Source: Brucella haematophila
GTDB lineage: Bacteria; Pseudomonadota; Alphaproteobacteria; Rhizobiales; Rhizobiaceae
Direction: 5' to 3'
NCBI RefSeq assembly: GCF_005938105.1
Contig: NZ_VCPE01000014.1
Span: 107,827 to 171,826 of the forward strand
Length of the DNA: 64,000 bases
The notes below the pieces were generated by a model that searched no databases, had not been told where the DNA came from, and saw only the letters and a program-made list of their open reading frames with translations. Positions 1 to 64,000 of the stretch are shown piece by piece; position 1 is the first letter of the stretch, and every line of letters begins with the position of its first letter. The position numbers were made by a program, and so were the translations under genes.

Positions 1-2
1 AT

Positions 3-1028
3 ACCGGGCCAACCGCCGCGACTGAGCCTTGGATGAAGGCGCTTGCAAAGCTGCGCATTCTGTTCCGCCGCTTCCAGCAGATGAACACGATTGCGCGTTC
101 GTCCGACAATATAAAAAGCCATTACGACCTGTCCGGTGAGCTTTACGACCTGTTTCTCGATCCGGACAAGCAGTATTCCTGCGCCTATTTCGAAACACCA
201 AATGCAACGCTCGCCGAGGCGCAACTCGCCAAGAAGCGCCATATCGCGGCGAAACTGCTGGTGAAGGAAGGCGACAACGTGCTGGATATCGGCTGCGGCT
301 GGGGCGGCATGGGCCTGTATCTCGCCCGCCACCTCAAGGCCAATGTGACCGGCGTGACCTTGTCGGAAGAACAGCACGGCATCGCCAATCAGCGCGCCCT
401 TGATGAAGGACTTTCGGACCGCGCCAAGTTCGAGCTGACCGACTATCGCAACATTGACGACAAGTTCGACCGTCTGGTTTCGGTCGGCATGTTCGAGCAT
501 GTCGGTGTCGGCCATTTTGCGGAATATTTCCAGCATGTGGCACGGCTGATGAAGCCGGATGGCGTGTTCCTGCTGCATGCCATCGGGCGTTCCGACGGAC
601 CGGGCGCGACCAATCCGTTCATCCGCAAATACATCTTTCCGGGCGGCTATATCCCTGCCCTGTCGGAGGTGCTGCCGCATATCGAAAAGGCCGGGCTTTA
701 TGTCACAGACATCGAAATTCTGCGGCTGCATTATGCGGAAACGCTCAAGGCCTGGCGTGAGGCCTTCATGGCCAATCGCGAGCGGGCCAAGGCGCTTTAT
801 GACGAACGCTTCTGCCGCATGTGGGAGTTTTATCTCGCCGCATCGGAAAGCGCCTTCCGCTGGCAGAACATGATGGTGTTCCACATCCAGATTGCGCACC
901 GGCAGGAATCCGTTCCGCTGACGCGCAACTATATCGAAGCGGAAGAAAAGCGCCTGAAGCGGCTCGACAGTGCACCAAAGGGGGCCAATAGCGAGGCCCG
1001 CGCCGTCAAGAAAAGCATGAATGCCTGA
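3..1028 (+). CDS. cfa: Cyclopropane-fatty-acyl-phospholipid synthase family methyltransferase, 5' end outside window
   Basis: S-adenosylmethionine-dependent enzyme that adds a methylene bridge to unsaturated acyl chains of membrane phospholipids. The frame is open from base 3 with no upstream stop, and family members are longer at the N-terminus, so this is a 5'-truncated gene rather than one starting at the ATG at 33. Counting from that ATG, the SAM-binding motif VLDIGCGWGG lies at residues 83-92. The family's substrate-binding features follow it, with GMFEHVG about 40-50 residues further on and a C-terminal YxFxxxxxAxRxxxxxxxQ-like helical region. A strong hairpin with a T-run follows 33 bases after the stop. 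Other SAM methyltransferases share the fold, but the lead-in HYDLSGELYDLFLD is characteristic of Cfa. Confidence 0.9.
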   Translation, partial: TGPTAATEPWMKALAKLRILFRRFQQMNTIARSSDNIKSHYDLSGELYDLFLDPDKQYSCAYFETPNATLAEAQLAKKRHIAAKLLVKEGDNVLDIGCGWGGMGLYLARHLKANVTGVTLSEEQHGIANQRALDEGLSDRAKFELTDYRNIDDKFDRLVSVGMFEHVGVGHFAEYFQHVARLMKPDGVFLLHAIGRSDGPGATNPFIRKYIFPGGYIPALSEVLPHIEKAGLYVTDIEILRLHYAETLKAWREAFMANRERAKALYDERFCRMWEFYLAASESAFRWQNMMVFHIQIAHRQESVPLTRNYIEAEEKRLKRLDSAPKGANSEARAVKKSMNA

Positions 1029-1060
1029 TCCGGCAAGCGCCGGTTCACACGATCAAAGAA

Positions 1061-1088
1061 GGGCTGCCGTCTCCGGCAGCCCTTTTTT
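1061..1088 (+). terminator. Rho-independent terminator after cfa
   Basis: Nine-base perfect stem GGGCTGCCG/CGGCAGCCC with a TCTC loop, followed by six T residues. It ends the cfa transcript. Confidence 0.9.
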
Positions 1089-1095
1089 ACGTTAT

Positions 1096-1200
1096 TCGGC
1101 CTTCAGCACGAGTCCGTGTCCTACTCGACCTTCGGCACTAGACTATGTCTTCCTCGGCCTTCGGCACGAGTCTATGTTTTAGTCGGCCTTCGGCACTCCG
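1096..1200. repeat. Imperfect 29-bp tandem repeat, about 3.6 copies
   Basis: Units begin at 1096, 1125, 1154 and 1183. Each begins TCGRCCTTCRGCAC and continues with a variant of KAGWCTATGTCYT. The last, partial unit lies inside the 3' end of the NUP-family gene (its final codons ...PKAD-stop), so the array looks like tandem duplication of that gene's 3' end. See findings. Confidence 0.75.
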
Positions 1201-2192
1201 GCCTCCCACTTGTCCCAATGGGCGACAATATCATCGACCAGCGGTGAACCAACGAGATAGATGTTCTGCACCGTCTCGGCGAAACCGCCTGCCGTCTGAC
1301 CCGGAGCCGGATCTAGGTGCTGCAAGGTGGTTTCATTCGGGTTGCCCTGATCGAAATTCACCGCGCCACGCAGGCTGGCAATACGATCCGTGCCGAACTG
1401 GCGCTTGATGACCAGCGTGATCGCTGCCGCTTCCATTTCAGTCACGAGATAATCATCGGCGCCGTAAAGATGCGCAATGTACTGCGCCTCTTTCGACAGG
1501 CCAGGGCCATGGAAGAACGTATCGCCGGTCATATGCGTGCCGGTCTTCAGGGATGGCTTGGCCTGTGCGGCCTTGTCGGGATACCGCATGCGATAGTTCT
1601 GGGCTTCCTGCGAATCGCGCAGCTCCACCTTCGAGCCAAGGTGCATGGCAGCCGCGACCAGATCGGGATTGAGCTTAAAGACGCGATAATCCTCATAGCC
1701 CTTGCGCGGCATGAAAACCGGCTCGCCGGGTTTGCCTTCTTCCGGGGCCCAGCGATGGCCGAGATCGTAATCGACCAGCCAGGTCGCCCAGCTCACATCA
1801 CCGATGGTGCCGCGTGATGGCGGCGTACCGGCCACGCCCGACAGAATGTAATAGCTCTTCGAGAAATCGAAGGCCGGATCGAGCAGAATGGCCTGCATAC
1901 TGGCCGACGAATTGACCTTGCCCATGCCCAGCACCGAACCGCAGACACCGTCATCATTGCAATAGACCGGCTTCAGCGCGCCTTTCACTTCGATGGGCTT
2001 GGCGTCTTTCCAATAGCGCTCATACCACCATTGAAACTCGCCAGCGCGATCGCCGCTGTTCTGCCCGATCTCGAACATGGCCGCGATGAAAACCTTGACC
2101 TTGATCGGTTCGGCAGCAGCAGCCTGTGCCGTAAACGAAGCGAGATAAGCCAGGCAGGAAAAAAGCCCGGCTGCGATCAGTCGATGCCGCAT
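1179..2192 (-). CDS. Purine nucleoside permease (NUP) family exported protein
   Basis: 337 residues from the chosen ATG at 2192. That ATG has AAAGG seven bases upstream and begins a signal peptide (charged MRHR, hydrophobic core, cleavage near AQA-AAA at about residue 24). The open frame continues 30 codons further upstream, but those codons do not look like a secreted-protein N-terminus. The mature protein matches the NUP family (fungal purine nucleoside permeases and bacterial relatives). Its conserved stretches include FEIGQNSGDRAGEFQWWYE, VLGMGKVNSSAS and SGVAGTPPSRGTIGDVSWA. These resemble the nucleoside-phosphorylase fold, so a periplasmic nucleoside-binding or -cleaving role is as plausible as transport. 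There are no transmembrane helices beyond the signal, so 'permease' is a family name only. Confidence 0.82.
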   Translation of the reverse strand: MRHRLIAAGLFSCLAYLASFTAQAAAAEPIKVKVFIAAMFEIGQNSGDRAGEFQWWYERYWKDAKPIEVKGALKPVYCNDDGVCGSVLGMGKVNSSASMQAILLDPAFDFSKSYYILSGVAGTPPSRGTIGDVSWATWLVDYDLGHRWAPEEGKPGEPVFMPRKGYEDYRVFKLNPDLVAAAMHLGSKVELRDSQEAQNYRMRYPDKAAQAKPSLKTGTHMTGDTFFHGPGLSKEAQYIAHLYGADDYLVTEMEAAAITLVIKRQFGTDRIASLRGAVNFDQGNPNETTLQHLDPAPGQTAGGFAETVQNIYLVGSPLVDDIVAHWDKWEAGVPKAD

Positions 2193-2455
2193 GAATGAAC
2201 CTTTGCATGAAGAGCCTGTCGCCGGAATCACGCATGATCCGGGGCAGACGAATTTCGGAGATAAAGGCAGAGTAATATCCACCGTTAATCACGGCAACGC
2301 CCGTCAAGAACATAGCGTCCATGCGCAGGCGCAAACTGTGAATCAGTGTGAATCATGGTATAGCTTATCCCTTCCAGCAGGAATCATCCGAAGCCGCGTT
2401 GCGTTTGGCATCACATGACGGTTAGCTGGCAGTATCAGGGACAGGATCAAGAATC
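2193..2455. other. Divergent intergenic region upstream of dnaB
   Basis: Holds the 5' regions of the NUP gene (minus) and dnaB (plus). A perfect tandem of TGTGAATCA occurs at 2337-2345 and 2347-2355 just before a TATAGCT stretch. A short overlapping open frame here has no family resemblance and was not called. Confidence 0.5.
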
Positions 2456-3958
2456 ATGGCGGAAGCGGCGGTACGCAAACTCGAGGATGTGCGCGATCAG
2501 AAAGACGCACTCTATCGGGAAGCACCACACAATATCGAAGCGGAACAGGCATTGCTGGGCGCAATCCTGATCAACAACGACGCCTTTTACCGCATATCGG
2601 ACTTTCTGAAGCCGACCCATTTCTTCGAACCGCTACACCGCCGTATCTATGAGATCACCACCGATCTCATCCGCGTCGGCAAGATGGCCAATCCGGTCAC
2701 CATGAAGACCTTCCTGCCTGACGGCAAGGTGGGCGATCTTTCGATATTCCAATATGTCACGCGCCTTGCCACCGAGGCCGTGACCATCATCAATGCTGCG
2801 GATTATGGCCGCGCGATCTATGATCTGGCGACCCGCCGTGCGCTGATCGGGATCGGCGAGGACATGGTCAATGTCGCCTATGATGCGCCGGTCGACAACG
2901 CGCCACAGGAACAGATCGAGGACGCCGAGCGCCGCCTGTTCGAACTGGCCGAAACCGGCCGTTACGATGGCGGCTTCCTGCCGTTCAAGGATGCCGTGAC
3001 CACCGCCGTGGACATGGCCAATGCCGCTTTCATGCGCGATGGCCACCTGTCCGGTGTTTCGACCGGCATTCATACGCTGGACGGCAAGATGGGCGGCTTG
3101 CAGCCTTCCGACTTGATCATTCTCGCCGGACGTCCGGGCATGGGCAAGACCTCGCTCGCCACCAACATCGCCTTCAACATCGCCAATTCCTATGAGCCGG
3201 ACCAGCAGGCCGATGGAACGGTGAAAGCCAAGAATGGCGGCGTCGTCGGCTTTTTCTCGCTCGAAATGTCGGCGGAACAGCTTGCAACCCGTATCATTTC
3301 CGAGCAGACGGAAGTGTCGTCCTCGAAAATCCGCCGTGGCGATATCACCGAGACCGATTTCGAAAAGCTGGTCGCCTGCTCGCAGGTGATGCAGAAAATC
3401 CCGCTTTATATCGACCAGACCGGTGGTATTTCCATCGCGCAGCTTGCCGCCCGCGCCCGTCGTCTCAAGCGCCAGCGCGGCCTTGATGTTCTGGTGATCG
3501 ACTACGTTCAGCTGATGACCGGCTCGTCGAAGGCCTCGGCACAGAACCGCGTGCAGGAAATCACCGAAATCACCACCGGCCTGAAGGCGCTCGGCAAGGA
3601 ACTGAACGTTCCGATCATCGCGCTTTCCCAGCTCTCGCGTCAGGTGGAAAGCCGCGACGACAAGCGCCCGCAGCTCTCCGATCTTCGTGAATCAGGCTCG
3701 ATCGAGCAGGACGCCGACGTGGTGCTGTTCGTGTTCCGCGAGGAATATTACGTCAAGAACCTTGAGCCGCGCGACGAATTCGACCCGAAATACGAAGAAT
3801 GGAAGCAGCATTTCGAAAAAGTGCGCGGCACTGCCGATGTCATCATCGCCAAGCAGCGTCACGGACCGACCGGAACGGTCAAGCTCGCCTTCCAGTCCGA
3901 ATTCACGCGATTTGCAGATCTGGCCGAGGGTTCCTATCTCCCGGAGCAGTATGAATAG
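2456..3958 (+). CDS. dnaB: Replicative DNA helicase DnaB
   Basis: Hexameric 5'-3' helicase that unwinds DNA ahead of the replication fork and recruits primase. 500 residues, the normal length. The N-terminal DnaB domain has the family signature PHNIEAEQALLGAIL at about residues 24-38. The RecA-like motor domain follows, with Walker A GRPGMGKTS (225-233), FFSLEMS (about 265-271), Walker B LDVLVIDYVQLM and the SQLSRQVE/DLRESGSIEQDAD motifs. No intein or insertion is present. It is followed 27 bases later by radA, so replication and repair genes sit together. Confidence 0.98.
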   Translation: MAEAAVRKLEDVRDQKDALYREAPHNIEAEQALLGAILINNDAFYRISDFLKPTHFFEPLHRRIYEITTDLIRVGKMANPVTMKTFLPDGKVGDLSIFQYVTRLATEAVTIINAADYGRAIYDLATRRALIGIGEDMVNVAYDAPVDNAPQEQIEDAERRLFELAETGRYDGGFLPFKDAVTTAVDMANAAFMRDGHLSGVSTGIHTLDGKMGGLQPSDLIILAGRPGMGKTSLATNIAFNIANSYEPDQQADGTVKAKNGGVVGFFSLEMSAEQLATRIISEQTEVSSSKIRRGDITETDFEKLVACSQVMQKIPLYIDQTGGISIAQLAARARRLKRQRGLDVLVIDYVQLMTGSSKASAQNRVQEITEITTGLKALGKELNVPIIALSQLSRQVESRDDKRPQLSDLRESGSIEQDADVVLFVFREEYYVKNLEPRDEFDPKYEEWKQHFEKVRGTADVIIAKQRHGPTGTVKLAFQSEFTRFADLAEGSYLPEQYE

Positions 3959-3985
3959 TATTTCTTCGAAAAAGGCGCGTCTCTG

Positions 3986-5377
3986 ATGGCCAAGGCGCGC
4001 ATTCAGTTCATCTGCCAGAATTGCGGCACAGTGCATACGCGCTGGGCGGGCAAGTGCGATTCCTGTGGCGAGTGGAACACGCTCGTCGAGGAAGGCACCA
4101 ATAGCGGCATCGGTTCCGGTCCAGGCGCCATGTTGTCGAAGCGCAAGGGTCGCGCCGTGGCGCTGACCTCGCTTTCCGGCGATATAGAAGATGCCCCGCG
4201 CATCATTTCCGGCATCAGCGAACTCGACCGGGTAACCGGCGGCGGTTTCGTGCGTGGGTCTGCACTGCTGATCGGCGGCGATCCCGGCATCGGCAAATCC
4301 ACGCTTCTGACGCAGGCCGCAGCAGCCCTTGCCAATCGCGGCCACCGCATCGTCTATGTTTCGGGCGAAGAAGCCGTCGCGCAGATCCGCCTGCGTGCGC
4401 AGCGTCTCGGCGTCGCCACGTCGCCGGTGGAACTTGCCGCCGAAACCAATGTCGAAGACATCATCGCCACCATCTCCGATGGCAAACGCCCTGATCTGGT
4501 GATTATCGATTCGATCCAGACCTTGTGGACCGATATGGCGGATTCGGCCCCCGGCACGGTTACGCAGGTGCGTTCCTCGGCGCAGGCGATGATCCGTTAT
4601 GCCAAGCAGACAGGCGCTGCGGTGGTGCTGGTCGGCCATGTCACCAAGGACGGCCAGATTGCCGGCCCGCGCGTGGTCGAGCATATGGTCGATGGCGTTC
4701 TCTATTTCGAAGGCGAAGGCGGGCATCATTACCGCATCCTGCGCACGGTGAAGAACCGCTTCGGCCCCACCGATGAAATCGGCGTTTTCGAAATGTCCGA
4801 TGGCGGCTTGCGCGAAGTGTCCAATCCGTCCGAGCTTTTTCTCGGCGAACGCAACGAAAAAGCGCCCGGAGCTGCGGTTTTCGCCGGTATGGAAGGCACG
4901 CGCCCGGTTCTGGTGGAAATTCAGGCCCTTGTTGCCCCCTCCTCTCTCGGCACGCCGCGCCGTGCCGTCGTGGGCTGGGATGGCGGGCGTCTCGCCATGA
5001 TCCTCGCCGTGCTGGAATCGCATTGCGGGGTGCGTTTCGGCCAGCATGACGTCTATCTGAATGTTGCGGGCGGCTATCGGATCAGCGAACCGGCGGCCGA
5101 TATTGCCGTTGCATCGGCGCTTGTTTCCTCGATGGCCGGTATTGCCCTTCCGCCAGATTGTGTTTATTTCGGCGAAATCAGCCTTTCCGGTGCTGTTCGT
5201 GCGGTGACGCATGCAGTACAGAGATTGAAGGAAGCAGAGAAACTCGGCTTCCGGCAGGCGGAAGTGCCAAGCGGTAGCGGCGAACTCTGGAAAGATCGCA
5301 GCTTCCGTCTTATGGAAACAGCCGCCCTGCCCGACCTCGTTGCACGCATTGCCGCGGCGGGTGCCGGAAAGAAGTAG
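3986..5377 (+). CDS. radA: DNA repair protein RadA (Sms)
   Basis: RecA-related ATPase and branch-migration helicase that processes recombination intermediates. 463 residues. N-terminal four-cysteine zinc finger (C10, C13, C24, C27), Walker A GDPGIGKST at 98-106, the RadA-specific KNRFG motif, and a C-terminal Lon-protease-like domain (LNVAGGYRISEPAADIAVASAL). This last domain in RadA lacks the Lon catalytic dyad. Every hallmark is present and the length is normal. It is probably co-transcribed with dnaB. Confidence 0.97.
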   Translation: MAKARIQFICQNCGTVHTRWAGKCDSCGEWNTLVEEGTNSGIGSGPGAMLSKRKGRAVALTSLSGDIEDAPRIISGISELDRVTGGGFVRGSALLIGGDPGIGKSTLLTQAAAALANRGHRIVYVSGEEAVAQIRLRAQRLGVATSPVELAAETNVEDIIATISDGKRPDLVIIDSIQTLWTDMADSAPGTVTQVRSSAQAMIRYAKQTGAAVVLVGHVTKDGQIAGPRVVEHMVDGVLYFEGEGGHHYRILRTVKNRFGPTDEIGVFEMSDGGLREVSNPSELFLGERNEKAPGAAVFAGMEGTRPVLVEIQALVAPSSLGTPRRAVVGWDGGRLAMILAVLESHCGVRFGQHDVYLNVAGGYRISEPAADIAVASALVSSMAGIALPPDCVYFGEISLSGAVRAVTHAVQRLKEAEKLGFRQAEVPSGSGELWKDRSFRLMETAALPDLVARIAAAGAGKK

Positions 5378-5490
5378 AAATCGGGAATGTGAAGCTGGAA
5401 GATTCTGTCAACCTTCCAGTGGTAAGCTTCCGCGTCTTTGACTGCCCTGCGCACCGGAACGCTTGCGCGAAAAACTAAGGACAGGCCAGA

Positions 5491-6066
5491 ATGCCCATAA
5501 CCATGCTTGATGGAATTCTACTCGGGATAACGCTGGTATCAGCGGTTCTGGCGATGGTGCGCGGTTTTTCCCGCGAAGTACTGTCGCTCGTATCCTGGGC
5601 TGCGGCAGCAGCTGCCGCTTTCCTATTCTATAAGCCGGTGCTGCCCTACATAAAGCCCTATATCAACAACGAAACCCTTGCGATGATCGCCGCCATGGCT
5701 GCGGTTTTCCTCGTGGTGCTGATCATCGTTTCGCTGATCACCATGAAGATCGCGGATTTCATCATCGACAGCCGCATCGGCGCGCTCGATCGCACGCTGG
5801 GCTTCCTGTTCGGCGCGGCACGCGGTGTTCTGCTGATGGTCGTCGCCATGCTGTTCTTCAACTGGGCGGTGCCGGATAACCAGCCTGCCTGGATCACCAA
5901 TGCGAAATCGAAGCCGATGCTCGATTCCTTCGGCGAACAGCTGCGCAATCTTCTGCCTGCCGACCCGGAATCGATGGTCGACAAGTTCAAGCCGCAGCGC
6001 AATGCACCAGCCACTGGCGAACAGGAAGAAGCGCCTGTTCCGGATGACGCGCCAGCGCAGCAATAA
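5491..6066 (+). CDS. cvpA: CvpA family membrane protein
   Basis: 191-residue inner-membrane protein with about four hydrophobic segments (near residues 5-25, 27-46, 64-86 and 103-125) and a charged, proline/glutamate-rich C-terminal tail. The N-terminal MLDGILLGITLVSAVLAMVR segment and the central SRIGALDRTLGFLFGAARG motif are characteristic of CvpA/colicin V production proteins. It is located directly before purF, as in enterobacteria, where cvpA and purF form one operon; here a terminator-like hairpin lies between them. The molecular role is not settled. Confidence 0.9.
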   Translation: MPITMLDGILLGITLVSAVLAMVRGFSREVLSLVSWAAAAAAAFLFYKPVLPYIKPYINNETLAMIAAMAAVFLVVLIIVSLITMKIADFIIDSRIGALDRTLGFLFGAARGVLLMVVAMLFFNWAVPDNQPAWITNAKSKPMLDSFGEQLRNLLPADPESMVDKFKPQRNAPATGEQEEAPVPDDAPAQQ

Positions 6067-6088
6067 TCAGCACCTGATTTAAAAAATT

Positions 6089-6121
6089 GAAACCGGCTCG
6101 TGCCGGTTTCATCTGTTTTTG
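6089..6121 (+). terminator. Terminator between cvpA and purF
   Basis: Eight-base perfect stem GAAACCGG/CCGGTTTC with a CTCGTG loop, followed by ATCTGTTTTT. Confidence 0.8.
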
Positions 6122-6243
6122 GCCCCAATAAAGGCCTATATGATCGGCTTAACTGACGCGGGTTCAAGGGATCGCTTTCAAAACAGCGTCCTTTCATGTA
6201 AATGTTGTTTTTAACAACCCGCAATCGAAAGGTCTTGCGGACA

Positions 6244-7734
6244 ATGTTCCAACAATCGCATGATGAGACTTCCTTTATGCTGGATGACGACACCCTGCAT
6301 GAAGAGTGTGGTGTATTCGGCATTTTGGGTCATGAGGACGCCGCAGCGCTGACAGCGCTGGGTCTGCACGCCCTTCAGCATCGCGGGCAGGAAGCCGCCG
6401 GTATCGTCTCGTACCACAATCGCCGCTTCCATTCCGAACGCCATATGGGCCTCGTCGGGGACCATTTCACCGACGCCGCCACGCTGAACCGCCTGCCCGG
6501 CGACCGCGCCATCGGCCATGTGCGCTATTCCACGACCGGCGAAACGATCCTGCGCAATGTGCAGCCGCTTTTCGCAGAACTGGAAGTCGGCGGCATTGCG
6601 ATTGCCCATAACGGCAATTTCACCAACGGCATCTCGCTGCGCAAACAGCTCATCGCCTCAGGCGCGATCTTCCAGGCGACTTCCGACACGGAAGTCGTTT
6701 TGCATATGATCGCCCGTTCGCGTTTTGCCTCGTCTTCCGACCGTTTCGTGGATGCGATCCGTCAGGTCGAAGGCGGCTACGCCATGCTGGCACTGACCCG
6801 CACCAAGCTGATCGCCGCGCGCGATAGCATCGGCATTCGTCCGCTCGTCATGGGCGAACTGGATGGCAAGCCGATCTTCTGCTCGGAAACCTGCGCCCTC
6901 GACATCATCGGCGCGAAATACATTCGCGACGTTGAAAATGGCGAAGTGATCGTCTGCGAAATCCAGCAGGACGGCTCGATCACCACCCAGTCCATCAAGG
7001 CGGAAAACCCGCAGCCGGAACGTCTGTGCCTGTTCGAATATGTCTATTTCGCCCGCCCGGATTCTGTCGTCGGCGGACGCAGCGTCTATGTCGCGCGCAA
7101 GAATATGGGTATCGAACTGGCTGGTGAGGCCGGTGTCGAAGCCGATGTCATTGTGCCGGTGCCCGATGGCGGCACGCCTGCGGCGCTCGGCTTTGCGCAG
7201 GCAAGCGGCATTCCTTTCGAATATGGCATCATCCGCAACCATTATGTCGGGCGCACCTTCATCGAGCCGACCCAGCAGATTCGCGCCTTGGGCGTGAAGC
7301 TGAAGCATTCGGCCAATCGTGCCATGATCGAAGGCAAACGTGTTGTGCTGGTGGATGATTCCATCGTGCGCGGCACCACCTCGGTCAAGATCGTGCAGAT
7401 GATGCGCGATGCGGGCGCGAAGGAAGTGCATATACGGGTGGCAAGCCCGATGATCTATCATCCGGATTTCTACGGCATCGACACGCCGCACGCCGACAAG
7501 CTTCTCGCCAACCAGCATGAAGATCTGGAATCCATGTGCCGTTACATCGGCGCGGATTCGCTGGCCTTCCTGTCTATCGACGGTCTCTACAAGGCTGTCG
7601 GCGGCAAGCCGCGTGATCCGAACGCGCCTGCCTTCACGGATCACTATTTCACGGGTGATTACCCGACCCGCCTTCTCGATCAGGAAGGCGAAAGCAACAT
7701 CCACACGCTGTCGCTGCTGGCCAGCAACGGCTAA
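6244..7734 (+). CDS. purF: Amidophosphoribosyltransferase PurF
   Basis: First committed step of purine synthesis: PRPP plus glutamine to 5-phosphoribosylamine. 496 residues from the ATG at 6244, which has AAAGG 11 bases upstream. An in-frame ATG at 6202 would add 14 residues without family support. The short propeptide ends before the nucleophile Cys22 in EECGVFG. The glutaminase domain includes HRGQEAAG and AHNGNFTN. The C-terminal phosphoribosyltransferase domain has the PRPP loop RVVLVDDSIVRGTTS. It lacks the CxxC pattern of Fe-S-containing PurF enzymes near the C-terminus, although I did not align it. Confidence 0.97.
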   Translation: MFQQSHDETSFMLDDDTLHEECGVFGILGHEDAAALTALGLHALQHRGQEAAGIVSYHNRRFHSERHMGLVGDHFTDAATLNRLPGDRAIGHVRYSTTGETILRNVQPLFAELEVGGIAIAHNGNFTNGISLRKQLIASGAIFQATSDTEVVLHMIARSRFASSSDRFVDAIRQVEGGYAMLALTRTKLIAARDSIGIRPLVMGELDGKPIFCSETCALDIIGAKYIRDVENGEVIVCEIQQDGSITTQSIKAENPQPERLCLFEYVYFARPDSVVGGRSVYVARKNMGIELAGEAGVEADVIVPVPDGGTPAALGFAQASGIPFEYGIIRNHYVGRTFIEPTQQIRALGVKLKHSANRAMIEGKRVVLVDDSIVRGTTSVKIVQMMRDAGAKEVHIRVASPMIYHPDFYGIDTPHADKLLANQHEDLESMCRYIGADSLAFLSIDGLYKAVGGKPRDPNAPAFTDHYFTGDYPTRLLDQEGESNIHTLSLLASNG

Positions 7735-7803
7735 CGCACATTCGCGAACTGGGCGGCCTGCGGGCCGCTCCAATCCTTCACATAAAAAGTCATTGGGGAC
7801 GGA

Positions 7804-8544
7804 ATGACAATCGACCTTACGGGCCGGCTGGCCTTGGTAACGGGCGCATCGCGCGGCATCGGGTATTTTCTTTCACTGGAACTGGCAAAACGCGGCGCGC
7901 ATGTGATCGCTGTGGCGCGTACTGTCGGCGGTCTTGAAGAGCTGGACGACGATATTCGCAAGCTCGGCGGCAACGCGACATTGGTGCCGCTCGACATCAC
8001 CGATATGGAAGCCATCGACCGCCTTGGCGGCTCGATCCACGAGCGCTGGGGTAAGCTTGATATCATGGTCGCCAATGCGGGCGTGCTGGGCACCATCTCG
8101 CCGATCGGCCATGTAGAAGCAAAGACCTTCGAAAAGGTCATGAATGTCAACGTGACAAGCGTTTGGCGTCTGATCCGCTCGACAGACCCGCTGCTGCGCC
8201 TTTCCGATGCCGGACGCGCCATTCTGCTCTCGTCCGGCGTTGCGCATAGCTGCCGCGCCTTCTGGGGGCCTTACGCCGCCTCCAAGGCGGCAGTCGAGGT
8301 CATGGCCCGCAGCTGGGCTGAAGAAACCAAGCAGATGGCCCTGAATATCAACTCGGTCAATCCCGGCGCAACCCGCACCGCCATGCGCGCGCAGGCCATG
8401 CCCGGCGAAGACCCGGACACCCTGCCGACACCGCAGGAAGTGGCCGAAAAGATCGTCAAGCTTGCCGATCCGGCGCTCGACGTCACGGGCAAGCTGTTTG
8501 ACGTGCGTCAGGACCGTTTCCTCGACTATCATATGCCGGATTGA
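7804..8544 (+). CDS. Short-chain dehydrogenase/reductase (SDR) family oxidoreductase
   Basis: 246-residue NAD(P)-dependent enzyme of the classical SDR family. The Rossmann dinucleotide motif TGASRGIG lies at residues 13-20, NAG at 91-93, the catalytic Ser at about 143-144, and YxxxK as Y157-K161. The substrate cannot be inferred. It resembles the YciK-like group by its SDPLLRLSDAGRAILLSS-type strand. It sits 69 bases after purF on the same strand and is followed by a terminator. Confidence 0.92.
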   Translation: MTIDLTGRLALVTGASRGIGYFLSLELAKRGAHVIAVARTVGGLEELDDDIRKLGGNATLVPLDITDMEAIDRLGGSIHERWGKLDIMVANAGVLGTISPIGHVEAKTFEKVMNVNVTSVWRLIRSTDPLLRLSDAGRAILLSSGVAHSCRAFWGPYAASKAAVEVMARSWAEETKQMALNINSVNPGATRTAMRAQAMPGEDPDTLPTPQEVAEKIVKLADPALDVTGKLFDVRQDRFLDYHMPD

Positions 8545-8623
8545 AAATCTGATCCAGAATAGTTATGTTTGGATTGGCGGCTGAAGCTGTAACTCCAGCC
8601 GCCGTGTACTTAGAAGATATTTA

Positions 8624-8661
8624 CCCGCACATATGCTTGCCAGCCTGTGCGGGTTTTCTTT
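8624..8661 (+). terminator. Terminator after the SDR gene
   Basis: Stem CCCGCACA (8624-8631) pairs with TGTGCGGG (8646-8653) and is followed by TTTTCTTT. Confidence 0.8.
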
Positions 8662-8670
8662 ATCCTAAGC

Positions 8671-8839
8671 GTGAACCTGATGGGTATTAGCCACATAGTT
8701 CACCTCCAAAAGGAGAGCAAAGCCCTTGCCTGGGTCGGGGTGGCTCATCCTCCCCGACGCGCCCGCTGGCTTGGCGCTTGCTGCTTTTGCCCCCATCCCG
8801 AATTGATGAACCAATTTTCAGTTGGTGAATAGCTTTTTT
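8671..8839 (+). ncRNA. Candidate structured RNA or leader upstream of the AAA NTPase gene
   Basis: Consecutive perfect stems: GTGAAC/GTTCAC (8671-8676 with 8698-8703), CTCC/GGAG (8704-8715), GTCGGGG/CCCCGAC (8734-8740 with 8752-8758) and GCGCC/GGCGC (8759-8763 with 8773-8777). A weak ACCAA/TTGGT hairpin follows, then six T residues (8834-8839), 16 bases before the next start codon. I do not recognise an Rfam family. It could be a small RNA, an attenuator-like leader or coincidental GC-rich pairing. Confidence 0.35.
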
Positions 8840-8855
8840 ACTTGAGGATTACCAA

Positions 8856-9413
8856 ATGACTGACGCCACCACGCGCTTCATCGTCATCAGCGGTGGCCCC
8901 GGATCGGGCAAAAGCACGCTGATCGATGCGCTCGAACAACGAGGTTTTGCGCGTACCATGGAAGCCGGGCGCGCCATCATTCAGGATCAGGTTGCCATAG
9001 GCGGCACGGCCTTACCCTGGGACGACCGCGCGCTGTTTGCCGAACTGATGTTGTCGTGGGAAATGCGGTCACATCGCTCGGCACAGCGCCACTCTGGGCC
9101 GGTCTTCTTTGATCGCGGTGTGCCGGATGTGATCGGCTATCTTTCGCTCTGCGGCTTGCCCGTGCCTTCGCATATGGAAGCGGCTGCGCAGCAGATTCGT
9201 TATAACAAAACGGTGTTTCTCGCCCCGCCATGGCCGGAGATTTTCGGGCAGGATGCCGAGCGCAAGCAGGATTTCGAAGAGGCCGTGCGAACATTCACAG
9301 CGATGGAAACAACCTATCGCCGGTTCGGATATGAAATCGCGCTCCTGCCGAAAGTTTCGGTCGAGGAGCGCGTTGAGTTCATTCTGACAAAAATGCCGTC
9401 AGTTGTCTTCTGA
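8856..9413 (+). CDS. AAA family ATPase (AAA_28-type P-loop NTPase)
   Basis: 185-residue soluble P-loop protein. Walker A GGPGSGKST at residues 13-21; the acidic VFFDRGVPDVIGYL segment is a Walker B-like or kinase-like motif near 83-96. The family resembles small nucleotide or kinase-like ATPases of unknown substrate. The start follows TTGAGGATTACCAA. Its 3' end overlaps the convergent pssA by 15 bases. The function cannot be given more precisely. Confidence 0.82.
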   Translation: MTDATTRFIVISGGPGSGKSTLIDALEQRGFARTMEAGRAIIQDQVAIGGTALPWDDRALFAELMLSWEMRSHRSAQRHSGPVFFDRGVPDVIGYLSLCGLPVPSHMEAAAQQIRYNKTVFLAPPWPEIFGQDAERKQDFEEAVRTFTAMETTYRRFGYEIALLPKVSVEERVEFILTKMPSVVF

Positions 9414-10262
9414 CGCAGACGGCTTTTCTTCTTCGCTATCGGTCGTCGGTTCTTCCGCGGCTTTACGATCCGCAGCCTCGCGGCGGTTCCATGCGGCAAG
9501 ACTGAACGGCAGGAAAGCCAGATAGGCCAGAGCCGTCAGGCTCAGCGTCTGCCATGTGAAGCTCATCAGGAACGCCACATAGACGACCACGCAAAGGATC
9601 AGCGGCATGACGATATCGCGGCGCACAAGACTGCCCGCCGATTTGCCGTTATAGACCGGCAGGCGGCTGACCAGCAGGAACGCGATGGCCACGGTATAAA
9701 TGGCAACGCCGAAGGCCAGCCCGCGCGAAGGCGTCAGGCCGAGGAAACCGAGATAAACCGGCAACAGCACCAGCATGGCGCCAGCGGGCGCAGGCACGCC
9801 GATGAAATAGTTGCTCTGCCAGGCAGGCCGGTTCGGGTCTTCCAGCATCACATTGAAACGCGCCAGACGAAGGCAACAGGCAATCGCATAGAGAAGACCG
9901 GCAATCCAGCCGAAGGAACGCGCCTGATCCAGCATGAATGCATAAAGCACCAATGCGGGTGCAACGCCGAAATTGACGATGTCGGCAAGTGAATCCATCT
10001 GCTCGCCGAATTTCGACGAGCCTTTCATCATGCGCGCGACACGACCGTCGATACCGTCGAGGAATGCTGCGACGAGCACCATGGCGACGGCCAGCTCAAA
10101 CCGGTTTTCGAAGGCAAGACGAATGCCGGTCAGACCGGCACAGATGGCCAGAACCGTGATGAGGTTCGGAACAACGATCCGCAGCGGTATCTGCGACAGC
10201 TTTGGGCCGCGGGATGAATCCACGCGGCCATTGGGCTCAAAAGGCGGAAAGGGTGTTCCCAT
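9399..10262 (-). CDS. pssA: CDP-diacylglycerol--serine O-phosphatidyltransferase
   Basis: Makes phosphatidylserine from CDP-diacylglycerol and serine in the inner membrane; Psd then decarboxylates it to phosphatidylethanolamine. 287 residues with multiple membrane segments. The CDP-alcohol phosphotransferase motif DGxxAR(x8)Gx3Dx3D is intact (D72, G73, A76, R77, G86, D90, D94). The C-terminal 30 residues are charged and low-complexity. It lies three bases after psd, with which it forms an operon. Confidence 0.95.
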   Translation of the reverse strand: MGTPFPPFEPNGRVDSSRGPKLSQIPLRIVVPNLITVLAICAGLTGIRLAFENRFELAVAMVLVAAFLDGIDGRVARMMKGSSKFGEQMDSLADIVNFGVAPALVLYAFMLDQARSFGWIAGLLYAIACCLRLARFNVMLEDPNRPAWQSNYFIGVPAPAGAMLVLLPVYLGFLGLTPSRGLAFGVAIYTVAIAFLLVSRLPVYNGKSAGSLVRRDIVMPLILCVVVYVAFLMSFTWQTLSLTALAYLAFLPFSLAAWNRREAADRKAAEEPTTDSEEEKPSASEDN

Positions 10263-10265
10263 GTT

Positions 10266-10964
10266 CTATGCAATCCGGACAACGGGTTCGCTGCGGTTGC
10301 TGCCGTAATCGGCAAGCACCGTTTCACCGGCAACAGCCGTCTGACCCACGGCAACGCGAACCGTCGCATCGGCAGGCAGATAAACGTCAACGCGGGAACC
10401 GAAGCGGATAAGGCCGAAACGCTCGCCAACCGACAGATCGTCATCCTGGCTCGACCAGCACACGATGCGGCGCGCTACCAGACCGGCGATCTGCACCACG
10501 CCGACTTTGCCATGCGGGCTTTCGATCAGAACACTGTTGCGTTCATTTTCGGTGCTCGCCTTGTCCAGTTCCGCATTGAGGAACTTGCCCGGACGATGCT
10601 GGACCTTGACGATCTGACCACGAACCGGCGAGCGGTTGATGTGCACGGAAAAGACATTCATGAACACGGAAACGCGCATCAGCGGCTCAAAGCCCAGATC
10701 AAGCTCCGCAGGCGGAATGGCCGGACCGACGAAAGAAACCTTGCCGTCAGCCGGGCTGATGACGAGATCGTCGTCCATCGGCGTCACGCGTTCGGGATCG
10801 CGGTAGAAATAGATGCACCAGACTGTGAGCACCATGCCGATCCAGAACAGCGGGTTCCACAACCAGCCAAGGATCAGCGAAACCACGAAGAAGCCCGCTA
10901 TGAACGGATAGCCTTCCCGGTGAATCGGCACGAAAGTGTTGCGGATAGTGTCAGTCAGGCTCAT
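10266..10964 (-). CDS. psd: Phosphatidylserine decarboxylase proenzyme
   Basis: Converts phosphatidylserine to phosphatidylethanolamine. 232 residues from the ATG at 10964 ([10 protein letters not shown]); an upstream ATG at 11006 lies in repeat DNA and was rejected. This is the short, proteobacterial type with an N-terminal membrane anchor (residues about 22-58). The self-cleavage site is Gly189-Ser190 within RFGSR, where Ser190 becomes the pyruvoyl group. The motifs SPADGKV and [10 protein letters not shown] are also present. It is the first gene of the psd-pssA pair. Confidence 0.95.
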
Positions 10965-10980
10965 CGCTTGTTCCTCGTAT

Positions 10981-11087
10981 TTAGAGCGCATCCGATCTGG
11001 CTTCACCAGACCGGCACTCTAAATCGTTGCTCGGGCCGCATTTATGCGACGCCAAATGTTCCCATTTGGCTGCACAACGCTTTAGCC
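10981..11087. repeat. Intergenic modular repeat element, hairpin type
   Basis: A TAGAGCG...CACTCTA hairpin (10982-11022) is followed by inverted segments including GCCAAATG/CATTTGGC (11051-11070) and ends in GCTTTAGC. It lies between psd and the convergent-side end of the ABC exporter. It resembles the other bipartite elements in the window. Confidence 0.6.
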
Positions 11088-11158
11088 GTATGTAGCGCAT
11101 GACTCCCGGAATCTCAAAATGCATTTCGCAATTTATGCACGACTGTCAGGTGCCGTGA

Positions 11159-13045
11159 TCACTCCGCCGCAGGGGTTCCGCGCACAACCACGCCCATATC
11201 GTCGCTCTCGCGAACCTGACGCAGGCGCTCTTCGGCTTCGTCGGCCTCACGCTGGCGATCCCACATCGAGGCATAAAGCCCCTTGTGCTTCAGAAGCTGA
11301 CGATGCGTGCCGCGCTCGGCGATCAAACCGTCCTTGAGCACGATGATTTCATCCGCACCGATGACTGTCGAAAGACGGTGCGCTATAACCAGTGTCGTGC
11401 GGCCGCGGCTGACAATATCCAGCGCCGACTGGATTTCCTGCTCAGTCGCCGTGTCCAGCGCCGAGGTCGCTTCATCGAGGATCAGGATCGGCGGTGCTTT
11501 CAGGATCGTGCGTGCGATCGCGACGCGCTGCTTTTCACCGCCTGAAAGCTTCAGCCCGCGCTCACCGACCATAGCCTTGTAGCCATCCGGCAGATGCTGG
11601 ATGAAACGGGAAATCTGCGCCATTTCAGCCGCCTTCTCCACCTCTTCCTCGGTCGCATCGGTGCGGCCATAGCGAATATTATAGGCGATGGTGTCGTTGA
11701 ACAGCACCGTATCCTGCGGAACCATGCCGATGACCTTGCGCAGGCTTTCCTGCGTCACGTCACGCACGTCCTGCCCGTCAATGGTCACCGAGCCCGACTG
11801 GATATCGTAGAAGCGGAACAGCAGCCGCGAAATCGTGGACTTGCCCGCGCCCGAAGGCCCGACAATCGCCACCGTCTTGCCTGCCGGAACCTCGAAGCTG
11901 ATGCCCTTGAGGATCGGACGGTTGGAATCATAGGCAAAGTGCACGTCGTCAAAGCGGATTGCGCCCTTGTCGACCTGCAGCGGCTTGGCGCCCGGCTTGT
12001 CGCTCACTTCCTGCTTCACGTCGAGCAGGTCGAACATCTGTTCGATATCAGTCAGCCCCTGACGGATTTCGCGATAGATGAAACCGATGAAGTTGAGCGG
12101 AATGGAAAGCTGCATCAACAGCGCATTGATGAACACGAAGTCGCCGATGGATTGCGTTCCGGCGCGCACTTCCAGTGCCGACATGACCATGACAATCGCC
12201 ATGCCCACGCCGAAGATCACCGCCTGACCGAAGTTCAGCCAGCCGAGCGAGGTCCAGGTCTGGGTCGCAGCCTTTTCATAACGCGCCATCGAAGCATCGA
12301 AGCGCTTGGCTTCCATCGTCTCATTGCCGAAATACTTCACCGTTTCGAAGTTCAGCAGGGAGTCGATAGCCTTGGTATTGGCGTCCGTATCGGAATCGTT
12401 CATCTCGCGGCGGATGTTGATGCGCCAGTCGCTCGCCTTGATCGTGAACCACGTATAGAACCACACCGTCGCCGCCACGACCACCAGATAGGAAATGCCG
12501 TAGGAGACCGCGAAAATCACCGCCGTCATTGCAAATTCCAGAATGGTCGGCAGCGTGTTGAGAATGGTGAAGCGGACGATGGTTTCGATGCCCTTCGTGC
12601 CGCGCTCGATCACGCGTGACAGACCGCCCGTGCGCCGCTCAAGATGAAAGCGCAGCGAAAGCTGGTGCATATGCACGAATGTGCGATAGGCAAGCTGGCG
12701 CACCGCATATTGGCCGACACTGGCGAACAAGGCGTCGCGCAGCTGGTTGAGACCGGCCTGCACGATCCTCGATCCGTTATAGGCCACCACGAGCATGACC
12801 GCACCGGTCAGGAAAAGCGGCACATAGCCCGGCGCATGCAACTGTCCGTTCAGCGCATTCGTCGCCCATTTGAAGAAATAGGGCACGAGAATGAGAACGA
12901 TCTTCGAAATGACCAGATAGAACGTTGCCCATACCACACGCATGCGCAGGTCCGGCCTGTCCTCGGGCCACATATAGGGCCAGAGATTGCGCAGTGTCTT
13001 GAATGTTTCGCCGGATTCGGCAGAAACCGTTTTAGAGGAGCTCAT
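11159..13045 (-). CDS. Atm1-type ABC exporter, fused permease and ATPase
   Basis: 628-residue half-transporter that would dimerise in the inner membrane. The transmembrane domain spans residues about 35-330 with six helices. In the nucleotide-binding domain, Walker A GPSGAGKST is at 396-404, Q-loop Q444, signature LSGGEKQ 500-506, Walker B LILDEA 521-526 and H-loop H556. The N-terminal LWPYMWPEDRPDLRMRV segment and overall pattern match the Atm1/ABCB7/HMT1 group, whose bacterial members export glutathione conjugates or metal-glutathione complexes. An ArsR gene with sensor-like cysteines begins 21 bases upstream of its start, suggesting metal-inducible expression. Substrate is inferred only. 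Confidence 0.93.
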   Translation of the reverse strand: MSSSKTVSAESGETFKTLRNLWPYMWPEDRPDLRMRVVWATFYLVISKIVLILVPYFFKWATNALNGQLHAPGYVPLFLTGAVMLVVAYNGSRIVQAGLNQLRDALFASVGQYAVRQLAYRTFVHMHQLSLRFHLERRTGGLSRVIERGTKGIETIVRFTILNTLPTILEFAMTAVIFAVSYGISYLVVVAATVWFYTWFTIKASDWRINIRREMNDSDTDANTKAIDSLLNFETVKYFGNETMEAKRFDASMARYEKAATQTWTSLGWLNFGQAVIFGVGMAIVMVMSALEVRAGTQSIGDFVFINALLMQLSIPLNFIGFIYREIRQGLTDIEQMFDLLDVKQEVSDKPGAKPLQVDKGAIRFDDVHFAYDSNRPILKGISFEVPAGKTVAIVGPSGAGKSTISRLLFRFYDIQSGSVTIDGQDVRDVTQESLRKVIGMVPQDTVLFNDTIAYNIRYGRTDATEEEVEKAAEMAQISRFIQHLPDGYKAMVGERGLKLSGGEKQRVAIARTILKAPPILILDEATSALDTATEQEIQSALDIVSRGRTTLVIAHRLSTVIGADEIIVLKDGLIAERGTHRQLLKHKGLYASMWDRQREADEAEERLRQVRESDDMGVVVRGTPAAE

Positions 13046-13066
13046 CAGGCGTTCTTTCGGGTCAGA

Positions 13067-13405
13067 TCATAACGTGCAACAACCACCGGCGAATGCGGCA
13101 AGGTGGGTGCGAATGGCATTGATTTGCTGCCAGTTGACGCTGTAGCGCGAGGACTGGCGTTCGGGTCGATAGTCGATCAGCCTTGCGGTCACGAGAACCT
13201 TCAAATGCTGGGAAACGGTGGATTGGGCGAGATCAAGCCTGCCGACAATATCCTTGCAGCAGCAGGCGTCCTCAAGGATCAGTTGCCGTAAAATGGCGAT
13301 ACGCACCGGGTGACCCAGCGCGGCATAAATCCGCGCGGCATCCTCGTCGCCTTTCGCCATCGAGCCAAGATCGGCTGCGGCCTGATCATTCAGGGAAATC
13401 TTCAT
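13067..13405 (-). CDS. ArsR family metal-sensing transcriptional regulator
   Basis: 112-residue winged-helix repressor. The recognition helix is near residues 57-72 ([13 protein letters not shown]). Three adjacent cysteines (C48, C49, C50) lie where ArsR and CadC carry the alpha-3 metal ligands, and there is a C-terminal Cys pair (C109, C110). It probably releases DNA on binding a thiophilic metal or metalloid. It is co-directional with the Atm1-type exporter 21 bases downstream. A perfect palindrome abuts its start codon, leaving no Shine-Dalgarno, so the message may be leaderless and autoregulated. Confidence 0.92.
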
Positions 13406-13424
13406 CGTATATCGACGATATACG
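13406..13424. promoter_or_regulatory. Perfect palindrome, probable ArsR operator
   Basis: CGTATATCGACGATATACG: nine-base arms around one central base, directly adjoining the ArsR ATG. In the gene's orientation a TTGTGC hexamer lies upstream, 17 bases from a TATCGT inside the palindrome. Binding by the ArsR protein would therefore cover the -10 region (inference). Confidence 0.75.
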
Positions 13425-13445
13425 ATTATGCCTTAAAGCACAAGA

Positions 13446-13479
13446 TTTCGCGGCGTCTTTTCCAAAAAACGCCGCGAAA
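13446..13479. repeat. Long hairpin upstream of ArsR gene
   Basis: Eleven-base perfect arms TTTCGCGGCGT/ACGCCGCGAAA, extendable through a T-rich/A-rich loop. It lies between the ArsR promoter and the LysM gene; its role is unknown, and it has no T-run on either side. Confidence 0.55.
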
Positions 13480-13648
13480 GTAAAAACAAGCTATCGTGAT
13501 TATTGAGTAGCACTACAATTGCAAATTCGTCAGGCCGTGGCGAAACGAGTGATTTTCGAGCGCAGGAGCATAGGAAATTGCTCGTTGCAGACCGGCATCA
13601 CAAAGAACGCAACTGTAGTGGTAGAGCGGAACCTGATCAGTTCTGCGG

Positions 13649-14905
13649 TTACTGTGTCTGGCGCTGCACTTCCTCGTCGCCCAGAGGCTCCTTCGGCATG
13701 TGGAACACCTGCCCCGGCCAGATAAGGTCAGGGTTTTTGATCTGCTCACGATTGGCAAGATAGATGGTCGTGTAGCGGGTGCCCTTGCCATAGGCGCGCT
13801 TGGAAATCGTCCACAGATTGTCGCCACGGCGGATGATCACCGAACCATCAACCTTCTGCAGCGCGGCCTTGTCCTCTGCGCCTGCCTCTGCCGTACCGCC
13901 GCTTGCGGGAGCGACTGCCGAAATATTGGCGCCAGCCTCGCGACGGAACGGCACGCGCGCCGTTGCGATGACACGGTTTGCATTGTCGAGAAGATCGGCG
14001 CGAATGATGTAATCGGCCACGGCAAGCGGCTGTTTGCTCTGCACGAGGAAACGGCCTTCCGGCGTAACAGTGCTGGAGCCGATCAAAATATCATTGGCAT
14101 GGACGATCACGCGGTTTCCGCCCTTGGCATTGCCCGCCACGAAGATGGCGTCGCCTTCGATTTCCACAGCCTCGATCGCAATCGGCAGTTCTTCGGCAGG
14201 CTTGGCCTGCGAGGCCCCGCCGTCGCTCGGCGCTGTTGCAGCACCCGTCGCATTGTCTGTCGGTTGCGCCGGTGCAGTTTCGGGCTTGGTGATCAGACGA
14301 CTTGCTTCGCCCGGTTCTTCAACCAGCGCCAGAACCTGTCCGCCTTTTGAATCCGGCACGGAGACGATGGCCGTCTGGGCAGACGTGGCAACCTTGTCCT
14401 GCCCCGAGGCGCGCAGCACGAGCTGATGATCGCCCGGCTTCAGCGGCTGGTCCAGCACCACGACGAAATCGCCATTGACGCCTGCCTTGGCTTTGCCCAC
14501 GACACTCGCACCAGCCACGACTTCCACATCCGAATTCGGCATGGCCTTGCCGGCAATCACCACGGAACCATCCGGCTCTACGCGCAAGAGGTCGAAGATC
14601 GGCGTCTGGTGCTGCTGTTCCGGCTCAGCGGCGGCCTGATCGGCGGGGGCCGTCGGCTTGTCAGCCTTTGGCGCAGCCTCGGCAGATTGCGCGGGCTTTG
14701 GTGCCTCTGGCGTCGATGCTGATGGTGTCTCTGTCTGAGGCGCTTGCGGCTGAGCAGCCTGCTGTGCGCCGCCGGAAGCGGCGGGCGCGGAAACACCAGC
14801 CTTGGGTGTTTCCGGCTCTGTCTTCTTTGCATTCCAGTAAAGGCCAAGCCCGACAATCACGGCCAGCAGGCCAGCGCCGAGCAATCCAAAGCTATTCTTC
14901 TGCAT
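13649..14905 (-). CDS. LysM peptidoglycan-binding protein with N-terminal membrane anchor
   Basis: 418 residues. One N-terminal hydrophobic segment (residues 6-24) anchors or exports the protein. A Pro/Ala/Glu-rich linker follows to about residue 95. The middle part (about 100-345) contains Ig-like repeats around VIAGKAMPNSDVEVVAG and IFVAGNAKGGNRVIV. A C-terminal LysM domain lies at 357-405 (RRGDNLWTISKRAYG ... PDLIWPGQVFHMP). This architecture is common in Rhizobiales and suggests a cell-wall-associated protein. No hydrolase domain was seen. The specific role is unknown. Confidence 0.9.
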   Translation of the reverse strand: MQKNSFGLLGAGLLAVIVGLGLYWNAKKTEPETPKAGVSAPAASGGAQQAAQPQAPQTETPSASTPEAPKPAQSAEAAPKADKPTAPADQAAAEPEQQHQTPIFDLLRVEPDGSVVIAGKAMPNSDVEVVAGASVVGKAKAGVNGDFVVVLDQPLKPGDHQLVLRASGQDKVATSAQTAIVSVPDSKGGQVLALVEEPGEASRLITKPETAPAQPTDNATGAATAPSDGGASQAKPAEELPIAIEAVEIEGDAIFVAGNAKGGNRVIVHANDILIGSSTVTPEGRFLVQSKQPLAVADYIIRADLLDNANRVIATARVPFRREAGANISAVAPASGGTAEAGAEDKAALQKVDGSVIIRRGDNLWTISKRAYGKGTRYTTIYLANREQIKNPDLIWPGQVFHMPKEPLGDEEVQRQTQ

Positions 14906-14933
14906 TTCGTTCCGAGACCCACGCCAGAGATTA

Positions 14934-15090
14934 GCGCGTTTCCAGTTAAAACGAAGACGTTGAAACCGCGCTATCTATTTTTCTGCGCATTTCCGAACGC
15001 AAAACCGCTTCGCACTTTTGCTGGAAATGCAAACTCTTCCTCTGTCGCATTACCCAACGCAAAACCGCTTCGCACTTTTGCTGGAAATGC
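14934..15090. repeat. Modular repeat element with duplicated core
   Basis: A hairpin module at 14934-14973 (AGCGCGTTT ... AAACCGCGCT) is followed by CTATTTTTCTGCGCA and then two copies of the type A core at 14995-15030 and 15055-15090. The copies share ACGCAAAACCGCTTCGCAC plus TTTTGCTGGAAATGC and are 60 bases apart. It lies upstream of the LysM gene. Confidence 0.85.
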
Positions 15091-15179
15091 TCATTAGAAT
15101 GGGTTTATAGCTTTTGGCTTCCCCCCACAACAAATCTGCACTGAATTAGCAAAAGGTACGAGGTTTTTTCTTAGCTTGC

Positions 15180-15551
15180 TTATTGTTCTGCACAGCTTGT
15201 GGGCTTTTCCTGTTCCGGGTCGTCCATGAGGTTGTAAAGACTGGCCTCCTGGCCCTTTGTCCACCAGATATAAACGCCGCCCGCATATTTCGCGCCGGAA
15301 CCGGACAACACATTGGAAGCGATGACGGTTTCATCGTCCAGCTCAAGCTCTGCAAGCGAAATGTCACCGGCATTGTAATAGGTTACGGACACGTCCTTTT
15401 CGCCGCATTTATAGAGGACGGAATTGGTCGTCACCGCCGTATCGTCCGGCAATTTGATGGTGATTTCAGCGGCCGACGCCGCCGATGCGGTCAGGGACAG
15501 CGCAAAAAGCGCAACGGACAGTTTTACTGAAGACAACATTTTCAAATTCAC
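15180..15551 (-). CDS. MliC/PliC family lysozyme inhibitor
   Basis: 123 residues with a signal peptide (about 1-27, ending ASA). The MliC domain follows: YKCGEKDVSVTYYN at about 47-60 and the inhibitory-loop-like stretch ASNVLSGSGAKYAGG. C49 and C120 may form a disulfide. There is no lipobox, so it is the periplasmic (PliC) type; a Brucella PliC is known to inhibit c-type lysozyme and protect the cell wall from host lysozyme. A second in-frame ATG at 15539 is possible. It is apparently monocistronic. Confidence 0.88.
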   Translation of the reverse strand: MNLKMLSSVKLSVALFALSLTASAASAAEITIKLPDDTAVTTNSVLYKCGEKDVSVTYYNAGDISLAELELDDETVIASNVLSGSGAKYAGGVYIWWTKGQEASLYNLMDDPEQEKPTSCAEQ

Positions 15552-15678
15552 TCCAATTTGATTTGCAAAATAAGACTTAGATTACAGGCCCTGAATGTAC
15601 AGGACATGAACGGATTTTACGGCACTGCGGCGTGACGCCCGACTTGACGCTCACGCATCAAAAGCCCAAAAAAGCACT

Positions 15679-16281
15679 ATGTCTGAGATTCGATCCATTT
15701 GCGTTTATTGCGGCTCTTCCATGGGCCAGAACCCCATCTATCGCGAAGCTGGCCTTGCCCTTGGCCGCTCCATCGCCGAGCATGGCCTGCGCCTTGTCTA
15801 TGGCGGCGGCACAAGAGGCATCATGGGTGCGGTGTCGCAGGGCGTGATGGAAGCTGGTGGCGAAGTCACCGGCATCATCCCGACCTTCCTGCTCGACAAG
15901 GAAGCGAGCCTCGAAAAGGCGGAACAGCTGACAGAGTTGGTCGTCGTCGGCGATATGCACGAGCGCAAGCACCTGATGTTCCAGAAGTCGGATGCGTTCG
16001 TCACCCTGCCAGGCGGCATCGGCACCGTCGAGGAAATCGTGGAGATGATGACCTGGGCGCAGCTCGGCAAGCATCGCAAGCCAATGGTTTTCGCCAATAT
16101 CAACAATTTCTGGCAGCCCATGCTGTCGCTGCTCGACCATATGCGCGCGGAAGGTTTTCTTCATACCGCCCATCAGGTGCAGCCGCTGGTGATCGACAAA
16201 GCGGAAGACATTGTGCCCGCCATCCTCGCCGCCAATGGTAAGCCGCGCGAAGGTGATCCGGAAATCATCGAGAAGATGTAA
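15679..16281 (+). CDS. LOG family protein (TIGR00730 Rossmann fold)
   Basis: 200 residues. Motifs are YGGGTRGIMG (41-50) and PGGIGTVEE (111-119), the nucleotide-binding and catalytic signature of LONELY GUY phosphoribohydrolases. These release free bases from nucleoside 5'-monophosphates, such as cytokinin ribotides in plants and AMP in bacteria. M98-F101 with E95/R96/K97 supplies the usual RK catalytic region. The gene is followed by a good terminator. The physiological substrate in this organism is not known. Confidence 0.93.
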   Translation: MSEIRSICVYCGSSMGQNPIYREAGLALGRSIAEHGLRLVYGGGTRGIMGAVSQGVMEAGGEVTGIIPTFLLDKEASLEKAEQLTELVVVGDMHERKHLMFQKSDAFVTLPGGIGTVEEIVEMMTWAQLGKHRKPMVFANINNFWQPMLSLLDHMRAEGFLHTAHQVQPLVIDKAEDIVPAILAANGKPREGDPEIIEKM

Positions 16282-16325
16282 GCCCTGCCCTCGCGAGAGC
16301 AGCTTTCTTGTTCGTTACGCATTGA

Positions 16326-16358
16326 ACCATCTGTACCGCCGTACAGGTGGTTTTTTGT
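16326..16358 (+). terminator. Terminator after the LOG gene
   Basis: Ten-base stem CCATCTGTAC/GTACAGGTGG (one T-G pair) with a CGCC loop, then six T residues. Confidence 0.9.
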
Positions 16359-16429
16359 TGTTTGCGCGCCGTTGTCTCTCCACCGCTGCCCTTGCGATAA
16401 GCGGCTGGCCATGCCACATTGAAAAACGT

Positions 16430-16486
16430 TCAACCATATGGTTGACTATTATCCTGAATGACGTATATTCAACCTTACGGGTGAAT
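16430..16486. promoter_or_regulatory. Promoter with two ArsR-type operators before ArsR-AHSA1
   Basis: Perfect palindrome TCAACCATATGGTTGA at 16430-16445, and an imperfect ATTCAACC-TTAC-GGGTGAAT at 16467-16486, which ends two bases before the start codon. Between and overlapping them are TTGACT (16442-16447) and TATATT (16464-16469) with 16-base spacing, a plausible sigma-70 promoter. The two operators would cover the -35 and the -10/start. Confidence 0.75.
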
Positions 16487-16487
16487 A

Positions 16488-16823
16488 ATGAACGATGATG
16501 CTCTGTCACATATTCTCAAAGCCGTCGGAGACGTTACGCGACGGCATATCTTGACGCTCCTCGTACAGGAGGGCGCTTCAAGAGTGACTGCGCTCGCCGC
16601 TCATTTCGACATGTCGCTCAACTCTGTCTCCAAGCACATCAAGGTGCTTGAGGAGGCAGGGTTGGTCACCCGCAAGACTTTGGGCCGCGAGCATTTCATT
16701 GCCGCCGAACTGGAACCGGTACGGGAAGTGGAGAACTGGTTCGCGGAACTGAAGTCTGTCTGGGAACTGCGCCTGACGGCGCTGGAGGATGTACTCGTTT
16801 CAAAGGAACAGGAAAATGAGTGA
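16488..16823 (+). CDS. ArsR family helix-turn-helix repressor
   Basis: 111 residues of winged-helix fold. The recognition helix is near residues 43-58 (FDMSLNSVSKHIKVLEEAG). There are no metal-binding cysteines, unlike the ArsR protein at 13.1-13.4 kb. It overlaps the downstream AHSA1 gene by eight bases. This ArsR plus SRPBCC arrangement recurs in bacteria and is usually an autorepressed operon responding to an organic or stress signal. The operator-like palindromes sit directly before its start. Confidence 0.93.
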   Translation: MNDDALSHILKAVGDVTRRHILTLLVQEGASRVTALAAHFDMSLNSVSKHIKVLEEAGLVTRKTLGREHFIAAELEPVREVENWFAELKSVWELRLTALEDVLVSKEQENE

Positions 16824-17244
16824 GCTTGAACTGACAGTCAATCGCAGGATCGCCGCTCCACGGGAGAAGGTTTTCAACGCATGGCTCTCGCCGGTGACGC
16901 TGGCGAAATTCATGCGCGCATCAAGCGACAGCACCGGTCCGTCCGATGTCAGCACGGATGCGGTGAAAGGCGGCCGCTTTTCCATTTTGATGCATATGGT
17001 CGATCGCGACGTGCCGCATTCGGGCACCTATCTGGAAATCGATCCGCATTCGCGTTTGGCGTTCACGTGGAATTCGCCGCATTCGCTGGATGACAGCGTG
17101 GTAACGATCGACCTGAAGGAAGTGGACCCGAACACCACGGACATCACGCTGAAACAGGTCAAATTCCGCAGCCCCGAAGCACGCGACGGACACATCAAGG
17201 GCTGGAGCGTCATTCTGACGAATTTCGACGGACTGGCCAACTGA
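16816..17244 (+). CDS. SRPBCC (AHSA1-like) domain protein
   Basis: 142 residues from the ATG at 16816, which follows AAAGGAACAGG and overlaps the ArsR stop. The N-terminal VNRRIAAPREKVFNAWLSP and C-terminal ARDGHIKGWSVILTNFDGLA segments are typical of the AHSA1/START-like hydrophobic-pocket fold. It probably binds a small hydrophobic ligand; no catalytic activity can be inferred. It is the second gene of the ArsR operon and is followed by a terminator shared with the convergent DsbB-like gene. Confidence 0.92.
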   Translation: MSELELTVNRRIAAPREKVFNAWLSPVTLAKFMRASSDSTGPSDVSTDAVKGGRFSILMHMVDRDVPHSGTYLEIDPHSRLAFTWNSPHSLDDSVVTIDLKEVDPNTTDITLKQVKFRSPEARDGHIKGWSVILTNFDGLAN

Positions 17245-17260
17245 CCCTGCCGATAGAAAT

Positions 17261-17292
17261 AAAAATGCCGGGCGCTTTGCCCGGCATTTTGT
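17261..17292. terminator. Bidirectional terminator between AHSA1 and DsbB-like genes
   Basis: Twelve-base stem AAAATGCCGGGC/GCCCGGCATTTT with a GCTTT loop; A-rich on one side and T-rich on the other. Confidence 0.9.
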
Positions 17293-17306
17293 TCGTGCGG
17301 ATAGCA

Positions 17307-17849
17307 TCACGACAATAGCAGATACCCTGTCGGATCTGCTGGGCAGATACCACCACCACATTGCAGCAACGTGGAAACGCCATTCGCGACCGTGAGAACC
17401 ATGAACAATGCGATCGGCAGATAGACTGCAGTTTTCATTGTGAGAGCTGGCTGCACCTCACCAAACTGACGATCAAACAGCAGCATGATCGCCGCGCCGG
17501 TGATCATGAGCGCGGATATGATGAAGCCCCAAGTATAAAAATGCAGATCGAGGAAAGCGTTGCCATAGGCTCCCGTACCGGGAACGATATGCAAAAGAAT
17601 ATGCCGGGCTGCGACCGATCCACTGATTGCAGCGCCCAGGATAATCAATCCGTAATGGCTGGGGCGCATGCCGGTCCTGAGATTGAGAGCGAGACCAAAC
17701 CCGGCCGCGATGATACCGGCGCGCTGCAAGATGCAAAGCGGGCATGGAATATTCCCTTGGACGATCTGATCAGCAAACGCGAACAAGAGCGTGAAACAAA
17801 CGGCTGACAACCCAATAATATTGAGCCAGATCGAATATTTTCTGGTCAT
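17307..17849 (-). CDS. DsbB-like disulfide bond formation protein
   Basis: 180-residue inner-membrane protein from the ATG at 17849 (CGGAAA just upstream). The open frame extends 53 codons further but that part overlaps the small gene at 17860-18012 in another frame. It has four to five hydrophobic helices. The quinone-proximal redox motif C36-P-L-C39 occurs in IPCPLCILQR, as in DsbB. The second cysteine pair is C164 and C169 at the very C-terminus (CGGGIC), rather than in a long periplasmic loop. It is probably an oxidase or reductase exchanging disulfides with a periplasmic thioredoxin. It is coupled to the upstream small membrane-protein gene by a 10-base gap. Confidence 0.88.
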   Translation of the reverse strand: MTRKYSIWLNIIGLSAVCFTLLFAFADQIVQGNIPCPLCILQRAGIIAAGFGLALNLRTGMRPSHYGLIILGAAISGSVAARHILLHIVPGTGAYGNAFLDLHFYTWGFIISALMITGAAIMLLFDRQFGEVQPALTMKTAVYLPIALFMVLTVANGVSTLLQCGGGICPADPTGYLLLS

Positions 17850-17859
17850 TTTTTCCGTA

Positions 17860-18012
17860 TCACAATGCAATATTGATTGAATCCGTGGCATGCAGGCTGA
17901 ACAAAGCCAAAATGCAGACGACACCACTGCCCCAGAATACGAGCGCGATGGTCCGCCTTCTAAACCAGGTCGCAACCAGGCCAACAAAGAAGAGAAAAAA
18001 GGACACACTCAT
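17860..18012 (-). CDS. Small membrane protein, DUF5993-like, upstream of the DsbB-like gene
   Basis: 50-codon gene. The translation begins MSVSFFLFFVGLVATW, has a basic FRRR turn at 17-20, a second hydrophobic stretch VFWGSGVVCILALFSL (25-40) and ends in the motif HATDSINIAL. An ATG three bases further upstream (18015) is also in frame. Two short transmembrane helices around RRR and a terminal HATD motif match my recollection of the DUF5993 family, about 50 residues long and typically found next to DsbB-like genes. Its stop is 10 bases from the DsbB-like start, and the Shine-Dalgarno of that gene lies in the gap. The function is unknown. Confidence 0.75.
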   Translation of the reverse strand: MSVSFFLFFVGLVATWFRRRTIALVFWGSGVVCILALFSLHATDSINIAL

Positions 18013-18231
18013 CATCGCAATATTCAGTTCTCAAAAAGTCGTAGGAAAGGAATACGCATAGATTCGCATTCCACGGGAAGACTGTAGAACTAATGCAAAT
18101 TCGGTGTATTGTGAAAATCGCAGAATAGAGGTCGCATAAAGCAGCTCCTAAAAATTACTGATTACATTCTTGAGGAAATCGATCGGCGGTCAATCCGTTA
18201 CTGATCAAATACCAGCAGATAGGATTGCCAC

Positions 18232-19473
18232 CTATTTCTTCACCAGCGTCACAACTGCTTCCACATGCGGAGACCACAAAAACTGGTCGATAGGCGTGAC
18301 ACGCTGGATGCGGTAGCCGCCCTTCACCAGAATGGCGAGATCGCGGGCAAGCGTGACCGGGTTGCACGACACGGCAACCACCTTTTCCACCTTGGACTTC
18401 GCCAGTTCCTGCGCCTGTTCTTCGGCACCCGCACGCGGCGGATCGAAGACAACGGCGTTGTAAGGCAGCAATTCCTTCGGCATTAGCGGGCGGCGAAACA
18501 GGTCGCGCCGTTCAACGCTCACCGGCTTCAACCCCTGTACATGGCGCACGCCACGGTCGAGCGCCGCCAGAGCCGCCGCATCATTTTCCACCGCATGGAC
18601 CGCGCTTTTCTCTGCCATTCTCAGCGCGAAAGTGCCGACACCGCAGAAAAGATCGGCGACGCGCTTTGCCTTGCCGACATGGTTCAGCACCAGCGCCGTC
18701 ATCGCCTCTTCAGCCTCGGCGGTTGCTTGCAGGAAGCAGCCGGGCGGCACCGGAACCGGAACCTTGCCGAAATGGATCAGCGGCTTTTTTGGCTCGACGA
18801 TGATTTCGCCTTCATGCGAAAGGCGTGCAAAGCCCTTCTTGATGACCAGCGCGGTCAAGGCGCGGCGCTGGTCGTCATCCAGCACACCGCAACCGCTTGC
18901 CGCGAGATCAAGGCCGGATTCCGTCAGTGTCGCCGCCAGTTTGAACGGCTTGGAACCCGGCGCCAGCAATGCGCCGACATCGCGCAGGTCGTCGAGGCGC
19001 GCGATGATTTCCGGCACGGTGACCGGGCATTCGACAATATCGATGATTTCGTGGCTGAGATGGCGATTGAAGCCGAGCAGAACGCCCTTCTCCGTCTTGC
19101 GCGCGGCAAAGACGGCGCGGCGGCGCGTATGCGGTGCACAGGCCACCAGCGGTTCAACTTCAACATCAATGCCCCTGCCCTTCAGGGCCGAGACAACCAG
19201 TTCGCGCTTCCACAGACGGTAGGGTTCATCCTGCCAGTGTTGCAGCGCACAACCGCCGCAGGCCTCGAAATGCTCGCAGGCCGGGTCCTGCCGTTCCGGC
19301 GATGCTTCCAGCAATGCGATCAGCGTCGCGCGGTTCTTGTCGCGCGCCACATTGGCCACTTCGCCCGGCAGCGTGAAAGGCACATAGATCTGACCATCGG
19401 GAAGATTGGCGACGCCATCGCCGCCCGCACCAATCGAGCGGATTGTTATTTGCCCCATTGCTGGCATCGTCAT
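18232..19473 (-). CDS. TrmA/RumA-family class I RNA (uracil-C5) methyltransferase
   Basis: 413 residues. Iron-sulfur cysteines C66, C72 and C75 (CEHFEACGGC) sit after a short TRAM-like N-terminus. The SAM domain has ADLFCGVGTFAL, the DPPRAG motif, and the nucleophile cysteine in AVSCNPVTLARD. This is the RlmD/RlmC/TrmA group, which methylates C5 of uridine in 23S rRNA or tRNA; which one cannot be told from sequence alone. Its start overlaps the tlyA stop by four bases (ATGA), so two RNA methyltransferases are translationally coupled. Confidence 0.93.
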   Translation of the reverse strand: MTMPAMGQITIRSIGAGGDGVANLPDGQIYVPFTLPGEVANVARDKNRATLIALLEASPERQDPACEHFEACGGCALQHWQDEPYRLWKRELVVSALKGRGIDVEVEPLVACAPHTRRRAVFAARKTEKGVLLGFNRHLSHEIIDIVECPVTVPEIIARLDDLRDVGALLAPGSKPFKLAATLTESGLDLAASGCGVLDDDQRRALTALVIKKGFARLSHEGEIIVEPKKPLIHFGKVPVPVPPGCFLQATAEAEEAMTALVLNHVGKAKRVADLFCGVGTFALRMAEKSAVHAVENDAAALAALDRGVRHVQGLKPVSVERRDLFRRPLMPKELLPYNAVVFDPPRAGAEEQAQELAKSKVEKVVAVSCNPVTLARDLAILVKGGYRIQRVTPIDQFLWSPHVEAVVTLVKK

Positions 19474-20231
19474 TGGTCTTTCTTTCCTGCCAAGAGATAT
19501 TCACGATTGCCGTCACCACCTTCGATGGGTGACGGGCAAAGGCCGAGCGCGCGCCAGCCAGGCTGCGTCTCAAGCCAGAGTTTGAGTTCTTCTGCTATGC
19601 GTTCGCCGTCCGCAGGATCACGCAAAATGCCGCCCTTGCCGATGGCTTCACGTCCTGCCTCGAATTGCGGCTTCACGAGAAGCGCGCAGATAGCATCTTT
19701 TTGCGCAAAGGCCAATGCCGGGGGCAAAGCGAGCTTCAGCGAGATGAAACTGACATCCGAGACGACGCAATCAATGTCGCGCCCGTCGAGCTGTGCCAAT
19801 TCCAGCGCGCGGGCGTTGACACCTTCCTTGTTGGCGACGCGGGCGTCGGCGCGCAGGCTTTCATGCAACTGGTCGTGCCCGACATCGATGGCGATGACAT
19901 GGCTTGCGCCGCGTTCCAGCAACACCTGTGTAAAGCCGCCGGTGGATGCGCCAATATCGATTGCCGTGCGCCCTTTCACATCGAGGTCGAAATGATCGAG
20001 CGCCGCGATCAGCTTCAGCGCTGCGCGCGAAACATAGGCGCTGGCCGGATCGTCCACCGCGATTGCAGCATTCTGCGCCACCGTCTGGCCGGGCTTGGTA
20101 ACGGCTTTGCCATCCACCTTCACCGTGCCGCGCTGGATCGCATCGCGGGCGCGCGAGCGCGTGGCGAACAATCCGCGTTCGACCAGCAGTTGGTCAAGAC
20201 GCGGACGACTATCGGCAGATGGTACGCTCAT
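19470..20231 (-). CDS. tlyA: TlyA family RNA methyltransferase
   Basis: 253 residues. An N-terminal S4 RNA-binding domain (about 11-70; RLDQLLVERGLFATRSRARDAI) is followed by an FtsJ/RrmJ-type SAM domain (about 75-240) with AIDIGASTGGFTQVLLERGA. TlyA proteins 2'-O-methylate cytidines in rRNA; the older name 'hemolysin A' is a misnomer. It sits directly downstream of dxs, an arrangement common in bacteria, and is coupled to the next methyltransferase gene. Confidence 0.95.
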   Translation of the reverse strand: MSVPSADSRPRLDQLLVERGLFATRSRARDAIQRGTVKVDGKAVTKPGQTVAQNAAIAVDDPASAYVSRAALKLIAALDHFDLDVKGRTAIDIGASTGGFTQVLLERGASHVIAIDVGHDQLHESLRADARVANKEGVNARALELAQLDGRDIDCVVSDVSFISLKLALPPALAFAQKDAICALLVKPQFEAGREAIGKGGILRDPADGERIAEELKLWLETQPGWRALGLCPSPIEGGDGNREYLLAGKKDQ

Positions 20232-20248
20232 GAGATCACGCCCTGAAA

Positions 20249-22165
20249 TCAGGCACGGAACGGCGTCGCGATGGCTTCCCGACCAAGCGCGGAAAAGACC
20301 GTGTGCACAATACCGGCCCGGTCGAGACCGGCGCTCGCATACATTGCATCCGGCTTGCCGTGATCCTGATAGAGATCGGGCAGCGTCAGCGCACGAACCT
20401 TCAGGCCGCGATCCAGCAGACCGTCAGTGGCGAGGAATTGCAGCACATGCGAGGCAAAGCCGCCCACCGCGCCCTCCTCGACCGTCACCAGCACTTCATG
20501 CTCACGGGCAAGGCGGCGGATCAGATCGTGATCGAGCGGCTTGGCAAAGCGCGCATCGGCAACCGTCGTCGAAAGACCAGCAGCGCCCAGCTCATCGGCA
20601 GCGGCAAGACATTCAGCCAAGCGCGTTCCAAACGACAGCAGCGCCACCTTGGTGCCCTCGCGCACGATACGGCCCTTGCCGATTTCAAGCACCGAGCCGC
20701 GTTCCGGCAATTCAACGCCAACGCCATCGCCACGCGGATAGCGGAAGGAAATCGGGCTTTCGTCATATTCGGCGGCGGTGCGGACCATATGGCGCAATTC
20801 AGCCTCGTCGGACGCGGCCATGACGACAAAGCCCGGCAGCGCGGCAAGGAAACCCGTATCGAAGGAGCCTGCATGGGTGGCGCCGTCGGCACCCACCAGA
20901 CCGGCGCGGTCGATGGGGAAACGCACCGGCAGGTTCTGGATCGACACATCATGCACGACCTGATCGTAGCCGCGTTGCAGGAAGGTCGAATAAATGGCGC
21001 AGAACGGCTTGAAACCCTCGCTGGCGAGACCCGCGGCAAAAGTAACCGCGTGCTGTTCGGCAATGCCCACATCGAAGGTGCGCTGCGGGAACACTTCGCC
21101 GAAAAGATCAAGCCCGGTGCCGGTCGGCATGGCGGCAGTGATCGCCACGATCTTGTCGTCGTGACGCGCCTCCTCGATCAGGCTTGTGCCGAAAATCTTG
21201 GTATAGCTCGGCGCATTTGCAGGCGGCTTCGCCTGCTTGCCGGTGATCACATCGAACTTGTTGACGCCATGATATTTGTCGGCGGCAGCTTCCGCAGGCG
21301 CATAGCCCTTGCCCTTCTGCGTCACCACATGGATCAGCACGGGGCCTTTTTGCGTATCGCGCACATTTTTCAGCACAGGCAGAAGATGGTCGAGATTATG
21401 CCCGTCGATAGGACCGACATAATAGAAGCCCAGCTCCTCGAACAGCGTACCGCCGGTGAAGAAGGCACGCGCATATTCTTCCGACTTGCGCGCCTTGTCC
21501 TGAAGGAATTTCGGCAGCTTCTGCGCCACCTGCTTGGCGGCTTCGCGAACGCTGCGATAGGTGCGGCCCGAAACGAGGCGCGCCAGATAGGCGCTCATCG
21601 CCCCGGTTGGCGGCGCAATCGACATGTCGTTATCGTTGAGGATCACAATCAGCCGCGCATCCAGCGCACCGGCATTGTTCATCGCTTCATATGCCATGCC
21701 AGCCGACATGGAGCCATCGCCGATGACGGCAATGACATTGCGCTTTTCGCCGGAAAGATCACTTGCAACGGCCATACCAAGACCGGCGGAAATCGACGTG
21801 GATGAATGCGCCGCGCCAAACGGATCATATTCGCTTTCGGAACGCTTGGTGAAACCGGACAGGCCGCCTTCCTGCCGCAGCGTGCGAATGCGGTCGCGAC
21901 GACCGGTCAGAATCTTGTGTGGATAGGCCTGATGGCCAACATCCCAGATGATGCGGTCATGCGGCGTATCGAAGACATGATGCAGCGCAACTGTCAGTTC
22001 GACCACGCCCAGCCCCGCGCCCAGATGCCCGCCCGTGGTGGACACAGCGTCGATCAGCTCGGCGCGCAGTTCTTCCGCCAGTTGCGGCAGGTCCTGCTCC
22101 GGCAAAGCGCGCAGGCGATCCGGGGTCGGCACCTTGTCGAGCAATGGGGTCGTGGGTCGGGACAT
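20249..22165 (-). CDS. dxs: 1-deoxy-D-xylulose-5-phosphate synthase
   Basis: First step of the MEP isoprenoid pathway: pyruvate plus glyceraldehyde-3-phosphate to DXP. 638 residues, near the usual 620-645. The thiamin diphosphate motif [16 protein letters not shown] is near 150-165, the catalytic Glu is in VGIAEQHAV, and the transketolase pyrimidine-binding [15 protein letters not shown] is present. ispE is also in this window, at 58.3 kb. dxs is likely the first gene of dxs-tlyA-methyltransferase. Confidence 0.97.
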
Positions 22166-22275
22166 CGAAACAACCTGTCTTTGGGATTATCTGGATTGGT
22201 CGTCGGTATAGCAGCATCGTGGCCAGATCAAGCAGAGCCGGCTGAACTGCGCCAATCTAACACGATATGAAGCCA

Positions 22276-22329
22276 AATTGTGCAAAGCAAAAGCGCGTCG
22301 CGCTTTCGCTATTTGTCTCTACGCATGCC
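22276..22329. repeat. Truncated modular repeat element
   Basis: Hairpin AGCAAAAGCGCG/CGCGCTTTCGCT-like (22288-22310), then ATTTGTCTCTACGCATGCC, which is the linker seen in other copies. The second module is missing. It lies between dxs and the pirin gene. Confidence 0.6.
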
Positions 22330-22330
22330 G

Positions 22331-23251
22331 TTATTCAGGCAAAGGTATGAAATCCTGTTCGTCGCCCGGCACGATATCGAACCGGCCCGTGCGCCATTCT
22401 TCCTTGGCCTGCTCGATGCGTTCCTTGGAGGACGAGACGAAGTTCCACCAGATATAACGTTTCGACCCGAGCGCCGCGCCGCCGAAAAGCATGATATGCG
22501 CGCCTTCAGGCCCCGCCTGCACGACAATATCGTCACCGGGGCGGAAGGCCAAAAGCCTGTCCAGCGGAAACACTTCGCCGCCAATGCCGACATTGCCGCT
22601 CAAAGTATAGATCGCGCGTTCTTCCGCTGTTGGCGGAATCGGAAAACGGCCATGCGGCTTGATGCGGATATCGGCATAAAGCGTATCGGCATGCTTGATG
22701 ACCGGTGATTTCAACCCATGCATCGCCCCGATAATCAGGCGCCCGTCGAATTCGGGATCACTCATCAACGGCAGATCGGGCGCGTTGGTGTGATAGAAAT
22801 GCGGATCGATTTCTTCCAGCGCATCAGGCAGAGCCAGCCAGGTCTGCACACCGGAAATCGACAGCGGCCCATCGCGCTCTTCTTCCGGCGAACGCTCCGA
22901 ATGCACGATGCCGCGCCCAGCCGTCATGAGGTTCACATCGCCGGGGCGCACCACCATTTCCGTGCCAAGGCTGTCACGGTGACGGATGTGACCGTCAAAC
23001 AGATAGGTGACCGTCGAAAGACCGATATGCGGATGCGGGCGCACATCCAGCGCATCGCCGTCGCGCAAGACTGCCGGACCCATGCGGTCAAAGAAAATGA
23101 ACGGCCCCACCAGTCTGCGGCGAACAGTCGGCAGCGCACGGCGCACTTCCAGACCGCCAATATCGCTCGTGCGCGGGATCACCAGCGTCTCAATCGCATC
23201 CACTGTCGTCTTGTCGCCAAGCACCGGATCGGGACAGGGGAAAAAGCTCAT
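22331..23251 (-). CDS. Pirin family protein
   Basis: 306-residue bicupin. The N-terminal cupin carries the metal-binding HPHIG ... H pattern (RPHPHIGLSTVTYLFDGHIRHRD near residues 71-93) and GRGIVHSE. The C-terminal pirin domain follows. Relatives include quercetin 2,3-dioxygenase YhhW and iron-binding regulators. The activity here is unknown. An AGGAGTA Shine-Dalgarno precedes the ATG. Confidence 0.93.
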   Translation of the reverse strand: MSFFPCPDPVLGDKTTVDAIETLVIPRTSDIGGLEVRRALPTVRRRLVGPFIFFDRMGPAVLRDGDALDVRPHPHIGLSTVTYLFDGHIRHRDSLGTEMVVRPGDVNLMTAGRGIVHSERSPEEERDGPLSISGVQTWLALPDALEEIDPHFYHTNAPDLPLMSDPEFDGRLIIGAMHGLKSPVIKHADTLYADIRIKPHGRFPIPPTAEERAIYTLSGNVGIGGEVFPLDRLLAFRPGDDIVVQAGPEGAHIMLFGGAALGSKRYIWWNFVSSSKERIEQAKEEWRTGRFDIVPGDEQDFIPLPE

Positions 23252-23303
23252 GAGACATACTCCTTATTAAACCGTCGCAGTGCTTCGGGAGGTGCCGGAT
23301 AGC

Positions 23304-23337
23304 ACAAAACAAAACCGCACCGGCAGGCCGGTGCGGT
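23304..23337 (-). terminator. Terminator read on the minus strand after the YidB-like gene
   Basis: Ten-base stem ACCGCACCGG/CCGGTGCGGT with a four-base loop, followed on the minus strand by TTTGTTTTG. Confidence 0.75.
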
Positions 23338-23403
23338 CCGCACTCATCAATATGGCGCTAGCTCCACGCTTTTCTAGCAAAAAGCGAACCGCTTTCTCAG
23401 AGC

Positions 23404-23453
23404 CGCATTATCCCACGCAAAACCGCTACGCACTTTTGCTGGAAATGCTTTAG
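23404..23453. repeat. Type A repeat core overlapping the YidB-like stop codon
   Basis: CGCATTATCCCACGCAAAAC continuing CGCTACGCACTTTTGCTGG and AAATGCTTTAG. The TTA at 23450-23452 is the TAA stop of the YidB-like gene. Confidence 0.85.
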
Positions 23454-24088
23454 CGACCCTGCAACAGCTTGGAAAGCGCGTTCGTGTCCGGCACCTGACC
23501 GTTCGCGGTCAGCTTGTCCACCAGACCCGGCAAGACTTGCGAAAGCTGGTTCAGCAGTTCCTGCTGGTCGATGCCTGCATGCTGTGCAATTTCGCTGAGC
23601 GTCTTCTGACCGATGGCATCGCCAAGCTGGCCGGGCTCGATGGAATGGTTCTGGCCCTGGCCGACCCAGGATTCCACCTTGTCACCCAGACCTGCCTGAT
23701 TGAGCTGTTCCAGAAGGCCGCCGAGACCACCACTGAGCGGGCCCGGTGCGGAAGGTGCAGCCGAAGCGTTGCCCGCAGCGGCGCCACCAAGCAGGCCACC
23801 AAGACCGCCGAGAATGCCGCCAAGCAATCCACCGCCGGCCTCATTGGCCGCTGAAGGCGAAGCGTTGCCAGCAGCACCGCCGCCAAGCAGGCCGCCGAGA
23901 AGACCACCCAAACCGCCACCAGCCTGCGACTGGTCAGGCACCGGCTGCGCCTGCGTCGGTGCGGGTTCTTCCTTGCTGCCGCCGAGCATCTTGCCGACCA
24001 GCAACGCGCCAAGTGCAATCATGATTGGCTTGGCAAGACTGCCGCCGGGGATCGGCGAACCGTTTGAGTTATCGTCGTAACTACCCAT
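23450..24088 (-). CDS. YidB-like (DUF937) protein with glycine-rich repeats
   Basis: 212 residues. A hydrophobic N-terminal segment (about 20-36, PIMIALGALLVGKMLGG) precedes two low-complexity Gly/Leu/Ala stretches built on GGLLGG (about 57-110). The C-terminal 85 residues (LSGGLGGLLEQLNQAG ... IGQKTLSEIAQHAGIDQQELLNQLSQVLPGLVDKLTANG) match the YidB/DUF937 family. The function of this family is unknown. The stop codon lies within a repeat element. It is divergent from the GlsB gene, separated by 165 bases. Confidence 0.85.
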   Translation of the reverse strand: MGSYDDNSNGSPIPGGSLAKPIMIALGALLVGKMLGGSKEEPAPTQAQPVPDQSQAGGGLGGLLGGLLGGGAAGNASPSAANEAGGGLLGGILGGLGGLLGGAAAGNASAAPSAPGPLSGGLGGLLEQLNQAGLGDKVESWVGQGQNHSIEPGQLGDAIGQKTLSEIAQHAGIDQQELLNQLSQVLPGLVDKLTANGQVPDTNALSKLLQGR

Positions 24089-24253
24089 GGCGCAATACTC
24101 CCTGTTATCCCATGCAGCTGACGTGCACGCGGTAAGTTAAAGTTAAAACGATTTCTCGTTTTGACAAGCATATTAACTTGCCTCTGCGCACTAAATATGA
24201 AAATTTTCCGTGAGCGCGAAACAAATGTTTATCTGCGCTTCAGGAGATATAAG

Positions 24254-24517
24254 ATGTCTATAATAAGCTGGATCATTCTCGGCCTGATTGCTGGCTTTAT
24301 CGGCAGCAAAATCGTCAATAAAAGCGGTCAGGGCGTCTTCTTTGACATCGCATTGGGCATTGTCGGCGCAATCGTCGGCGGCGTGCTTTCATCTTCACTT
24401 TTCGGTCGAGGCGTCACCGGCGCATTCGATCCGATCAGCCTCATCATCGCCATTGTTGGCGCAGTCATCGTGCTTTGGGCCTATCACGCCATCACCGGCA
24501 AACGAAGCATCGGCTAA
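24254..24517 (+). CDS. GlsB/YeaQ/YmgE family stress-response membrane protein
   Basis: 87 residues from the ATG at 24254, which follows AGGAGATATAAG; upstream ATGs in the same frame lack ribosome-binding sites. Three hydrophobic helices occupy almost the entire protein (SIISWIILGLIAGFIGSKIV, a glycine-rich middle helix and SLIIAIVGAVIVLWAYHAI). This is the 'transglycosylase-associated' family, whose members are often stress-induced; the molecular function is unknown. Confidence 0.9.
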   Translation: MSIISWIILGLIAGFIGSKIVNKSGQGVFFDIALGIVGAIVGGVLSSSLFGRGVTGAFDPISLIIAIVGAVIVLWAYHAITGKRSIG

Positions 24518-24540
24518 TTTATATTGTTTAGTAAATTGCC

Positions 24541-24573
24541 GGCTCCGGTTTACGCCGGAGCCATTTTTGTTTT
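24541..24573 (+). terminator. Terminator after the GlsB-like gene
   Basis: Stem GGCTCCGG/CCGGAGCC with a TTTACG loop, followed by ATTTTTGTTTT. Confidence 0.9.
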
Positions 24574-24608
24574 AGAGCGGGCGACCCGATACATATATTG
24601 TTGAGCTT

Positions 24609-25127
24609 ATGAGCTTTCTCGAACCCTACATCACGGCCTATGGCGCATTGGCGCTCTTTGTCATCGTCTATTTCGAGTCGTTCGGCGCGCCCCTGCCCGG
24701 CGAGAGTGCGCTGATTGCAAGCTCGCTTCTGGCACTGCATGGCACATTGAACATTGAAGCCGTGCTGCTCGCGGTGTTTATCGGCGCAGTGCTGGGCGAT
24801 TGTACCGGCTATCTGATTGGGCGCTTCGGCGGACGCAAGGTGATCCTGCGCTATGGCCATCTGGTGAAGCTGACGCCGGAAAGGCTCGACCAGTTCGAAA
24901 AAATGTTCGACAGCAAGGGATTTTATGTGGTTGCAACGGCGCGCTTCGTCGTGCTGCTGCGGCAGCTCAACGGCATTATTGCGGGTTCCATGAAGATGAA
25001 CCCGCTGCATTTTCTCGCTGCAAATATGATTGGTGCTGCCGGATGGACGCTCTGCTGGGGCCTTGGCCCCTATTTGCTGAGCGGCGTGCTTGCGCCCTAT
25101 GTCACCCAGCTGCGCGCCTGGTTCTGA
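24609..25127 (+). CDS. DedA/VTT family membrane protein
   Basis: 172 residues with several hydrophobic segments. The family motifs are FESFGAPLPGES (about 19-30, with the conserved acidic residue before the Pro-Gly-Glu), GDCTGYLIGRFGG and the amphipathic ARFVVLLRQLNGIIAGSMKM re-entrant region. DedA proteins are undecaprenyl-phosphate or phospholipid transporters needed for envelope homeostasis. It abuts the convergent xseB with no spacer. Confidence 0.92.
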   Translation: MSFLEPYITAYGALALFVIVYFESFGAPLPGESALIASSLLALHGTLNIEAVLLAVFIGAVLGDCTGYLIGRFGGRKVILRYGHLVKLTPERLDQFEKMFDSKGFYVVATARFVVLLRQLNGIIAGSMKMNPLHFLAANMIGAAGWTLCWGLGPYLLSGVLAPYVTQLRAWF

Positions 25128-25382
25128 TTATTCCGCGTCGAGCGGTTCGGTGCCGACAGGCTGACCGTCGCGACCGATGCGAATCTTCTCGACCTTGTCT
25201 TCAGCCGATTTCAGCAACGTGTCGCAATGCTTCTTCAGCGCTTCGCCGCGCTCATAGATGCGAATGGATTCTTCCAGCGGCACGTCGCCCCGCTCCAGAT
25301 CGTCTACGATCTTTTCAAGCTGCTTGAGCGCATCCTCGAAGCTCATGACCGCAATATCGGCGTTGGACGGTTCGGTTACCAT
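25128..25382 (-). CDS. xseB: Exodeoxyribonuclease VII small subunit
   Basis: 84 residues. It contains the family core [40 protein letters not shown] (about 14-53), a coiled-coil hairpin that assembles with XseA into a single-strand-specific exonuclease for repair. No xseA is in this window. It starts three bases after the histone-deacetylase-like gene, so the two are co-transcribed. Confidence 0.94.
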
Positions 25383-25385
25383 GAT

Positions 25386-26336
25386 TCATCCTTTCAACAG
25401 CCGCGTAATATGCGTAGATGCGGACTGCGACAAGCCCTCTAGATCATATCCACCTTCCAGCACACTCACGAGCCGGTGATCGCAATAGCGTTCCGCCCGT
25501 TCCATGAGTTTGCCGGTTGCCCAGTCGAAGTCCGCTTCGTCGAGATTGATCTCGGCCAGCGGATCGCGAAAATGGGCATCGAAGCCAGCCGAAATAAGGA
25601 TCAAATCTGGCCGGAAGTTGTCCAAAGCAGGCAATACACGACTATTAAATGCTTCGCGAAATTCGCGGCTGCCGCTATTGGCCGAAAGCGGCGCGTTGAC
25701 GATGTTGCCAACGCCGGTTTCATCCTTCGCGCCCGTGCCCGGATAGAGCGGAAACTGATGCGTGGAGCAGAACAGAACGCTCGGATCGTCCTGAAAAATA
25801 TCCTGTGTTCCGTTGCCGTGATGCACGTCCCAGTCGATGATGGCGACGCGTTCGGCACCGTGATGACGCTGGGCATGACGCGCCGCAATGGCAATGGAAT
25901 TGAACAGGCAGAAGCCCATGGCGCGCTCGCGCTCGGCATGATGACCCGGCGGGCGCGCAGCGACAAAACCATTGCTGGCAGCGCCCGAAAACACATCGTC
26001 CACCGCGCCCATCGTCGCGCCGATGGCGGTGAGCACTGCTTCCATGCTCTTTGGGCTGACATAGGTGTCACCGTCGAGTTTCACGACGGGCTGCGGCGCT
26101 TCCTCATCCTCGACCGGCTCCGGGATCTTGGCGCGCACAGCATCGAGATGTTCTTCTGGATGGGCAAGGAGGATCGTATCTTCGCTGGCCTTCGATGCCT
26201 CGACACGATCAAGCCGGTAAAAATCCGGCCCTTCCAGCTCACTCATCAGCGCGCGAATGCGATCCGGGCGCTCAGGGTGCCCGGATGGCGTCAGATGTTC
26301 CAGATAAATCGGATGCCAGTAAAGCCGTGTTGTCAT
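25386..26336 (-). CDS. Histone deacetylase-like amidohydrolase
   Basis: 316 residues from the ATG at 26336 (MTTRLYWHPIYLEH); a further nine upstream codons have no family support. Zinc-dependent arginase/deacetylase fold with RPPGHHAERERAMGFCLFN, the metal-binding DWDVHHGNGTQ and LILISAGFDAHFRDPL. Bacterial members deacetylate acetylpolyamines or other small amines; acetoin utilisation AcuC is a relative. The true substrate is unknown. Confidence 0.93.
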   Translation of the reverse strand: MTTRLYWHPIYLEHLTPSGHPERPDRIRALMSELEGPDFYRLDRVEASKASEDTILLAHPEEHLDAVRAKIPEPVEDEEAPQPVVKLDGDTYVSPKSMEAVLTAIGATMGAVDDVFSGAASNGFVAARPPGHHAERERAMGFCLFNSIAIAARHAQRHHGAERVAIIDWDVHHGNGTQDIFQDDPSVLFCSTHQFPLYPGTGAKDETGVGNIVNAPLSANSGSREFREAFNSRVLPALDNFRPDLILISAGFDAHFRDPLAEINLDEADFDWATGKLMERAERYCDHRLVSVLEGGYDLEGLSQSASTHITRLLKG

Positions 26337-26417
26337 GCGCGCATTATAGCAGCAGCGGGGCACATGACCATGACGGTCCTGTGCATATCCCGTATGCCAT
26401 TTTCAGCTGTTCCCGAT

Positions 26418-27539
26418 TCAGATGATTTCGGTGCGGGCAATACCGATGCCGAAACCTTCGAGACCGACATAGTGACGCTCGCGCGATGCCAGCAGCACGA
26501 TGGAGGTGATGCCCAGATCCTTGAGGATCTGCGCGCCAAGACCGATCTGACGCCATTCTTCCTCGCGGGCGCGGGCTTCCGCATGGCTTTCATGCTCGGC
26601 CTGCAGATTATCGCGGGCGCGTGCGTCGTGATGATCGGCGCGAACACCGACCGAGCCTTCACGCAGATAGACCAGAACGCCGCGGCCTTCCTTGCCCATG
26701 CGCTCCATGATTGCGTCCAGATTGCTGCCGCCCTTGCCGAAAACATCGTTCAGCACGTCTTCGCGATGCAGGCGCACAGGCACTTCCTCGCCGTCGCGAA
26801 TATCGCCGAAGACCACAGCCACGTGCTGCATCGGCTCCCACGGCAGTTCGTAAGTATAGGCATGGGCATTGCCTGCGCAGGTCTTGATTGCCGCATCGCC
26901 GACACGCTTGACCAGCGTTTCCTTGCGCTGGCGATAGGCGATGAGATCGGCCACCGTCACGCGGTGCAGCGTGTGCTTTTCGGCAAAGGCCTTCACATCG
27001 GGGCCGCGCATGACCGAGCCGTCATCATTGACCAGTTCGCAGATCACGCCAATCGGCGGCAAGTTGGCAAGCTTGCAGAGATCGACGGCGGCTTCCGTAT
27101 GGCCCGAACGCATCAGCACGCCGCCTTCGCGCGCGATCAGCGGGAAAATATGGCCGGGGCGCACGAAATCGTCCGGACCAGCATTCGGATTGGCCAGATT
27201 GCGCGCCGTCAGCGTGCGGTCTTCCGCAGAAATGCCGGTGGTCGTGCCATGGCGATAATCGACCGTGACCGTAAAAGCGGTGGTGTGGGCGGATTCATTC
27301 TCCGCCACCATCGGCGCGAGATTGAGACGCCTGGCTTCGTCGCGGGGCATGGGCGTGCAGACGATGCCCGATGTGTGACGCACGATGAAGGCCATCTTTT
27401 CCGGCGTGCAATGCACGGCAGCAACGATCAGATCGCCTTCGTTCTCGCGGCCGTCATCGTCCATGACGACGACAATCTCGCCGCGCTCAAATGCGCGCAA
27501 TGCATCCACAACCTGCTTCTGATTATAGCTCATCGACAT
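26418..27539 (-). CDS. ribB: 3,4-dihydroxy-2-butanone-4-phosphate synthase with degenerate RibA-like domain
   Basis: 373 residues. The N-terminal RibB domain is intact: DDDGRENEGD (27-36), RHTSG (54-58), RPGHIFPL (127-134) and GHTEAAVDL (146-154). It forms the four-carbon precursor of riboflavin from ribulose 5-phosphate. The C-terminal part (about 200-373) aligns in length with GTP cyclohydrolase II but lacks the zinc cysteines (CxxGDxxxSxxCDC). It keeps only HREDVLNDVF and the terminal IGLGAQILKDLGI block. This is the RibBX-like variant in which RibA activity is absent. It follows aroC by nine bases; no FMN riboswitch is seen. Confidence 0.93.
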   Translation of the reverse strand: MSMSYNQKQVVDALRAFERGEIVVVMDDDGRENEGDLIVAAVHCTPEKMAFIVRHTSGIVCTPMPRDEARRLNLAPMVAENESAHTTAFTVTVDYRHGTTTGISAEDRTLTARNLANPNAGPDDFVRPGHIFPLIAREGGVLMRSGHTEAAVDLCKLANLPPIGVICELVNDDGSVMRGPDVKAFAEKHTLHRVTVADLIAYRQRKETLVKRVGDAAIKTCAGNAHAYTYELPWEPMQHVAVVFGDIRDGEEVPVRLHREDVLNDVFGKGGSNLDAIMERMGKEGRGVLVYLREGSVGVRADHHDARARDNLQAEHESHAEARAREEEWRQIGLGAQILKDLGITSIVLLASRERHYVGLEGFGIGIARTEII

Positions 27540-27548
27540 ACACCCCTG

Positions 27549-28643
27549 TTAAATCCGTCCCGTTTGGCCGCGGTGGCGCAGATAATGATCCGCGATGGCG
27601 CAAGCGACCATGGCTTCGCCAATCGGCACGGCGCGGATGCCAACGCATGGGTCGTGGCGTCCCTTGGTCATCACGTCCACTTCCTTGCCATCCTTGTCGA
27701 TAGAGCGGCGCGGCGTCAAAATAGAAGAGGTCGGCTTGACCGCAAAACGCGCCACCACCGGCGCACCGGTGGCGATGCCGCCCAGAATACCGCCGGCATG
27801 GTTGGACAGGAATAGCGGCGTGCCGTCATTGCCCATCCGCATTTCGTCGGCATTTTCCTCGCCGGTCAGGCGCGCAGCTTCAAAGCCATTGCCGATTTCC
27901 ACGCCCTTCACGGCGTTGATCGACATCAGCAGGCTGGCGATATCCTGATCAAGCTTGCCATAGATCGGCGCGCCAATACCGGCAGGCACACCCTCAGCCA
28001 CGATCTCGATGACCGCGCCGACCGACGATCCGCTCTTGCGGATGCCATCGAGATAATCCGCAAACAGTTCGACCGAACCTGCATCCGGCGAGAAGAAAGG
28101 ATTGTTGTCGACTTCCGACCAGTTCCAGCGGCGACGGTCGATGCCGTGAATACCCATGGCCACCAGCGCACCTTTGACTTCCAGCCCCGGCACGATCTTG
28201 CGCGCAATAGCGCCAGCCGCCACGCGGGCCGCTGTTTCGCGCGCTGACGAGCGGCCGCCGCCACGATAATCGCGAATGCCGTATTTGACGTCATAGGTGT
28301 AATCGGCATGGCCCGGACGGTACTGGCGGGCAATCTCGCCATAATCCTTGGAACGCTGATCCGTGTTTTCGATCATCATCGAAATCGGCGTGCCGGTGGA
28401 AGTCATGGTCACGCCATCTTCGCCCAGAAGAACGCCCGACAGCACGCGCACCTGATCCGGCTCGCGGCGCTGGGTGGTGTATTTGGATTGACCCGGTTTG
28501 CGCTTGTCGAGATAGGACTGAATTTCGGCTTCGGTGAAGGTGATGCCGGGTGGGCAACCATCCACGACGCAACCCAGCGCGAGACCGTGGCTTTCGCCCC
28601 AGGTGGTTACGCGGAACAAATGACCGAAACTATTATGAGACAT
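27549..28643 (-). CDS. aroC: Chorismate synthase
   Basis: Last step of the shikimate pathway: 5-enolpyruvylshikimate-3-phosphate to chorismate, needing reduced FMN. 364 residues, the normal length. Signatures include [19 protein letters not shown] (about 17-35), [19 protein letters not shown] and the C-terminal [23 protein letters not shown] cofactor use gives a plausible reason for pairing with ribB. Confidence 0.97.
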
Positions 28644-28959
28644 GCGCGACGCCTGACTAAAATGACCCTGGGATGCCCCGGAGGCAAACCCTGACGGGCA
28701 GGATACCAGCTACTTTATCGGGCGTTTTATTGAGCTTTTCCGGATCGGTCAAATCATGGCCATCATCGACCTGAAATTTCCTTCGGTTCATCCCGATCCG
28801 GTATTTTTTTTGACACATTCGGTACGCTACATTGAGGGCAACAAAGCGCAAGCCGCTAATGAACAAATGACGACGTCGTGTCGATTCGCCCAGGCGATGC
28901 CTTCACCGGGACACGGCAATGCAAATGGGCGAGAAAGCGGGCAAAAGGAGCGGAAAACC
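28644..28959. other. Divergent intergenic region between aroC and DUF1344 gene
   Basis: 316 bases. It holds the aroC upstream region and the promoter area of the DUF1344 gene, including TTTTTTTTGACACATTC with a TTGACA hexamer at about 28809. An open frame reading through from 28756 lacks a ribosome-binding site and was not called. Nothing else is recognised. Confidence 0.5.
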
Positions 28960-29211
28960 ATGCAGTATCTGGTCGGATTGATCCTCATTCTCGCCTCGCT
29001 GTTTTCAACAGTCGCAATGGCGGATGATGCCGAGGGCAAGATCACGTCCATCAACAAGGACAGCGAAACGCTTTCGCTCGATGATGGCAAGACCTACAAA
29101 TTGCCCGGCGAGTTCGATTACAGCGCCATCAACAAGGGCATGAAGGTCCTCATCATCTACGATATGGTGGACAATACCCGCTTCATCACCGACATTCAGG
29201 AAGCGCCGTAA
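28960..29211 (+). CDS. DUF1344 family small periplasmic protein
   Basis: 83 residues from the ATG at 28960, preceded by AAAGGAGCGG. A signal peptide (1-22, ending AMA-DD) precedes a small beta-rich domain with EGKITSINKDSETLSLDDG, then KGMKVLIIYDMVDNTRFITDIQ. This matches the DUF1344 family of Rhizobiales. The function is unknown. A terminator follows closely. Confidence 0.88.
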   Translation: MQYLVGLILILASLFSTVAMADDAEGKITSINKDSETLSLDDGKTYKLPGEFDYSAINKGMKVLIIYDMVDNTRFITDIQEAP

Positions 29212-29242
29212 GCGTTGACTATCGGCAGTTCGCAGGTTTAAC

Positions 29243-29267
29243 GAGCGGCTGAAAAGCCGCTCTTTTC
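29243..29267 (+). terminator. Terminator after the DUF1344 gene
   Basis: Stem GAGCGGCT/AGCCGCTC with a GAAA tetraloop and a TTTTC tail. It touches the stop codon of the convergent metallophosphoesterase gene. Confidence 0.85.
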
Positions 29268-30021
29268 ATGGGTTAAACCAGCCGCTGCGCACCACACGCG
29301 CCCAATCCGGACGCCCTGCCTTCTCGGCAAGTGCCACCATGCGCGATGTGTCGTAAGGAACGCTGCGCATCGTCACCAGCCAGCCGGACGGACCTTCCTC
29401 TATCACGGCATAGGACGCATTGGGATTGCCGGTTTGCACGACATGCGGGCGCGGTTGATCATCGTCATAACCGGGGCAACCGACACTCCCGGGATTGACC
29501 AGCAGGCTGCCATCGCTCAGGCGCAAAATGCGCGGCATATGCGTGTGCCCGCACAGCAGCAGCGACGCGGAAATGTCCTCTGCTTCTGCTTCAATCGCCG
29601 CCCGTGATTGCAAGACGACGTCGCCATTTTCGGTCACAGTCTCGATCCAGTAGCGCGTGTCACTCGTCGGCGTGGCGTGGCAGGCGAAAATGCGACCATC
29701 GGCCAGAGTTCGCGTTGCGGGCAAGGCGCGCAACCATTCCAGATGCGTTTCGTCGATCTGCTCCCGCGCCGCACGGTCTGAACGCCCCATCTCGTCAATG
29801 GACTGTTCGACCAGCCAGCGATCATGGTTGCCGCGAAGGGAAATCATATCGCGGGCGATCAGCATGTCGGCTGTTTCGCGTGCAGCGAGCGGGCCGCTCA
29901 GATGGTCGCCGAGATTGATGATGGTCTCGATGCGCTGTGCGTCAATATCGGTAAGCACCGCCGCCAGCGCATCGCTGTTGCCATGAATATCCGCAATGAC
30001 GGCAAAGTGTTTGAACGGCAT
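29266..30021 (-). CDS. Calcineurin-like metallophosphoesterase
   Basis: 251 residues with the metal-binding motifs in order: DIHGN (about 11-15), GDHLSG (39-44), LRGNHD (63-68) and CGHTHMP (about 157-163). It resembles the YfcE/ApaH-type phosphodiesterase group. The substrate is not evident. It is followed by a convergent terminator and lies 63 bases downstream of the histidine phosphatase gene's stop-side region on the same strand. Confidence 0.93.
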   Translation of the reverse strand: MPFKHFAVIADIHGNSDALAAVLTDIDAQRIETIINLGDHLSGPLAARETADMLIARDMISLRGNHDRWLVEQSIDEMGRSDRAAREQIDETHLEWLRALPATRTLADGRIFACHATPTSDTRYWIETVTENGDVVLQSRAAIEAEAEDISASLLLCGHTHMPRILRLSDGSLLVNPGSVGCPGYDDDQPRPHVVQTGNPNASYAVIEEGPSGWLVTMRSVPYDTSRMVALAEKAGRPDWARVVRSGWFNP

Positions 30022-30084
30022 AAAGCAACCCTTCGCTATATGAGCGCAATTCTGCCGCCGATCATAGCCGCCATCAGCGGCTTG

Positions 30085-30675
30085 TCACACCCATTCGAGC
30101 TTGCCGTTTTCGAACTTCAGAATTTTGTCCTGCGGGATCGAGAGATTGGCCGCTTCATGGCCGTCCACATCGCCGTAGAGATAGAACAGCGTGCGGATGC
30201 AGCCACCATGGGTCACGCAGACGGTCGGCCATTCCACGGCTTCCACCCAGCGGCCAATGCGCTGCGAAAGGCCCATATAGCTTTCGGCAGTGGTGCCCGG
30301 CGGCACGAAATTCCACTTATCGCGGGCGCGCGCTTCGATGAGATCGTTCCGGTCCTTGGCAATGTCTTCCATCATGAAGCCCTGCCAGTCGCCGAAATTC
30401 ACTTCCATCAGCTGCGGGTCGGTGCGGAAATCATACGGATCAAGGCCCATGCGCAAGCGGATGCGCTCCATCGTCTCACGCGTGCGGCGCAGCGGACTTG
30501 CCACGAAATCGAAGCCCGCACCGTCGCCGATCAGCGCTTTCAGCATATCGCCGTTGCGGTCAGCCTGCGTGCGTCCATGGGCATTAATGTCGATATCGAG
30601 CTGCCCCTGAATGCGCTGCGAAACATTCCAGTCCGTTTCGCCATGACGCGAAAAGTAGATGATCTCCCGGGCCAA
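30085..30675 (-). CDS. Histidine phosphatase family protein (phosphoglycerate mutase-like)
   Basis: 196 residues. The catalytic RHG motif is at R10-H11-G12 (YFSRHGETDWN), and the second catalytic histidine lies in CVTHGGCIRTLFYLYG. Branch 1 family; the substrate could be a phosphosugar, nucleotide or nonspecific. It is downstream of fabI on the same strand but separated by a terminator. Confidence 0.92.
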   Translation of the reverse strand: MAREIIYFSRHGETDWNVSQRIQGQLDIDINAHGRTQADRNGDMLKALIGDGAGFDFVASPLRRTRETMERIRLRMGLDPYDFRTDPQLMEVNFGDWQGFMMEDIAKDRNDLIEARARDKWNFVPPGTTAESYMGLSQRIGRWVEAVEWPTVCVTHGGCIRTLFYLYGDVDGHEAANLSIPQDKILKFENGKLEWV

Positions 30676-30753
30676 AGCCTTACCTCTAAAGCGTTGCCAG
30701 TCGAAAACGATTGTCGAAACCGTGCCGACTGTTCTTCTCTAAAACAGGGATAA

Positions 30754-30814
30754 CTTTCCCAGCGTGGGAAAGACAAAGAAAAATCCCGAAAAGCGTGTCA
30801 ACTTTTCGGGATTT
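30754..30814 (-). terminator. fabI terminator plus adjoining perfect hairpin
   Basis: A 13-base perfect stem AAATCCCGAAAAG/CTTTTCGGGATTT (30781-30814) is followed on the minus strand by TTTCTTTG. A second hairpin CTTTCCCA/TGGGAAAG lies at 30754-30772. Confidence 0.9.
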
Positions 30815-30827
30815 CAGAAGGGTCGTA

Positions 30828-31646
30828 TCAGTCCTTGACGACTGAAATGTCCGGCGCGTCGACGGCTTTCATGCCGATGACGTGGTAACCGCTATCGGCA
30901 TGGTGCACTTCACCCGTCACCGAACGCGACAGGTCGGAGAGGAAGTAAAGGCCGACATCGCCCACTTCTTCAATCGTCACGGTGCGGCGCAGCGGCGCGT
31001 TATATTCGTTCCACTTCAGAATATAGCGGAAGTCGCCAATGCCCGAAGCGGCCAGCGTCTTGATCGGGCCAGCCGAAATCGCGTTGACGCGGATGTTCTG
31101 CGGGCCGAGATCGACGGCGAGATACTTCACGCTTGCTTCGAGTGCGGCCTTGGCAACGCCCATGACGTTGTAATTCGGCATGACCTTTTCCGCGCCATAA
31201 TAGGTCAGCGTCAGGATCGAGCCGCCATCGGCCATCAGCTTTTCCGCGCGGCGGGCAACCGCCGTCAGCGAATAAACCGAAATCAGCATCGTGTTGGTGA
31301 AGTTGGCTTCCGACGTATCAAGGTAACGGCCGGTCAGTTCATCCTTGTCGGAGAAACCGATGGCGTGCACCAGAAAGTCGATCTTGCCCCACTTCTTCTC
31401 AAGCGCATCAAAAACAGCGTCGATGCTTGCGGCATCTGCCACGTCGCAATGACCGGCAACGAAAGCGCCAAGCTCTTCAGCCAGCGGCTCGACGCGCTTC
31501 TTCAATGCATCGCCCTGATAGGTGAATGCGAGCTCTGCGCCGGCATCGCGGGCGGCCTTGGCAATGCCCCAGGCGATGGAGCGGTTGTTGGCCACGCCCA
31601 GAATCAATCCACGCTTGCCCTGCAACAAACCTGACTGTGCGGTCAT
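30828..31646 (-). CDS. fabI: Enoyl-[acyl-carrier-protein] reductase (NADH) FabI
   Basis: Last step of fatty acid elongation: reduction of trans-2-enoyl-ACP. 272 residues. The diverged SDR cofactor motif is GVANNRSIAWGIAK (about 17-30). The FabI active site Y-x6-K is seen in YNVMGVAKAA. LTYYGAEKVMPNYN is typical. The protein is the usual triclosan-sensitive class by sequence type. Brucellaceae usually carry more than one fabI; only this one is in the window. Confidence 0.95.
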   Translation of the reverse strand: MTAQSGLLQGKRGLILGVANNRSIAWGIAKAARDAGAELAFTYQGDALKKRVEPLAEELGAFVAGHCDVADAASIDAVFDALEKKWGKIDFLVHAIGFSDKDELTGRYLDTSEANFTNTMLISVYSLTAVARRAEKLMADGGSILTLTYYGAEKVMPNYNVMGVAKAALEASVKYLAVDLGPQNIRVNAISAGPIKTLAASGIGDFRYILKWNEYNAPLRRTVTIEEVGDVGLYFLSDLSRSVTGEVHHADSGYHVIGMKAVDAPDISVVKD

Positions 31647-31805
31647 TAAGGGTCCTCATTGAAAAATAATAAACTTGTTGCCCTATCGCACAGGCTTGCA
31701 TCACCTTCAAGCAATTGCAGCGAAAAAGCCGGGCATTGTCACCTTACTGCCGCAAAGCTACAACACCCGGCCTGCATTTTGGCCTGCGTGACCACAGAAA
31801 AACAG

Positions 31806-31841
31806 TTCTGATCGATTAAAAAGCAATTCAATCGATCAGAA
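31806..31841. repeat. Twelve-base perfect inverted repeat
   Basis: TTCTGATCGATT (31806-31817) and AATCGATCAGAA (31830-31841) around a 12-base A-rich loop, between the DnaJ-like gene's 3' end and the fabI upstream region. It may be a terminator for the DnaJ-like gene without a clear T-run. Confidence 0.6.
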
Positions 31842-31907
31842 TCGCAACAACCCTGGTTGTTCAGGTCTATTCGCTCCCAGCAGCTTCCCGCTCCGGGAAG
31901 ACATGAA

Positions 31908-32852
31908 TCAGCCTTCCCGGCGCTTCTTCAGGAACTCTTCCAGTTCCGCGTCGCCGCCATCCGGCAGCATGATGCGGATATGCACATAAAGGTCGCCGCG
32001 CCCGCCAGCTTTCAGCGGCAGGCCCTTTTCCTTCAGGCGCAACACCCGGTCCGAACTCGACCAGGCCGGAATTTTCACCGCGATACGCCCGTCCAGCGTC
32101 TCGACTTCTTCCTTGCCGCCCAGTGCTGCATCGCTGAGATTGACCGGCAGGTCCACATGCACATCACGCCCTTCAAGGCGGAAGCGCGGATGCGGCTTGA
32201 AGCGGATCGTCACCAGCGCGTCGCCCGGCGTTCCACCCATCAGCGGTTCGCCCTGCCCTTTCAGGCGGATGGTCTGGCCATCCTCGACATATTTCGGCAG
32301 CTTGATCTTGAGGTGCTTGCCATTCGGGAAAATGGCCTCGACCTTTTCCGCGCCTGCCGCCTGCGACAGGGTCACGTCGATGGATGCGGTCAGATCCTCA
32401 CCCTTGGCATTGCCAGCGGCGCGGCCACGCGGACGCCCGCCACCGCCGAAGGCGCTGCCGAACAGATCATTCAGAATATCTTCCGCGCCGCCAAAGCCTG
32501 CGCCCTGATGGCCACCGGGGCCGGAACGGAATTCGAAATGGCTGTTGCCGCCGCCCTGACGAAAACCGGCAAACGGGTCGCCATGCGCGCCGCCGAAGCC
32601 CTGCCCGCCCTGGAAACCCTGAAACAGGGGCTTGCCTTTCGCGTCGATCTCGCCGCGGTCGAACTGGCCCCGTTTGTCCTTGTCGCCGACAATTTCATAG
32701 GCCTGATTAATTTCCGCAAAGCGCTCCTGCGCCTTCGGATCATCCTGGTTCTGATCCGGATGGTGCTTTTTGGCCAGCTTGCGAAAGGCCGATTTTATTT
32801 CTTCGGGCTTCGCCGTTTTGGCGACGCCCAGCACGCTATAGGGATCGCGCAT
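31908..32852 (-). CDS. CbpA-type DnaJ co-chaperone
   Basis: 314 residues from the ATG at 32852, which has GAGGA just upstream; an ATG four codons earlier is less well placed. The J domain (1-70) has HPD at 31-33 and stimulates DnaK ATPase. A Gly/Phe-rich linker (about 75-145) follows. Two C-terminal substrate-binding domains follow ([18 protein letters not shown] onwards). There is no CxxCxGxG zinc finger, so it is a class II (CbpA-like) rather than DnaJ itself. Confidence 0.92.
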
Positions 32853-32976
32853 ATAGTTCCTCATTCAGGAAAATGACTGTGAAGTCAGTGGTAAGACTCA
32901 TTGAGCCTAATATGCGCATGAGGGAAGAAAAGTTCCAGTCTGTACAGACTATAGGCTGCGCTTATTGTCAGATCTC

Positions 32977-33441
32977 TCAGATCGGTGCAAATGCCGTGAC
33001 GGTCCATTGGCCGCCACGCTGCATGCAGGTTTCGCCGCGATAGATGGAAACACCGTCAAAAGCCTCACGCGAGGTTTCGAATTCGCGGCAGAGCTGGTCG
33101 TTCTTGTTGCTTTCGGCAATCGCCGTGATCGTGCCCTGGCTGCCGGTATTCGGATTGGCCCATGGAACCGGCTTCTTGCCCCATTGCGTGAAATTCAGTG
33201 CCGAAACCACACTCTGAACCGCAGATTGATCGGAGAGCTTGCCGGAATCCGTCTCGGCCGGCTGCTTGACCGAACCGGTAATGGTCGTCGAATCAGGCAC
33301 GGCCTTGTCGATGCTGACGCCGCCCATCGCACAACCGGCGAGAGAAAACATGGTCATGCCGAGCACGACATTGCGCAAGGCCGCAGCATAATCAACGGCA
33401 AAGCCAATATGTTTCTGATGGCAGGCAGTTCCAGCGGCCAA
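32977..33441 (-). CDS. RT0821/Lpp0805-family surface lipoprotein
   Basis: About 154 residues from the first ATG. The true start is uncertain: the lipoprotein signal (VVLGMTMFSLAGC, lipobox LAGC) begins near residue 24, and a TTG codon just before RNVVLG is an alternative start. The C-terminal half (WANPNTGSQGTITAIAES ... CREFETSREAFDGV ... GETCMQRGGQWTV) matches the RT0821/Lpp0805 or 17-kDa-antigen-like C-terminal domain. It is probably outer-membrane-anchored. The function is unknown. Confidence 0.75.
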   Translation of the reverse strand: MAAGTACHQKHIGFAVDYAAALRNVVLGMTMFSLAGCAMGGVSIDKAVPDSTTITGSVKQPAETDSGKLSDQSAVQSVVSALNFTQWGKKPVPWANPNTGSQGTITAIAESNKNDQLCREFETSREAFDGVSIYRGETCMQRGGQWTVTAFAPI

Positions 33442-33735
33442 ACGCTACTTCCTCAAATTTACACGCTATGGATGCAGCGATTATGGCGGCAGTGGGTTAA
33501 CAAGCGATGAGGTGGCAAGGTAAACAAATCCATACCAATGCACAACAGTAACTCTGTGGGTTTCGACAGCCGACTGCCAGAAAAATGGTCCTCCATTTTT
33601 ACGGTGCGGCATAAGCAATCATCGCGACCTCCATCCTGTCTGGAGGTGGACAAGACGCGTTTTATGGACGAAGCTCGCGCCAGCTTTCAGGTCGGGATTC
33701 CCTTTCCGGCCAAACCTCATTCGAGAATAGTGGAA
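33442..33735. other. Intergenic region before pdxH
   Basis: 294 bases. It contains a hairpin AAAAATGG/CCATTTTT at 33581-33600, which reads as a terminator on either strand. A second hairpin ACCTCCA/TGGAGGT follows at about 33628-33649. The reading frame upstream of pdxH is open here but not credible. Confidence 0.6.
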
Positions 33736-34347
33736 ATGACCAGCTCAAGCGACGATTTCACCCTGTCCTCCCATCCTTTCAAGCTCTTTGCAGAATGGCT
33801 GGCCGATGCAGGCAAGACCGAACCGAACGATCCCAACGCCGTGGCGCTTGCGACCGTCGATCCCGACGGACTGCCGAATGTGCGCATGGTGCTGCTGAAG
33901 GATTTCGACGAGCAGGGCTTTGTCTTCTACACCAATTATGAAAGCAAGAAGGGGCAGGAAATCCTGTCCGCTGAAAAGGCTGCAATGTGCTTTCACTGGA
34001 AAACGCTGCGCCGCCAGGTGCGCGTGCGCGGCCCCGTCGAAAAGGTCAGCGACGTCGAAGCCGACGCCTATTACGCGTCGCGCCCGCGCGGCAGCCGCAT
34101 CGGTGCATGGGCGTCGAAACAGTCGCGCCCGCTGGAAAGCCGGTTCGCGCTGGAAAAATCCGTTGCGGAATATACCGCGAAATATGCCATCGGCGACATT
34201 CCACGCCCGCCCTACTGGTCGGGTTTCCGCATTCGTCCGGTTTCGATCGAGTTCTGGCACGACCGCCCGTTCCGTCTGCACGACCGCGTCTTGTTCACCC
34301 GGCCCGACCCGGAAGGTGACTGGAACAAGGACCGGCTTTATCCGTAA
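33736..34347 (+). CDS. pdxH: Pyridoxamine 5'-phosphate oxidase
   Basis: Oxidises pyridoxamine- or pyridoxine-phosphate to pyridoxal 5'-phosphate using FMN. 203 residues from the ATG at 33736 (MTSSSDDFT), the length of close Brucella relatives; the open frame extends 66 codons upstream without resemblance. Motifs include [39 protein letters not shown] and the C-terminal signature [13 protein letters not shown]. The ORF ends in a terminator shared with ubiA. Confidence 0.97.
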
Positions 34348-34353
34348 GGGAAA

Positions 34354-34387
34354 AGAAAAAGGCCGCTTACGAGAGCGGCCTTTTTTA
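34354..34387. terminator. Bidirectional terminator between pdxH and ubiA
   Basis: Stem AAAAAGGCCGCT/AGCGGCCTTTTTT with a TACGAG loop, flanked by A-rich and T-rich runs. Confidence 0.92.
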
Positions 34388-34391
34388 TGAG

Positions 34392-35393
34392 TTACACAAT
34401 CGGCTTGATCGCCACCCAGAGGCTGCCGAAAACGAGGCCAAGGAAGATCAGCCAGCCGACGATATTGTTCGACTTGAACAGTTTCAGGCACTGGTCGGGA
34501 TTGTCGATATCGAGCACGATGATCTGGCGATAGAGATGCACGCCAGCGGCCAACAATCCGGCCAGTGCGGGCATCGGCACCTGCGCCATGGCAAAGGCGG
34601 CGGCAAAGAAGCCGATAGCGCCACCATAAAGGACCATCAGCGCAGTCTTGGTGTGTTTGCCGAACAGGCGCGCCGTCGAGCGAACGCCGACCAACGCATC
34701 ATCTTCCTTGTCCTGATGCGCATAGATCGTATCGTAGCCGATGGTCCACAGGATCGCGCCGATATAGAGCAGCACCGGCGGCAAGGAGAGCGATCCCTCG
34801 ACCGCAGCCCAGCCCATCAGCGCGCCCCATGAAAAGGCAAGACCCAGCACGAATTGCGGCCAGTCGGTAATGCGCTTCATGAACGGATAGGCCGCGACAA
34901 TCAGCAGCGAGAAAATACCGAGCGCAATCGAAAACCAGTTGAATTGCAGCACCACCACAAGCCCGACCAGCGCTTGCAGCACGAGAAAGGCCTTGGCCTG
35001 ACCACGCGTCACCTGCCCGGCAGGCAGCGGACGCGACCGGGTGCGATCCACCTGATCGTCAATATCCTGATCGACAAGGTCGTTATAGGTACAGCCCGCG
35101 CCGCGCATGGCGATAGCACCGACGAGAAACAGGAGCAGGTGCCAGATCGAAGGCATGACCGACCACGCACCGTCGCCCGGATGCGCACCTGCGCCCGCCA
35201 CCAGTGCCGCCGACCACCAGCACGGCCACAACAGAAGCTGCCAGCCAATCGGACGGTCCCAGCGCGCAAGCTGCGCATAGGGCCACAATCCCTGCGGCAA
35301 CAACTTATAGACCCAATGGCCCGACGGAGCGTCCTTTACACGTCCTTGCGCATTGCGTGACTGAATCGATCCGTGTAGTTCGGGCTGTGACAT
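34392..35393 (-). CDS. ubiA: 4-hydroxybenzoate octaprenyltransferase
   Basis: Integral membrane enzyme that attaches the polyprenyl chain to 4-hydroxybenzoate in ubiquinone synthesis. 333 residues from the ATG at 35393, with AAGGA seven bases upstream. The two aspartate-rich motifs are NDLVDQDID (104-112) and [12 protein letters not shown]; about eight membrane helices follow. The likely chain-length partner, the polyprenyl synthase, is at 53.2-54.3 kb. It is divergent from purD with 58 bases between starts. Confidence 0.95.
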
Positions 35394-35451
35394 GGCGAAA
35401 TCCTTGATATATGCAGCCATCACTATAACCCCGACGAAGACGGAGCAAGCA

Positions 35452-36735
35452 ATGAGAGTTCTTTTAATCGGTTCTGGCGGTCGTGAACATGCTCTGGCCT
35501 GGAAACTGGCCGCTTCTCCGTCACTGACAAAACTCTATTGCGCGCCGGGCAATCCCGGCATCGCGGAAGCTGCCGAACTGGTCGATATCGATGTCAGCGA
35601 CCACAAGGCCGTCATTGCCTTTGCCAAGGAAAACGCCATCGATCTGGTCATCGTCGGACCGGAAGCGCCGCTGGTCGCAGGCCTTGCCGACGATCTGCGC
35701 GCCGAGAACATTCGCGTTTTCGGCCCATCCAAGGCCGCAGCCCAGCTTGAAGGCTCCAAAGGTTTCACCAAGGATCTCTGCGCCCGCTTCGATATTCCGA
35801 CCGGATCCTATGGCCGCTTCAACAATGCGCCAAAGGCCAAGGCCTATATCCGCCAGCAGGGCGCGCCCATCGTGGTCAAGGCCGATGGTCTCGCCGCAGG
35901 CAAAGGCGTGGTCGTCGCCATGACGCTCGATGAAGCACTCGATGCCGTCGATGCATGCTTCGAAGGCGCATTCGGTTCTGCCGGTGCCGAGGTGGTGGTG
36001 GAAGAATTTCTGGACGGCGAAGAAGCAAGCTTCTTCTGCATCTGCGACGGCAAGACCGCTGTGCAGCTCGGCTCGGCGCAGGACCACAAGCGCGTCGGCG
36101 ACGGCGACACCGGCCCCAATACGGGCGGCATGGGCGCCTATGCACCAGCGCCGGTCATGACGCCGGAAATCGTCGAGCGCACCATGCGCGAACTGATCGA
36201 ACCCACCATGCGGGGCATGGCGGAAATCGGCGCGCCCTTCTCCGGCATTCTGTTCCTCGGCCTGATGATCGGCAAGGACGGCCCGAAGCTGATCGAATAC
36301 AACACCCGTTTCGGCGACCCGGAATGCCAGGTGCTGATGATGCGCCTCAACAGCGACCTGCTGGCGCTGATCAACGCCGCCGTCGACGGCAAGCTGGATC
36401 AGATTTCGCTGGACTGGAAAAACGATCCGGCGCTGACCATCGTCATGGCTGCGGAAGGCTATCCGACCAATGTGAAGAAGGGCAGCGTCATTCGCGGTCT
36501 CGACGCGCTTGACGGCATCGACGGCGTCAAGGTTTTCCATGCGGGCACGGCAGAGAAAGACGGGCAGCTGGTCGCCAACGGCGGTCGCGTGCTGAACGTG
36601 ACTGCCGTGGGCAAAACCGTCGCCGAAGCGCAGGCCAAGGCTTATGACGCCATCAAGAAGATCGACTGGCCGGAAGGTTTCTATCGCTCCGATATCGGCT
36701 GGCGCGCTGTGGAACGTGAACGTTCCGGCAAATAG
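35452..36735 (+). CDS. purD: Phosphoribosylamine--glycine ligase
   Basis: Second step of purine synthesis, using the product of PurF (6.2 kb). 427 residues from the ATG at 35452 (ACGGAGCAAGCA before it); an ATG at 35392 is in frame but overlaps the ubiA start. N-terminal [22 protein letters not shown]-grasp domain with [16 protein letters not shown] and the C-terminal [14 protein letters not shown] signature. All expected motifs are present. Confidence 0.97.
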
Positions 36736-36786
36736 CCAATACAACGCAATCGCGGCCTAAACCGCACAGGGCGCGGTTGCGGATTC

Positions 36787-37953
36787 TTATGCTGTATGGA
36801 CGCGGTTGCGTCCGGCTTTCTTCGCCTGATAGAGCGCGCCGTCAGCACGGCGCATGGTCTCGTAGAGGCTCTCTTGTTCTATCTGTTCCGCCACGCCGAA
36901 ACTGGCCGTCGGGCCCCAGTCCTCTGCCTTGCCCTCAAAGCGCAGACCACTCAGCGTTTCACGTAGATTTTGCGCCAGCGCCTGCGCCGACGCCAGTTCC
37001 GCATCGGGGATGAAGACGACAAACTCCTCGCCGCCCATGCGTGCCGCGACCGCCGTCTTGGGCAGATGGTTTTTCAGAAGTTTGCCAAAGGCTGCGATCA
37101 CCCGATCTCCGCCGTCATGACCATAGGTGTCATTGACGCGCTTGAAGAAATCCAGATCGCTCATGATCACCGAATAACGAATGCGGTCGCCCTTGCGCGC
37201 CAGCACACGCGAGACATGGCGGTCAAAGCCGCGCCGGTTATAAATCTCTGACAGCGGATCGACTTCCGACTGCTCGCTCGCCTCGCCCACCATGTGCGAA
37301 ACCGTGCTCAAGAGCAGCAGCAGGCCCCGCGCCACCTGCACGAAAACACCCACCGACAACGACACGATCACATGCAAACTGTCCGACTGGTCCTGCGTCC
37401 GCGTGTCAGTGCCGGGCCAGCCGACAAGGAAGACGCGGGCGAAATAATGAATGCAGCTCAAAACCGCCAGCGCCATCAGCAGCTTGTCCACCACACGCGG
37501 CATGCCGGATTGGTGAATGACGCGGATCATCATCAACTGCGCGAGGAAAAGCGGCAGCTGATAGAGCATGCGATAGGGCAGCGACGTCTTCGGCAGGTCA
37601 AAGATCAGCAGATTGCAGACAATGGCTGCGAGAAAAAATATGCCGAGCAGCCGCCAGTCTGTCTTCTGCCGATAGGTATTCTGCAAGCCGACAATGGTCG
37701 CGAAAAACACCGACATCACCAATGCAAAGGAAATGAAGCTCGGCAGGCGTGGATTGGCAGCAATGGGGATCCAGTAGCTGACAATCGCGCCAAGTGCTGC
37801 ACAAATGGAGGCGATGGTGAACCAGCGCGGCGCGGCATAGTTCTTTTCCTGAATGGAAACAAAGGCGAATATCAGAACGAAGACGCAAGCCGCCGTCAGA
37901 TTGGCTGTCAGAAAAAACGGAACAAGCGTCATATGCAAAACACCCTCAAACAT
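36787..37953 (-). CDS. Membrane diguanylate cyclase (GGDEF domain)
   Basis: 388 residues. Seven hydrophobic segments lie in the first 220 residues, with no recognisable sensory domain. The GGDEF domain spans about 230-386, with DLDFFKRVND (266-275) and the active site GGEEF at 307-311. The residues at the allosteric I-site position (298-301, PKTA) are not RxxD, so product inhibition at that site is unlikely. It synthesises cyclic di-GMP, presumably in response to a membrane signal. A second possible start is at 37932. Confidence 0.92.
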   Translation of the reverse strand: MFEGVLHMTLVPFFLTANLTAACVFVLIFAFVSIQEKNYAAPRWFTIASICAALGAIVSYWIPIAANPRLPSFISFALVMSVFFATIVGLQNTYRQKTDWRLLGIFFLAAIVCNLLIFDLPKTSLPYRMLYQLPLFLAQLMMIRVIHQSGMPRVVDKLLMALAVLSCIHYFARVFLVGWPGTDTRTQDQSDSLHVIVSLSVGVFVQVARGLLLLLSTVSHMVGEASEQSEVDPLSEIYNRRGFDRHVSRVLARKGDRIRYSVIMSDLDFFKRVNDTYGHDGGDRVIAAFGKLLKNHLPKTAVAARMGGEEFVVFIPDAELASAQALAQNLRETLSGLRFEGKAEDWGPTASFGVAEQIEQESLYETMRRADGALYQAKKAGRNRVHTA

Positions 37954-38101
37954 TCCAAACTTCTAATACAATGCAGCAAAGATTCAGTTAAGCGCGGCAA
38001 TCGGCAGGCCTTGTTCTGCACCTCTTGGTGCGGCCCGCATTGCCTTTTGATACGGACACCTCTTTCTGTCGCAAAATAACTTGAAATTTTTTCTACAAGC
38101 C

Positions 38102-38128
38102 TGTCGATTTAGCCATTCGCCGTTCGTC
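38102..38128 (+). promoter_or_regulatory. Candidate ECF42-type promoter
   Basis: TGTCGA (38102-38107), 17 bases, then CGTC (38125-38128). As I recall, ECF42 sigma factors recognise TGTCGA at -35 and CGWC (CGA/TC) at -10. The site precedes the DGPF-ECF42 operon and would make it autoregulated. Confidence 0.65.
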
Positions 38129-38200
38129 GTATAGCCGAAACGGTCGAAGCGGCTCGCATTTTGACGACATCGCCGGAACCGCTTCAGAACTTTGTTTTAC

Positions 38201-38243
38201 GCGCATCCTGTCCGAAAACCGCTTCACATTTTTCGGGCTGCGC
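38201..38243. repeat. Type B inverted-repeat element in the YCII leader
   Basis: GCGCATCC ... CCGAAAAC / TTTTCGGGCTGCGC. It resembles copies at 46198 and 56997, and lies between the putative promoter and the YCII start codon. Confidence 0.75.
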
Positions 38244-38259
38244 TTCAGGAGGAAGACCA

Positions 38260-38664
38260 ATGCGTTTCATGATGTTGATGATACCCGGTGGCTATGCGAC
38301 GGCAGCACCCGACGCCATGCCCAGCGCGGAAGCGGTGGAAGCCATGATGAAGTATAATGAGGAGCTGAAAAAGGCTGGCGTTCTGCTGACGCTGGATGGT
38401 CTGCACCCGCCCGCGACTGGCGCGCGTGTCAGCTTCAAGGGCGGCAAGCCCAGCGTCGTTGACGGCCCCTTTGCCGAAGTCAAGGAAGTGCTCGGCGGCT
38501 ACTGGATGATCGACGTGCGTTCCCGCGATGAAGCCATCGAATGGGCGCGCCGCTGCCCGGCCTCGGAAAATGACATTATTGAAGTCCGTCGTGTTCAGGA
38601 GATGAGCGACTTTCCCGAAGATGTGCAAAAGGCCGCCGAAGGCTTCGGCGATCTCAAGGGGTGA
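38260..38664 (+). CDS. YCII-related (DGPF domain) protein
   Basis: 134 residues from the ATG at 38260 (AGGAGGAAGACCA before it). The frame is open upstream through a repeat element, which makes a spurious extension. It carries the DGPF motif (VVDGPFAEVKEVLGGYWMIDV) of the ECF42-associated DGPF family. Its stop overlaps the sigma factor start by four bases (GTGA), indicating translational coupling. DGPF proteins are the typical partners of ECF42 sigma factors; the molecular role is unclear. Confidence 0.92.
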   Translation: MRFMMLMIPGGYATAAPDAMPSAEAVEAMMKYNEELKKAGVLLTLDGLHPPATGARVSFKGGKPSVVDGPFAEVKEVLGGYWMIDVRSRDEAIEWARRCPASENDIIEVRRVQEMSDFPEDVQKAAEGFGDLKG

Positions 38665-39905
38665 CGACAGACGCCACCATAGAGGCGGTCTGGCGGATCG
38701 AGCAGACAAGGCTCACCGCCAGACTGGCGCGTATGCTGCGCGATATCGGCCTTGCCGAAGAGATCGCGCAGGATGCCTTTGTGCTGGCTCTGGAACGCTG
38801 GCGACAGGACGGCATACCGCGCAACCCCGCCGCCTGGCTGATGCAGGTGGCGAAGAACCGCGCACTCGATCGATTGCGCCGCACCACGCTGATCGACAGC
38901 AAGCACCGCGAACTGGCGATCGACCTCACGGAACTGGAACAGGCCGACCCCGACATCGAAGCCAAGCTTGATGAAGACATTGACGATGACCTGTTGCGGC
39001 TGATCTTTACAGCCTGCCATCCCGCGCTGCCCGCCGAGCAGCGTGTGGCGCTGGCCTTGCGGCTCTTGGGCGGCCTGTCGACGCCGGAAGTGGCGCGTGC
39101 CTTTCTCGTGCCGGAAGCTACCGTGGCGCAACGCATCGTGCGCGCCAAACGGACCTTGCGCGAAACGGCAGCCGCCTTCGAAACGCCGCAGGGCGACGAG
39201 CGGCAGCAGCGTCTCGCCGCCGTGCTGGAGGTGGTCTATCTCATTTTCAACGAGGGCTATGTGGCAAGTGAAGGCGCGCACTGGCTGCGTGCCGATCTTT
39301 GCCATGAAGCCCTGCGCCTCGGGCGCTCGCTTGCCGCATTGATGCCAAACGAGCCTGAAATCCACGGCCTTGCCGCCCTTATGGAATTGCAGGCATCGCG
39401 CTTTGCCGCCCGCACCGACAAGGCCGGAAACCCGATCCTGCTGCTGGATCAGGATCGCAGCCGCTGGGACTGGTCGCAGATTAGGCGCGGCCTCGACGGC
39501 CTGAACCGCGCCATGGCCCTCACCCCAACGCCCGGTGCCTATCAACTTCAGGCGATGATCGCATCCTGTCATGCGCGCGTCGCCACTGCCGCCGAGACCG
39601 ACTGGATCGTCATTGCCGCCTATTATCAGGCGCTGGCGCTCGTTGCGCCCTCGCCCATTGTCGAAGTGAACCGCGCTGTGGCTGTCGGTATGGTTTTTGG
39701 CCCCATGCAGGGATTGGCCATTGTCGATGCGCTTGCCGACGAACCGCGCCTGAAAGACTCGCATCTGCTGCCGACCGTGCGCGGCGATCTTCTGGAAAAA
39801 CTTGGGCGAAGTGCGGAAGCCAGCGCAGAATTTCGCCGGGCAGCCGAACTGACGGACAATGCGCGCGAACGCACCCTGCTTCTCGCTCGCGCCAAAGCAA
39901 TATAA
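38661..39905 (+). CDS. ECF42-type RNA polymerase sigma factor with C-terminal TPR-like extension
   Basis: 414 residues from a GTG. Sigma-2 region is near 15-80 (IGLAEEIAQDAFVLALERW), sigma-4 near 120-165 (ALRLLGGLSTPEVARAFLVPEATVAQRI). A 230-residue C-terminal extension (DUF6596/TPR-like; FNEGYVASEGAHWLRADLCHEALRLGR) replaces an anti-sigma factor as regulator in this group. Paired with the DGPF gene. The likely target promoter is upstream of the pair itself. Confidence 0.93.
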   Translation: MTTDATIEAVWRIEQTRLTARLARMLRDIGLAEEIAQDAFVLALERWRQDGIPRNPAAWLMQVAKNRALDRLRRTTLIDSKHRELAIDLTELEQADPDIEAKLDEDIDDDLLRLIFTACHPALPAEQRVALALRLLGGLSTPEVARAFLVPEATVAQRIVRAKRTLRETAAAFETPQGDERQQRLAAVLEVVYLIFNEGYVASEGAHWLRADLCHEALRLGRSLAALMPNEPEIHGLAALMELQASRFAARTDKAGNPILLLDQDRSRWDWSQIRRGLDGLNRAMALTPTPGAYQLQAMIASCHARVATAAETDWIVIAAYYQALALVAPSPIVEVNRAVAVGMVFGPMQGLAIVDALADEPRLKDSHLLPTVRGDLLEKLGRSAEASAEFRRAAELTDNARERTLLLARAKAI

Positions 39906-39920
39906 AAGCGCCGGAAAATA

Positions 39921-39936
39921 TTGACGTTTACGTAAT
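39921..39936. promoter_or_regulatory. LiuR-like operator candidate
   Basis: TTGACGTTTACGTAAT. Its reverse complement ATTACGTAAACGTCAA resembles, from memory, the MerR-family LiuR motif of branched-chain amino acid and fatty acid catabolism genes. It lies 110 bases before the acyl-CoA dehydrogenase start and contains a TTGACG hexamer that could be its -35. Confidence 0.5.
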
Positions 39937-40045
39937 AAGCCGGTAGCTCTTGTCATGAAGAAGACTGATACTCCCTCTGCCCGCTGGTAGATCGGAGACC
40001 GGGGTTTCCGAGGAGGAGCCTCGATGAGCACGATGTGGAGGAAAG

Positions 40046-41824
40046 ATGTATCGCGCGCCGGTTTCTGAAATTTCCCATACGCTGATGAAAGTTGCGGGGC
40101 TTGAGAAAGCGCTGGAAGACAACCGCTTTCCCGAATTTTCCGCCGATCTGGCCGAAGCCATTCTCGAAGAAGCCGGAAGATTTGCAGCCGAGCGCGTCGA
40201 GCCGCTGCGCATTTCCGGCGACCGCAACGGCGCTACCGTCAAGGACGGTGTCGTCACCACCGCCCCGGGCTGGAAAGACCTTTACCGCGACTGGATCGCA
40301 GGCGGCTGGAACTCGCTAACCGGCACGCCGGATTATGGCGGTCAGGGCCTGCCGACCATGATGTCGGTCGCCGTCAGCGAAATGTGGAATTCCGGCACGC
40401 TTGCATTTGCCATTGCGCCGACGCTGACCATGGGTGCTGTCGAAGCGCTGGAAAAGCATGCCTCCAAGGAATTGAAGGATATCTATCTCGAAAAGCTCAT
40501 TTCCGGCGAGTGGATGGGCACGATGAACCTGACCGAACCGCAGGCCGGCTCCGACCTTGGCGCCTTGCGCAGCCGCGCCGAACGCAGCAATGATGGCACC
40601 TATCGCATTTTCGGCCAGAAGATTTTCATCACCTATGGCGAGCATGACCTGACCGACAATATCGTGCATCTGGTGCTGGCCCGCCTGCCCGATGCGCCTG
40701 CGGGCACCAAAGGCATTTCGCTGTTTCTCGTGCCGAAATTCCTCGTCAATGCGGATGGTTCGCTCGGCCGCCGCAATGATTTGTTCTGCTCTGGCCTTGA
40801 ACACAAGCTGGGCATTCACGCCTCACCGACCTGCACCATGATCTATGGCGACGGCTTCGTGAAGGGCGAGGAACAGGGCGCGGTCGGCTATCTGATCGGC
40901 GAAGAAAATCGCGGCCTCGCCTGCATGTTCACCATGATGAACAATGCCCGCCTGCTGGTCGGCATTCAGGGCGTCGGCGTTGCGGAAGCCGCCTATCAAC
41001 AGGCGCTTAATTACGCGAAGGAACGCAAGCAGGGCCGCGCTATCGGTGCGAACCCCAAGGAGGGCATGAGCCCGATCATCGAGCATCCTGATGTGCAGCG
41101 CATGCTTTTGACCATGAAAGCGCTGACGCAGGCCGCCCGCTCCATCACCTATGCTTGCGCCCATGCCATCGACATGAGCCATGTGACCGAAGGCGCAGAC
41201 AAGCAGCATTGGGGCGACCGCGCCGGTCTCCTCACGCCGCTGGCCAAAAGTTTCTCGACGGATGTCGGTGTCGATGTCGCGTCGCTCGGCGTGCAGATTC
41301 ATGGCGGGATGGGCTTCATCGAGGAAACCGGCGCGGCACAGTTGTTGCGCGATGCCCGCATCACGCCGATTTACGAAGGCACCAACGGCATTCAGGCCAT
41401 CGATCTGGTGATGCGCAAGCTGCCGCTCGACAATGGCGAGCATATCAAGGGCTTCCTAAACGAATTGCAGCAGGATGCCGATAAGGCCGCCGCATCCAAT
41501 CGCCCGGAACTGGGCGAAACCGGCGCACGTCTTGCAAAGGCATTGACCGAAGCACGCGAAGCGACCGACTGGCTGCAAAAGACCGTTGCCGAAGGTGGCG
41601 CAGAGGCAGCGCTTGCCGGTGCAACGCCTTATCAGCGCCTTCTGTCGCTCGTTTCCGGCGGCGCTTATCTGGCGCGCGCGGCGCTTGCGGGCGACGATAA
41701 TGGACGCGCTGTTCTCTGCCGTTTCTTCGCCGAGAACATGCTGGCCGAAGTATCGTCGCTGAAAGACACCGTCATCACCGGCGCAGCCAGCCTTGCTGCC
41801 GCCAAATCCGCGCTGGAGGCTTGA
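40046..41824 (+). CDS. Acyl-CoA dehydrogenase
   Basis: 592 residues of the long (FadE/DmdC-like) type. N-terminal, middle (MNLTEPQAGSDLGAL, ITYGEHDLTDNIVHLVLARL) and C-terminal flavin domains are followed by a C-terminal extension beyond residue 465 (DUF-type acyl-CoA dehydrogenase tail). FAD-dependent alpha-beta desaturation of acyl-CoA. Catalytic Glu is likely in TPIYEGTNGIQAIDL. The enoyl-CoA hydratase gene follows with the two reading frames overlapping or touching. The chain-length specificity is not known. Confidence 0.95.
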   Translation: MYRAPVSEISHTLMKVAGLEKALEDNRFPEFSADLAEAILEEAGRFAAERVEPLRISGDRNGATVKDGVVTTAPGWKDLYRDWIAGGWNSLTGTPDYGGQGLPTMMSVAVSEMWNSGTLAFAIAPTLTMGAVEALEKHASKELKDIYLEKLISGEWMGTMNLTEPQAGSDLGALRSRAERSNDGTYRIFGQKIFITYGEHDLTDNIVHLVLARLPDAPAGTKGISLFLVPKFLVNADGSLGRRNDLFCSGLEHKLGIHASPTCTMIYGDGFVKGEEQGAVGYLIGEENRGLACMFTMMNNARLLVGIQGVGVAEAAYQQALNYAKERKQGRAIGANPKEGMSPIIEHPDVQRMLLTMKALTQAARSITYACAHAIDMSHVTEGADKQHWGDRAGLLTPLAKSFSTDVGVDVASLGVQIHGGMGFIEETGAAQLLRDARITPIYEGTNGIQAIDLVMRKLPLDNGEHIKGFLNELQQDADKAAASNRPELGETGARLAKALTEAREATDWLQKTVAEGGAEAALAGATPYQRLLSLVSGGAYLARAALAGDDNGRAVLCRFFAENMLAEVSSLKDTVITGAASLAAAKSALEA

Positions 41825-41826
41825 GC

Positions 41827-42579
41827 GTGAGCGAACATATTCTCGTTGAACGTCGCGATGCGGTGCAGATTATCCGGCTGAACCGGGCCGACAAGAAAAA
41901 CGCCATCACCCGCGCCATGTATGCCACCATGGCCAAAGCACTGAAGGATGGCGATGCCGATGATGCAGTGCGCGTCCATGTTTTCCTTGGCGTGCCGGGC
42001 GCGTTTTCATCCGGCAACGACATGCAGGACTTCATGGCTGCGGCCGCAGGCGGCGGCGATCTGGGCAAGGATATTCTGGATTTTCTCTATGCCCTGTCGA
42101 GCACCAAAAAGCCGGTCGTCTCAGGCGTTGATGGCCTCGCGATTGGCGTCGGTACAACGATCCATCTTCATTGCGACCTGACATTTGCAGCGTCGCACGC
42201 TTTGTTCCGCACGCCATTCGTCGATCTCGGTCTGGTGCCGGAAGCCGGTTCCAGCCTGCTCGCGCCGCCGCTGATGGGGCATCAGAAGGCCTTTGCCCTT
42301 CTGGCGCTCGGCCATGGTTTCAGTTCGGAAGCCGCCCTTGAAGCGGGTATCGTCTATAAAATCGTGGAAAGCGGAGAGCTGGAATCGGAAGTGCTGAAGG
42401 CAGCGGAAGAAATCGCCGCCAAGCCACCGGAAGCCATGCAGATCGCCCGCTCACTGATGCGCTTGCCAGCTGAAAACATTGCGGACCGTATTGCGCGGGA
42501 AGCGAAACTTTTCGGCGAACGCCTGACCTCCAGCGAAGCGCGTGAGGCCATCATGGCCTTTCTCAGCCGCAAGAAGTAG
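41827..42579 (+). CDS. Enoyl-CoA hydratase/isomerase (crotonase) family protein
   Basis: 250 residues from the GTG at 41827, which has GGAGG seven bases upstream; a TTG at 41821 overlapping the upstream stop is an alternative. Crotonase motifs: oxyanion-hole GAFSSGNDM and VDGLAIGVGTTIHLHCDLTFA, FVDLGLVPEAGSS. It would act after the upstream acyl-CoA dehydrogenase in beta-oxidation. The TAG stop is the first three bases of a repeat element. Confidence 0.95.
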   Translation: MSEHILVERRDAVQIIRLNRADKKNAITRAMYATMAKALKDGDADDAVRVHVFLGVPGAFSSGNDMQDFMAAAAGGGDLGKDILDFLYALSSTKKPVVSGVDGLAIGVGTTIHLHCDLTFAASHALFRTPFVDLGLVPEAGSSLLAPPLMGHQKAFALLALGHGFSSEAALEAGIVYKIVESGELESEVLKAAEEIAAKPPEAMQIARSLMRLPAENIADRIAREAKLFGERLTSSEAREAIMAFLSRKK

Positions 42580-42681
42580 AGCGGTTCCGGTTAAAACGGA
42601 ATCGTGGAACCGCTCTATCTATTTGTTTTTACGCATTATCCTACGCAAAACCGCTACGCACTTTTGCTGGAAATGCTCTAG
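42577..42681. repeat. Complete modular repeat element
   Basis: Bounded by TAGAGCGG and CTCTAG. The first module is a hairpin AGAGCGGTTCC/GGAACCGCTCT (42578-42616), followed by the linker ATCTATTTGTTTTTACGCAT, then the type A core ending CTGGAAATGCTCTAG. Its first three bases are the crotonase stop codon. This is the most complete copy in the window. Confidence 0.88.
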
Positions 42682-42707
42682 ATCCCGGTTCTGATCGATA
42701 AAAAAGA

Positions 42708-42733
42708 ACCCGGATGGGGAAACCCATCCGGGT
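42708..42733. terminator. Hairpin, probable terminator after the crotonase gene
   Basis: Eleven-base perfect stem ACCCGGATGGG/CCCATCCGGGT with a four-base loop, preceded by AAAAAAGA; only a weak T-run (GGCTTTG) follows, so on the plus strand it is not ideal. Confidence 0.6.
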
Positions 42734-42866
42734 GGCTTTGTCTGGAGGTCAGCCAATTAATTTAGCTTCGTAAGAAGCAGTTTCTCAAAGCTAGCGGCAG
42801 AATGGGTCAAGATCGTGATCACACGAGAATGTGAACCGTCCGGGTAATGCACCGCCTCTAGTCAGC

Positions 42867-43439
42867 TCAATTGCGAGCGATGATTTCCTTGCCTTCGATC
42901 ACCAGACGGACGCCCAGCGTGCCAGCCTTGCGGCGTGCGAGGAAGCGCGGGCGGCGACGGCGTGTCTCGTGTCCCTGACGGCGAGCCTGCGGCTGGCCGG
43001 TGCGAACCGGGCCAGTGCTTTCGTAAAGCGGACGGGCAACGCCGTCTTCTTCCACCAGCATCATCGGCAGGTTGAACGCAGCCGCCCAGGCGCGCCAGTC
43101 GGCGGCGACATCGGTCAGATCATGCGCTACCAGAAGCGGCACGGAAAGCTGCGGGTCCTGATGCATCAGTTCCAGCGTGACGGTGATTTCGCCATACTCG
43201 TCTTCGACAGCACGGGCCACGACACCGACAAACGCATGGATCGGCAGTGCAATCGACATGGGCAGGCCGCTCGACGGCAGAACCTGCCGGATGACCGCGC
43301 CACGCTCGTTGATGGTGAAGGTGACGTCAGTATTGCCGTCATGCGATGCGTAGCTCACCACCTGCGGAAAGTGAAACGGATCGAGCCGCAGTTCACGGCC
43401 TGCCCAGTCTGGCTTCAGTCCCTTGCTCATCATTGTCAA
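42867..43439 (-). CDS. DUF6101-like hypothetical protein
   Basis: 190 residues (186 if translation begins at Met4, MSKGLKPDWAG). Soluble, no signal peptide. N-terminal ELRLDPFHFPQVVSYASHD and a highly basic C-terminal third (RRQGHETRRRRPRFLARRKAGT, residues about 153-174 in pieces) suggest nucleic acid or polyanion contact. The family is found in Rhizobiales and I recall it as DUF6101; the function is unknown. A segment on its upstream side is CT-rich. Confidence 0.7.
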   Translation of the reverse strand: MTMMSKGLKPDWAGRELRLDPFHFPQVVSYASHDGNTDVTFTINERGAVIRQVLPSSGLPMSIALPIHAFVGVVARAVEDEYGEITVTLELMHQDPQLSVPLLVAHDLTDVAADWRAWAAAFNLPMMLVEEDGVARPLYESTGPVRTGQPQARRQGHETRRRRPRFLARRKAGTLGVRLVIEGKEIIARN

Positions 43440-43650
43440 CGCCTCTGTCTCTCTGTCTCTTTCGAGAGCCGGTTATTCCAGCTTCTCTTTGATTGGGCTT
43501 TCTGCCCTCGTTGAGATGGAGAATAGACCGCGTTTGTTACCGGCGGCCTTAAGGAGTTGGGTTAACTTTTCCCTGCTTTTTCCTTTGGTTATCAGAATGC
43601 AACCAGGTGTAAGAATTCAGAAATTCTTCCTAATATGCGTTTACCGATAG

Positions 43651-43675
43651 CAAAACGGGCGGAGAAACCGCCCGT
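43651..43675 (-). terminator. Terminator after the FAD-linked oxidoreductase
   Basis: Stem ACGGGCGG/CCGCCCGT with an AGAAA loop; on the minus strand it is followed by TTTTGC. Confidence 0.8.
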
Positions 43676-43700
43676 CATGCAAATTGCAATTCTGTTTGTT

Positions 43701-45110
43701 TTACAGCGTCTTGCCGGGGTTCATAATCCCCGCCGGATCAAAGGCCGTCTTGATGCGGCGCATCAGATCGAGCGCAAATGGCTGTTTGAAATGCGCAAGC
43801 TCATCGCGTTTCAGACGGCCGATGCCATGCTCGGCTGAAATCGATCCCCTGTAACTTGCAACAATTGTGTGGATACGATGATTGAGCGCGCCCCAATGGG
43901 AGAGGAATTCCTGTTTGTCGGCGCCAACCGGCTGCGACACGTTATAATGCAGGTTGCCATCGCCAATATGGCCGAAGCAGACAATACGTGCGCCGGGGAT
44001 CATTTCCAGCGTCGCGGCATTGGCTTCGCGGATAAAGGCGGGAATGGATGAAACAGGCACGGAAATATCGTGCTTGATCGAGCCGCCCTCCGGCTTTTGC
44101 GCCCAGGACATTTCCTCGCGCATTTTCCAGAAGGACTGCGCCTGCGCGACACTTTCTGCAATCGCCGCATCCTGAAGAATATCCGCTTCAAAGGCTTCGT
44201 GCAGAATGGTTTCCAGCGTGGTGCGCGCATCTTCTTCCGAGCGCGTGGAGGAGATATCGATCAGCACATACCAGTCATGCGGGCTTTCCAGCGGATCGCG
44301 CGCTCCATCGACATGGCGCACGGTGAACTCGACCCCGACACGCGGCATCAGCTCAAACCCGGTAAGTGACGGGCCTGCATGTTCGGTCGCAAGCTGGAAC
44401 AGGCGCAGCGCATCTTCCGGGCTGCGCATTCCGGCATAGGCCACGCCCTTGCCCTTCGGCTGCGGGAAGATTTTCAGCACAGCCGCCGTGATGACGCCAA
44501 GCGTGCCTTCGGAACCCACGAACAGGTCTTTCAGGTCGTAGCCGGTATTGTCTTTCTTCACATAGCGGAGGTCATCCAGAATTTCGCCGGTTGGCAAAAC
44601 CACTTCGAGACCGAGGCAAAGCTCGCGCATATTGCCATAGGCGAGCACTGCGGTGCCGCCTGCATTGGAGCCAAGATTACCGCCAATCTGGCAAGAACCT
44701 TCCGCACCCAGTGACAGCGGGAACAGACGCCCCGCCTTCTCGGTCGCGTCCTGAAGGTTTTTCAGGATGACGCCTGCCTCGACGGTCACTAGATTGCCGA
44801 CCGTGTCGAGCGCGCGGATCTTGTTCATACGGCCAAGGGCCAGCACAATTGTCGTGCCGCTCTCATCCGGCGTCTGCGCGCCGACAAGGCCCGTATTGCC
44901 GCCCTGCGGCACAACCGGCGTTTTCGTTTCGCTGGCAAGCTTCATGATCGCCGCGACTTCCTGCGTCGAACCCGGGCGCAGCACCAGCGGTGAATTGCCT
45001 TTATAAAGATCGCGTTGCTCGATCAGATAAGGCGCAATGTCTTCCGGCGCGGTGAACGCGTTCTTTTCACCCACGATAGCGGCAAAACGTTCGATCAATC
45101 CGGTGTCCAT
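43701..45110 (-). CDS. FAD-linked oxidoreductase (D-2-hydroxyacid dehydrogenase, GlcD/D2HGDH-like)
   Basis: 469 residues from the ATG at 45110, with AAGGGA five bases upstream; codons further upstream fall in repeat DNA. FAD_binding_4 domain about 40-180 (VVPQGGNTGLVGAQTPDESG, SLGAEGSCQIGGNLGSNAGGT), FAD-oxidase_C about 220-465 with HIGDGNLHYNV and SAEHGIGRLKRDEL. Relatives oxidise D-lactate, D-2-hydroxyglutarate or glycolate with electrons passed to cytochrome or a flavoprotein. The substrate is undetermined. Confidence 0.93.
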   Translation of the reverse strand: MDTGLIERFAAIVGEKNAFTAPEDIAPYLIEQRDLYKGNSPLVLRPGSTQEVAAIMKLASETKTPVVPQGGNTGLVGAQTPDESGTTIVLALGRMNKIRALDTVGNLVTVEAGVILKNLQDATEKAGRLFPLSLGAEGSCQIGGNLGSNAGGTAVLAYGNMRELCLGLEVVLPTGEILDDLRYVKKDNTGYDLKDLFVGSEGTLGVITAAVLKIFPQPKGKGVAYAGMRSPEDALRLFQLATEHAGPSLTGFELMPRVGVEFTVRHVDGARDPLESPHDWYVLIDISSTRSEEDARTTLETILHEAFEADILQDAAIAESVAQAQSFWKMREEMSWAQKPEGGSIKHDISVPVSSIPAFIREANAATLEMIPGARIVCFGHIGDGNLHYNVSQPVGADKQEFLSHWGALNHRIHTIVASYRGSISAEHGIGRLKRDELAHFKQPFALDLMRRIKTAFDPAGIMNPGKTL

Positions 45111-45123
45111 ATTGGTCCCTTGA

Positions 45124-45184
45124 GCTTTGTTTTCACGCATTATCCCACGCAAAACCGCTTCGCACTTTTGCTGGAAATGCTTTA
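45124..45184. repeat. Type A repeat core overlapping the Sua5 stop codon
   Basis: GCTTTGTTTTCACGCATTAT begins the linker; the core ends CTGGAAATGCTTTAG. The TTA at 45182-45184 is the TAA stop of the Sua5-like gene. Confidence 0.85.
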
Positions 45185-46165
45185 GCGCGGCGCGGCGGCG
45201 CGTTTCAGACGATCATTGATGGCCTCGCCGAGACCATCAAAAGGAATGGGTTCAACGGCAATGGTGCTGGCGCCGGTGGCGTCGAGCTTGCGCATGAAAT
45301 CGAAAAGATTGCTGGCCGCCTCGCGCAGATTGCCATCCGCGCTGAGGTTCAACACGGCCTTTGCCGTCTCGGCTCCGGCTACACGCGACGGCCCGAAAGC
45401 CAGCAGCGCTTCGCCCGGCTGCACATTGCCGACCGCAAGCCGCATCGACGCATCCGGCGCATAATGCGAGGCCATCATGCCCGGCGCGATGATATGCGCC
45501 TGAATGGCCTCGGTCTGTTCGGTGCGCAGCAGGGTTTTGCCAATCGCGGCTTCGATGTCGTCTGCTGCAAGCCCGCCGGGGCGCAACAGACGCACAGTGT
45601 CACCCTCGACCTTCACGATGGTCGATTCCACACCAACCCCGCATGGACCCGCATCGAGGATCAGGTCAATCTTGTCGCCAAGATCGCCCGCGACGGCTTC
45701 AGCACTGGTGGGGCTGATACGCCCGGACGTGTTGGCGCTCGGTGCCGCCACCGGGCTGTCCAGCGCTGTGATAACCTCCTGCACGCGGCCATGCGGCATG
45801 CGGATGGCAAGCGTCGACAATCCCGCCGTCACAAGTGGATGGATCGGACGATCTGTTTCCTGATGGTCTTTGAGCGGCAGCACGATGGTCAGCGGGCCCG
45901 GCCAGAACAGTTCCGCCAGCCTGCGCGACAGCGGATCGAAGGTGACGTAGCGCTCTGCCATGGCGATACCGCTGACATGCGCAATCAACGGATTGAACTG
46001 CGGACGACCCTTGGCGGCGAAAATTCCCGCAACGCCTTCACCATGGGAGGCATCAGCAGCAAGGCCGTAGACGGTTTCGGTGGGAATGGCGACAAGACCG
46101 CCGCGCCGCAGGATTTCCACCGCGCGCTGAACTGCCTCATCATCGAATTTCATTACATCTGACAC
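45182..46165 (-). CDS. L-threonylcarbamoyladenylate synthase (Sua5/YrdC)
   Basis: 327 residues from a GTG at 46165, which has AGAGGCGG seven bases upstream; the ATG at 46153 (MKFDDEAV) is four codons downstream. A longer upstream reading is in repeat DNA. YrdC domain about 17-200 (GGLVAIPTETVYGLAADA) and a C-terminal Sua5 domain (about 210-320). Makes the threonylcarbamoyl-AMP intermediate for tRNA t6A modification. The stop is formed within a repeat. Confidence 0.93.
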   Translation of the reverse strand: MSDVMKFDDEAVQRAVEILRRGGLVAIPTETVYGLAADASHGEGVAGIFAAKGRPQFNPLIAHVSGIAMAERYVTFDPLSRRLAELFWPGPLTIVLPLKDHQETDRPIHPLVTAGLSTLAIRMPHGRVQEVITALDSPVAAPSANTSGRISPTSAEAVAGDLGDKIDLILDAGPCGVGVESTIVKVEGDTVRLLRPGGLAADDIEAAIGKTLLRTEQTEAIQAHIIAPGMMASHYAPDASMRLAVGNVQPGEALLAFGPSRVAGAETAKAVLNLSADGNLREAASNLFDFMRKLDATGASTIAVEPIPFDGLGEAINDRLKRAAAPR

Positions 46166-46197
46166 TGGTTTTCCGCCTCTCGGGCGTCCAAGTTGAG

Positions 46198-46239
46198 TGC
46201 ATCCCGAAAGGTGCAAAGCGGTTTTCGGACAAGATGCAC
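46198..46239. repeat. Type B inverted-repeat element
   Basis: GTGCATCCCGAAAG ... TTTTCGGACAAGATGCAC, upstream of the Sua5 gene, and related to copies at 38201 and 56997. Confidence 0.75.
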
Positions 46240-46396
46240 GCATAGATATGAGCGCCTTCTGCCTACACAAGCGCGAAGCCGCGCGCAAGCAAACAGGCGA
46301 GCCGCCGCGTGCACATTTATGGCAACGCGGCCCGGAAAATTGCGTTTTGTTAGCTTTTTTAGGGCAGGATGATATTATTCATGCTTGAGGTGAATA

Positions 46397-46831
46397 ATGT
46401 TATCGCGATTTATCGCCATTTCGCTGACTATCGCCGGACTGCCTGTTGTGGCCTCTGCCAACGGGGCGGAACCTGCGCGAACGACCTATGAGGTCGGTTC
46501 CATCGACTATATCGGCTATGACCGGATGGGGGCCAACGGGCTGCCTGTCTGCGGCACGTGCAATCAGCGGCAAGAGGCTGAAGCCGAAGCGCTGAAGGAA
46601 ATTGAAGCGCGGCGCAAGCGGGCCCGTGCCTATATGGCGCGCATGCAGGGCAAGCCTCTGCCGGAAGACGCGCAGGAACAGCCTGCCGTAACGCCCGCTG
46701 CAAGCCCGACCGAACAGAAGATGCCGGACTTCGATCCCGCCAAGCCGGTGCGTGTCGTCGGCGAACCATGGGCTGGCGCATCCGGGGAAGTCGACCTGAG
46801 TTCGCTGGCACTTCGGCCAAGCCTTCAGTAA
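46397..46831 (+). CDS. Hypothetical exported protein
   Basis: 144 residues with a signal peptide (1-23, ending ASA-NG). A CxxC pair (CGTCNQ) lies near residues 52-57, followed by a charged helical segment (EAEAEALKEIEARRKRARAYMARM) and a Pro/Ala-rich tail. No known domain is recognised. It is monocistronic and ends in a bidirectional terminator shared with glyS. Confidence 0.75.
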   Translation: MLSRFIAISLTIAGLPVVASANGAEPARTTYEVGSIDYIGYDRMGANGLPVCGTCNQRQEAEAEALKEIEARRKRARAYMARMQGKPLPEDAQEQPAVTPAASPTEQKMPDFDPAKPVRVVGEPWAGASGEVDLSSLALRPSLQ

Positions 46832-46840
46832 CCCACAAAC

Positions 46841-46871
46841 GAAAATGGCGCCGTAATGGCGCCATTTCTAT
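46841..46871. terminator. Bidirectional terminator between the exported protein and glyS
   Basis: Stem AAATGGCGCC/GGCGCCATTT with a GTAAT loop; A-rich and T-rich flanks serve both directions. Confidence 0.88.
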
Positions 46872-46887
46872 TCCTATGCGCTGGCTA

Positions 46888-49182
46888 TCAGCCTGCGATC
46901 TTGGAGAAATCCGCAACCTTGCCGGTGGCCGTGCGGATCAGGTCGAGCAGAGCCAGACGATTGGCGCGGACATTCTCGTCCTCATCATTGACCAGCACTT
47001 TTTCGAAGAACGTATCGACCGGGCCGCGCAGCTTGGCGAGCGCCAGCATCGCACCCGAAAAATCTTCGCGGGCGATTGCCGCTTCGGTCTCGCTCGACGC
47101 AAGCGTAACCGCTTCAAACAGCGCCTTTTCCTCGTCCACCTTGAGAAGCGCGGCATCGACGCTAGTGGCGACCTTGGTGCCCTTCTTCTCTTCGGCTGCC
47201 AGAATATTGGCGGCGCGTTTGGTGCCTGCCAGCAGGTTCTTGCCGTCTTCCTCATTGATGAAGACGATCAGCGCTTCCAGACGGCGTGCGACCAGAAGCA
47301 GATTGTCGGCTTCCGGCGTCAGCACGGCGTCAATGGCGTCGTAACGTGCGCCCTCTTCCTTCAGATGCACCTTGAAACGGTCGTGAAGGAAGGACAAAAG
47401 ATCGGCCAGCACCGGCTCTGCACTGCGGTCGGCTTCGGCACGAACCTCCACCTCATAGTTGCGCAACGCATTGTCGATATCCTGTTCGCCATCGACATCG
47501 CCGGATTTTTCGCCAGCAAGCCTGGCTTCGAATTCACGCAGCTTGCGTTGGACCACGCCTTCTTTCAGCGCGGCAAAGGCCGAACGGAACAGCGGCAGCA
47601 GCGGGAATTTCCAGTCCTGCGACAGCAGAAGACGGATCACGCCAAGGGCTGCGCGACGCAGCGCGTATGGGTCCTTCGAACCCGTCGGCTTTTCATCAAT
47701 GGCCCAGAAACCGACCAGAGTATCCAGCTTGTCGGCCAGTGCGACAGCAACCGAAACCGGTTCCTTCGGCACTACATCAGATGGACCTTGCGGCTTGTAA
47801 TGTTCTTCAAGCGCTGCGGCGACAGCTGCATCTTCGCCCTGAAGCACCGCATATTTGCGGCCCATCGCGCCCTGAAGCTCGGGGAATTCACCCACAACTT
47901 CGGTCTGGAGATCGGCCTTGGCGAGAACGGCAGCACGTGCGGCAAGCTTCGGATCGGCGCCGACCAGCGGGGCGATCTGTGCAGCCAGTTCGCGGATACG
48001 CTCAACGCGGGCGCCTTGCGTACCCAGTTTCGCATGGAAGGTCACATTCAGGCCGTCCAGACGCGCCATGCGCTGATCAAGCGGCTTCTTCAGATCGAGG
48101 CCGAATTTTTCCGCCGAAGCGGCCAGCTTGTCGAGGTCCGGCAGATCGTGCTGATCGGTGTGCCAGAAATAGAGCGCATCCGACAGACGTGCACGCACGA
48201 CCTTGCCGTTACCGTAAGCGATTTCCGTGCCGCCATCGCGCGCAGCAATGTTCGACACCAGAATGAACCGGTTGGACAGCGCTTCGGTTTCGCCCTGCTT
48301 GCGGGTGACGAAGCATTTTTGGTTGGCGCGGATGGTGAGGCGGATGACTTCCGGCGGGATCGCCAGAAACTCTTCCTCGAACTCGCCCATCAGCACGACC
48401 GGCCATTCGACCAGACCAGACACTTCTTCCAGAAGGCCCTCGTCCTCGACCAGTTCGAGACCCGACGCGAAGGCTAGATTATGCGCGTCCTGCGAAATCA
48501 TTTCCTTGCGGCGTTCGGCGTCGAGTACCACAAAAGCCTTTTCCAGCTTTTCGACATAATCGTCGAAGCGACGCACTTTGATCGCCTGACCGTTGCTCAG
48601 GAAACGATGCCCATAGGTGAGATTGCCGGACTTGATGCCGTCAACGTCGAAATCGATAACCACGGTTTCTTCGGTTTCAGGGCCGAAGGTGCACAGGATC
48701 GATTGCAGCGGACGCACCCAGCGCAATGCACCGGGCTTCGCCGAAGCCGCGCCCCAGCGCATGGATTTTGGCCACGGGAAATTGCGGATCGTCTGCGGCA
48801 CGAGTTCGGCGACGATTTCTTCCGCCGGGCGGCCCGGCTTGGTCAGATGGGCAACATAGAAATCGCCCTTCTTCGGATCAGAATGCACATGCGCCTGCGC
48901 GACATCGGTGAGACCGGCCTTGCGCAGAAAGCCCTGAATGGCCTGTTCCGGTGCAGTAACCGACGGACCCTTGATGTCTTCATGCACGTCCTTGGAACGC
49001 ACGGTCAGGCCGCGAATGTCGAGCGTCAGACGACGCGGCGTCCAGTAAGCGGTCGCGGCTTCATAGGTGAGACCGGCTTCAACCAGACCATCAGTGATCA
49101 TCTTTTTCAGATCGCCGGCAGCCTTGCGCTGCATGCGGGCCGGGATTTCCTCGGAAAAGAGTTCGAGAAGTAAGTCAGGCAT
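46888..49182 (-). CDS. glyS: Glycine--tRNA ligase beta subunit
   Basis: 764 residues, larger than the typical 690 but in line with alphaproteobacterial relatives. N-terminal [22 protein letters not shown] signature, B3/4-like middle region, HD-like domain and a C-terminal DALR anticodon-binding-type region. Together with GlyQ it forms the alpha2-beta2 enzyme. Its start overlaps the glyQ stop by one base. Confidence 0.97.
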
Positions 49183-50108
49183 TACTCGCCCTCACGCTTG
49201 AAATTGAAACCACCGGCATCCGTCAGAAGGAATGCCTCGCCGCACTGACGCGCGAGATTGCGGACGCGCAGGATGTAGCTCTGGCGCTCGGTAACCGAGA
49301 TCACGCCGCGCGCATCCATCAGGTTGAAGACGTGGGATGCCTTGATGCACTGGTCATAGGCCGGGAGCACGCATTTGTGCAGCGAACCCTCGCCCGTGCT
49401 GCCAGCCTTCAAAATGGCTTCGCATTCGCGCTCGGCATCAATGAAGTGGCGATGCAGGATTTCCGTATCGGCCATTTCGAAATTGTAACGGGAATATTCC
49501 TGCTCAGCCTGCAGGAACACTTCGCCATAGGTGAGCTTTTCGTCGCCTTCGAGACCGTTGAAATTGAGGTCATAGACATTGTCCACGCCCTGCACATACA
49601 TGGCGAGGCGCTCGAGACCATAGGTCAGCTCACCGGCAACCGGCGAGCATTCAATGCCGCAGACCTGCTGGAAATAGGTGAACTGAGACACTTCCATGCC
49701 ATCGCACCAGCATTCCCAGCCAAGACCCCAGGCGCCGAGCGTCGGGCTTTCCCAGTCGTCTTCCACGAAACGCACATCATGCAGCGTCGGATCAAGGCCG
49801 ATGGCCTTCAGCGAACCGAGATAGAGATCCTGAAGGTTCGGCGGCGATGGCTTGATGATGACCTGATACTGGTAATAATGCTGTAGCCGGTTGGGGTTTT
49901 CGCCATAGCGGCCATCCTTGGGACGGCGCGACGGCTGCACATAGGCAGCTTTCCACGGCTTCGGCCCGAGCGAACGCAGCGTCGTTGCCGGATGGAACGT
50001 ACCCGCACCCACTTCCATGTCGTAAGGCTGCAAAATAGCGCAACCATGTTCCGCCCAATAGTGATGGAGCGTCAGGATCAGGCCCTGAAAGGAACGGGTG
50101 GGATGCAT
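49182..50108 (-). CDS. glyQ: Glycine--tRNA ligase alpha subunit
   Basis: 308 residues from the ATG at 50108 ([10 protein letters not shown]), the length of Brucella orthologs. A GTG at 50141 with GAGG upstream is an in-frame alternative and could add 11 residues. Motifs: [54 protein letters not shown]. Catalytic class II core of the heterotetramer. First gene of glyQ-glyS. Confidence 0.97.
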
Positions 50109-50141
50109 ATGTGCTGGCAACATGCTGGACGAATTAGACAC

Positions 50142-50397
50142 CGGGCTGGGCCTCGTTATTGAAATGATGGCCCGGTCTAATTTGTCAGCACCGCAGGGTC
50201 AAGCATGACATTTGATCGCTGAACAAGCCGACTATAGGCAAGCGATGGGATCAATCCTCAATATTGATGCTGATAGCTTGTTTCAGAGAACTAAAGCCAG
50301 TGAATTAGTAACAGCTTCTCGCGAACCTACTAAGCGATAAAGTCAACCCAGGTTACACCGCGCCCTACCGTTCTCTGTTTTTAACGAGGTATATTTC
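50142..50397. other. Intergenic region upstream of the AT-rich orphan gene
   Basis: 256 bases, becoming more AT-rich towards 50398. No further gene or strong hairpin was seen; it holds the glyQ upstream region on one side. Confidence 0.5.
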
Positions 50398-51072
50398 ATG
50401 CCTTTTCCCGATATTCCGTACGAAGGCTTTCGTCCAGGTGACTTAATTTATGGCTTAGAAGAGACACGCAACCGTTACCCGGAAATGTATGCCCCCTTTA
50501 AAGGTGTGGATAAAAATAAAACACTCAGCAGGATCGATCACTATTGCAGCACAAGAGCAGAATTTGAGATTAAAAAGGCACATAAAATAAATATACCTCA
50601 CGATCAAGAAGAATTCTTCAAAAGCATCGAATACAGCGAATACAGAAAAATAAGCAATGATTATCTTTCATATATTAAAGAAAAAAATATTGTTGGTTGT
50701 AAAGATGGAGGAATTCATACCGGAAGAAAATGCAAAGCAGGATTAAATTGGGCAAGAGAAGCAAAAAAAACGGTACATTTTTTTCTCGATGACATCGATC
50801 TGGCGGCCGTAGCCAGTAAAACGGACCGTTTCGAGTTCGCAGACGGCACAAAGTATAAAGGATATGTTGGCCAAGAAATCCGCTACCTCAGGCGCAACTG
50901 GCACCATCCTCAGGTGCGAGCTATGGTCAAATGGTGGTATAAAGGACAAGTCACCTCCGCACCATGGGAAAGGGACCGAGATCCGTGGGAGCCTGATGTT
51001 TGGCGTCAATACCCCCCAAAGCTGATTCAAAGGCACGAGTTTTTTGATCTGTTTGCAGGGTTGGACTTGTAA
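50398..51072 (+). CDS. Orphan hypothetical protein in AT-rich DNA
   Basis: 224 residues, starting after ACGAGGTATATTTC. Not recognised. No signal peptide or membrane segment. The middle (residues about 40-130) is AT-rich, lysine-heavy and unlike neighbours, while the first and last parts are nearer the local base composition. Cys residues 49, 101 and 113. The C-terminal block HFFLDDIDLAAVASK ... QEIRYLRRNWHHPQVRAMVKWWYKGQ ... SAPWE (about 134-198) recalls a recurrent domain of enterobacterial hypothetical or effector-like proteins, but I cannot confirm this. Signs of horizontal acquisition; alone between glyQ and a TPR gene. Confidence 0.75.
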   Translation: MPFPDIPYEGFRPGDLIYGLEETRNRYPEMYAPFKGVDKNKTLSRIDHYCSTRAEFEIKKAHKINIPHDQEEFFKSIEYSEYRKISNDYLSYIKEKNIVGCKDGGIHTGRKCKAGLNWAREAKKTVHFFLDDIDLAAVASKTDRFEFADGTKYKGYVGQEIRYLRRNWHHPQVRAMVKWWYKGQVTSAPWERDRDPWEPDVWRQYPPKLIQRHEFFDLFAGLDL

Positions 51073-51160
51073 TGATCAAAAGTCACCGAACCCTGACGGC
51101 ATTCCAGCAGCAAGGAATTATAAACTGTAGCGAACGACGTTTTCGCGTGACCGCGAACAA

Positions 51161-53026
51161 TCAATCCGTCGTCGGCTTTTCCGGTGCGGGCGCAGCTGGC
51201 GCAGGCGCGACGGCAGGCGTGTCCGGCTTCGGCTGATCCGGCTTCTTCTCACCGGGCTTTGTCGCATCGGCGGAAGACTGTCCCGGAACATCGGGCAGAC
51301 CCTTCTTCAGCTTTTCCTCGATCTTGACGAGGTCTTCCGGCTCTGGCTTGCCCGCAATCGCATGGTGCCACTGGAACGTCGCCTCTAGCTGACGGCCAAC
51401 ACGCCAATAGGCATCGCCCATATGATCGTTGATGGTCGGATCTTCCGGACGCAGCTTCACGGCCTTTTCCAGCTCCACCACCGCTTCATCGTAACGGCCG
51501 AGCTTGTAATAGGCCCAGCCCAGCGAATCGACGATGTAACCGTCCTGCGGACGCAGCTCGACAGCCTTCTTGATCATGTCCAGCGCACGATCGAGATGGA
51601 TGCCCATGTCGACCCAGGAATAACCGAGATAGTTCAACACCTGCGGCTGATCAGGATAAAGCTCCAGCGCCTTGTTGAAGCTCGGCTCCGCCTTGTCCCA
51701 CTGCTTCAGGCGTTCATAAGCGATACCGCGCTGGTAGAAGACCGGCCAGTCCTTGCGTTCCGGCGTCTTGATCTGCTCGACGGCGCCATCATAAATCTTG
51801 GCGGCTTCCGCGAAATTCTTGTCCTGCGCGTAAACACCGCCCAGCGCCAGATAGGTGCGGATGTCGGTCTTGTCGCGGCCCAGCAATATCTTCAACTGCT
51901 CGATGGCCTCGGCAGATTTGTCGTTATCGGCAAGGTTCAGCGCACGCTGCATTTCGGCATCGCGGCGATAGGGCGAGGTTTCCGGCACTTCCGCATAATA
52001 TTCAACCGCCGCTTCCGGACGGCGCAGCTTTGCCGAAATATCGCCCAGCTGGAACAAGGTAGCGTCATTGCCCGGACGCAACGGCAGCGAGAGTTGCAGA
52101 TAAAGCTTGGCAAAAGCCTCCGCGCCGCTGCGATTGATTGCCGTGCCGAGTGTATAGAGCACTTCACCCGCGCCCTGCTGCGGCGTCTCGATCAGACGGT
52201 CGATTTTCCGCCCTGCCTCGATCTGCTCGCGCAGTTCGGTCAGGGTCATGCGACCGTTCAAAAGCTCTTCGCCATCCTTCAGAAGCTGGATTGCGCCGTC
52301 CTTGTCGCCCTGACGCAGCTTGAACGAGGCGTAAGCCATGATGATGCGTTCATAGGTGTCGGGTGCAGCACTGCCGCCGGGACGATCATCAAGCGCCTGC
52401 TGGTAGAAATCGCCCGCTTCCTTCTTCATCCCGGCCTGATCGGCGATCAAAGCGGAATTATAGGTGCGGAACAGGCCATACCATTCGGGGCCTTCCATCT
52501 TCTTGATATCGGCCAGCGCCTGCTTGGGATTGCCCTGCCCGACCTTGACCCACGCATTCATGAAGCCGGTCGCAAGCCGGTCCATATCGGACTGCATGGA
52601 CAACATCAGAAGCGGACCGACCTTGCGATACTGCTTTTTGGAAATGGCGTCGATGGCAAGGGCGACACGGGAGAAGCGCTCGATATCCGGCACATTCTGC
52701 AATTCGGACGCAAGCGGCAACGCGTCCTTGAAACGACCTTCCGTCAACAGAACCAGAAGCAGGTCCTGCTTGACCTGACTGTTACCCGGATCGAAGGCCA
52801 TGGCCTGACGATAGAAATCGGCGGCTGTGGAGAGATTATTGTCGGCTTCGGCGGTGCGGCCCGCAAGATAGGCGCCTGCAAAGGAACCGGCCCGAACAGC
52901 AGGCGTAGCGACGGGAGCGGGATCGGCAGCCGTCTTGGCCAACGCTCCGCTGGCAGGCATTGCAATTCCCGCCAGAAGCGAAAGAAGCAAACCATAAAGC
53001 GGGCCGTGTTTCATTCCATGCCGCAT
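51161..53026 (-). CDS. Exported tetratricopeptide repeat protein
   Basis: 621 residues. N-terminal signal peptide (about 1-30, MRHGMKHGPLYGLLLSLLAGIAMPASGALA). TPR units run from about 50 to 580, clearest at YQRGIAYERLKQWDKAEPSFNKAL, VDSLGWAYYKLGRYDEAVVELEKAV and INDHMGDAYWRVGRQLEA. The tail is a Pro/Lys/Ala-rich low-complexity segment. Probably periplasmic or outer-membrane-associated scaffold; the partner is unknown. It may share a promoter region with none of its neighbours. Confidence 0.9.
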   Translation of the reverse strand: MRHGMKHGPLYGLLLSLLAGIAMPASGALAKTAADPAPVATPAVRAGSFAGAYLAGRTAEADNNLSTAADFYRQAMAFDPGNSQVKQDLLLVLLTEGRFKDALPLASELQNVPDIERFSRVALAIDAISKKQYRKVGPLLMLSMQSDMDRLATGFMNAWVKVGQGNPKQALADIKKMEGPEWYGLFRTYNSALIADQAGMKKEAGDFYQQALDDRPGGSAAPDTYERIIMAYASFKLRQGDKDGAIQLLKDGEELLNGRMTLTELREQIEAGRKIDRLIETPQQGAGEVLYTLGTAINRSGAEAFAKLYLQLSLPLRPGNDATLFQLGDISAKLRRPEAAVEYYAEVPETSPYRRDAEMQRALNLADNDKSAEAIEQLKILLGRDKTDIRTYLALGGVYAQDKNFAEAAKIYDGAVEQIKTPERKDWPVFYQRGIAYERLKQWDKAEPSFNKALELYPDQPQVLNYLGYSWVDMGIHLDRALDMIKKAVELRPQDGYIVDSLGWAYYKLGRYDEAVVELEKAVKLRPEDPTINDHMGDAYWRVGRQLEATFQWHHAIAGKPEPEDLVKIEEKLKKGLPDVPGQSSADATKPGEKKPDQPKPDTPAVAPAPAAPAPEKPTTD

Positions 53027-53237
53027 GAAGCCCTATCCTCTTCTCAAATTCCCATATGCGGAATCGGCAACGAATCGCCGATTGCCTCCAACGCACCGCG
53101 CTCTGACCTTAACGGAACAGGCACGCCAAGCATGGCCTTTTTGGGATGAGGGGGCAAGAAAAGCATCTGTGATGGAAAGCTTTTCTTGATCGATCCCTGT
53201 TCGAAAATATCCGAAAACGCGAAAGACGTCAGGAAAC

Positions 53238-54260
53238 TCAGTTCACGCGGCTGATGCAGAAATCGATGACATCGATCAGCGCATCTTTTTCCGGCGTTGC
53301 CTTGAGCGGTGCCAGAGCATCGCGGGCAATTTCGCCGAAGTGACGTGCGCGCTGCACCGTGTCGGCAATCGCGCCGTGCTTGGTCATCAGGCCGATAGCC
53401 TTTTGCAGCGATGCGTCGTCGCTCGCGCCGTCTTCGATGGCGTGCTTCCAGAAAGCGCGTTCCTCATCGGTGCCACGGCGGTAGCTCAAAATGACGGGAA
53501 GCGTGATCTTGCCTTCGCGGAAATCGTCGCCCGTGTTCTTGCCAAGATCGGCAGCCGAACCACCATAATCCAGCGCATCGTCAACCAGCTGGAAAGCAAG
53601 ACCGAGATTGAGGCCGTAATCGCGCAAAGCTGCGCGATCCGAGCGCTGCACACCGGCGACGATCGGGCCGACTTCCGCAGCAGCCGAGAAGAGTGCCGCC
53701 GTCTTGGCCTTGATGACCGCCAGATATTCGTTTTCGGTGGTTTCCATGTTCTTGGCGGCGGCAAGCTGCATGACCTCGCCTTCGGCGATCACCGAAGCGG
53801 AGGTCGCCAGCACGTCGAGCGCATCGAGCGAACCGACATCGACCATCATCTTGAAAGCCTGACCGAGCAGGAAGTCGCCGACGAGAACGCTGGCCTGGTT
53901 GCCCCAGATCATGCGGGCAGTGCTTTTGCCGCGACGCAGATCGCTTTCATCCACCACATCGTCATGCAACAGCGTTGCCGTGTGCATGAATTCGACAGCG
54001 GTTGCGAGACGCACATGACCGTCGCCGTCGTAACCGAACATGCGTGCGGCAGCGAGCGTCATCATCGGACGCAGGCGTTTGCCGCCCGACGAGATCAGAT
54101 GATTGGCGACTTCGGGAATCATTTCGACGTCGGATCCGGCACGTGACAGGATCATTTCGTTCACGCGCGCCATATCGGCCTTCGTCAGGTCGACAAGCGG
54201 CTGCACCGATCCTGTCTGCTTTTTCTTGTCGTCGAGATTCAGAACCACACCCAATGCCAT
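53238..54260 (-). CDS. ispB: Polyprenyl diphosphate synthase (octaprenyl/decaprenyl)
   Basis: 340 residues. First aspartate-rich motif DDVVDESD at 100-107, second motif DDALDYGG (about 227-234). Long-chain (C40-C50) trans-prenyl synthase of the IspB family, supplying the ubiquinone side chain used by UbiA (34.4 kb). Divergent from the DUF2007 gene, 130 bases apart. Confidence 0.95.
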   Translation of the reverse strand: MALGVVLNLDDKKKQTGSVQPLVDLTKADMARVNEMILSRAGSDVEMIPEVANHLISSGGKRLRPMMTLAAARMFGYDGDGHVRLATAVEFMHTATLLHDDVVDESDLRRGKSTARMIWGNQASVLVGDFLLGQAFKMMVDVGSLDALDVLATSASVIAEGEVMQLAAAKNMETTENEYLAVIKAKTAALFSAAAEVGPIVAGVQRSDRAALRDYGLNLGLAFQLVDDALDYGGSAADLGKNTGDDFREGKITLPVILSYRRGTDEERAFWKHAIEDGASDDASLQKAIGLMTKHGAIADTVQRARHFGEIARDALAPLKATPEKDALIDVIDFCISRVN

Positions 54261-54390
54261 TACTCCTTGATGGGGCCGCCACCATATTTAAGCGCGGCGG
54301 AATGCTCAAGACGCATTCCGTGCCTTCACAGCCTGTTCAACATTGACGGAAGCAGTTGTCAATGCGGTGCATTGGCTACACAGTGGGCAA

Positions 54391-54615
54391 ATGATCGAAC
54401 TTATCCGCACTAACGATTCCGTCCTGCTGTCTTTCGCCGAAGCCTTGATGAAGGAGGCGGGAATAGCTTATTTCATCGCCGACACCAATATGAGCATTAT
54501 CGAGGGATCGCTGGGCGTTCTGCCGCGCCGCCTTCTGGTCAGCGAAGATCAGCTGGACGAAGCACGGCAAATCCTGATCGATGCCGAGATTGAACACGAA
54601 CTGCGCGATAAATGA
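54391..54615 (+). CDS. DUF2007 domain protein
   Basis: 74 residues from the ATG at 54391 (MIELIRTNDSVLLSF). Sequence matches the DUF2007 'putative signal transducing protein' family, built from a single small domain (GLIAYF-like, IIEGSLGVLPRRLLVSEDQLDEA). The function is unknown. Its stop overlaps the next start by four bases (ATGA). Confidence 0.88.
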   Translation: MIELIRTNDSVLLSFAEALMKEAGIAYFIADTNMSIIEGSLGVLPRRLLVSEDQLDEARQILIDAEIEHELRDK

Positions 54616-55394
54616 GCCTGACTGCCGAAAACGAGATTGAAGAAACGCTCGATGTCTTTCATCGCGGCGCGTTTCATCTCGTGCAACCGGCAATGAAAGG
54701 TCATCGCTCCGGCGTCGATGCGATGATCCTTGCAAGCGCTGTGCCCGGTGGTTTTGCCGGGCGGCTTGCCGATCTCGGCAGTGGTGCGGGTGCCGCCGGT
54801 CTTGCGGTTGCGGCCCGGTGCCCGGCAAGCCGGATCACCCTTGTCGAGCGTTCCGGCCTGATGGTCGGCTTTGCCAGAAAAACCATCGCTCATCCGCTCA
54901 ACAAGGCGCTCACCGACCGCGTATCGATTGTGGAAGCCGACGTGGCGCTGGCCGGAAAAGCCCGCATCGCGGCAGGCCTTGCCGATAACAGCTTCGATTT
55001 CGTCATCATGAACCCGCCCTTCAACGAAGCGGCAGACCGGCGCACACCCGATCCACTCAAGGCGGAAGCGCATGTGATGCCGGACGGCATGTTCGAGCAA
55101 TGGGTGCGCACGGCGGCGGCCATCGTCAGGCCGGGCGGCGGCATTGCCATCATCGCGCGGCCCGGCTCCATCGCGCCAATTCTGGAATCGCTTGCCAGAC
55201 GTTTTGGTGGTTTGCACATCGTGCCGGTGCATCCGCGCGGCGATGCGGCGGCAATCCGTATCGTCGTCACAGGAACCCGTGGCAGCCGCGCCGGCCTGTC
55301 TTTCATGCCGCCGCTTATCCTGCATGGCGACAGCGGAAACGGTTTTACGCCCCGCGCCGATGCCATCAATAATGGCCAGACCGCGCTTTTTTGA
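54612..55394 (+). CDS. tRNA1(Val) adenine-N6-methyltransferase-like protein
   Basis: 260 residues. Rossmann SAM domain with ADLGSGAGAAGLAVAAR (about 53-69), the N6-adenine active site NPPF (NPPFNEAADRR). This is the TrmN6/YfiC family methylating A37 of tRNA1(Val); specificity inferred by family. Coupled to DUF2007. Confidence 0.9.
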   Translation: MSLTAENEIEETLDVFHRGAFHLVQPAMKGHRSGVDAMILASAVPGGFAGRLADLGSGAGAAGLAVAARCPASRITLVERSGLMVGFARKTIAHPLNKALTDRVSIVEADVALAGKARIAAGLADNSFDFVIMNPPFNEAADRRTPDPLKAEAHVMPDGMFEQWVRTAAAIVRPGGGIAIIARPGSIAPILESLARRFGGLHIVPVHPRGDAAAIRIVVTGTRGSRAGLSFMPPLILHGDSGNGFTPRADAINNGQTALF

Positions 55395-55411
55395 TCACCG
55401 GAGAATAACCC

Positions 55412-55711
55412 GTGCTGCTTATCGTCGGAACCGTTCGGCTGCCTGCTGCGAATTTGAGTGAAGCGCGCCCTGCCATGCAGCGCATGATCGAGGCAAGCCG
55501 AGCCGAGCCGGGCTGTATCGAATATTCCTATGCCGCCGACATTCTCGAGCCGGGCCTTATTCATGTAAAAGAGTTGTGGTTGGATCGGGCTTCGCTGGAC
55601 AAACATTTTGCCTCCGGGCACATTGCCGCCTGGCGTTCGACATGGCCGACCCTCGGCATCGCGGACCGTAACCTTGTGCTCTACGAAGTGGATGCGCCAC
55701 AAATCACCTGA
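55412..55711 (+). CDS. Antibiotic biosynthesis monooxygenase (ABM) domain protein
   Basis: 99 residues from a GTG preceded by GGAGAATAACCC. ABM fold: [35 protein letters not shown] and [21 protein letters not shown]. The family includes YgiN-like quinol monooxygenases and haem-degrading proteins; the substrate is not known. It lies 17 bases after the methyltransferase and 20 bases before nhaA. Confidence 0.9.
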
Positions 55712-55731
55712 ACGTTTCTTTAAGGAGACCG

Positions 55732-56913
55732 ATGAACCACAGTCCAAATTCCGCTCGCCCCGTATCAATCATGCGACGCTTTCTGGATAGCGAGGTTGCC
55801 GGAGGCCTTGTGCTGATGGCAGCGGCAGCGCTTGCGCTCATCGTAGCCAATTCACCTCTCTCTCAAACCTATTTCGACGCTCTTCGTGTTTATATCGGCC
55901 CGCTGAGCATTGAGCACTGGATCAATGATGGTCTGATGGCGGTGTTTTTCCTGCTCGTCGGGCTGGAAATCAAACGCGAATTCATCGACGGTCAGCTTGC
56001 AAGCTGGCCAAACCGGATGCTGCCGGGCATTGCTGCGGCAGGCGGCGTGATCCTGCCTGCGCTCATATTCGCGGCGCTCAATTTCAACGATCCTGACAAG
56101 CTGCGCGGCTGGGCGGTGCCTTCCGCAACCGATATTGCCTTTGCGCTCGGCGTCCTGTCGCTGCTCGGCTCGCGCGTGCCGTCAAGCCTCAAGGTGTTTC
56201 TGGCGACGCTTGCCATTCTCGATGATCTTGCCGCCGTCGTCATCATCGCCATCTTCTACACGGCGGAAATCTCCATGCCCTATCTGGGCGGGGCTATTGT
56301 AACCGCCATTGCCTTGTTCGCGATGAACCGCATGGGCGTGATGAAGCTTCTGCCCTATCTGATCGGCGGCGCGATTCTCTGGTTCTTCGTGCTCAATTCC
56401 GGCGTTCATGCCACTGTGGCCGGTGTCGTGACCGCGCTGATGATCCCGCTGAAGGCCGCGCCCGGCAAGCCGGACGACATGAGTTCGCCCCTGCATATTC
56501 TCGAACATGCGCTGGCAAAGCCGGTTGCCTTCATCGTCGTGCCGATTTTCGGCTTCGCCAATGCGGGCATTTCCTTTAGCGGCCTTGATGGTTCCGTGTT
56601 CGGCGACACGCTGACGCTCGGCATTTTGCTCGGTCTTTTTGTCGGCAAGCAGCTTGGCGTGTTCGGCGCGGCATGGCTCGCCATCAAGAGCGGCCTTGCA
56701 CAAAAGCCGATGGGCGCGAGCTGGGCACAGCTTTACGGCGTCGCCATTCTGTGCGGCATCGGTTTCACCATGAGCATTTTCATCGGGCTTTTGTCCTTCC
56801 CGTCCGATCTCATGCAGACCGAAACGAAAATCGGCGTTCTGGCCGGTTCCGCCCTCTCCGCCATATTCGGCTACGGGCTGTTGCGGATTGTGGCCAGACC
56901 CGCGAAAAGCTGA
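55732..56913 (+). CDS. nhaA: Na+/H+ antiporter NhaA
   Basis: 393 residues with 11-12 membrane helices. The active-site signature ATDIAFALG gives T133-D134, and [10 protein letters not shown] gives D164-D165, corresponding to T132-D133 and D163-D164 of the E. coli protein. Exchanges cytoplasmic Na+ or Li+ for external protons in sodium and pH homeostasis. AGGAG precedes the ATG. Confidence 0.97.
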
Positions 56914-56996
56914 TCAAACTCAATTTCAAACTGTCCGAAGATGTAAATTTTTGGACAGTTTTCTTTGTGTTTCCCAGATTGCTTCCTACATTAGGG

Positions 56997-57093
56997 CGCA
57001 TCCCGAAAAGTGTGAAACGGTTTTCGGAAAGATGCGCGTTAAAACAAAGAACTAGAGCGCCGATCTGATCCAATCAGATCGAAACGCGCTCTA
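56997..57093. repeat. Type B repeat element with adjoining hairpin module
   Basis: GCGCATCCCGAAAAG ... TTTTCGGAAAGATGCGC (56997-57037), linker TTAAAACAAAGAA, then a hairpin AGAGCGCCGATCTGAT/ATCAGATCGAAACGCGCTCT-like (57053-57092). Same bipartite layout as the element at 42577, in the opposite order. It sits just upstream of the S49 peptidase gene. Confidence 0.8.
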
Positions 57094-57126
57094 GCTTCCA
57101 ATAGTTGATCCAGTTCGGAGTTTACC

Positions 57127-58011
57127 TTGCCCGGTTTATTGACGCGCCTTGTTCCGCGCCGCTTTCGCAATGCCGCAATCGAAATTCCCGTTGTGCGCCT
57201 GCATGGCGCCATCATGACCGGCGGGTCCGCGCTGCGCCCATCCCTGTCGCTGGCATCGACCGCCGCCGTTCTGGAAAAGGCTTTCAGCAACAAACATGCG
57301 CCTGCGGTGGCGATTTCGCTCAACTCACCCGGCGGCTCGCCGGTGCAGTCGCGTCTCATCTATCGCCGTATCCGCGACCTCGCATCCGAGCACCAGAAGA
57401 AGGTTTTCATCTTCGTTGAGGATGTGGCTGCATCCGGCGGCTATATGATTGCGCTTGCAGGCGACGAAATCATCGCCGATCCATCGTCGATCGTCGGCTC
57501 CATTGGCGTGGTGTCGGCTTCGTTCGGCTTTCCGGAATTGCTGAAGAAAATCGGCGTTGAGCGGCGCGTCTATACGGCTGGCAGCAACAAGGTCACGCTT
57601 GATCCGTTCCAGCCGGAAAAGAAGGCCGACATCGAGCGGCTGAAATCGCTGCAACTCGAAATCCATGAAACCTTCATCGACATGGTCAAAGAGCGGCGCG
57701 GCGGCAAGCTTGCCGAAGAATCCGATCTTTTCACCGGCCTGTTCTGGACCGGCACCAAGGCATTGCAGCTCGGCCTCATCGACGGTCTGGGCGACATGCG
57801 CAGTTTCCTGCGCAAGACCTATGGCGACAAGATAGAACTGAAGCTGATCCAGCCGCAGCGCGGCCTGCTTGGCCGCAAGGTTCCAGGCGTCGGCATGGCG
57901 CTTTCATCTGCGCTATTCGGCATCGAACCGGCGGAAATTGCCGCCCATCTTGGAGACGGCTTACTTTCTGTTGCCGAAGAAAAAGCGCTTTGGGGCCGCT
58001 ATGGCCTTTGA
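57127..58011 (+). CDS. S49 family (SppA/SohB-like) serine peptidase
   Basis: 294 residues from a TTG, six bases after GGAG. Nucleophile Ser103 lies in VEDVAASGGYMIAL; the general-base Lys is likely K154 in AGSNKV or nearby. Further motifs: GSIGVVSASFGFPELL and LFWTGTKALQLGLID. Membrane-peptide or signal-peptide hydrolase; single-domain form like SohB. No clear N-terminal membrane helix is evident, so topology is unsure. Confidence 0.92.
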   Translation: MPGLLTRLVPRRFRNAAIEIPVVRLHGAIMTGGSALRPSLSLASTAAVLEKAFSNKHAPAVAISLNSPGGSPVQSRLIYRRIRDLASEHQKKVFIFVEDVAASGGYMIALAGDEIIADPSSIVGSIGVVSASFGFPELLKKIGVERRVYTAGSNKVTLDPFQPEKKADIERLKSLQLEIHETFIDMVKERRGGKLAEESDLFTGLFWTGTKALQLGLIDGLGDMRSFLRKTYGDKIELKLIQPQRGLLGRKVPGVGMALSSALFGIEPAEIAAHLGDGLLSVAEEKALWGRYGL

Positions 58012-58142
58012 ATTATCAGGCTTTCCCGTGATAAGATGTCAGAAATGACAGGGCGCAATCAGGGCACGCCCTCCCAAACACATCATGCGCATATGCCGGG
58101 GCAAACCTCGCGGGCCAATGCGCGAGCCGAAGGGACTTGGCC

Positions 58143-58328
58143 ATGCCACAGCTCATTTTTCTGCTGCTGATCATCATCGCCGCGTGGTATGGCTACCGCT
58201 CGTTCAAGCGCGAGGCCGCACGTGTTTCGCAGCGCGTCAGACAGGCTGAAAAGGAAGCGCAGAACCGTGCAAACGGCACGCTGGTACAGGACCCGAAGAC
58301 CGGCGAATATTACGTCAAGAAAGACTGA
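58143..58328 (+). CDS. Small single-pass membrane protein, hypothetical
   Basis: 61 residues from the ATG at 58143, which has AAGGGA seven bases upstream. One N-terminal transmembrane helix (residues 4-20, [17 protein letters not shown]), a basic coiled-coil-like segment ([17 protein letters not shown]) and the terminal motif [12 protein letters not shown]. Common next to S49 and ispE genes in Rhizobiales; role unknown. It starts 14 bases before ispE. Confidence 0.82.
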
Positions 58329-58342
58329 TCCGCTTAACCTCG

Positions 58343-59251
58343 ATGACCGACACTTTGTTGCGCGCCCGGCCTGTTGCCAGCCGGTCTGTTACCCGTCTTG
58401 CCCCGGCGAAAATCAATCTCGCACTGCACGTCACCGGGCGGCGCGATGACGGCTATCACCTGCTCGACATGCTGGTGGCCTTTGCAGGCTTTGGCGACAC
58501 GATTACGGTTGCTGACGCCCCGGAAGACCAGTTCACGGTCAGTGGACCTTTCGCAGCTTCTGTCCCGCTGGATGGCGGCAATCTGGTGCTCAAGGCGCGC
58601 GATGCATTGCGAGTGCATGCCGGAGGCAATCTGCCGCCCGTTGCCATTCACCTTGAAAAAAACCTGCCCATTGCGTCGGGTATTGGCGGCGGCTCCAGCG
58701 ATGCGGCGGCGACCTTGCTTGCCCTCGATACGCTGTGGGGGCTGAATTGCGACTTCGACACGCTGGCAGCACTCGGTCTGGCGCTTGGCGCTGATTTGCC
58801 CATGTGCCTGCATGGTGCGGCGCATGGCACGCCGCTGACCGCGCGCGGCATCGGTGAAGACCTCGCCCCCGTCAGCGGCCTTCCTGCCCTGCCGCTGCTG
58901 CTCGTCAATGACGGTACGGCCCTTGCCACGCCCGACGTGTTCCGCGCGCTCGACAAGCGGGACAATCCCGCCTTGTTGCCACCCGACCAAAGCGAACTTG
59001 CCGCGCTCTGCCATTATCTTGGCACCACCCGCAACGATCTTCTGTCACCAGCACTTGGTCTCGCCCCGCAGATCGGCGACAAGCTTGCTTTGCTCCGTGC
59101 CAGCGATGCGCTTTATGCACAGATGTCTGGCTCCGGCGCGACCTGCTTTGCGATCTTCGCCGACGATGCCGCCTTGCAGACAGCCGCTGCCCGCATGCGC
59201 GCCGAAAAGCCGGACTGGTTTGTCATCGCGACCAGCACAACCGCTTCGTAG
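58343..59251 (+). CDS. ispE: 4-diphosphocytidyl-2-C-methyl-D-erythritol kinase
   Basis: Fourth step of the MEP isoprenoid pathway, phosphorylating CDP-methylerythritol. 302 residues. GHMP-kinase motif 1 [11 protein letters not shown] (about 20-30), the ATP loop [15 protein letters not shown] (about 110-124), and the C-terminal SGSGATCF motif. Translation is possibly coupled to the small upstream gene. Confidence 0.96.
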
Positions 59252-59653
59252 AACCTGACAACCTTATCACGTCTGTTGTGATTCACTGTGATTCTGGGCA
59301 GCGGGACTCATGCGAACCGCTTGCAGAAATCCATTCCCCCTCAATAGTCGATAACACCCTATTCAGAAGCTAGCTACTGTTCACTCTGATTGGACAATAA
59401 ACACGTACACTCTGTTCGCGATTTATGAACAAAAAACGTCGTATAACGGACATGTGAATGCTGGTATATCAATCAACATACTGATTTTAATTCTTTATTT
59501 TTCCTATCTCCGATTGCTTCCAAATATTAACGAGCACGAATGTGTGATTAATAAAACATTTTCGTGACTGGAACTTTTCCTCACTGTCACCCATTTCAAA
59601 CGCATCGGAACGACGAAAAGAAACGCCGCTCCAGTTTCCAAGGAGATAGGAAA
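59252..59653. other. AT-rich intergenic region before the secreted-peptide cluster
   Basis: 402 bases, clearly more AT-rich than its surroundings. It has a GTGATTC doublet near 59278-59294, and several A/T tracts. No gene or strong terminator was seen; it likely holds the promoter of the first small secreted protein. Confidence 0.55.
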
Positions 59654-59893
59654 ATGAAAAAGATTGTTCTTGCTGCTGCTGCCCTCGCTCTAAGTGCCGG
59701 CGCTGCTTTCGCTGAAAACCCATATGTTGGCGAACCTGAAAACCTCTATGCAAACGACCGCACCCCGGTTGCTGCACAGACCGTTGACCGCACCGCAACC
59801 GCTGCGATCAGCACTGCCCATAAGGGCATGGTTTCTCAGGATGGTTCTGCAAACCGCTTTGGCGATGCTTCGCCTTCGAGCTTTGAGAACTAA
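59654..59893 (+). CDS. Small secreted protein, paralog 1
   Basis: 79 residues from the ATG at 59654 (AAGGAGATAGG before it). A 20-residue signal peptide ends AFA-EN. The mature part holds NPYVGEPENLYANDRTPVAA, VDRTATAAIS, and ends GDASPSSFEN. Related to the next two genes. Possibly DUF680-like. Function unknown; no cysteines. Confidence 0.85.
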   Translation: MKKIVLAAAALALSAGAAFAENPYVGEPENLYANDRTPVAAQTVDRTATAAISTAHKGMVSQDGSANRFGDASPSSFEN

Positions 59894-60087
59894 GTTAGCC
59901 TGACCGCATAACGGGCGTCGCGCAGTAATGCCGCTGACGCCCATATGGCCGGAACCCTCCCAAGCAATCCCGGCCTTCTGTCAATTTCCCCCTCCCCCTA
60001 TGGATGGCAACCTGGCCACCAGGGACGCCCCGAACAGGCCCCATCGACTGGGTGTCGTTCGCGCGGCAATTCAAAAGGAATACCAAA

Positions 60088-60318
60088 ATGAACAAGCTCG
60101 TTCTTGCTGCTGCTGCCCTTGCTCTTTCTGCTGGCGCTGCTTTTGCTGAAAACCCACATGTGGGCGAGCCTGCTGATCTCTATGCAAACGACCGCACGCC
60201 GGTTGCTTCGCAGACCGTTGATCGCACCGCAACCGCCACGATCAACACGGGTTCGACTTATCAGGACGGTTCTGCAAACCGTTTCGGCGATGCTTCGCCT
60301 TCGAGCTACCAGAACTAA
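60088..60318 (+). CDS. Small secreted protein, paralog 2
   Basis: 76 residues from the ATG at 60088 (AAAGGAATACCAAA before it). The signal peptide MNKLVLAAAALALSAGAAFA differs slightly from paralog 3, but the 56-residue mature part differs at only one residue (Asn versus His near position 66). Ends GDASPSSYQN. Members of this group lack a known domain. Start-to-start spacing is 434 bases from paralog 1. Confidence 0.85.
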   Translation: MNKLVLAAAALALSAGAAFAENPHVGEPADLYANDRTPVASQTVDRTATATINTGSTYQDGSANRFGDASPSSYQN

Positions 60319-60380
60319 TCCAGCCTGATCGCATAACGGGCGTCGCGCAGAAACGCTGCTGACGCCCGCGCCGGGCTTCA
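60319..60380 (+). terminator. Hairpin downstream of paralog 2
   Basis: GGGCGTC...GACGCCC with an inner GCAG/CTGC stem. A near-identical hairpin follows paralog 1 at about 59913-59942. No T-run; may be a transcript-end or stability element. Confidence 0.5.
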
Positions 60381-60504
60381 ATCACAAACCCGGCTCCCAA
60401 CAGTTATCTCCCCGAAGGATGGTGCCTTAGCCACCCGGGTGCCCTCACCTGCTCCCGATTAGTTCGGGCGCCATCCGAAGGGCGATCTTTAAAGGAATTT
60501 GAAA

Positions 60505-60735
60505 ATGAAGAAGTTTGCTCTTGCTGCCGTTGCCGTTGCTCTTAGCGCCGGTGCTGCTTTCGCTGAAAACCCGCATGTGGGCGAGCCTGCTGATCTCTAT
60601 GCAAACGACCGCACGCCGGTTGCTTCGCAGACCGTTGATCGCACCGCAACCGCCACAATCAACACGGGTTCGACGTATCAGGACGGCTCTGCACATCGCT
60701 TTGGCGATGCTTCGCCTTCGAGCTACCAGAACTAA
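60505..60735 (+). CDS. Small secreted protein, paralog 3
   Basis: 76 residues from the ATG at 60505 (AAAGGAATTTGAAA before it). The signal peptide begins MKKFALAAVAVALSAGAAFA. Mature part nearly identical to paralog 2. It lies 417 bases start-to-start after paralog 2 and is followed by the cluster's terminator. Confidence 0.85.
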   Translation: MKKFALAAVAVALSAGAAFAENPHVGEPADLYANDRTPVASQTVDRTATATINTGSTYQDGSAHRFGDASPSSYQN

Positions 60736-60766
60736 TCAGAATATCGGCGAAAGCTGCTATCTTACG

Positions 60767-60796
60767 AAAAGGCGAAGCTTCGGCTTCGCCTTTTTC
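60767..60796 (+). terminator. Terminator of the secreted-peptide cluster
   Basis: Eleven-base stem AAAAGGCGAAG/CTTCGCCTTTT with a CTTCGG loop, then TTTC. Confidence 0.92.
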
Positions 60797-60806
60797 ATTT
60801 CAGGCT

Positions 60807-61316
60807 TCAATCCCGTTCCGGCGGATAGATGCCATGCCTGAGGCGCGCCAGCTTCAACTGGCGCGGCAACTGCGCAAAAGCCATGCCGTCGAGAAGCAGC
60901 GGCTTGATCGTCTCCAGCCGAACCAGAAGCCCTGCATCAAGCTTCGCCCCACCGCCGAACAATGCCGTCCTCAGTCCACTCAACCCGCCCTCTCCGGCAG
61001 GCGTAAACCGTGCTGGGCCGCCTTCGCCTTCGATATGGCGACGGGCAACTTCTTCCCAGCCTTCCTGCGGTATGGCGCCCGGAGCGAGAACCAGAACCCA
61101 TGGCGTACGGATTTCGCTGAGCGCCGCTTCCATATCGGTGCCATCGCTGAACGAGCATCCCGCGCCAATCGCAACCAGCGCGGTTTCGTCCGAAGATCCT
61201 TCATCGATCACCAGAACACGCCGCACCAGCCCCTCCACCACGGCAGGCACGAGCGCCGACAATGTGTAAGCCAGAGGCTTTTCGGAATTCAGTGTTTCAA
61301 TGATCACGGACAACAT
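60807..61316 (-). CDS. Family 2-like glycosyltransferase
   Basis: 169 residues from the ATG at 61316 (MLSVIIETLNSEKPLAYTLSAL), with an upstream ATG at 61337 as alternative. Short GT-A-like protein: N-terminal nucleotide-sugar-binding strand, RVLVIDEGSSDETALVA (about 31-47) and TPWVLVLAPGAIPQEGW. It lacks an obvious DXD. Smaller than typical (about 230-300), so it may be a minimal or degenerate transferase. Target unknown. Confidence 0.78.
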   Translation of the reverse strand: MLSVIIETLNSEKPLAYTLSALVPAVVEGLVRRVLVIDEGSSDETALVAIGAGCSFSDGTDMEAALSEIRTPWVLVLAPGAIPQEGWEEVARRHIEGEGGPARFTPAGEGGLSGLRTALFGGGAKLDAGLLVRLETIKPLLLDGMAFAQLPRQLKLARLRHGIYPPERD

Positions 61317-61500
61317 GCGCGCTTCATATATCAACATGGCGTGAACGGAAAGCGGAACGCAGTATGTTCTTGCTTTGTTCTTATTCTTCGGATAGGAATA
61401 GATTCATCAGACAGAGTCGGACAATTACCAGAAGCACCGCCGCATGCAAGCCGTCAGACGCTTGGGTGGATATGCTTTGAAGCTCCGCAGGGAGATGAAG

Positions 61501-62673
61501 ATGGCAGCAATCCAGCACGCAGATATCATCAAGCAGGCCGATATAGCCGCATTTGGCAATGGCCGTGCGGAGCACGCCAATGCGCTGGTCGGCGAAACGG
61601 GAATGCGCATCGATCACAGCCGGCGGCGCGGGCGTGGTGCGGGCATCAATCCGACAGGCCGCTTCGAGCCGACCACGCGTCAGGATTTCGACGACGGCTG
61701 GACAACGCTGGAGGAATTGCCTGCTTTCAACACTGATGTTCAGGTGGAAAAGCCGCGCACGATCATTACCCGCAACGATTCACCCGACATCAGCTTCGAC
61801 CGCTCGATCAATCCCTATCGCGGTTGCGAGCATGGCTGCATCTATTGTTTTGCCCGCCCGACCCACAGCTATATGGGCCTGTCTGCCGGTCTCGATTTTG
61901 AATCTCGCCTGTTCGCCAAGCCGGATGCACCGCGCCTTCTTGAGCGCGAACTGGCCAAGGCTGGCTATCAGCCGAAAACCATCGCCATTGGCACGAACAC
62001 TGATCCCTACCAACCGATTGAGAAGAAATGGCGCATCATGCGCGAAATTCTCGAAGTGCTGGAAGCGGCCAATCACCCAGTCGGCATCGTGACCAAGTCA
62101 GCCCTTGTGGTTCGCGATATCGACATATTGAGCCGCATGGCTGAAAAGGGCCTCGCCAAAGTCGCGCTTTCAGTGACGACGCTGGACGCGCATCTGGCGC
62201 GCACGATGGAGCCGCGCGCTTCGACGCCAAGCCTGCGCCTTCAGGCTATCCGCAATCTGACCGATGCAGGCATTCCGGCTTCTGTGATGATGGGTCCGGT
62301 TATTCCGGGTATCAACGACCACGAGATCGAACGCATTCTCGATGCGGCTTATGCGCAAGGCGCGCGCGAGGCTGGCTATGTACTGCTGCGCCTGCCGCTG
62401 GAAGTAGCGCCCTTGTTCAAGGACTGGCTGCTGCGCAATTATCCTGACCGCTACCGGCATGTGATGTCGCTGGTGCGCTCCATGCGTGACGGCAAGGATT
62501 ACGATGCGGAATGGAGCAAGCGGATGCGCGGCACCGGCCCTTATGCCTGGCAGATCGGCCGCCGGTTCGAGATCGCCGCCCGCAAGCTCGGTTTCAATAC
62601 GCAGCGCAAACACCTGCGCACCGATCTGTTCGAACCCGTCCAGAAAGGTGGCAAGCAACTGTCGCTGTTTTGA
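61501..62673 (+). CDS. PA0069-family radical SAM protein (SplB-like)
   Basis: 390 residues from the ATG at 61501, following AGGGAGATGAAG. The radical SAM cluster cysteines are C109, C113 and C116 (CEHGCIYCFARPTH). Further family motifs are TDPYQPIEKKWRIMREIL and MMGPVIPGIND. PA0069 and Rv2578c homologs resemble spore photoproduct lyase; the biochemical role is not known. The gene precedes rnhB. Confidence 0.93.
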   Translation: MAAIQHADIIKQADIAAFGNGRAEHANALVGETGMRIDHSRRRGRGAGINPTGRFEPTTRQDFDDGWTTLEELPAFNTDVQVEKPRTIITRNDSPDISFDRSINPYRGCEHGCIYCFARPTHSYMGLSAGLDFESRLFAKPDAPRLLERELAKAGYQPKTIAIGTNTDPYQPIEKKWRIMREILEVLEAANHPVGIVTKSALVVRDIDILSRMAEKGLAKVALSVTTLDAHLARTMEPRASTPSLRLQAIRNLTDAGIPASVMMGPVIPGINDHEIERILDAAYAQGAREAGYVLLRLPLEVAPLFKDWLLRNYPDRYRHVMSLVRSMRDGKDYDAEWSKRMRGTGPYAWQIGRRFEIAARKLGFNTQRKHLRTDLFEPVQKGGKQLSLF

Positions 62674-62759
62674 AACCACGCGACATGCGGGCTAAAGCGC
62701 AATTGAACCAGAGTAAAACACGGAGATCGGTAAAATTATGCTCTCTGTAAAAAGGACTT

Positions 62760-62805
62760 AGAGCACCGATCAGACCCTGTTGGATCGAGACGCAACCGAC
62801 GTCCA
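62760..62805. repeat. Degenerate hairpin-module fragment
   Basis: TTAGAGCACCGATCAGACCC followed by TGTTGGATCGAGACGCA. It resembles the hairpin module at 57053, with mismatches, and lies between the radical SAM gene and rnhB. Confidence 0.45.
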
Positions 62806-62913
62806 GATCGGCTTCCGCCTGTTCCGCTCAGGCGGATAGGGTCCTGCTCCCGCCACCATTCCTCTTGGCAGGACCTTGCGGAGAATCGGAGGCAATGCGA
62901 ATATCGCCACCTT

Positions 62914-63582
62914 ATGAAACGCTCGGCTTCTGATTCTCCCCCTCTCTTCGATATTCCGCTGGCGCCTGACTTCTCTGAAGAAGCGAAGCTTATTGGGCGT
63001 GGGCTTCGCCATATAGTCGGCATTGATGAAGCGGGACGCGGGCCCTTGGCTGGGCCAGTCGTGGCAGCGGCGGTCCTGCTCGATGCGGCCGACCTTCCGG
63101 AGGGGCTAGACGATTCCAAGCGTCTTAATGCGGCCAAGCGCAATGCGCTCTATGAGACTATTCTGGCAAAGGCTGTAAGCGTTTCCGTTGCGAGCCTCAG
63201 CGCACGTAGCATCGACGCGACAGATATTCGCAAGGCAGCACTCGAAGCCATGCGTCGCGCTGTGCACGGTCTCGTCCTGCAGCCTTGCCATGCACTCGTT
63301 GATGGCCGCGATGTACCGCCCGGCCTTCCCTGCCCTGGCTCCGCCCTTGTGAAAGGCGATCAGCGCTCCGTATCGATTGCAGCGGCCTCCATCGTCGCCA
63401 AGGTGACCCGAGATCGCATGATGGAGCGCGCAGGCAGAGTTCACACGGTTTATGGCATGGAAGTGCATGCGGGCTATGGAACGGCCAGACACCGCGCTGC
63501 CATCGAAAGCGACGGTCCCGTACCCGGCCTGCACCGTTATACTTTCGCGCCGATCAAGGGACGGTTTGAACCTCGCCGCTGA
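62914..63582 (+). CDS. rnhB: Ribonuclease HII
   Basis: 222 residues. Removes RNA from RNA-DNA hybrids and excises misincorporated ribonucleotides. Active-site residues D38-E39 in [32 protein letters not shown] and [12 protein letters not shown] (third catalytic Asp). An N-terminal extension of about 30 residues is rather typical of Brucellaceae. The start ATG is at 62914. It follows the radical SAM gene with a 240-base gap. Confidence 0.95.
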
Positions 63583-64000
63583 GCGATATTGGTGGTGATT
63601 GGTCAGACACCGTATCCTTTGCCAATGTTCGGTATGTGCGCATCATTGAATGCACATTGATCCGAGCTGAAGCAGGTCGGTTTCCATTCGGTAGAATGAA
63701 CTCTCGGACGTGCTCCATCGCATCTGCGCACGAACCTGCCTGCTCCGACCCACCACTCGGCGCCGGTGGTCCACACGCGCAGCCTTAGAGCGGTTTTAGT
63801 GAAGGCTGAACGCGTCACCGCTCTAACTTTTTTACGCGCGGATTACCTAATCCTGCTGAGGCGCTCAAAAGCTCTTCTCAAAAGTCATGACCTCCACCAG
63901 AGGTGGCGGTTTGGGACGCTACGCTTGAACCACTAGAAGTGGTTTTGTTATGTGTTAGTAAGAGCCCTTAAAAAGGTCGGCATGGTCGGAAGCCTTGTCG
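63583..64000. other. Non-coding region at the window's end
   Basis: 418 bases. It holds a modular hairpin element (63787-63824 with its AACTTTTTTACGCG linker) and a terminator-like AACCACT/AGTGGTT hairpin at 63928-63950. A short reverse frame at 63603-63818 has no family resemblance and was not called. Confidence 0.55.
63787..63858. repeat. Modular repeat element
   Basis: Hairpin AGAGCGGT/ACCGCTCT (63787-63824), linker AACTTTTTTACGCGCGGATT, then a partial second module. Same layout as the element at 42577. Confidence 0.7.

Follow-up and report, generated by a model that had tools for sequence, protein, structure and literature searches.

A DUF5993 small membrane protein gene is paired with a divergent DsbB-like gene in Brucella haematophila and probably encodes a subunit of a DsbI-like class of DsbB

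In Brucella haematophila, a gene for a small membrane protein of the DUF5993 family lies directly upstream of a gene for a divergent DsbB-like protein, and the two form a compact cassette in the 64,000-nucleotide stretch of contig NZ_VCPE01000014.1 analyzed here (referred to as the window; Table 1). We consider it likely that DUF5993 serves a DsbI-like class of DsbB as a dedicated and nearly obligate subunit, with its tail placed at the second periplasmic loop (loop 2) and the cysteine pair of the enzyme. The preliminary description of this DNA had put forward an accessory subunit as an inference. The evidence counted for a subunit comprises the pairing seen from either gene (41/41 and 79/80), a control without the small gene (0/31), the invariant His41 and positively charged hairpin loop of the small protein, one inter-protein coupling (A49-A94), the Dba-DsbI precedent in Campylobacter jejuni, and the matches of this class of DsbB to the DsbI model.

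Table 1. Features of the DUF5993-DsbB cassette, in window positions
Feature	Position	Strand	Basis or remark
Small membrane protein gene (DUF5993), 50 aa; 51 aa if begun at ATG 18015	17860..18012	-	PF19455, purifying selection, predicted helices
10-nt spacer with weak SD-like CGGA	17850..17859	-	Sequence TACGGAAAAA
DsbB-like gene, 180 aa, five predicted helices	17307..17849	-	PF02600 over residues 9-90 only
C36-P-L-C39 codons (CXXC pair)	17733..17744	-	Invariant in 59-row alignment; aligns with E. coli DsbB CVLC
C164 to C169 codons, relocated CX4C pair after helix 5	17343..17360	-	Sequence, named loci, alignment
Two-gene cassette with leader	17290..18235	-	Congener G119 has 10 other bases instead
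Terminator-like site, 12-pair stem, T-rich tail	17262..17290	-	Scan; G119 comparison

The 50-residue gene is real but easily overlooked. Its translation matches exactly the ORF ending in HATDSINIAL that had been described from the sequence alone, and it opens with a double ATG, the second in-frame ATG lying one codon earlier. The small protein matches PF19455 (DUF5993) with an E value of 7.4e-10 and 39.3 bits against a cutoff of 27, over profile positions 1 to 50 of 50, which bears out the earlier assignment to this family, for which a Pfam HMM search had been proposed as a check. PF19455 also matches all of the 59 aligned small-protein homologs at an E value of 0.1 or better, and a PDB sequence search with the small protein gave no match at an E value of 10. 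The two-helix architecture claimed earlier reappears in the AlphaFold model, in which helices are predicted at residues 2 to 16 and 20 to 42 and are followed by an extended tail (residues 43 to 50), where confidence is lowest (block mean, 69). AlphaFold was applied to single chains only, and the folds cover 59 of 85 nonredundant pairs, taken from the window or the related-locus search. Among 106 distinct pairs, His41 is invariant (106/106) and Phe5 and Leu/Ile46 are nearly so. Lysine and arginine residues average 2.0 in the hairpin loop, 0 at the N terminus, and 0.14 at the C terminus (n = 85). The pooled pN/pS of the small frame is 0.17 when 149 pairs of relatives sharing 70% or more DNA identity are combined, pairs that overlap and so are not independent; the window's own small three-way comparison with L033 (Ochrobactrum sp. 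RH2CCR150) and L034 gave 1 to 4 nonsynonymous and 3 to 6 synonymous changes at about 117 and 36 sites, respectively. By this sequence comparison the small frame is under purifying selection, and the reading frame, whose conservation had been named beforehand as a test of the gene, is conserved. PF19455 is listed in Pfam as a family of unknown function, for which the present analysis supplies a partner.

The DsbB-like protein scores 41.2 bits with PF02600 (cutoff, 22.1) over profile positions 4 to 86 of 148 only. C36, C39, and R43, the residue at CXXC+4, are invariant in 59 aligned rows. Residues 89 to 103, which cover the predicted second periplasmic loop between helices 3 and 4, contain no cysteine; a pair is present at positions 164 and 169 instead, and the protein ends 11 residues past C169. 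The preliminary description had called the protein unusual for this C-terminal pair, and both cysteines stand where it placed them in the 180-residue protein. Among the best 80 of at least 371 confirmed DsbB relatives, 78 carry CX4C, one carries CX5C, and one has a broken frame; a C-terminal cysteine pair is the rule among close relatives (79/80). The position equivalent to E47 of Escherichia coli DsbB is Gln in 59 of 59 rows of the clade, and the one aligned with H91 is Gln in at least 90% of the clade and His in the window protein. A Foldseek search with the model of the DsbB-like protein gave no match at an E value of 0.001 (best, 6wvf; E value, 0.037). In a tree of 43 of the 85 variants and 31 ordinary DsbBs, which comes with a long-branch warning, the variants form one side of a branch with support of 100/100 and a length of 3.28. 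The Bartonella variants sit among enterobacterial sequences in this tree (99/97), a placement that suggests transfer.

Four samples were searched for DUF5993: the family (matches in 6 of 151 genomes), the phylum (16 of 398), the class (8 of 385), and a different class within the phylum (16 of 369). Together they give 41 distinct genomes, of which 40 exceed the Pfam cutoff. A DsbB-like ORF lies directly downstream on the same strand in all 41 (partial at L151), and no DUF5993 gene lacking an adjoining DsbB-like gene was found among these genomes. The neighborhood survey of homologs suggested in the preliminary description thus found DsbB-like neighbors throughout (41/41 genomes and 79 of the best 80 named loci). 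In a separate Pfam search of the 41 genomes, the DsbB match beside each DUF5993 place is limited to the first 84 to 88 profile positions. G931, G1062, and G1163, which belong to one genus, hold a second part-profile DsbB match without a Pfam DUF5993 hit (loci L174, L175, and L176). Each of these seemingly lone copies has a divergent small gene in front of it, detected with our own profile at E values of 1.4e-10 to 1.3e-9, and they are counted for a subunit as well. In these divergent DsbB-like copies, CALC replaces CPLC. Another very divergent pair, at L006, has a small protein under the Pfam cutoff and a DsbB-like protein ending in QCGLDQC...GYRLLP.

The pairing was also followed from the DsbB side, by scanning named genomes with the DsbB-like alignment alone and retaining the best 80 of at least 371 confirmed relatives, a choice that undersamples distant members. 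The upstream ORFs were tested with a profile for which 20 of the small proteins sampled above served as seeds, with E values set for 1,000 sequences. The small gene lies just upstream at an E value of 1e-3 or better in 79 of the 80 loci, and the 80th (Legionella londiniensis, L066) has an upstream ORF with a weaker E value of 0.0022. Three named loci (L046, L101, and L109) equal a profile seed, and their exclusion leaves 76 of 77; the genome and named sets overlap. DsbB was found in 21 plasmid records, and nine were fetched (Serratia, Salmonella, Pantoea, Pandoraea, Vibrio, and Legionella), all of which carry the small gene by the profile (9/9). The gene is absent from the listed annotation of two of them (L009 and L013), and no genes are listed there for the Vibrio record; the gene table describes itself as incomplete. 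Because the profile finds the gene in all nine, tblastn, which gave a single weak partial match of the small protein on plasmids, is too blunt for it. The Vibrio campbellii plasmid record (L010) carries two tandem DUF5993-DsbB pairs at 4834-6471.

Ordinary DsbB loci served as the control. A search of 100 genomes located 71 DsbB places; at five of them, in G000, G178, G185, G188, and G238, all DUF5993 positive, the match is confined to the initial part of the profile. At 31 ordinary loci, consisting of the 30 best-scoring of the 71 places and the second DsbB of the window genome, no DUF5993-like ORF was detected (0/31; best chance hit, E value of 0.2), and all 31 carry the loop-2 cysteine pair, as read from the cysteine positions. 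Another, full-profile DsbB is present in 39 of the 41 DUF5993 genomes (absent in G1094 and G1168), so the pair is usually an extra DsbB and its role is probably accessory. A third partner gene was sought by clustering the ORFs of at least 100 aa at the 80 named loci and viewing the 25 largest clusters, and this candidate was rejected: beyond DsbB itself (80 loci) and antisense ORFs, no cluster exceeds 11 loci, and most are confined to Bartonella, Ruegeria, or Ancylobacter and their kin. One cluster, from six loci of different genera, is an ABC transporter, which is a very common family. In these comparisons, L006 and L031 were left out of the pair table, L039, for which no start fell inside the set limits, out of the pairs, L050 (broken DsbB frame) out of the folds and coupling analysis, and L151 (partial DsbB) out of the coupling analysis. 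The titles and abstracts returned by a literature search restricted to open-access articles contained nothing about a DUF5993-DsbB pair.

The 10-base gap between the stop of the small gene and the DsbB start, as claimed earlier, is confirmed (Table 1); the Shine-Dalgarno sequence said to lie in it is present as an SD-like CGGA, but this is weak. A loose motif search over the stop codon, gap, and start codon found an SD-like match in 64 of 85 nonredundant pairs. The DsbB start was taken as the ATG or GTG nearest a 10-nt gap, a choice that favors 10; on this basis, 30 of 79 named loci have a 10-nt gap. Where only one start was a candidate (64 loci), 24 loci have a gap of 10 nt and 47 have one of 8 to 12 nt. 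The leader of the cassette contains a 15-codon ORF (window 18090-18137, minus strand) preceded by a TAGGAG site (MRPLFCDFHNTPNLH), the start and length of which are kept in L033 and L034, with some residues differing; this ORF possibly encodes a leader peptide.

The pair is absent from both congeners examined. G119 differs at the cassette itself and has the terminator-like stretch directly after the upstream methyltransferase gene, which we take to be rlmD-like, and G016 differs over a longer stretch. The terminator scan is weak when taken alone, with 2 such sites found in 1.1 kb against 1.4 expected. The GC content of the cassette is 0.49, versus 0.58 for the window. A search of phages with the DsbB-like protein gave no match at an E value of 0.01, and E. 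coli genomes gave no DNA match to the Salmonella copy. One viral-classed contig (L173) carries the pair, with a small protein identical to that of Erwinia sp. OLFS4 (L101), and this pair may belong to the host flank of a provirus. In the Pantoea stewartii plasmid (L032; 4774-6346), the DUF5993 and DsbB-like genes are followed by a phytochelatin synthase-family gene. In addition, a copper-shock gene list of Erwinia amylovora, in PMC12542790, includes a DUF5993 gene. These two cases give a hint of a link to metal stress.

Direct-coupling analysis of 124 pairs (effective number, 82) ranked A49 of the small protein with A94 of the DsbB-like protein, which lies in loop 2, second of all couplings and strongest of those between the proteins. 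This coupling exceeds the largest simulated inter-protein value in 24 of 24 simulations, and in a second round, its z score of 8.3 was reached by 1 of 99 and its raw score by 0 of 99. The null consisted of alignments simulated on the same tree under a site-mixture model, and 99 of 150 second-round runs were scored. All other inter-protein couplings fall within the simulated range, leaving a coevolution signal that consists of a single residue pair, significant at roughly 1%. A49-A94 would join two elements that are both expected on the periplasmic side and is suggestive of a contact. In the proposed subunit arrangement, the DsbB-like chain would form a four-helix quinone-reducing core with the CXXC pair (C36-C39) and R43, its second periplasmic loop is shortened and free of cysteines, and the fifth helix would bring the replacement pair C164/C169 to the periplasm. 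DUF5993 would be a hairpin of two helices, with the positive loop on the inner side of the membrane and the two termini on the outer side, and His41 and the HATDxLxIxL tail would lie at the periplasmic face, packing against the shortened loop and the C-terminal cysteine pair. It would stabilize the enzyme and probably shape the active site, and electrons would pass from a DsbA-like partner to C164/C169, then to C36/C39, and then to quinone. PMC11208910 states that C44 of E. coli DsbB is activated toward quinone by E47 and H91, that the CXXC+4 residue matters for quinone use, and that not every DsbB has H91, a Pseudomonas DsbB having Leu in its place. Both equivalent positions are Gln in nearly all of the clade. 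A two-chain oxidase with a split active site can be envisaged, in which His41 would act in trans as a base or quinone-site residue replacing E47-H91 and the tail would replace loop 2; we regard this extension as unlikely.

Counted against a subunit are the single standout coupling, the single-chain nature of the models and their low confidence at the tail of the small protein, the additional DsbB in 39 of the 41 genomes, and the fact that close gene pairing could also arise if the two genes are solely coupled in translation or regulated together. The small gene might be a leader ORF with an inert product, whose translation opens the DsbB start. The gaps are short, some genes overlap, and C. 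jejuni offers a parallel. There, as reported in PMC3167755, dba lies 11 bp upstream of dsbI and encodes a protein predicted in the inner membrane; point mutations stopping Dba translation abolished DsbI without loss of the mRNA, Dba supplied from the chromosome failed to act in trans, and placing dsbI under its own promoter yielded DsbI in the absence of Dba, migrating slightly faster, which is also counted against a subunit. An inert product, however, does not fit the strong amino acid conservation (His41, Phe5, Leu/Ile46, and the low pN/pS), and with gaps ranging from -4 to 24 nt, the two genes do not keep a constant frame relative to each other. In addition, RNA occlusion of the DsbB start gave no clear sign in 85 pairs: the start region is about as accessible as the gene interior (0.41 versus 0.43; lower in 49 of 85). 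We therefore judge a leader ORF quite improbable. A factor that aids assembly or stability solely during folding of the DsbB-like protein, rather than as a permanent subunit, overlaps with the subunit reading and is a tentative possibility of more weight: DsbI in E. coli is degraded when Dba is missing, and a chaperone role was proposed for Dba by the authors of PMC3167755. A fixed site is nevertheless suggested by the invariant His, the coupling to loop 2, and the conserved, putatively periplasmic tail.

Two further readings separate the small frame from the enzyme altogether. A hydrophobic toxin or stress peptide merely sharing the operon would agree with the size and hydrophobicity of the product and with the copper-shock list (PMC12542790), but a family never met without its DsbB-like neighbor in 41 genomes makes such independence very improbable. 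Alternatively, the small ORF might not be a gene, and the DsbB-like protein might begin upstream in its own frame, which is open back to a GTG at 18008 (233-aa ORF); in L033, a 242-aa ORF from a TTG likewise runs into DsbB. The gap in L033 is 11, however, so its upstream frame differs from that of the window, which has a stop there, and the Pfam match belongs to the small frame. An N-terminally extended DsbB was rejected on these grounds and is virtually out of the question.

With a dedicated subunit as the preferred reading, a domain of unknown function gains a partner and a testable job, and DsbBs whose cysteine pair has moved are marked out as a clade. To our knowledge, dependence on a small partner is otherwise known from one Campylobacter enzyme only; the present pairing suggests that such reliance may hold generally across a broad and mobile class of disulfide oxidases. 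These DsbBs, if expressed alone, may yield inactive or unstable enzyme.

Among known systems, Dba-DsbI comes closest, and the window pair resembles a relative of it that has no propeller, with Dba as the putative counterpart of DUF5993. The DsbI model matches 59 of 59 window-type DsbBs at an E value of 0.01 or better (best, 3.6e-13), including the window protein (E value, 0.0045; 15.5 bits, below the full-length cutoff of 800 bits), and the match extends through helix 5 in two of three members checked. As a control, one of seven canonical DsbBs (of the 31) matches the model at an E value of 0.1, over residues 11 to 54 only (44 residues). In both systems, the gene for a small, predicted membrane protein lies directly upstream of one encoding a DsbB-like protein with CXXC, Arg, and five helices, predicted ones in the window type, whereas DsbI, as described in PMC4460558, has no second cysteine pair and carries a C-terminal beta-propeller, and the window type has CX4C and no propeller. 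Canonical E. coli DsbB has a 37-residue loop 2, whereas that of the window type has 7 residues and lacks the loop-2 cysteine pair; relative to canonical DsbB, the window type adds a predicted fifth helix, a C-terminal CX4C pair, and a constant small partner.
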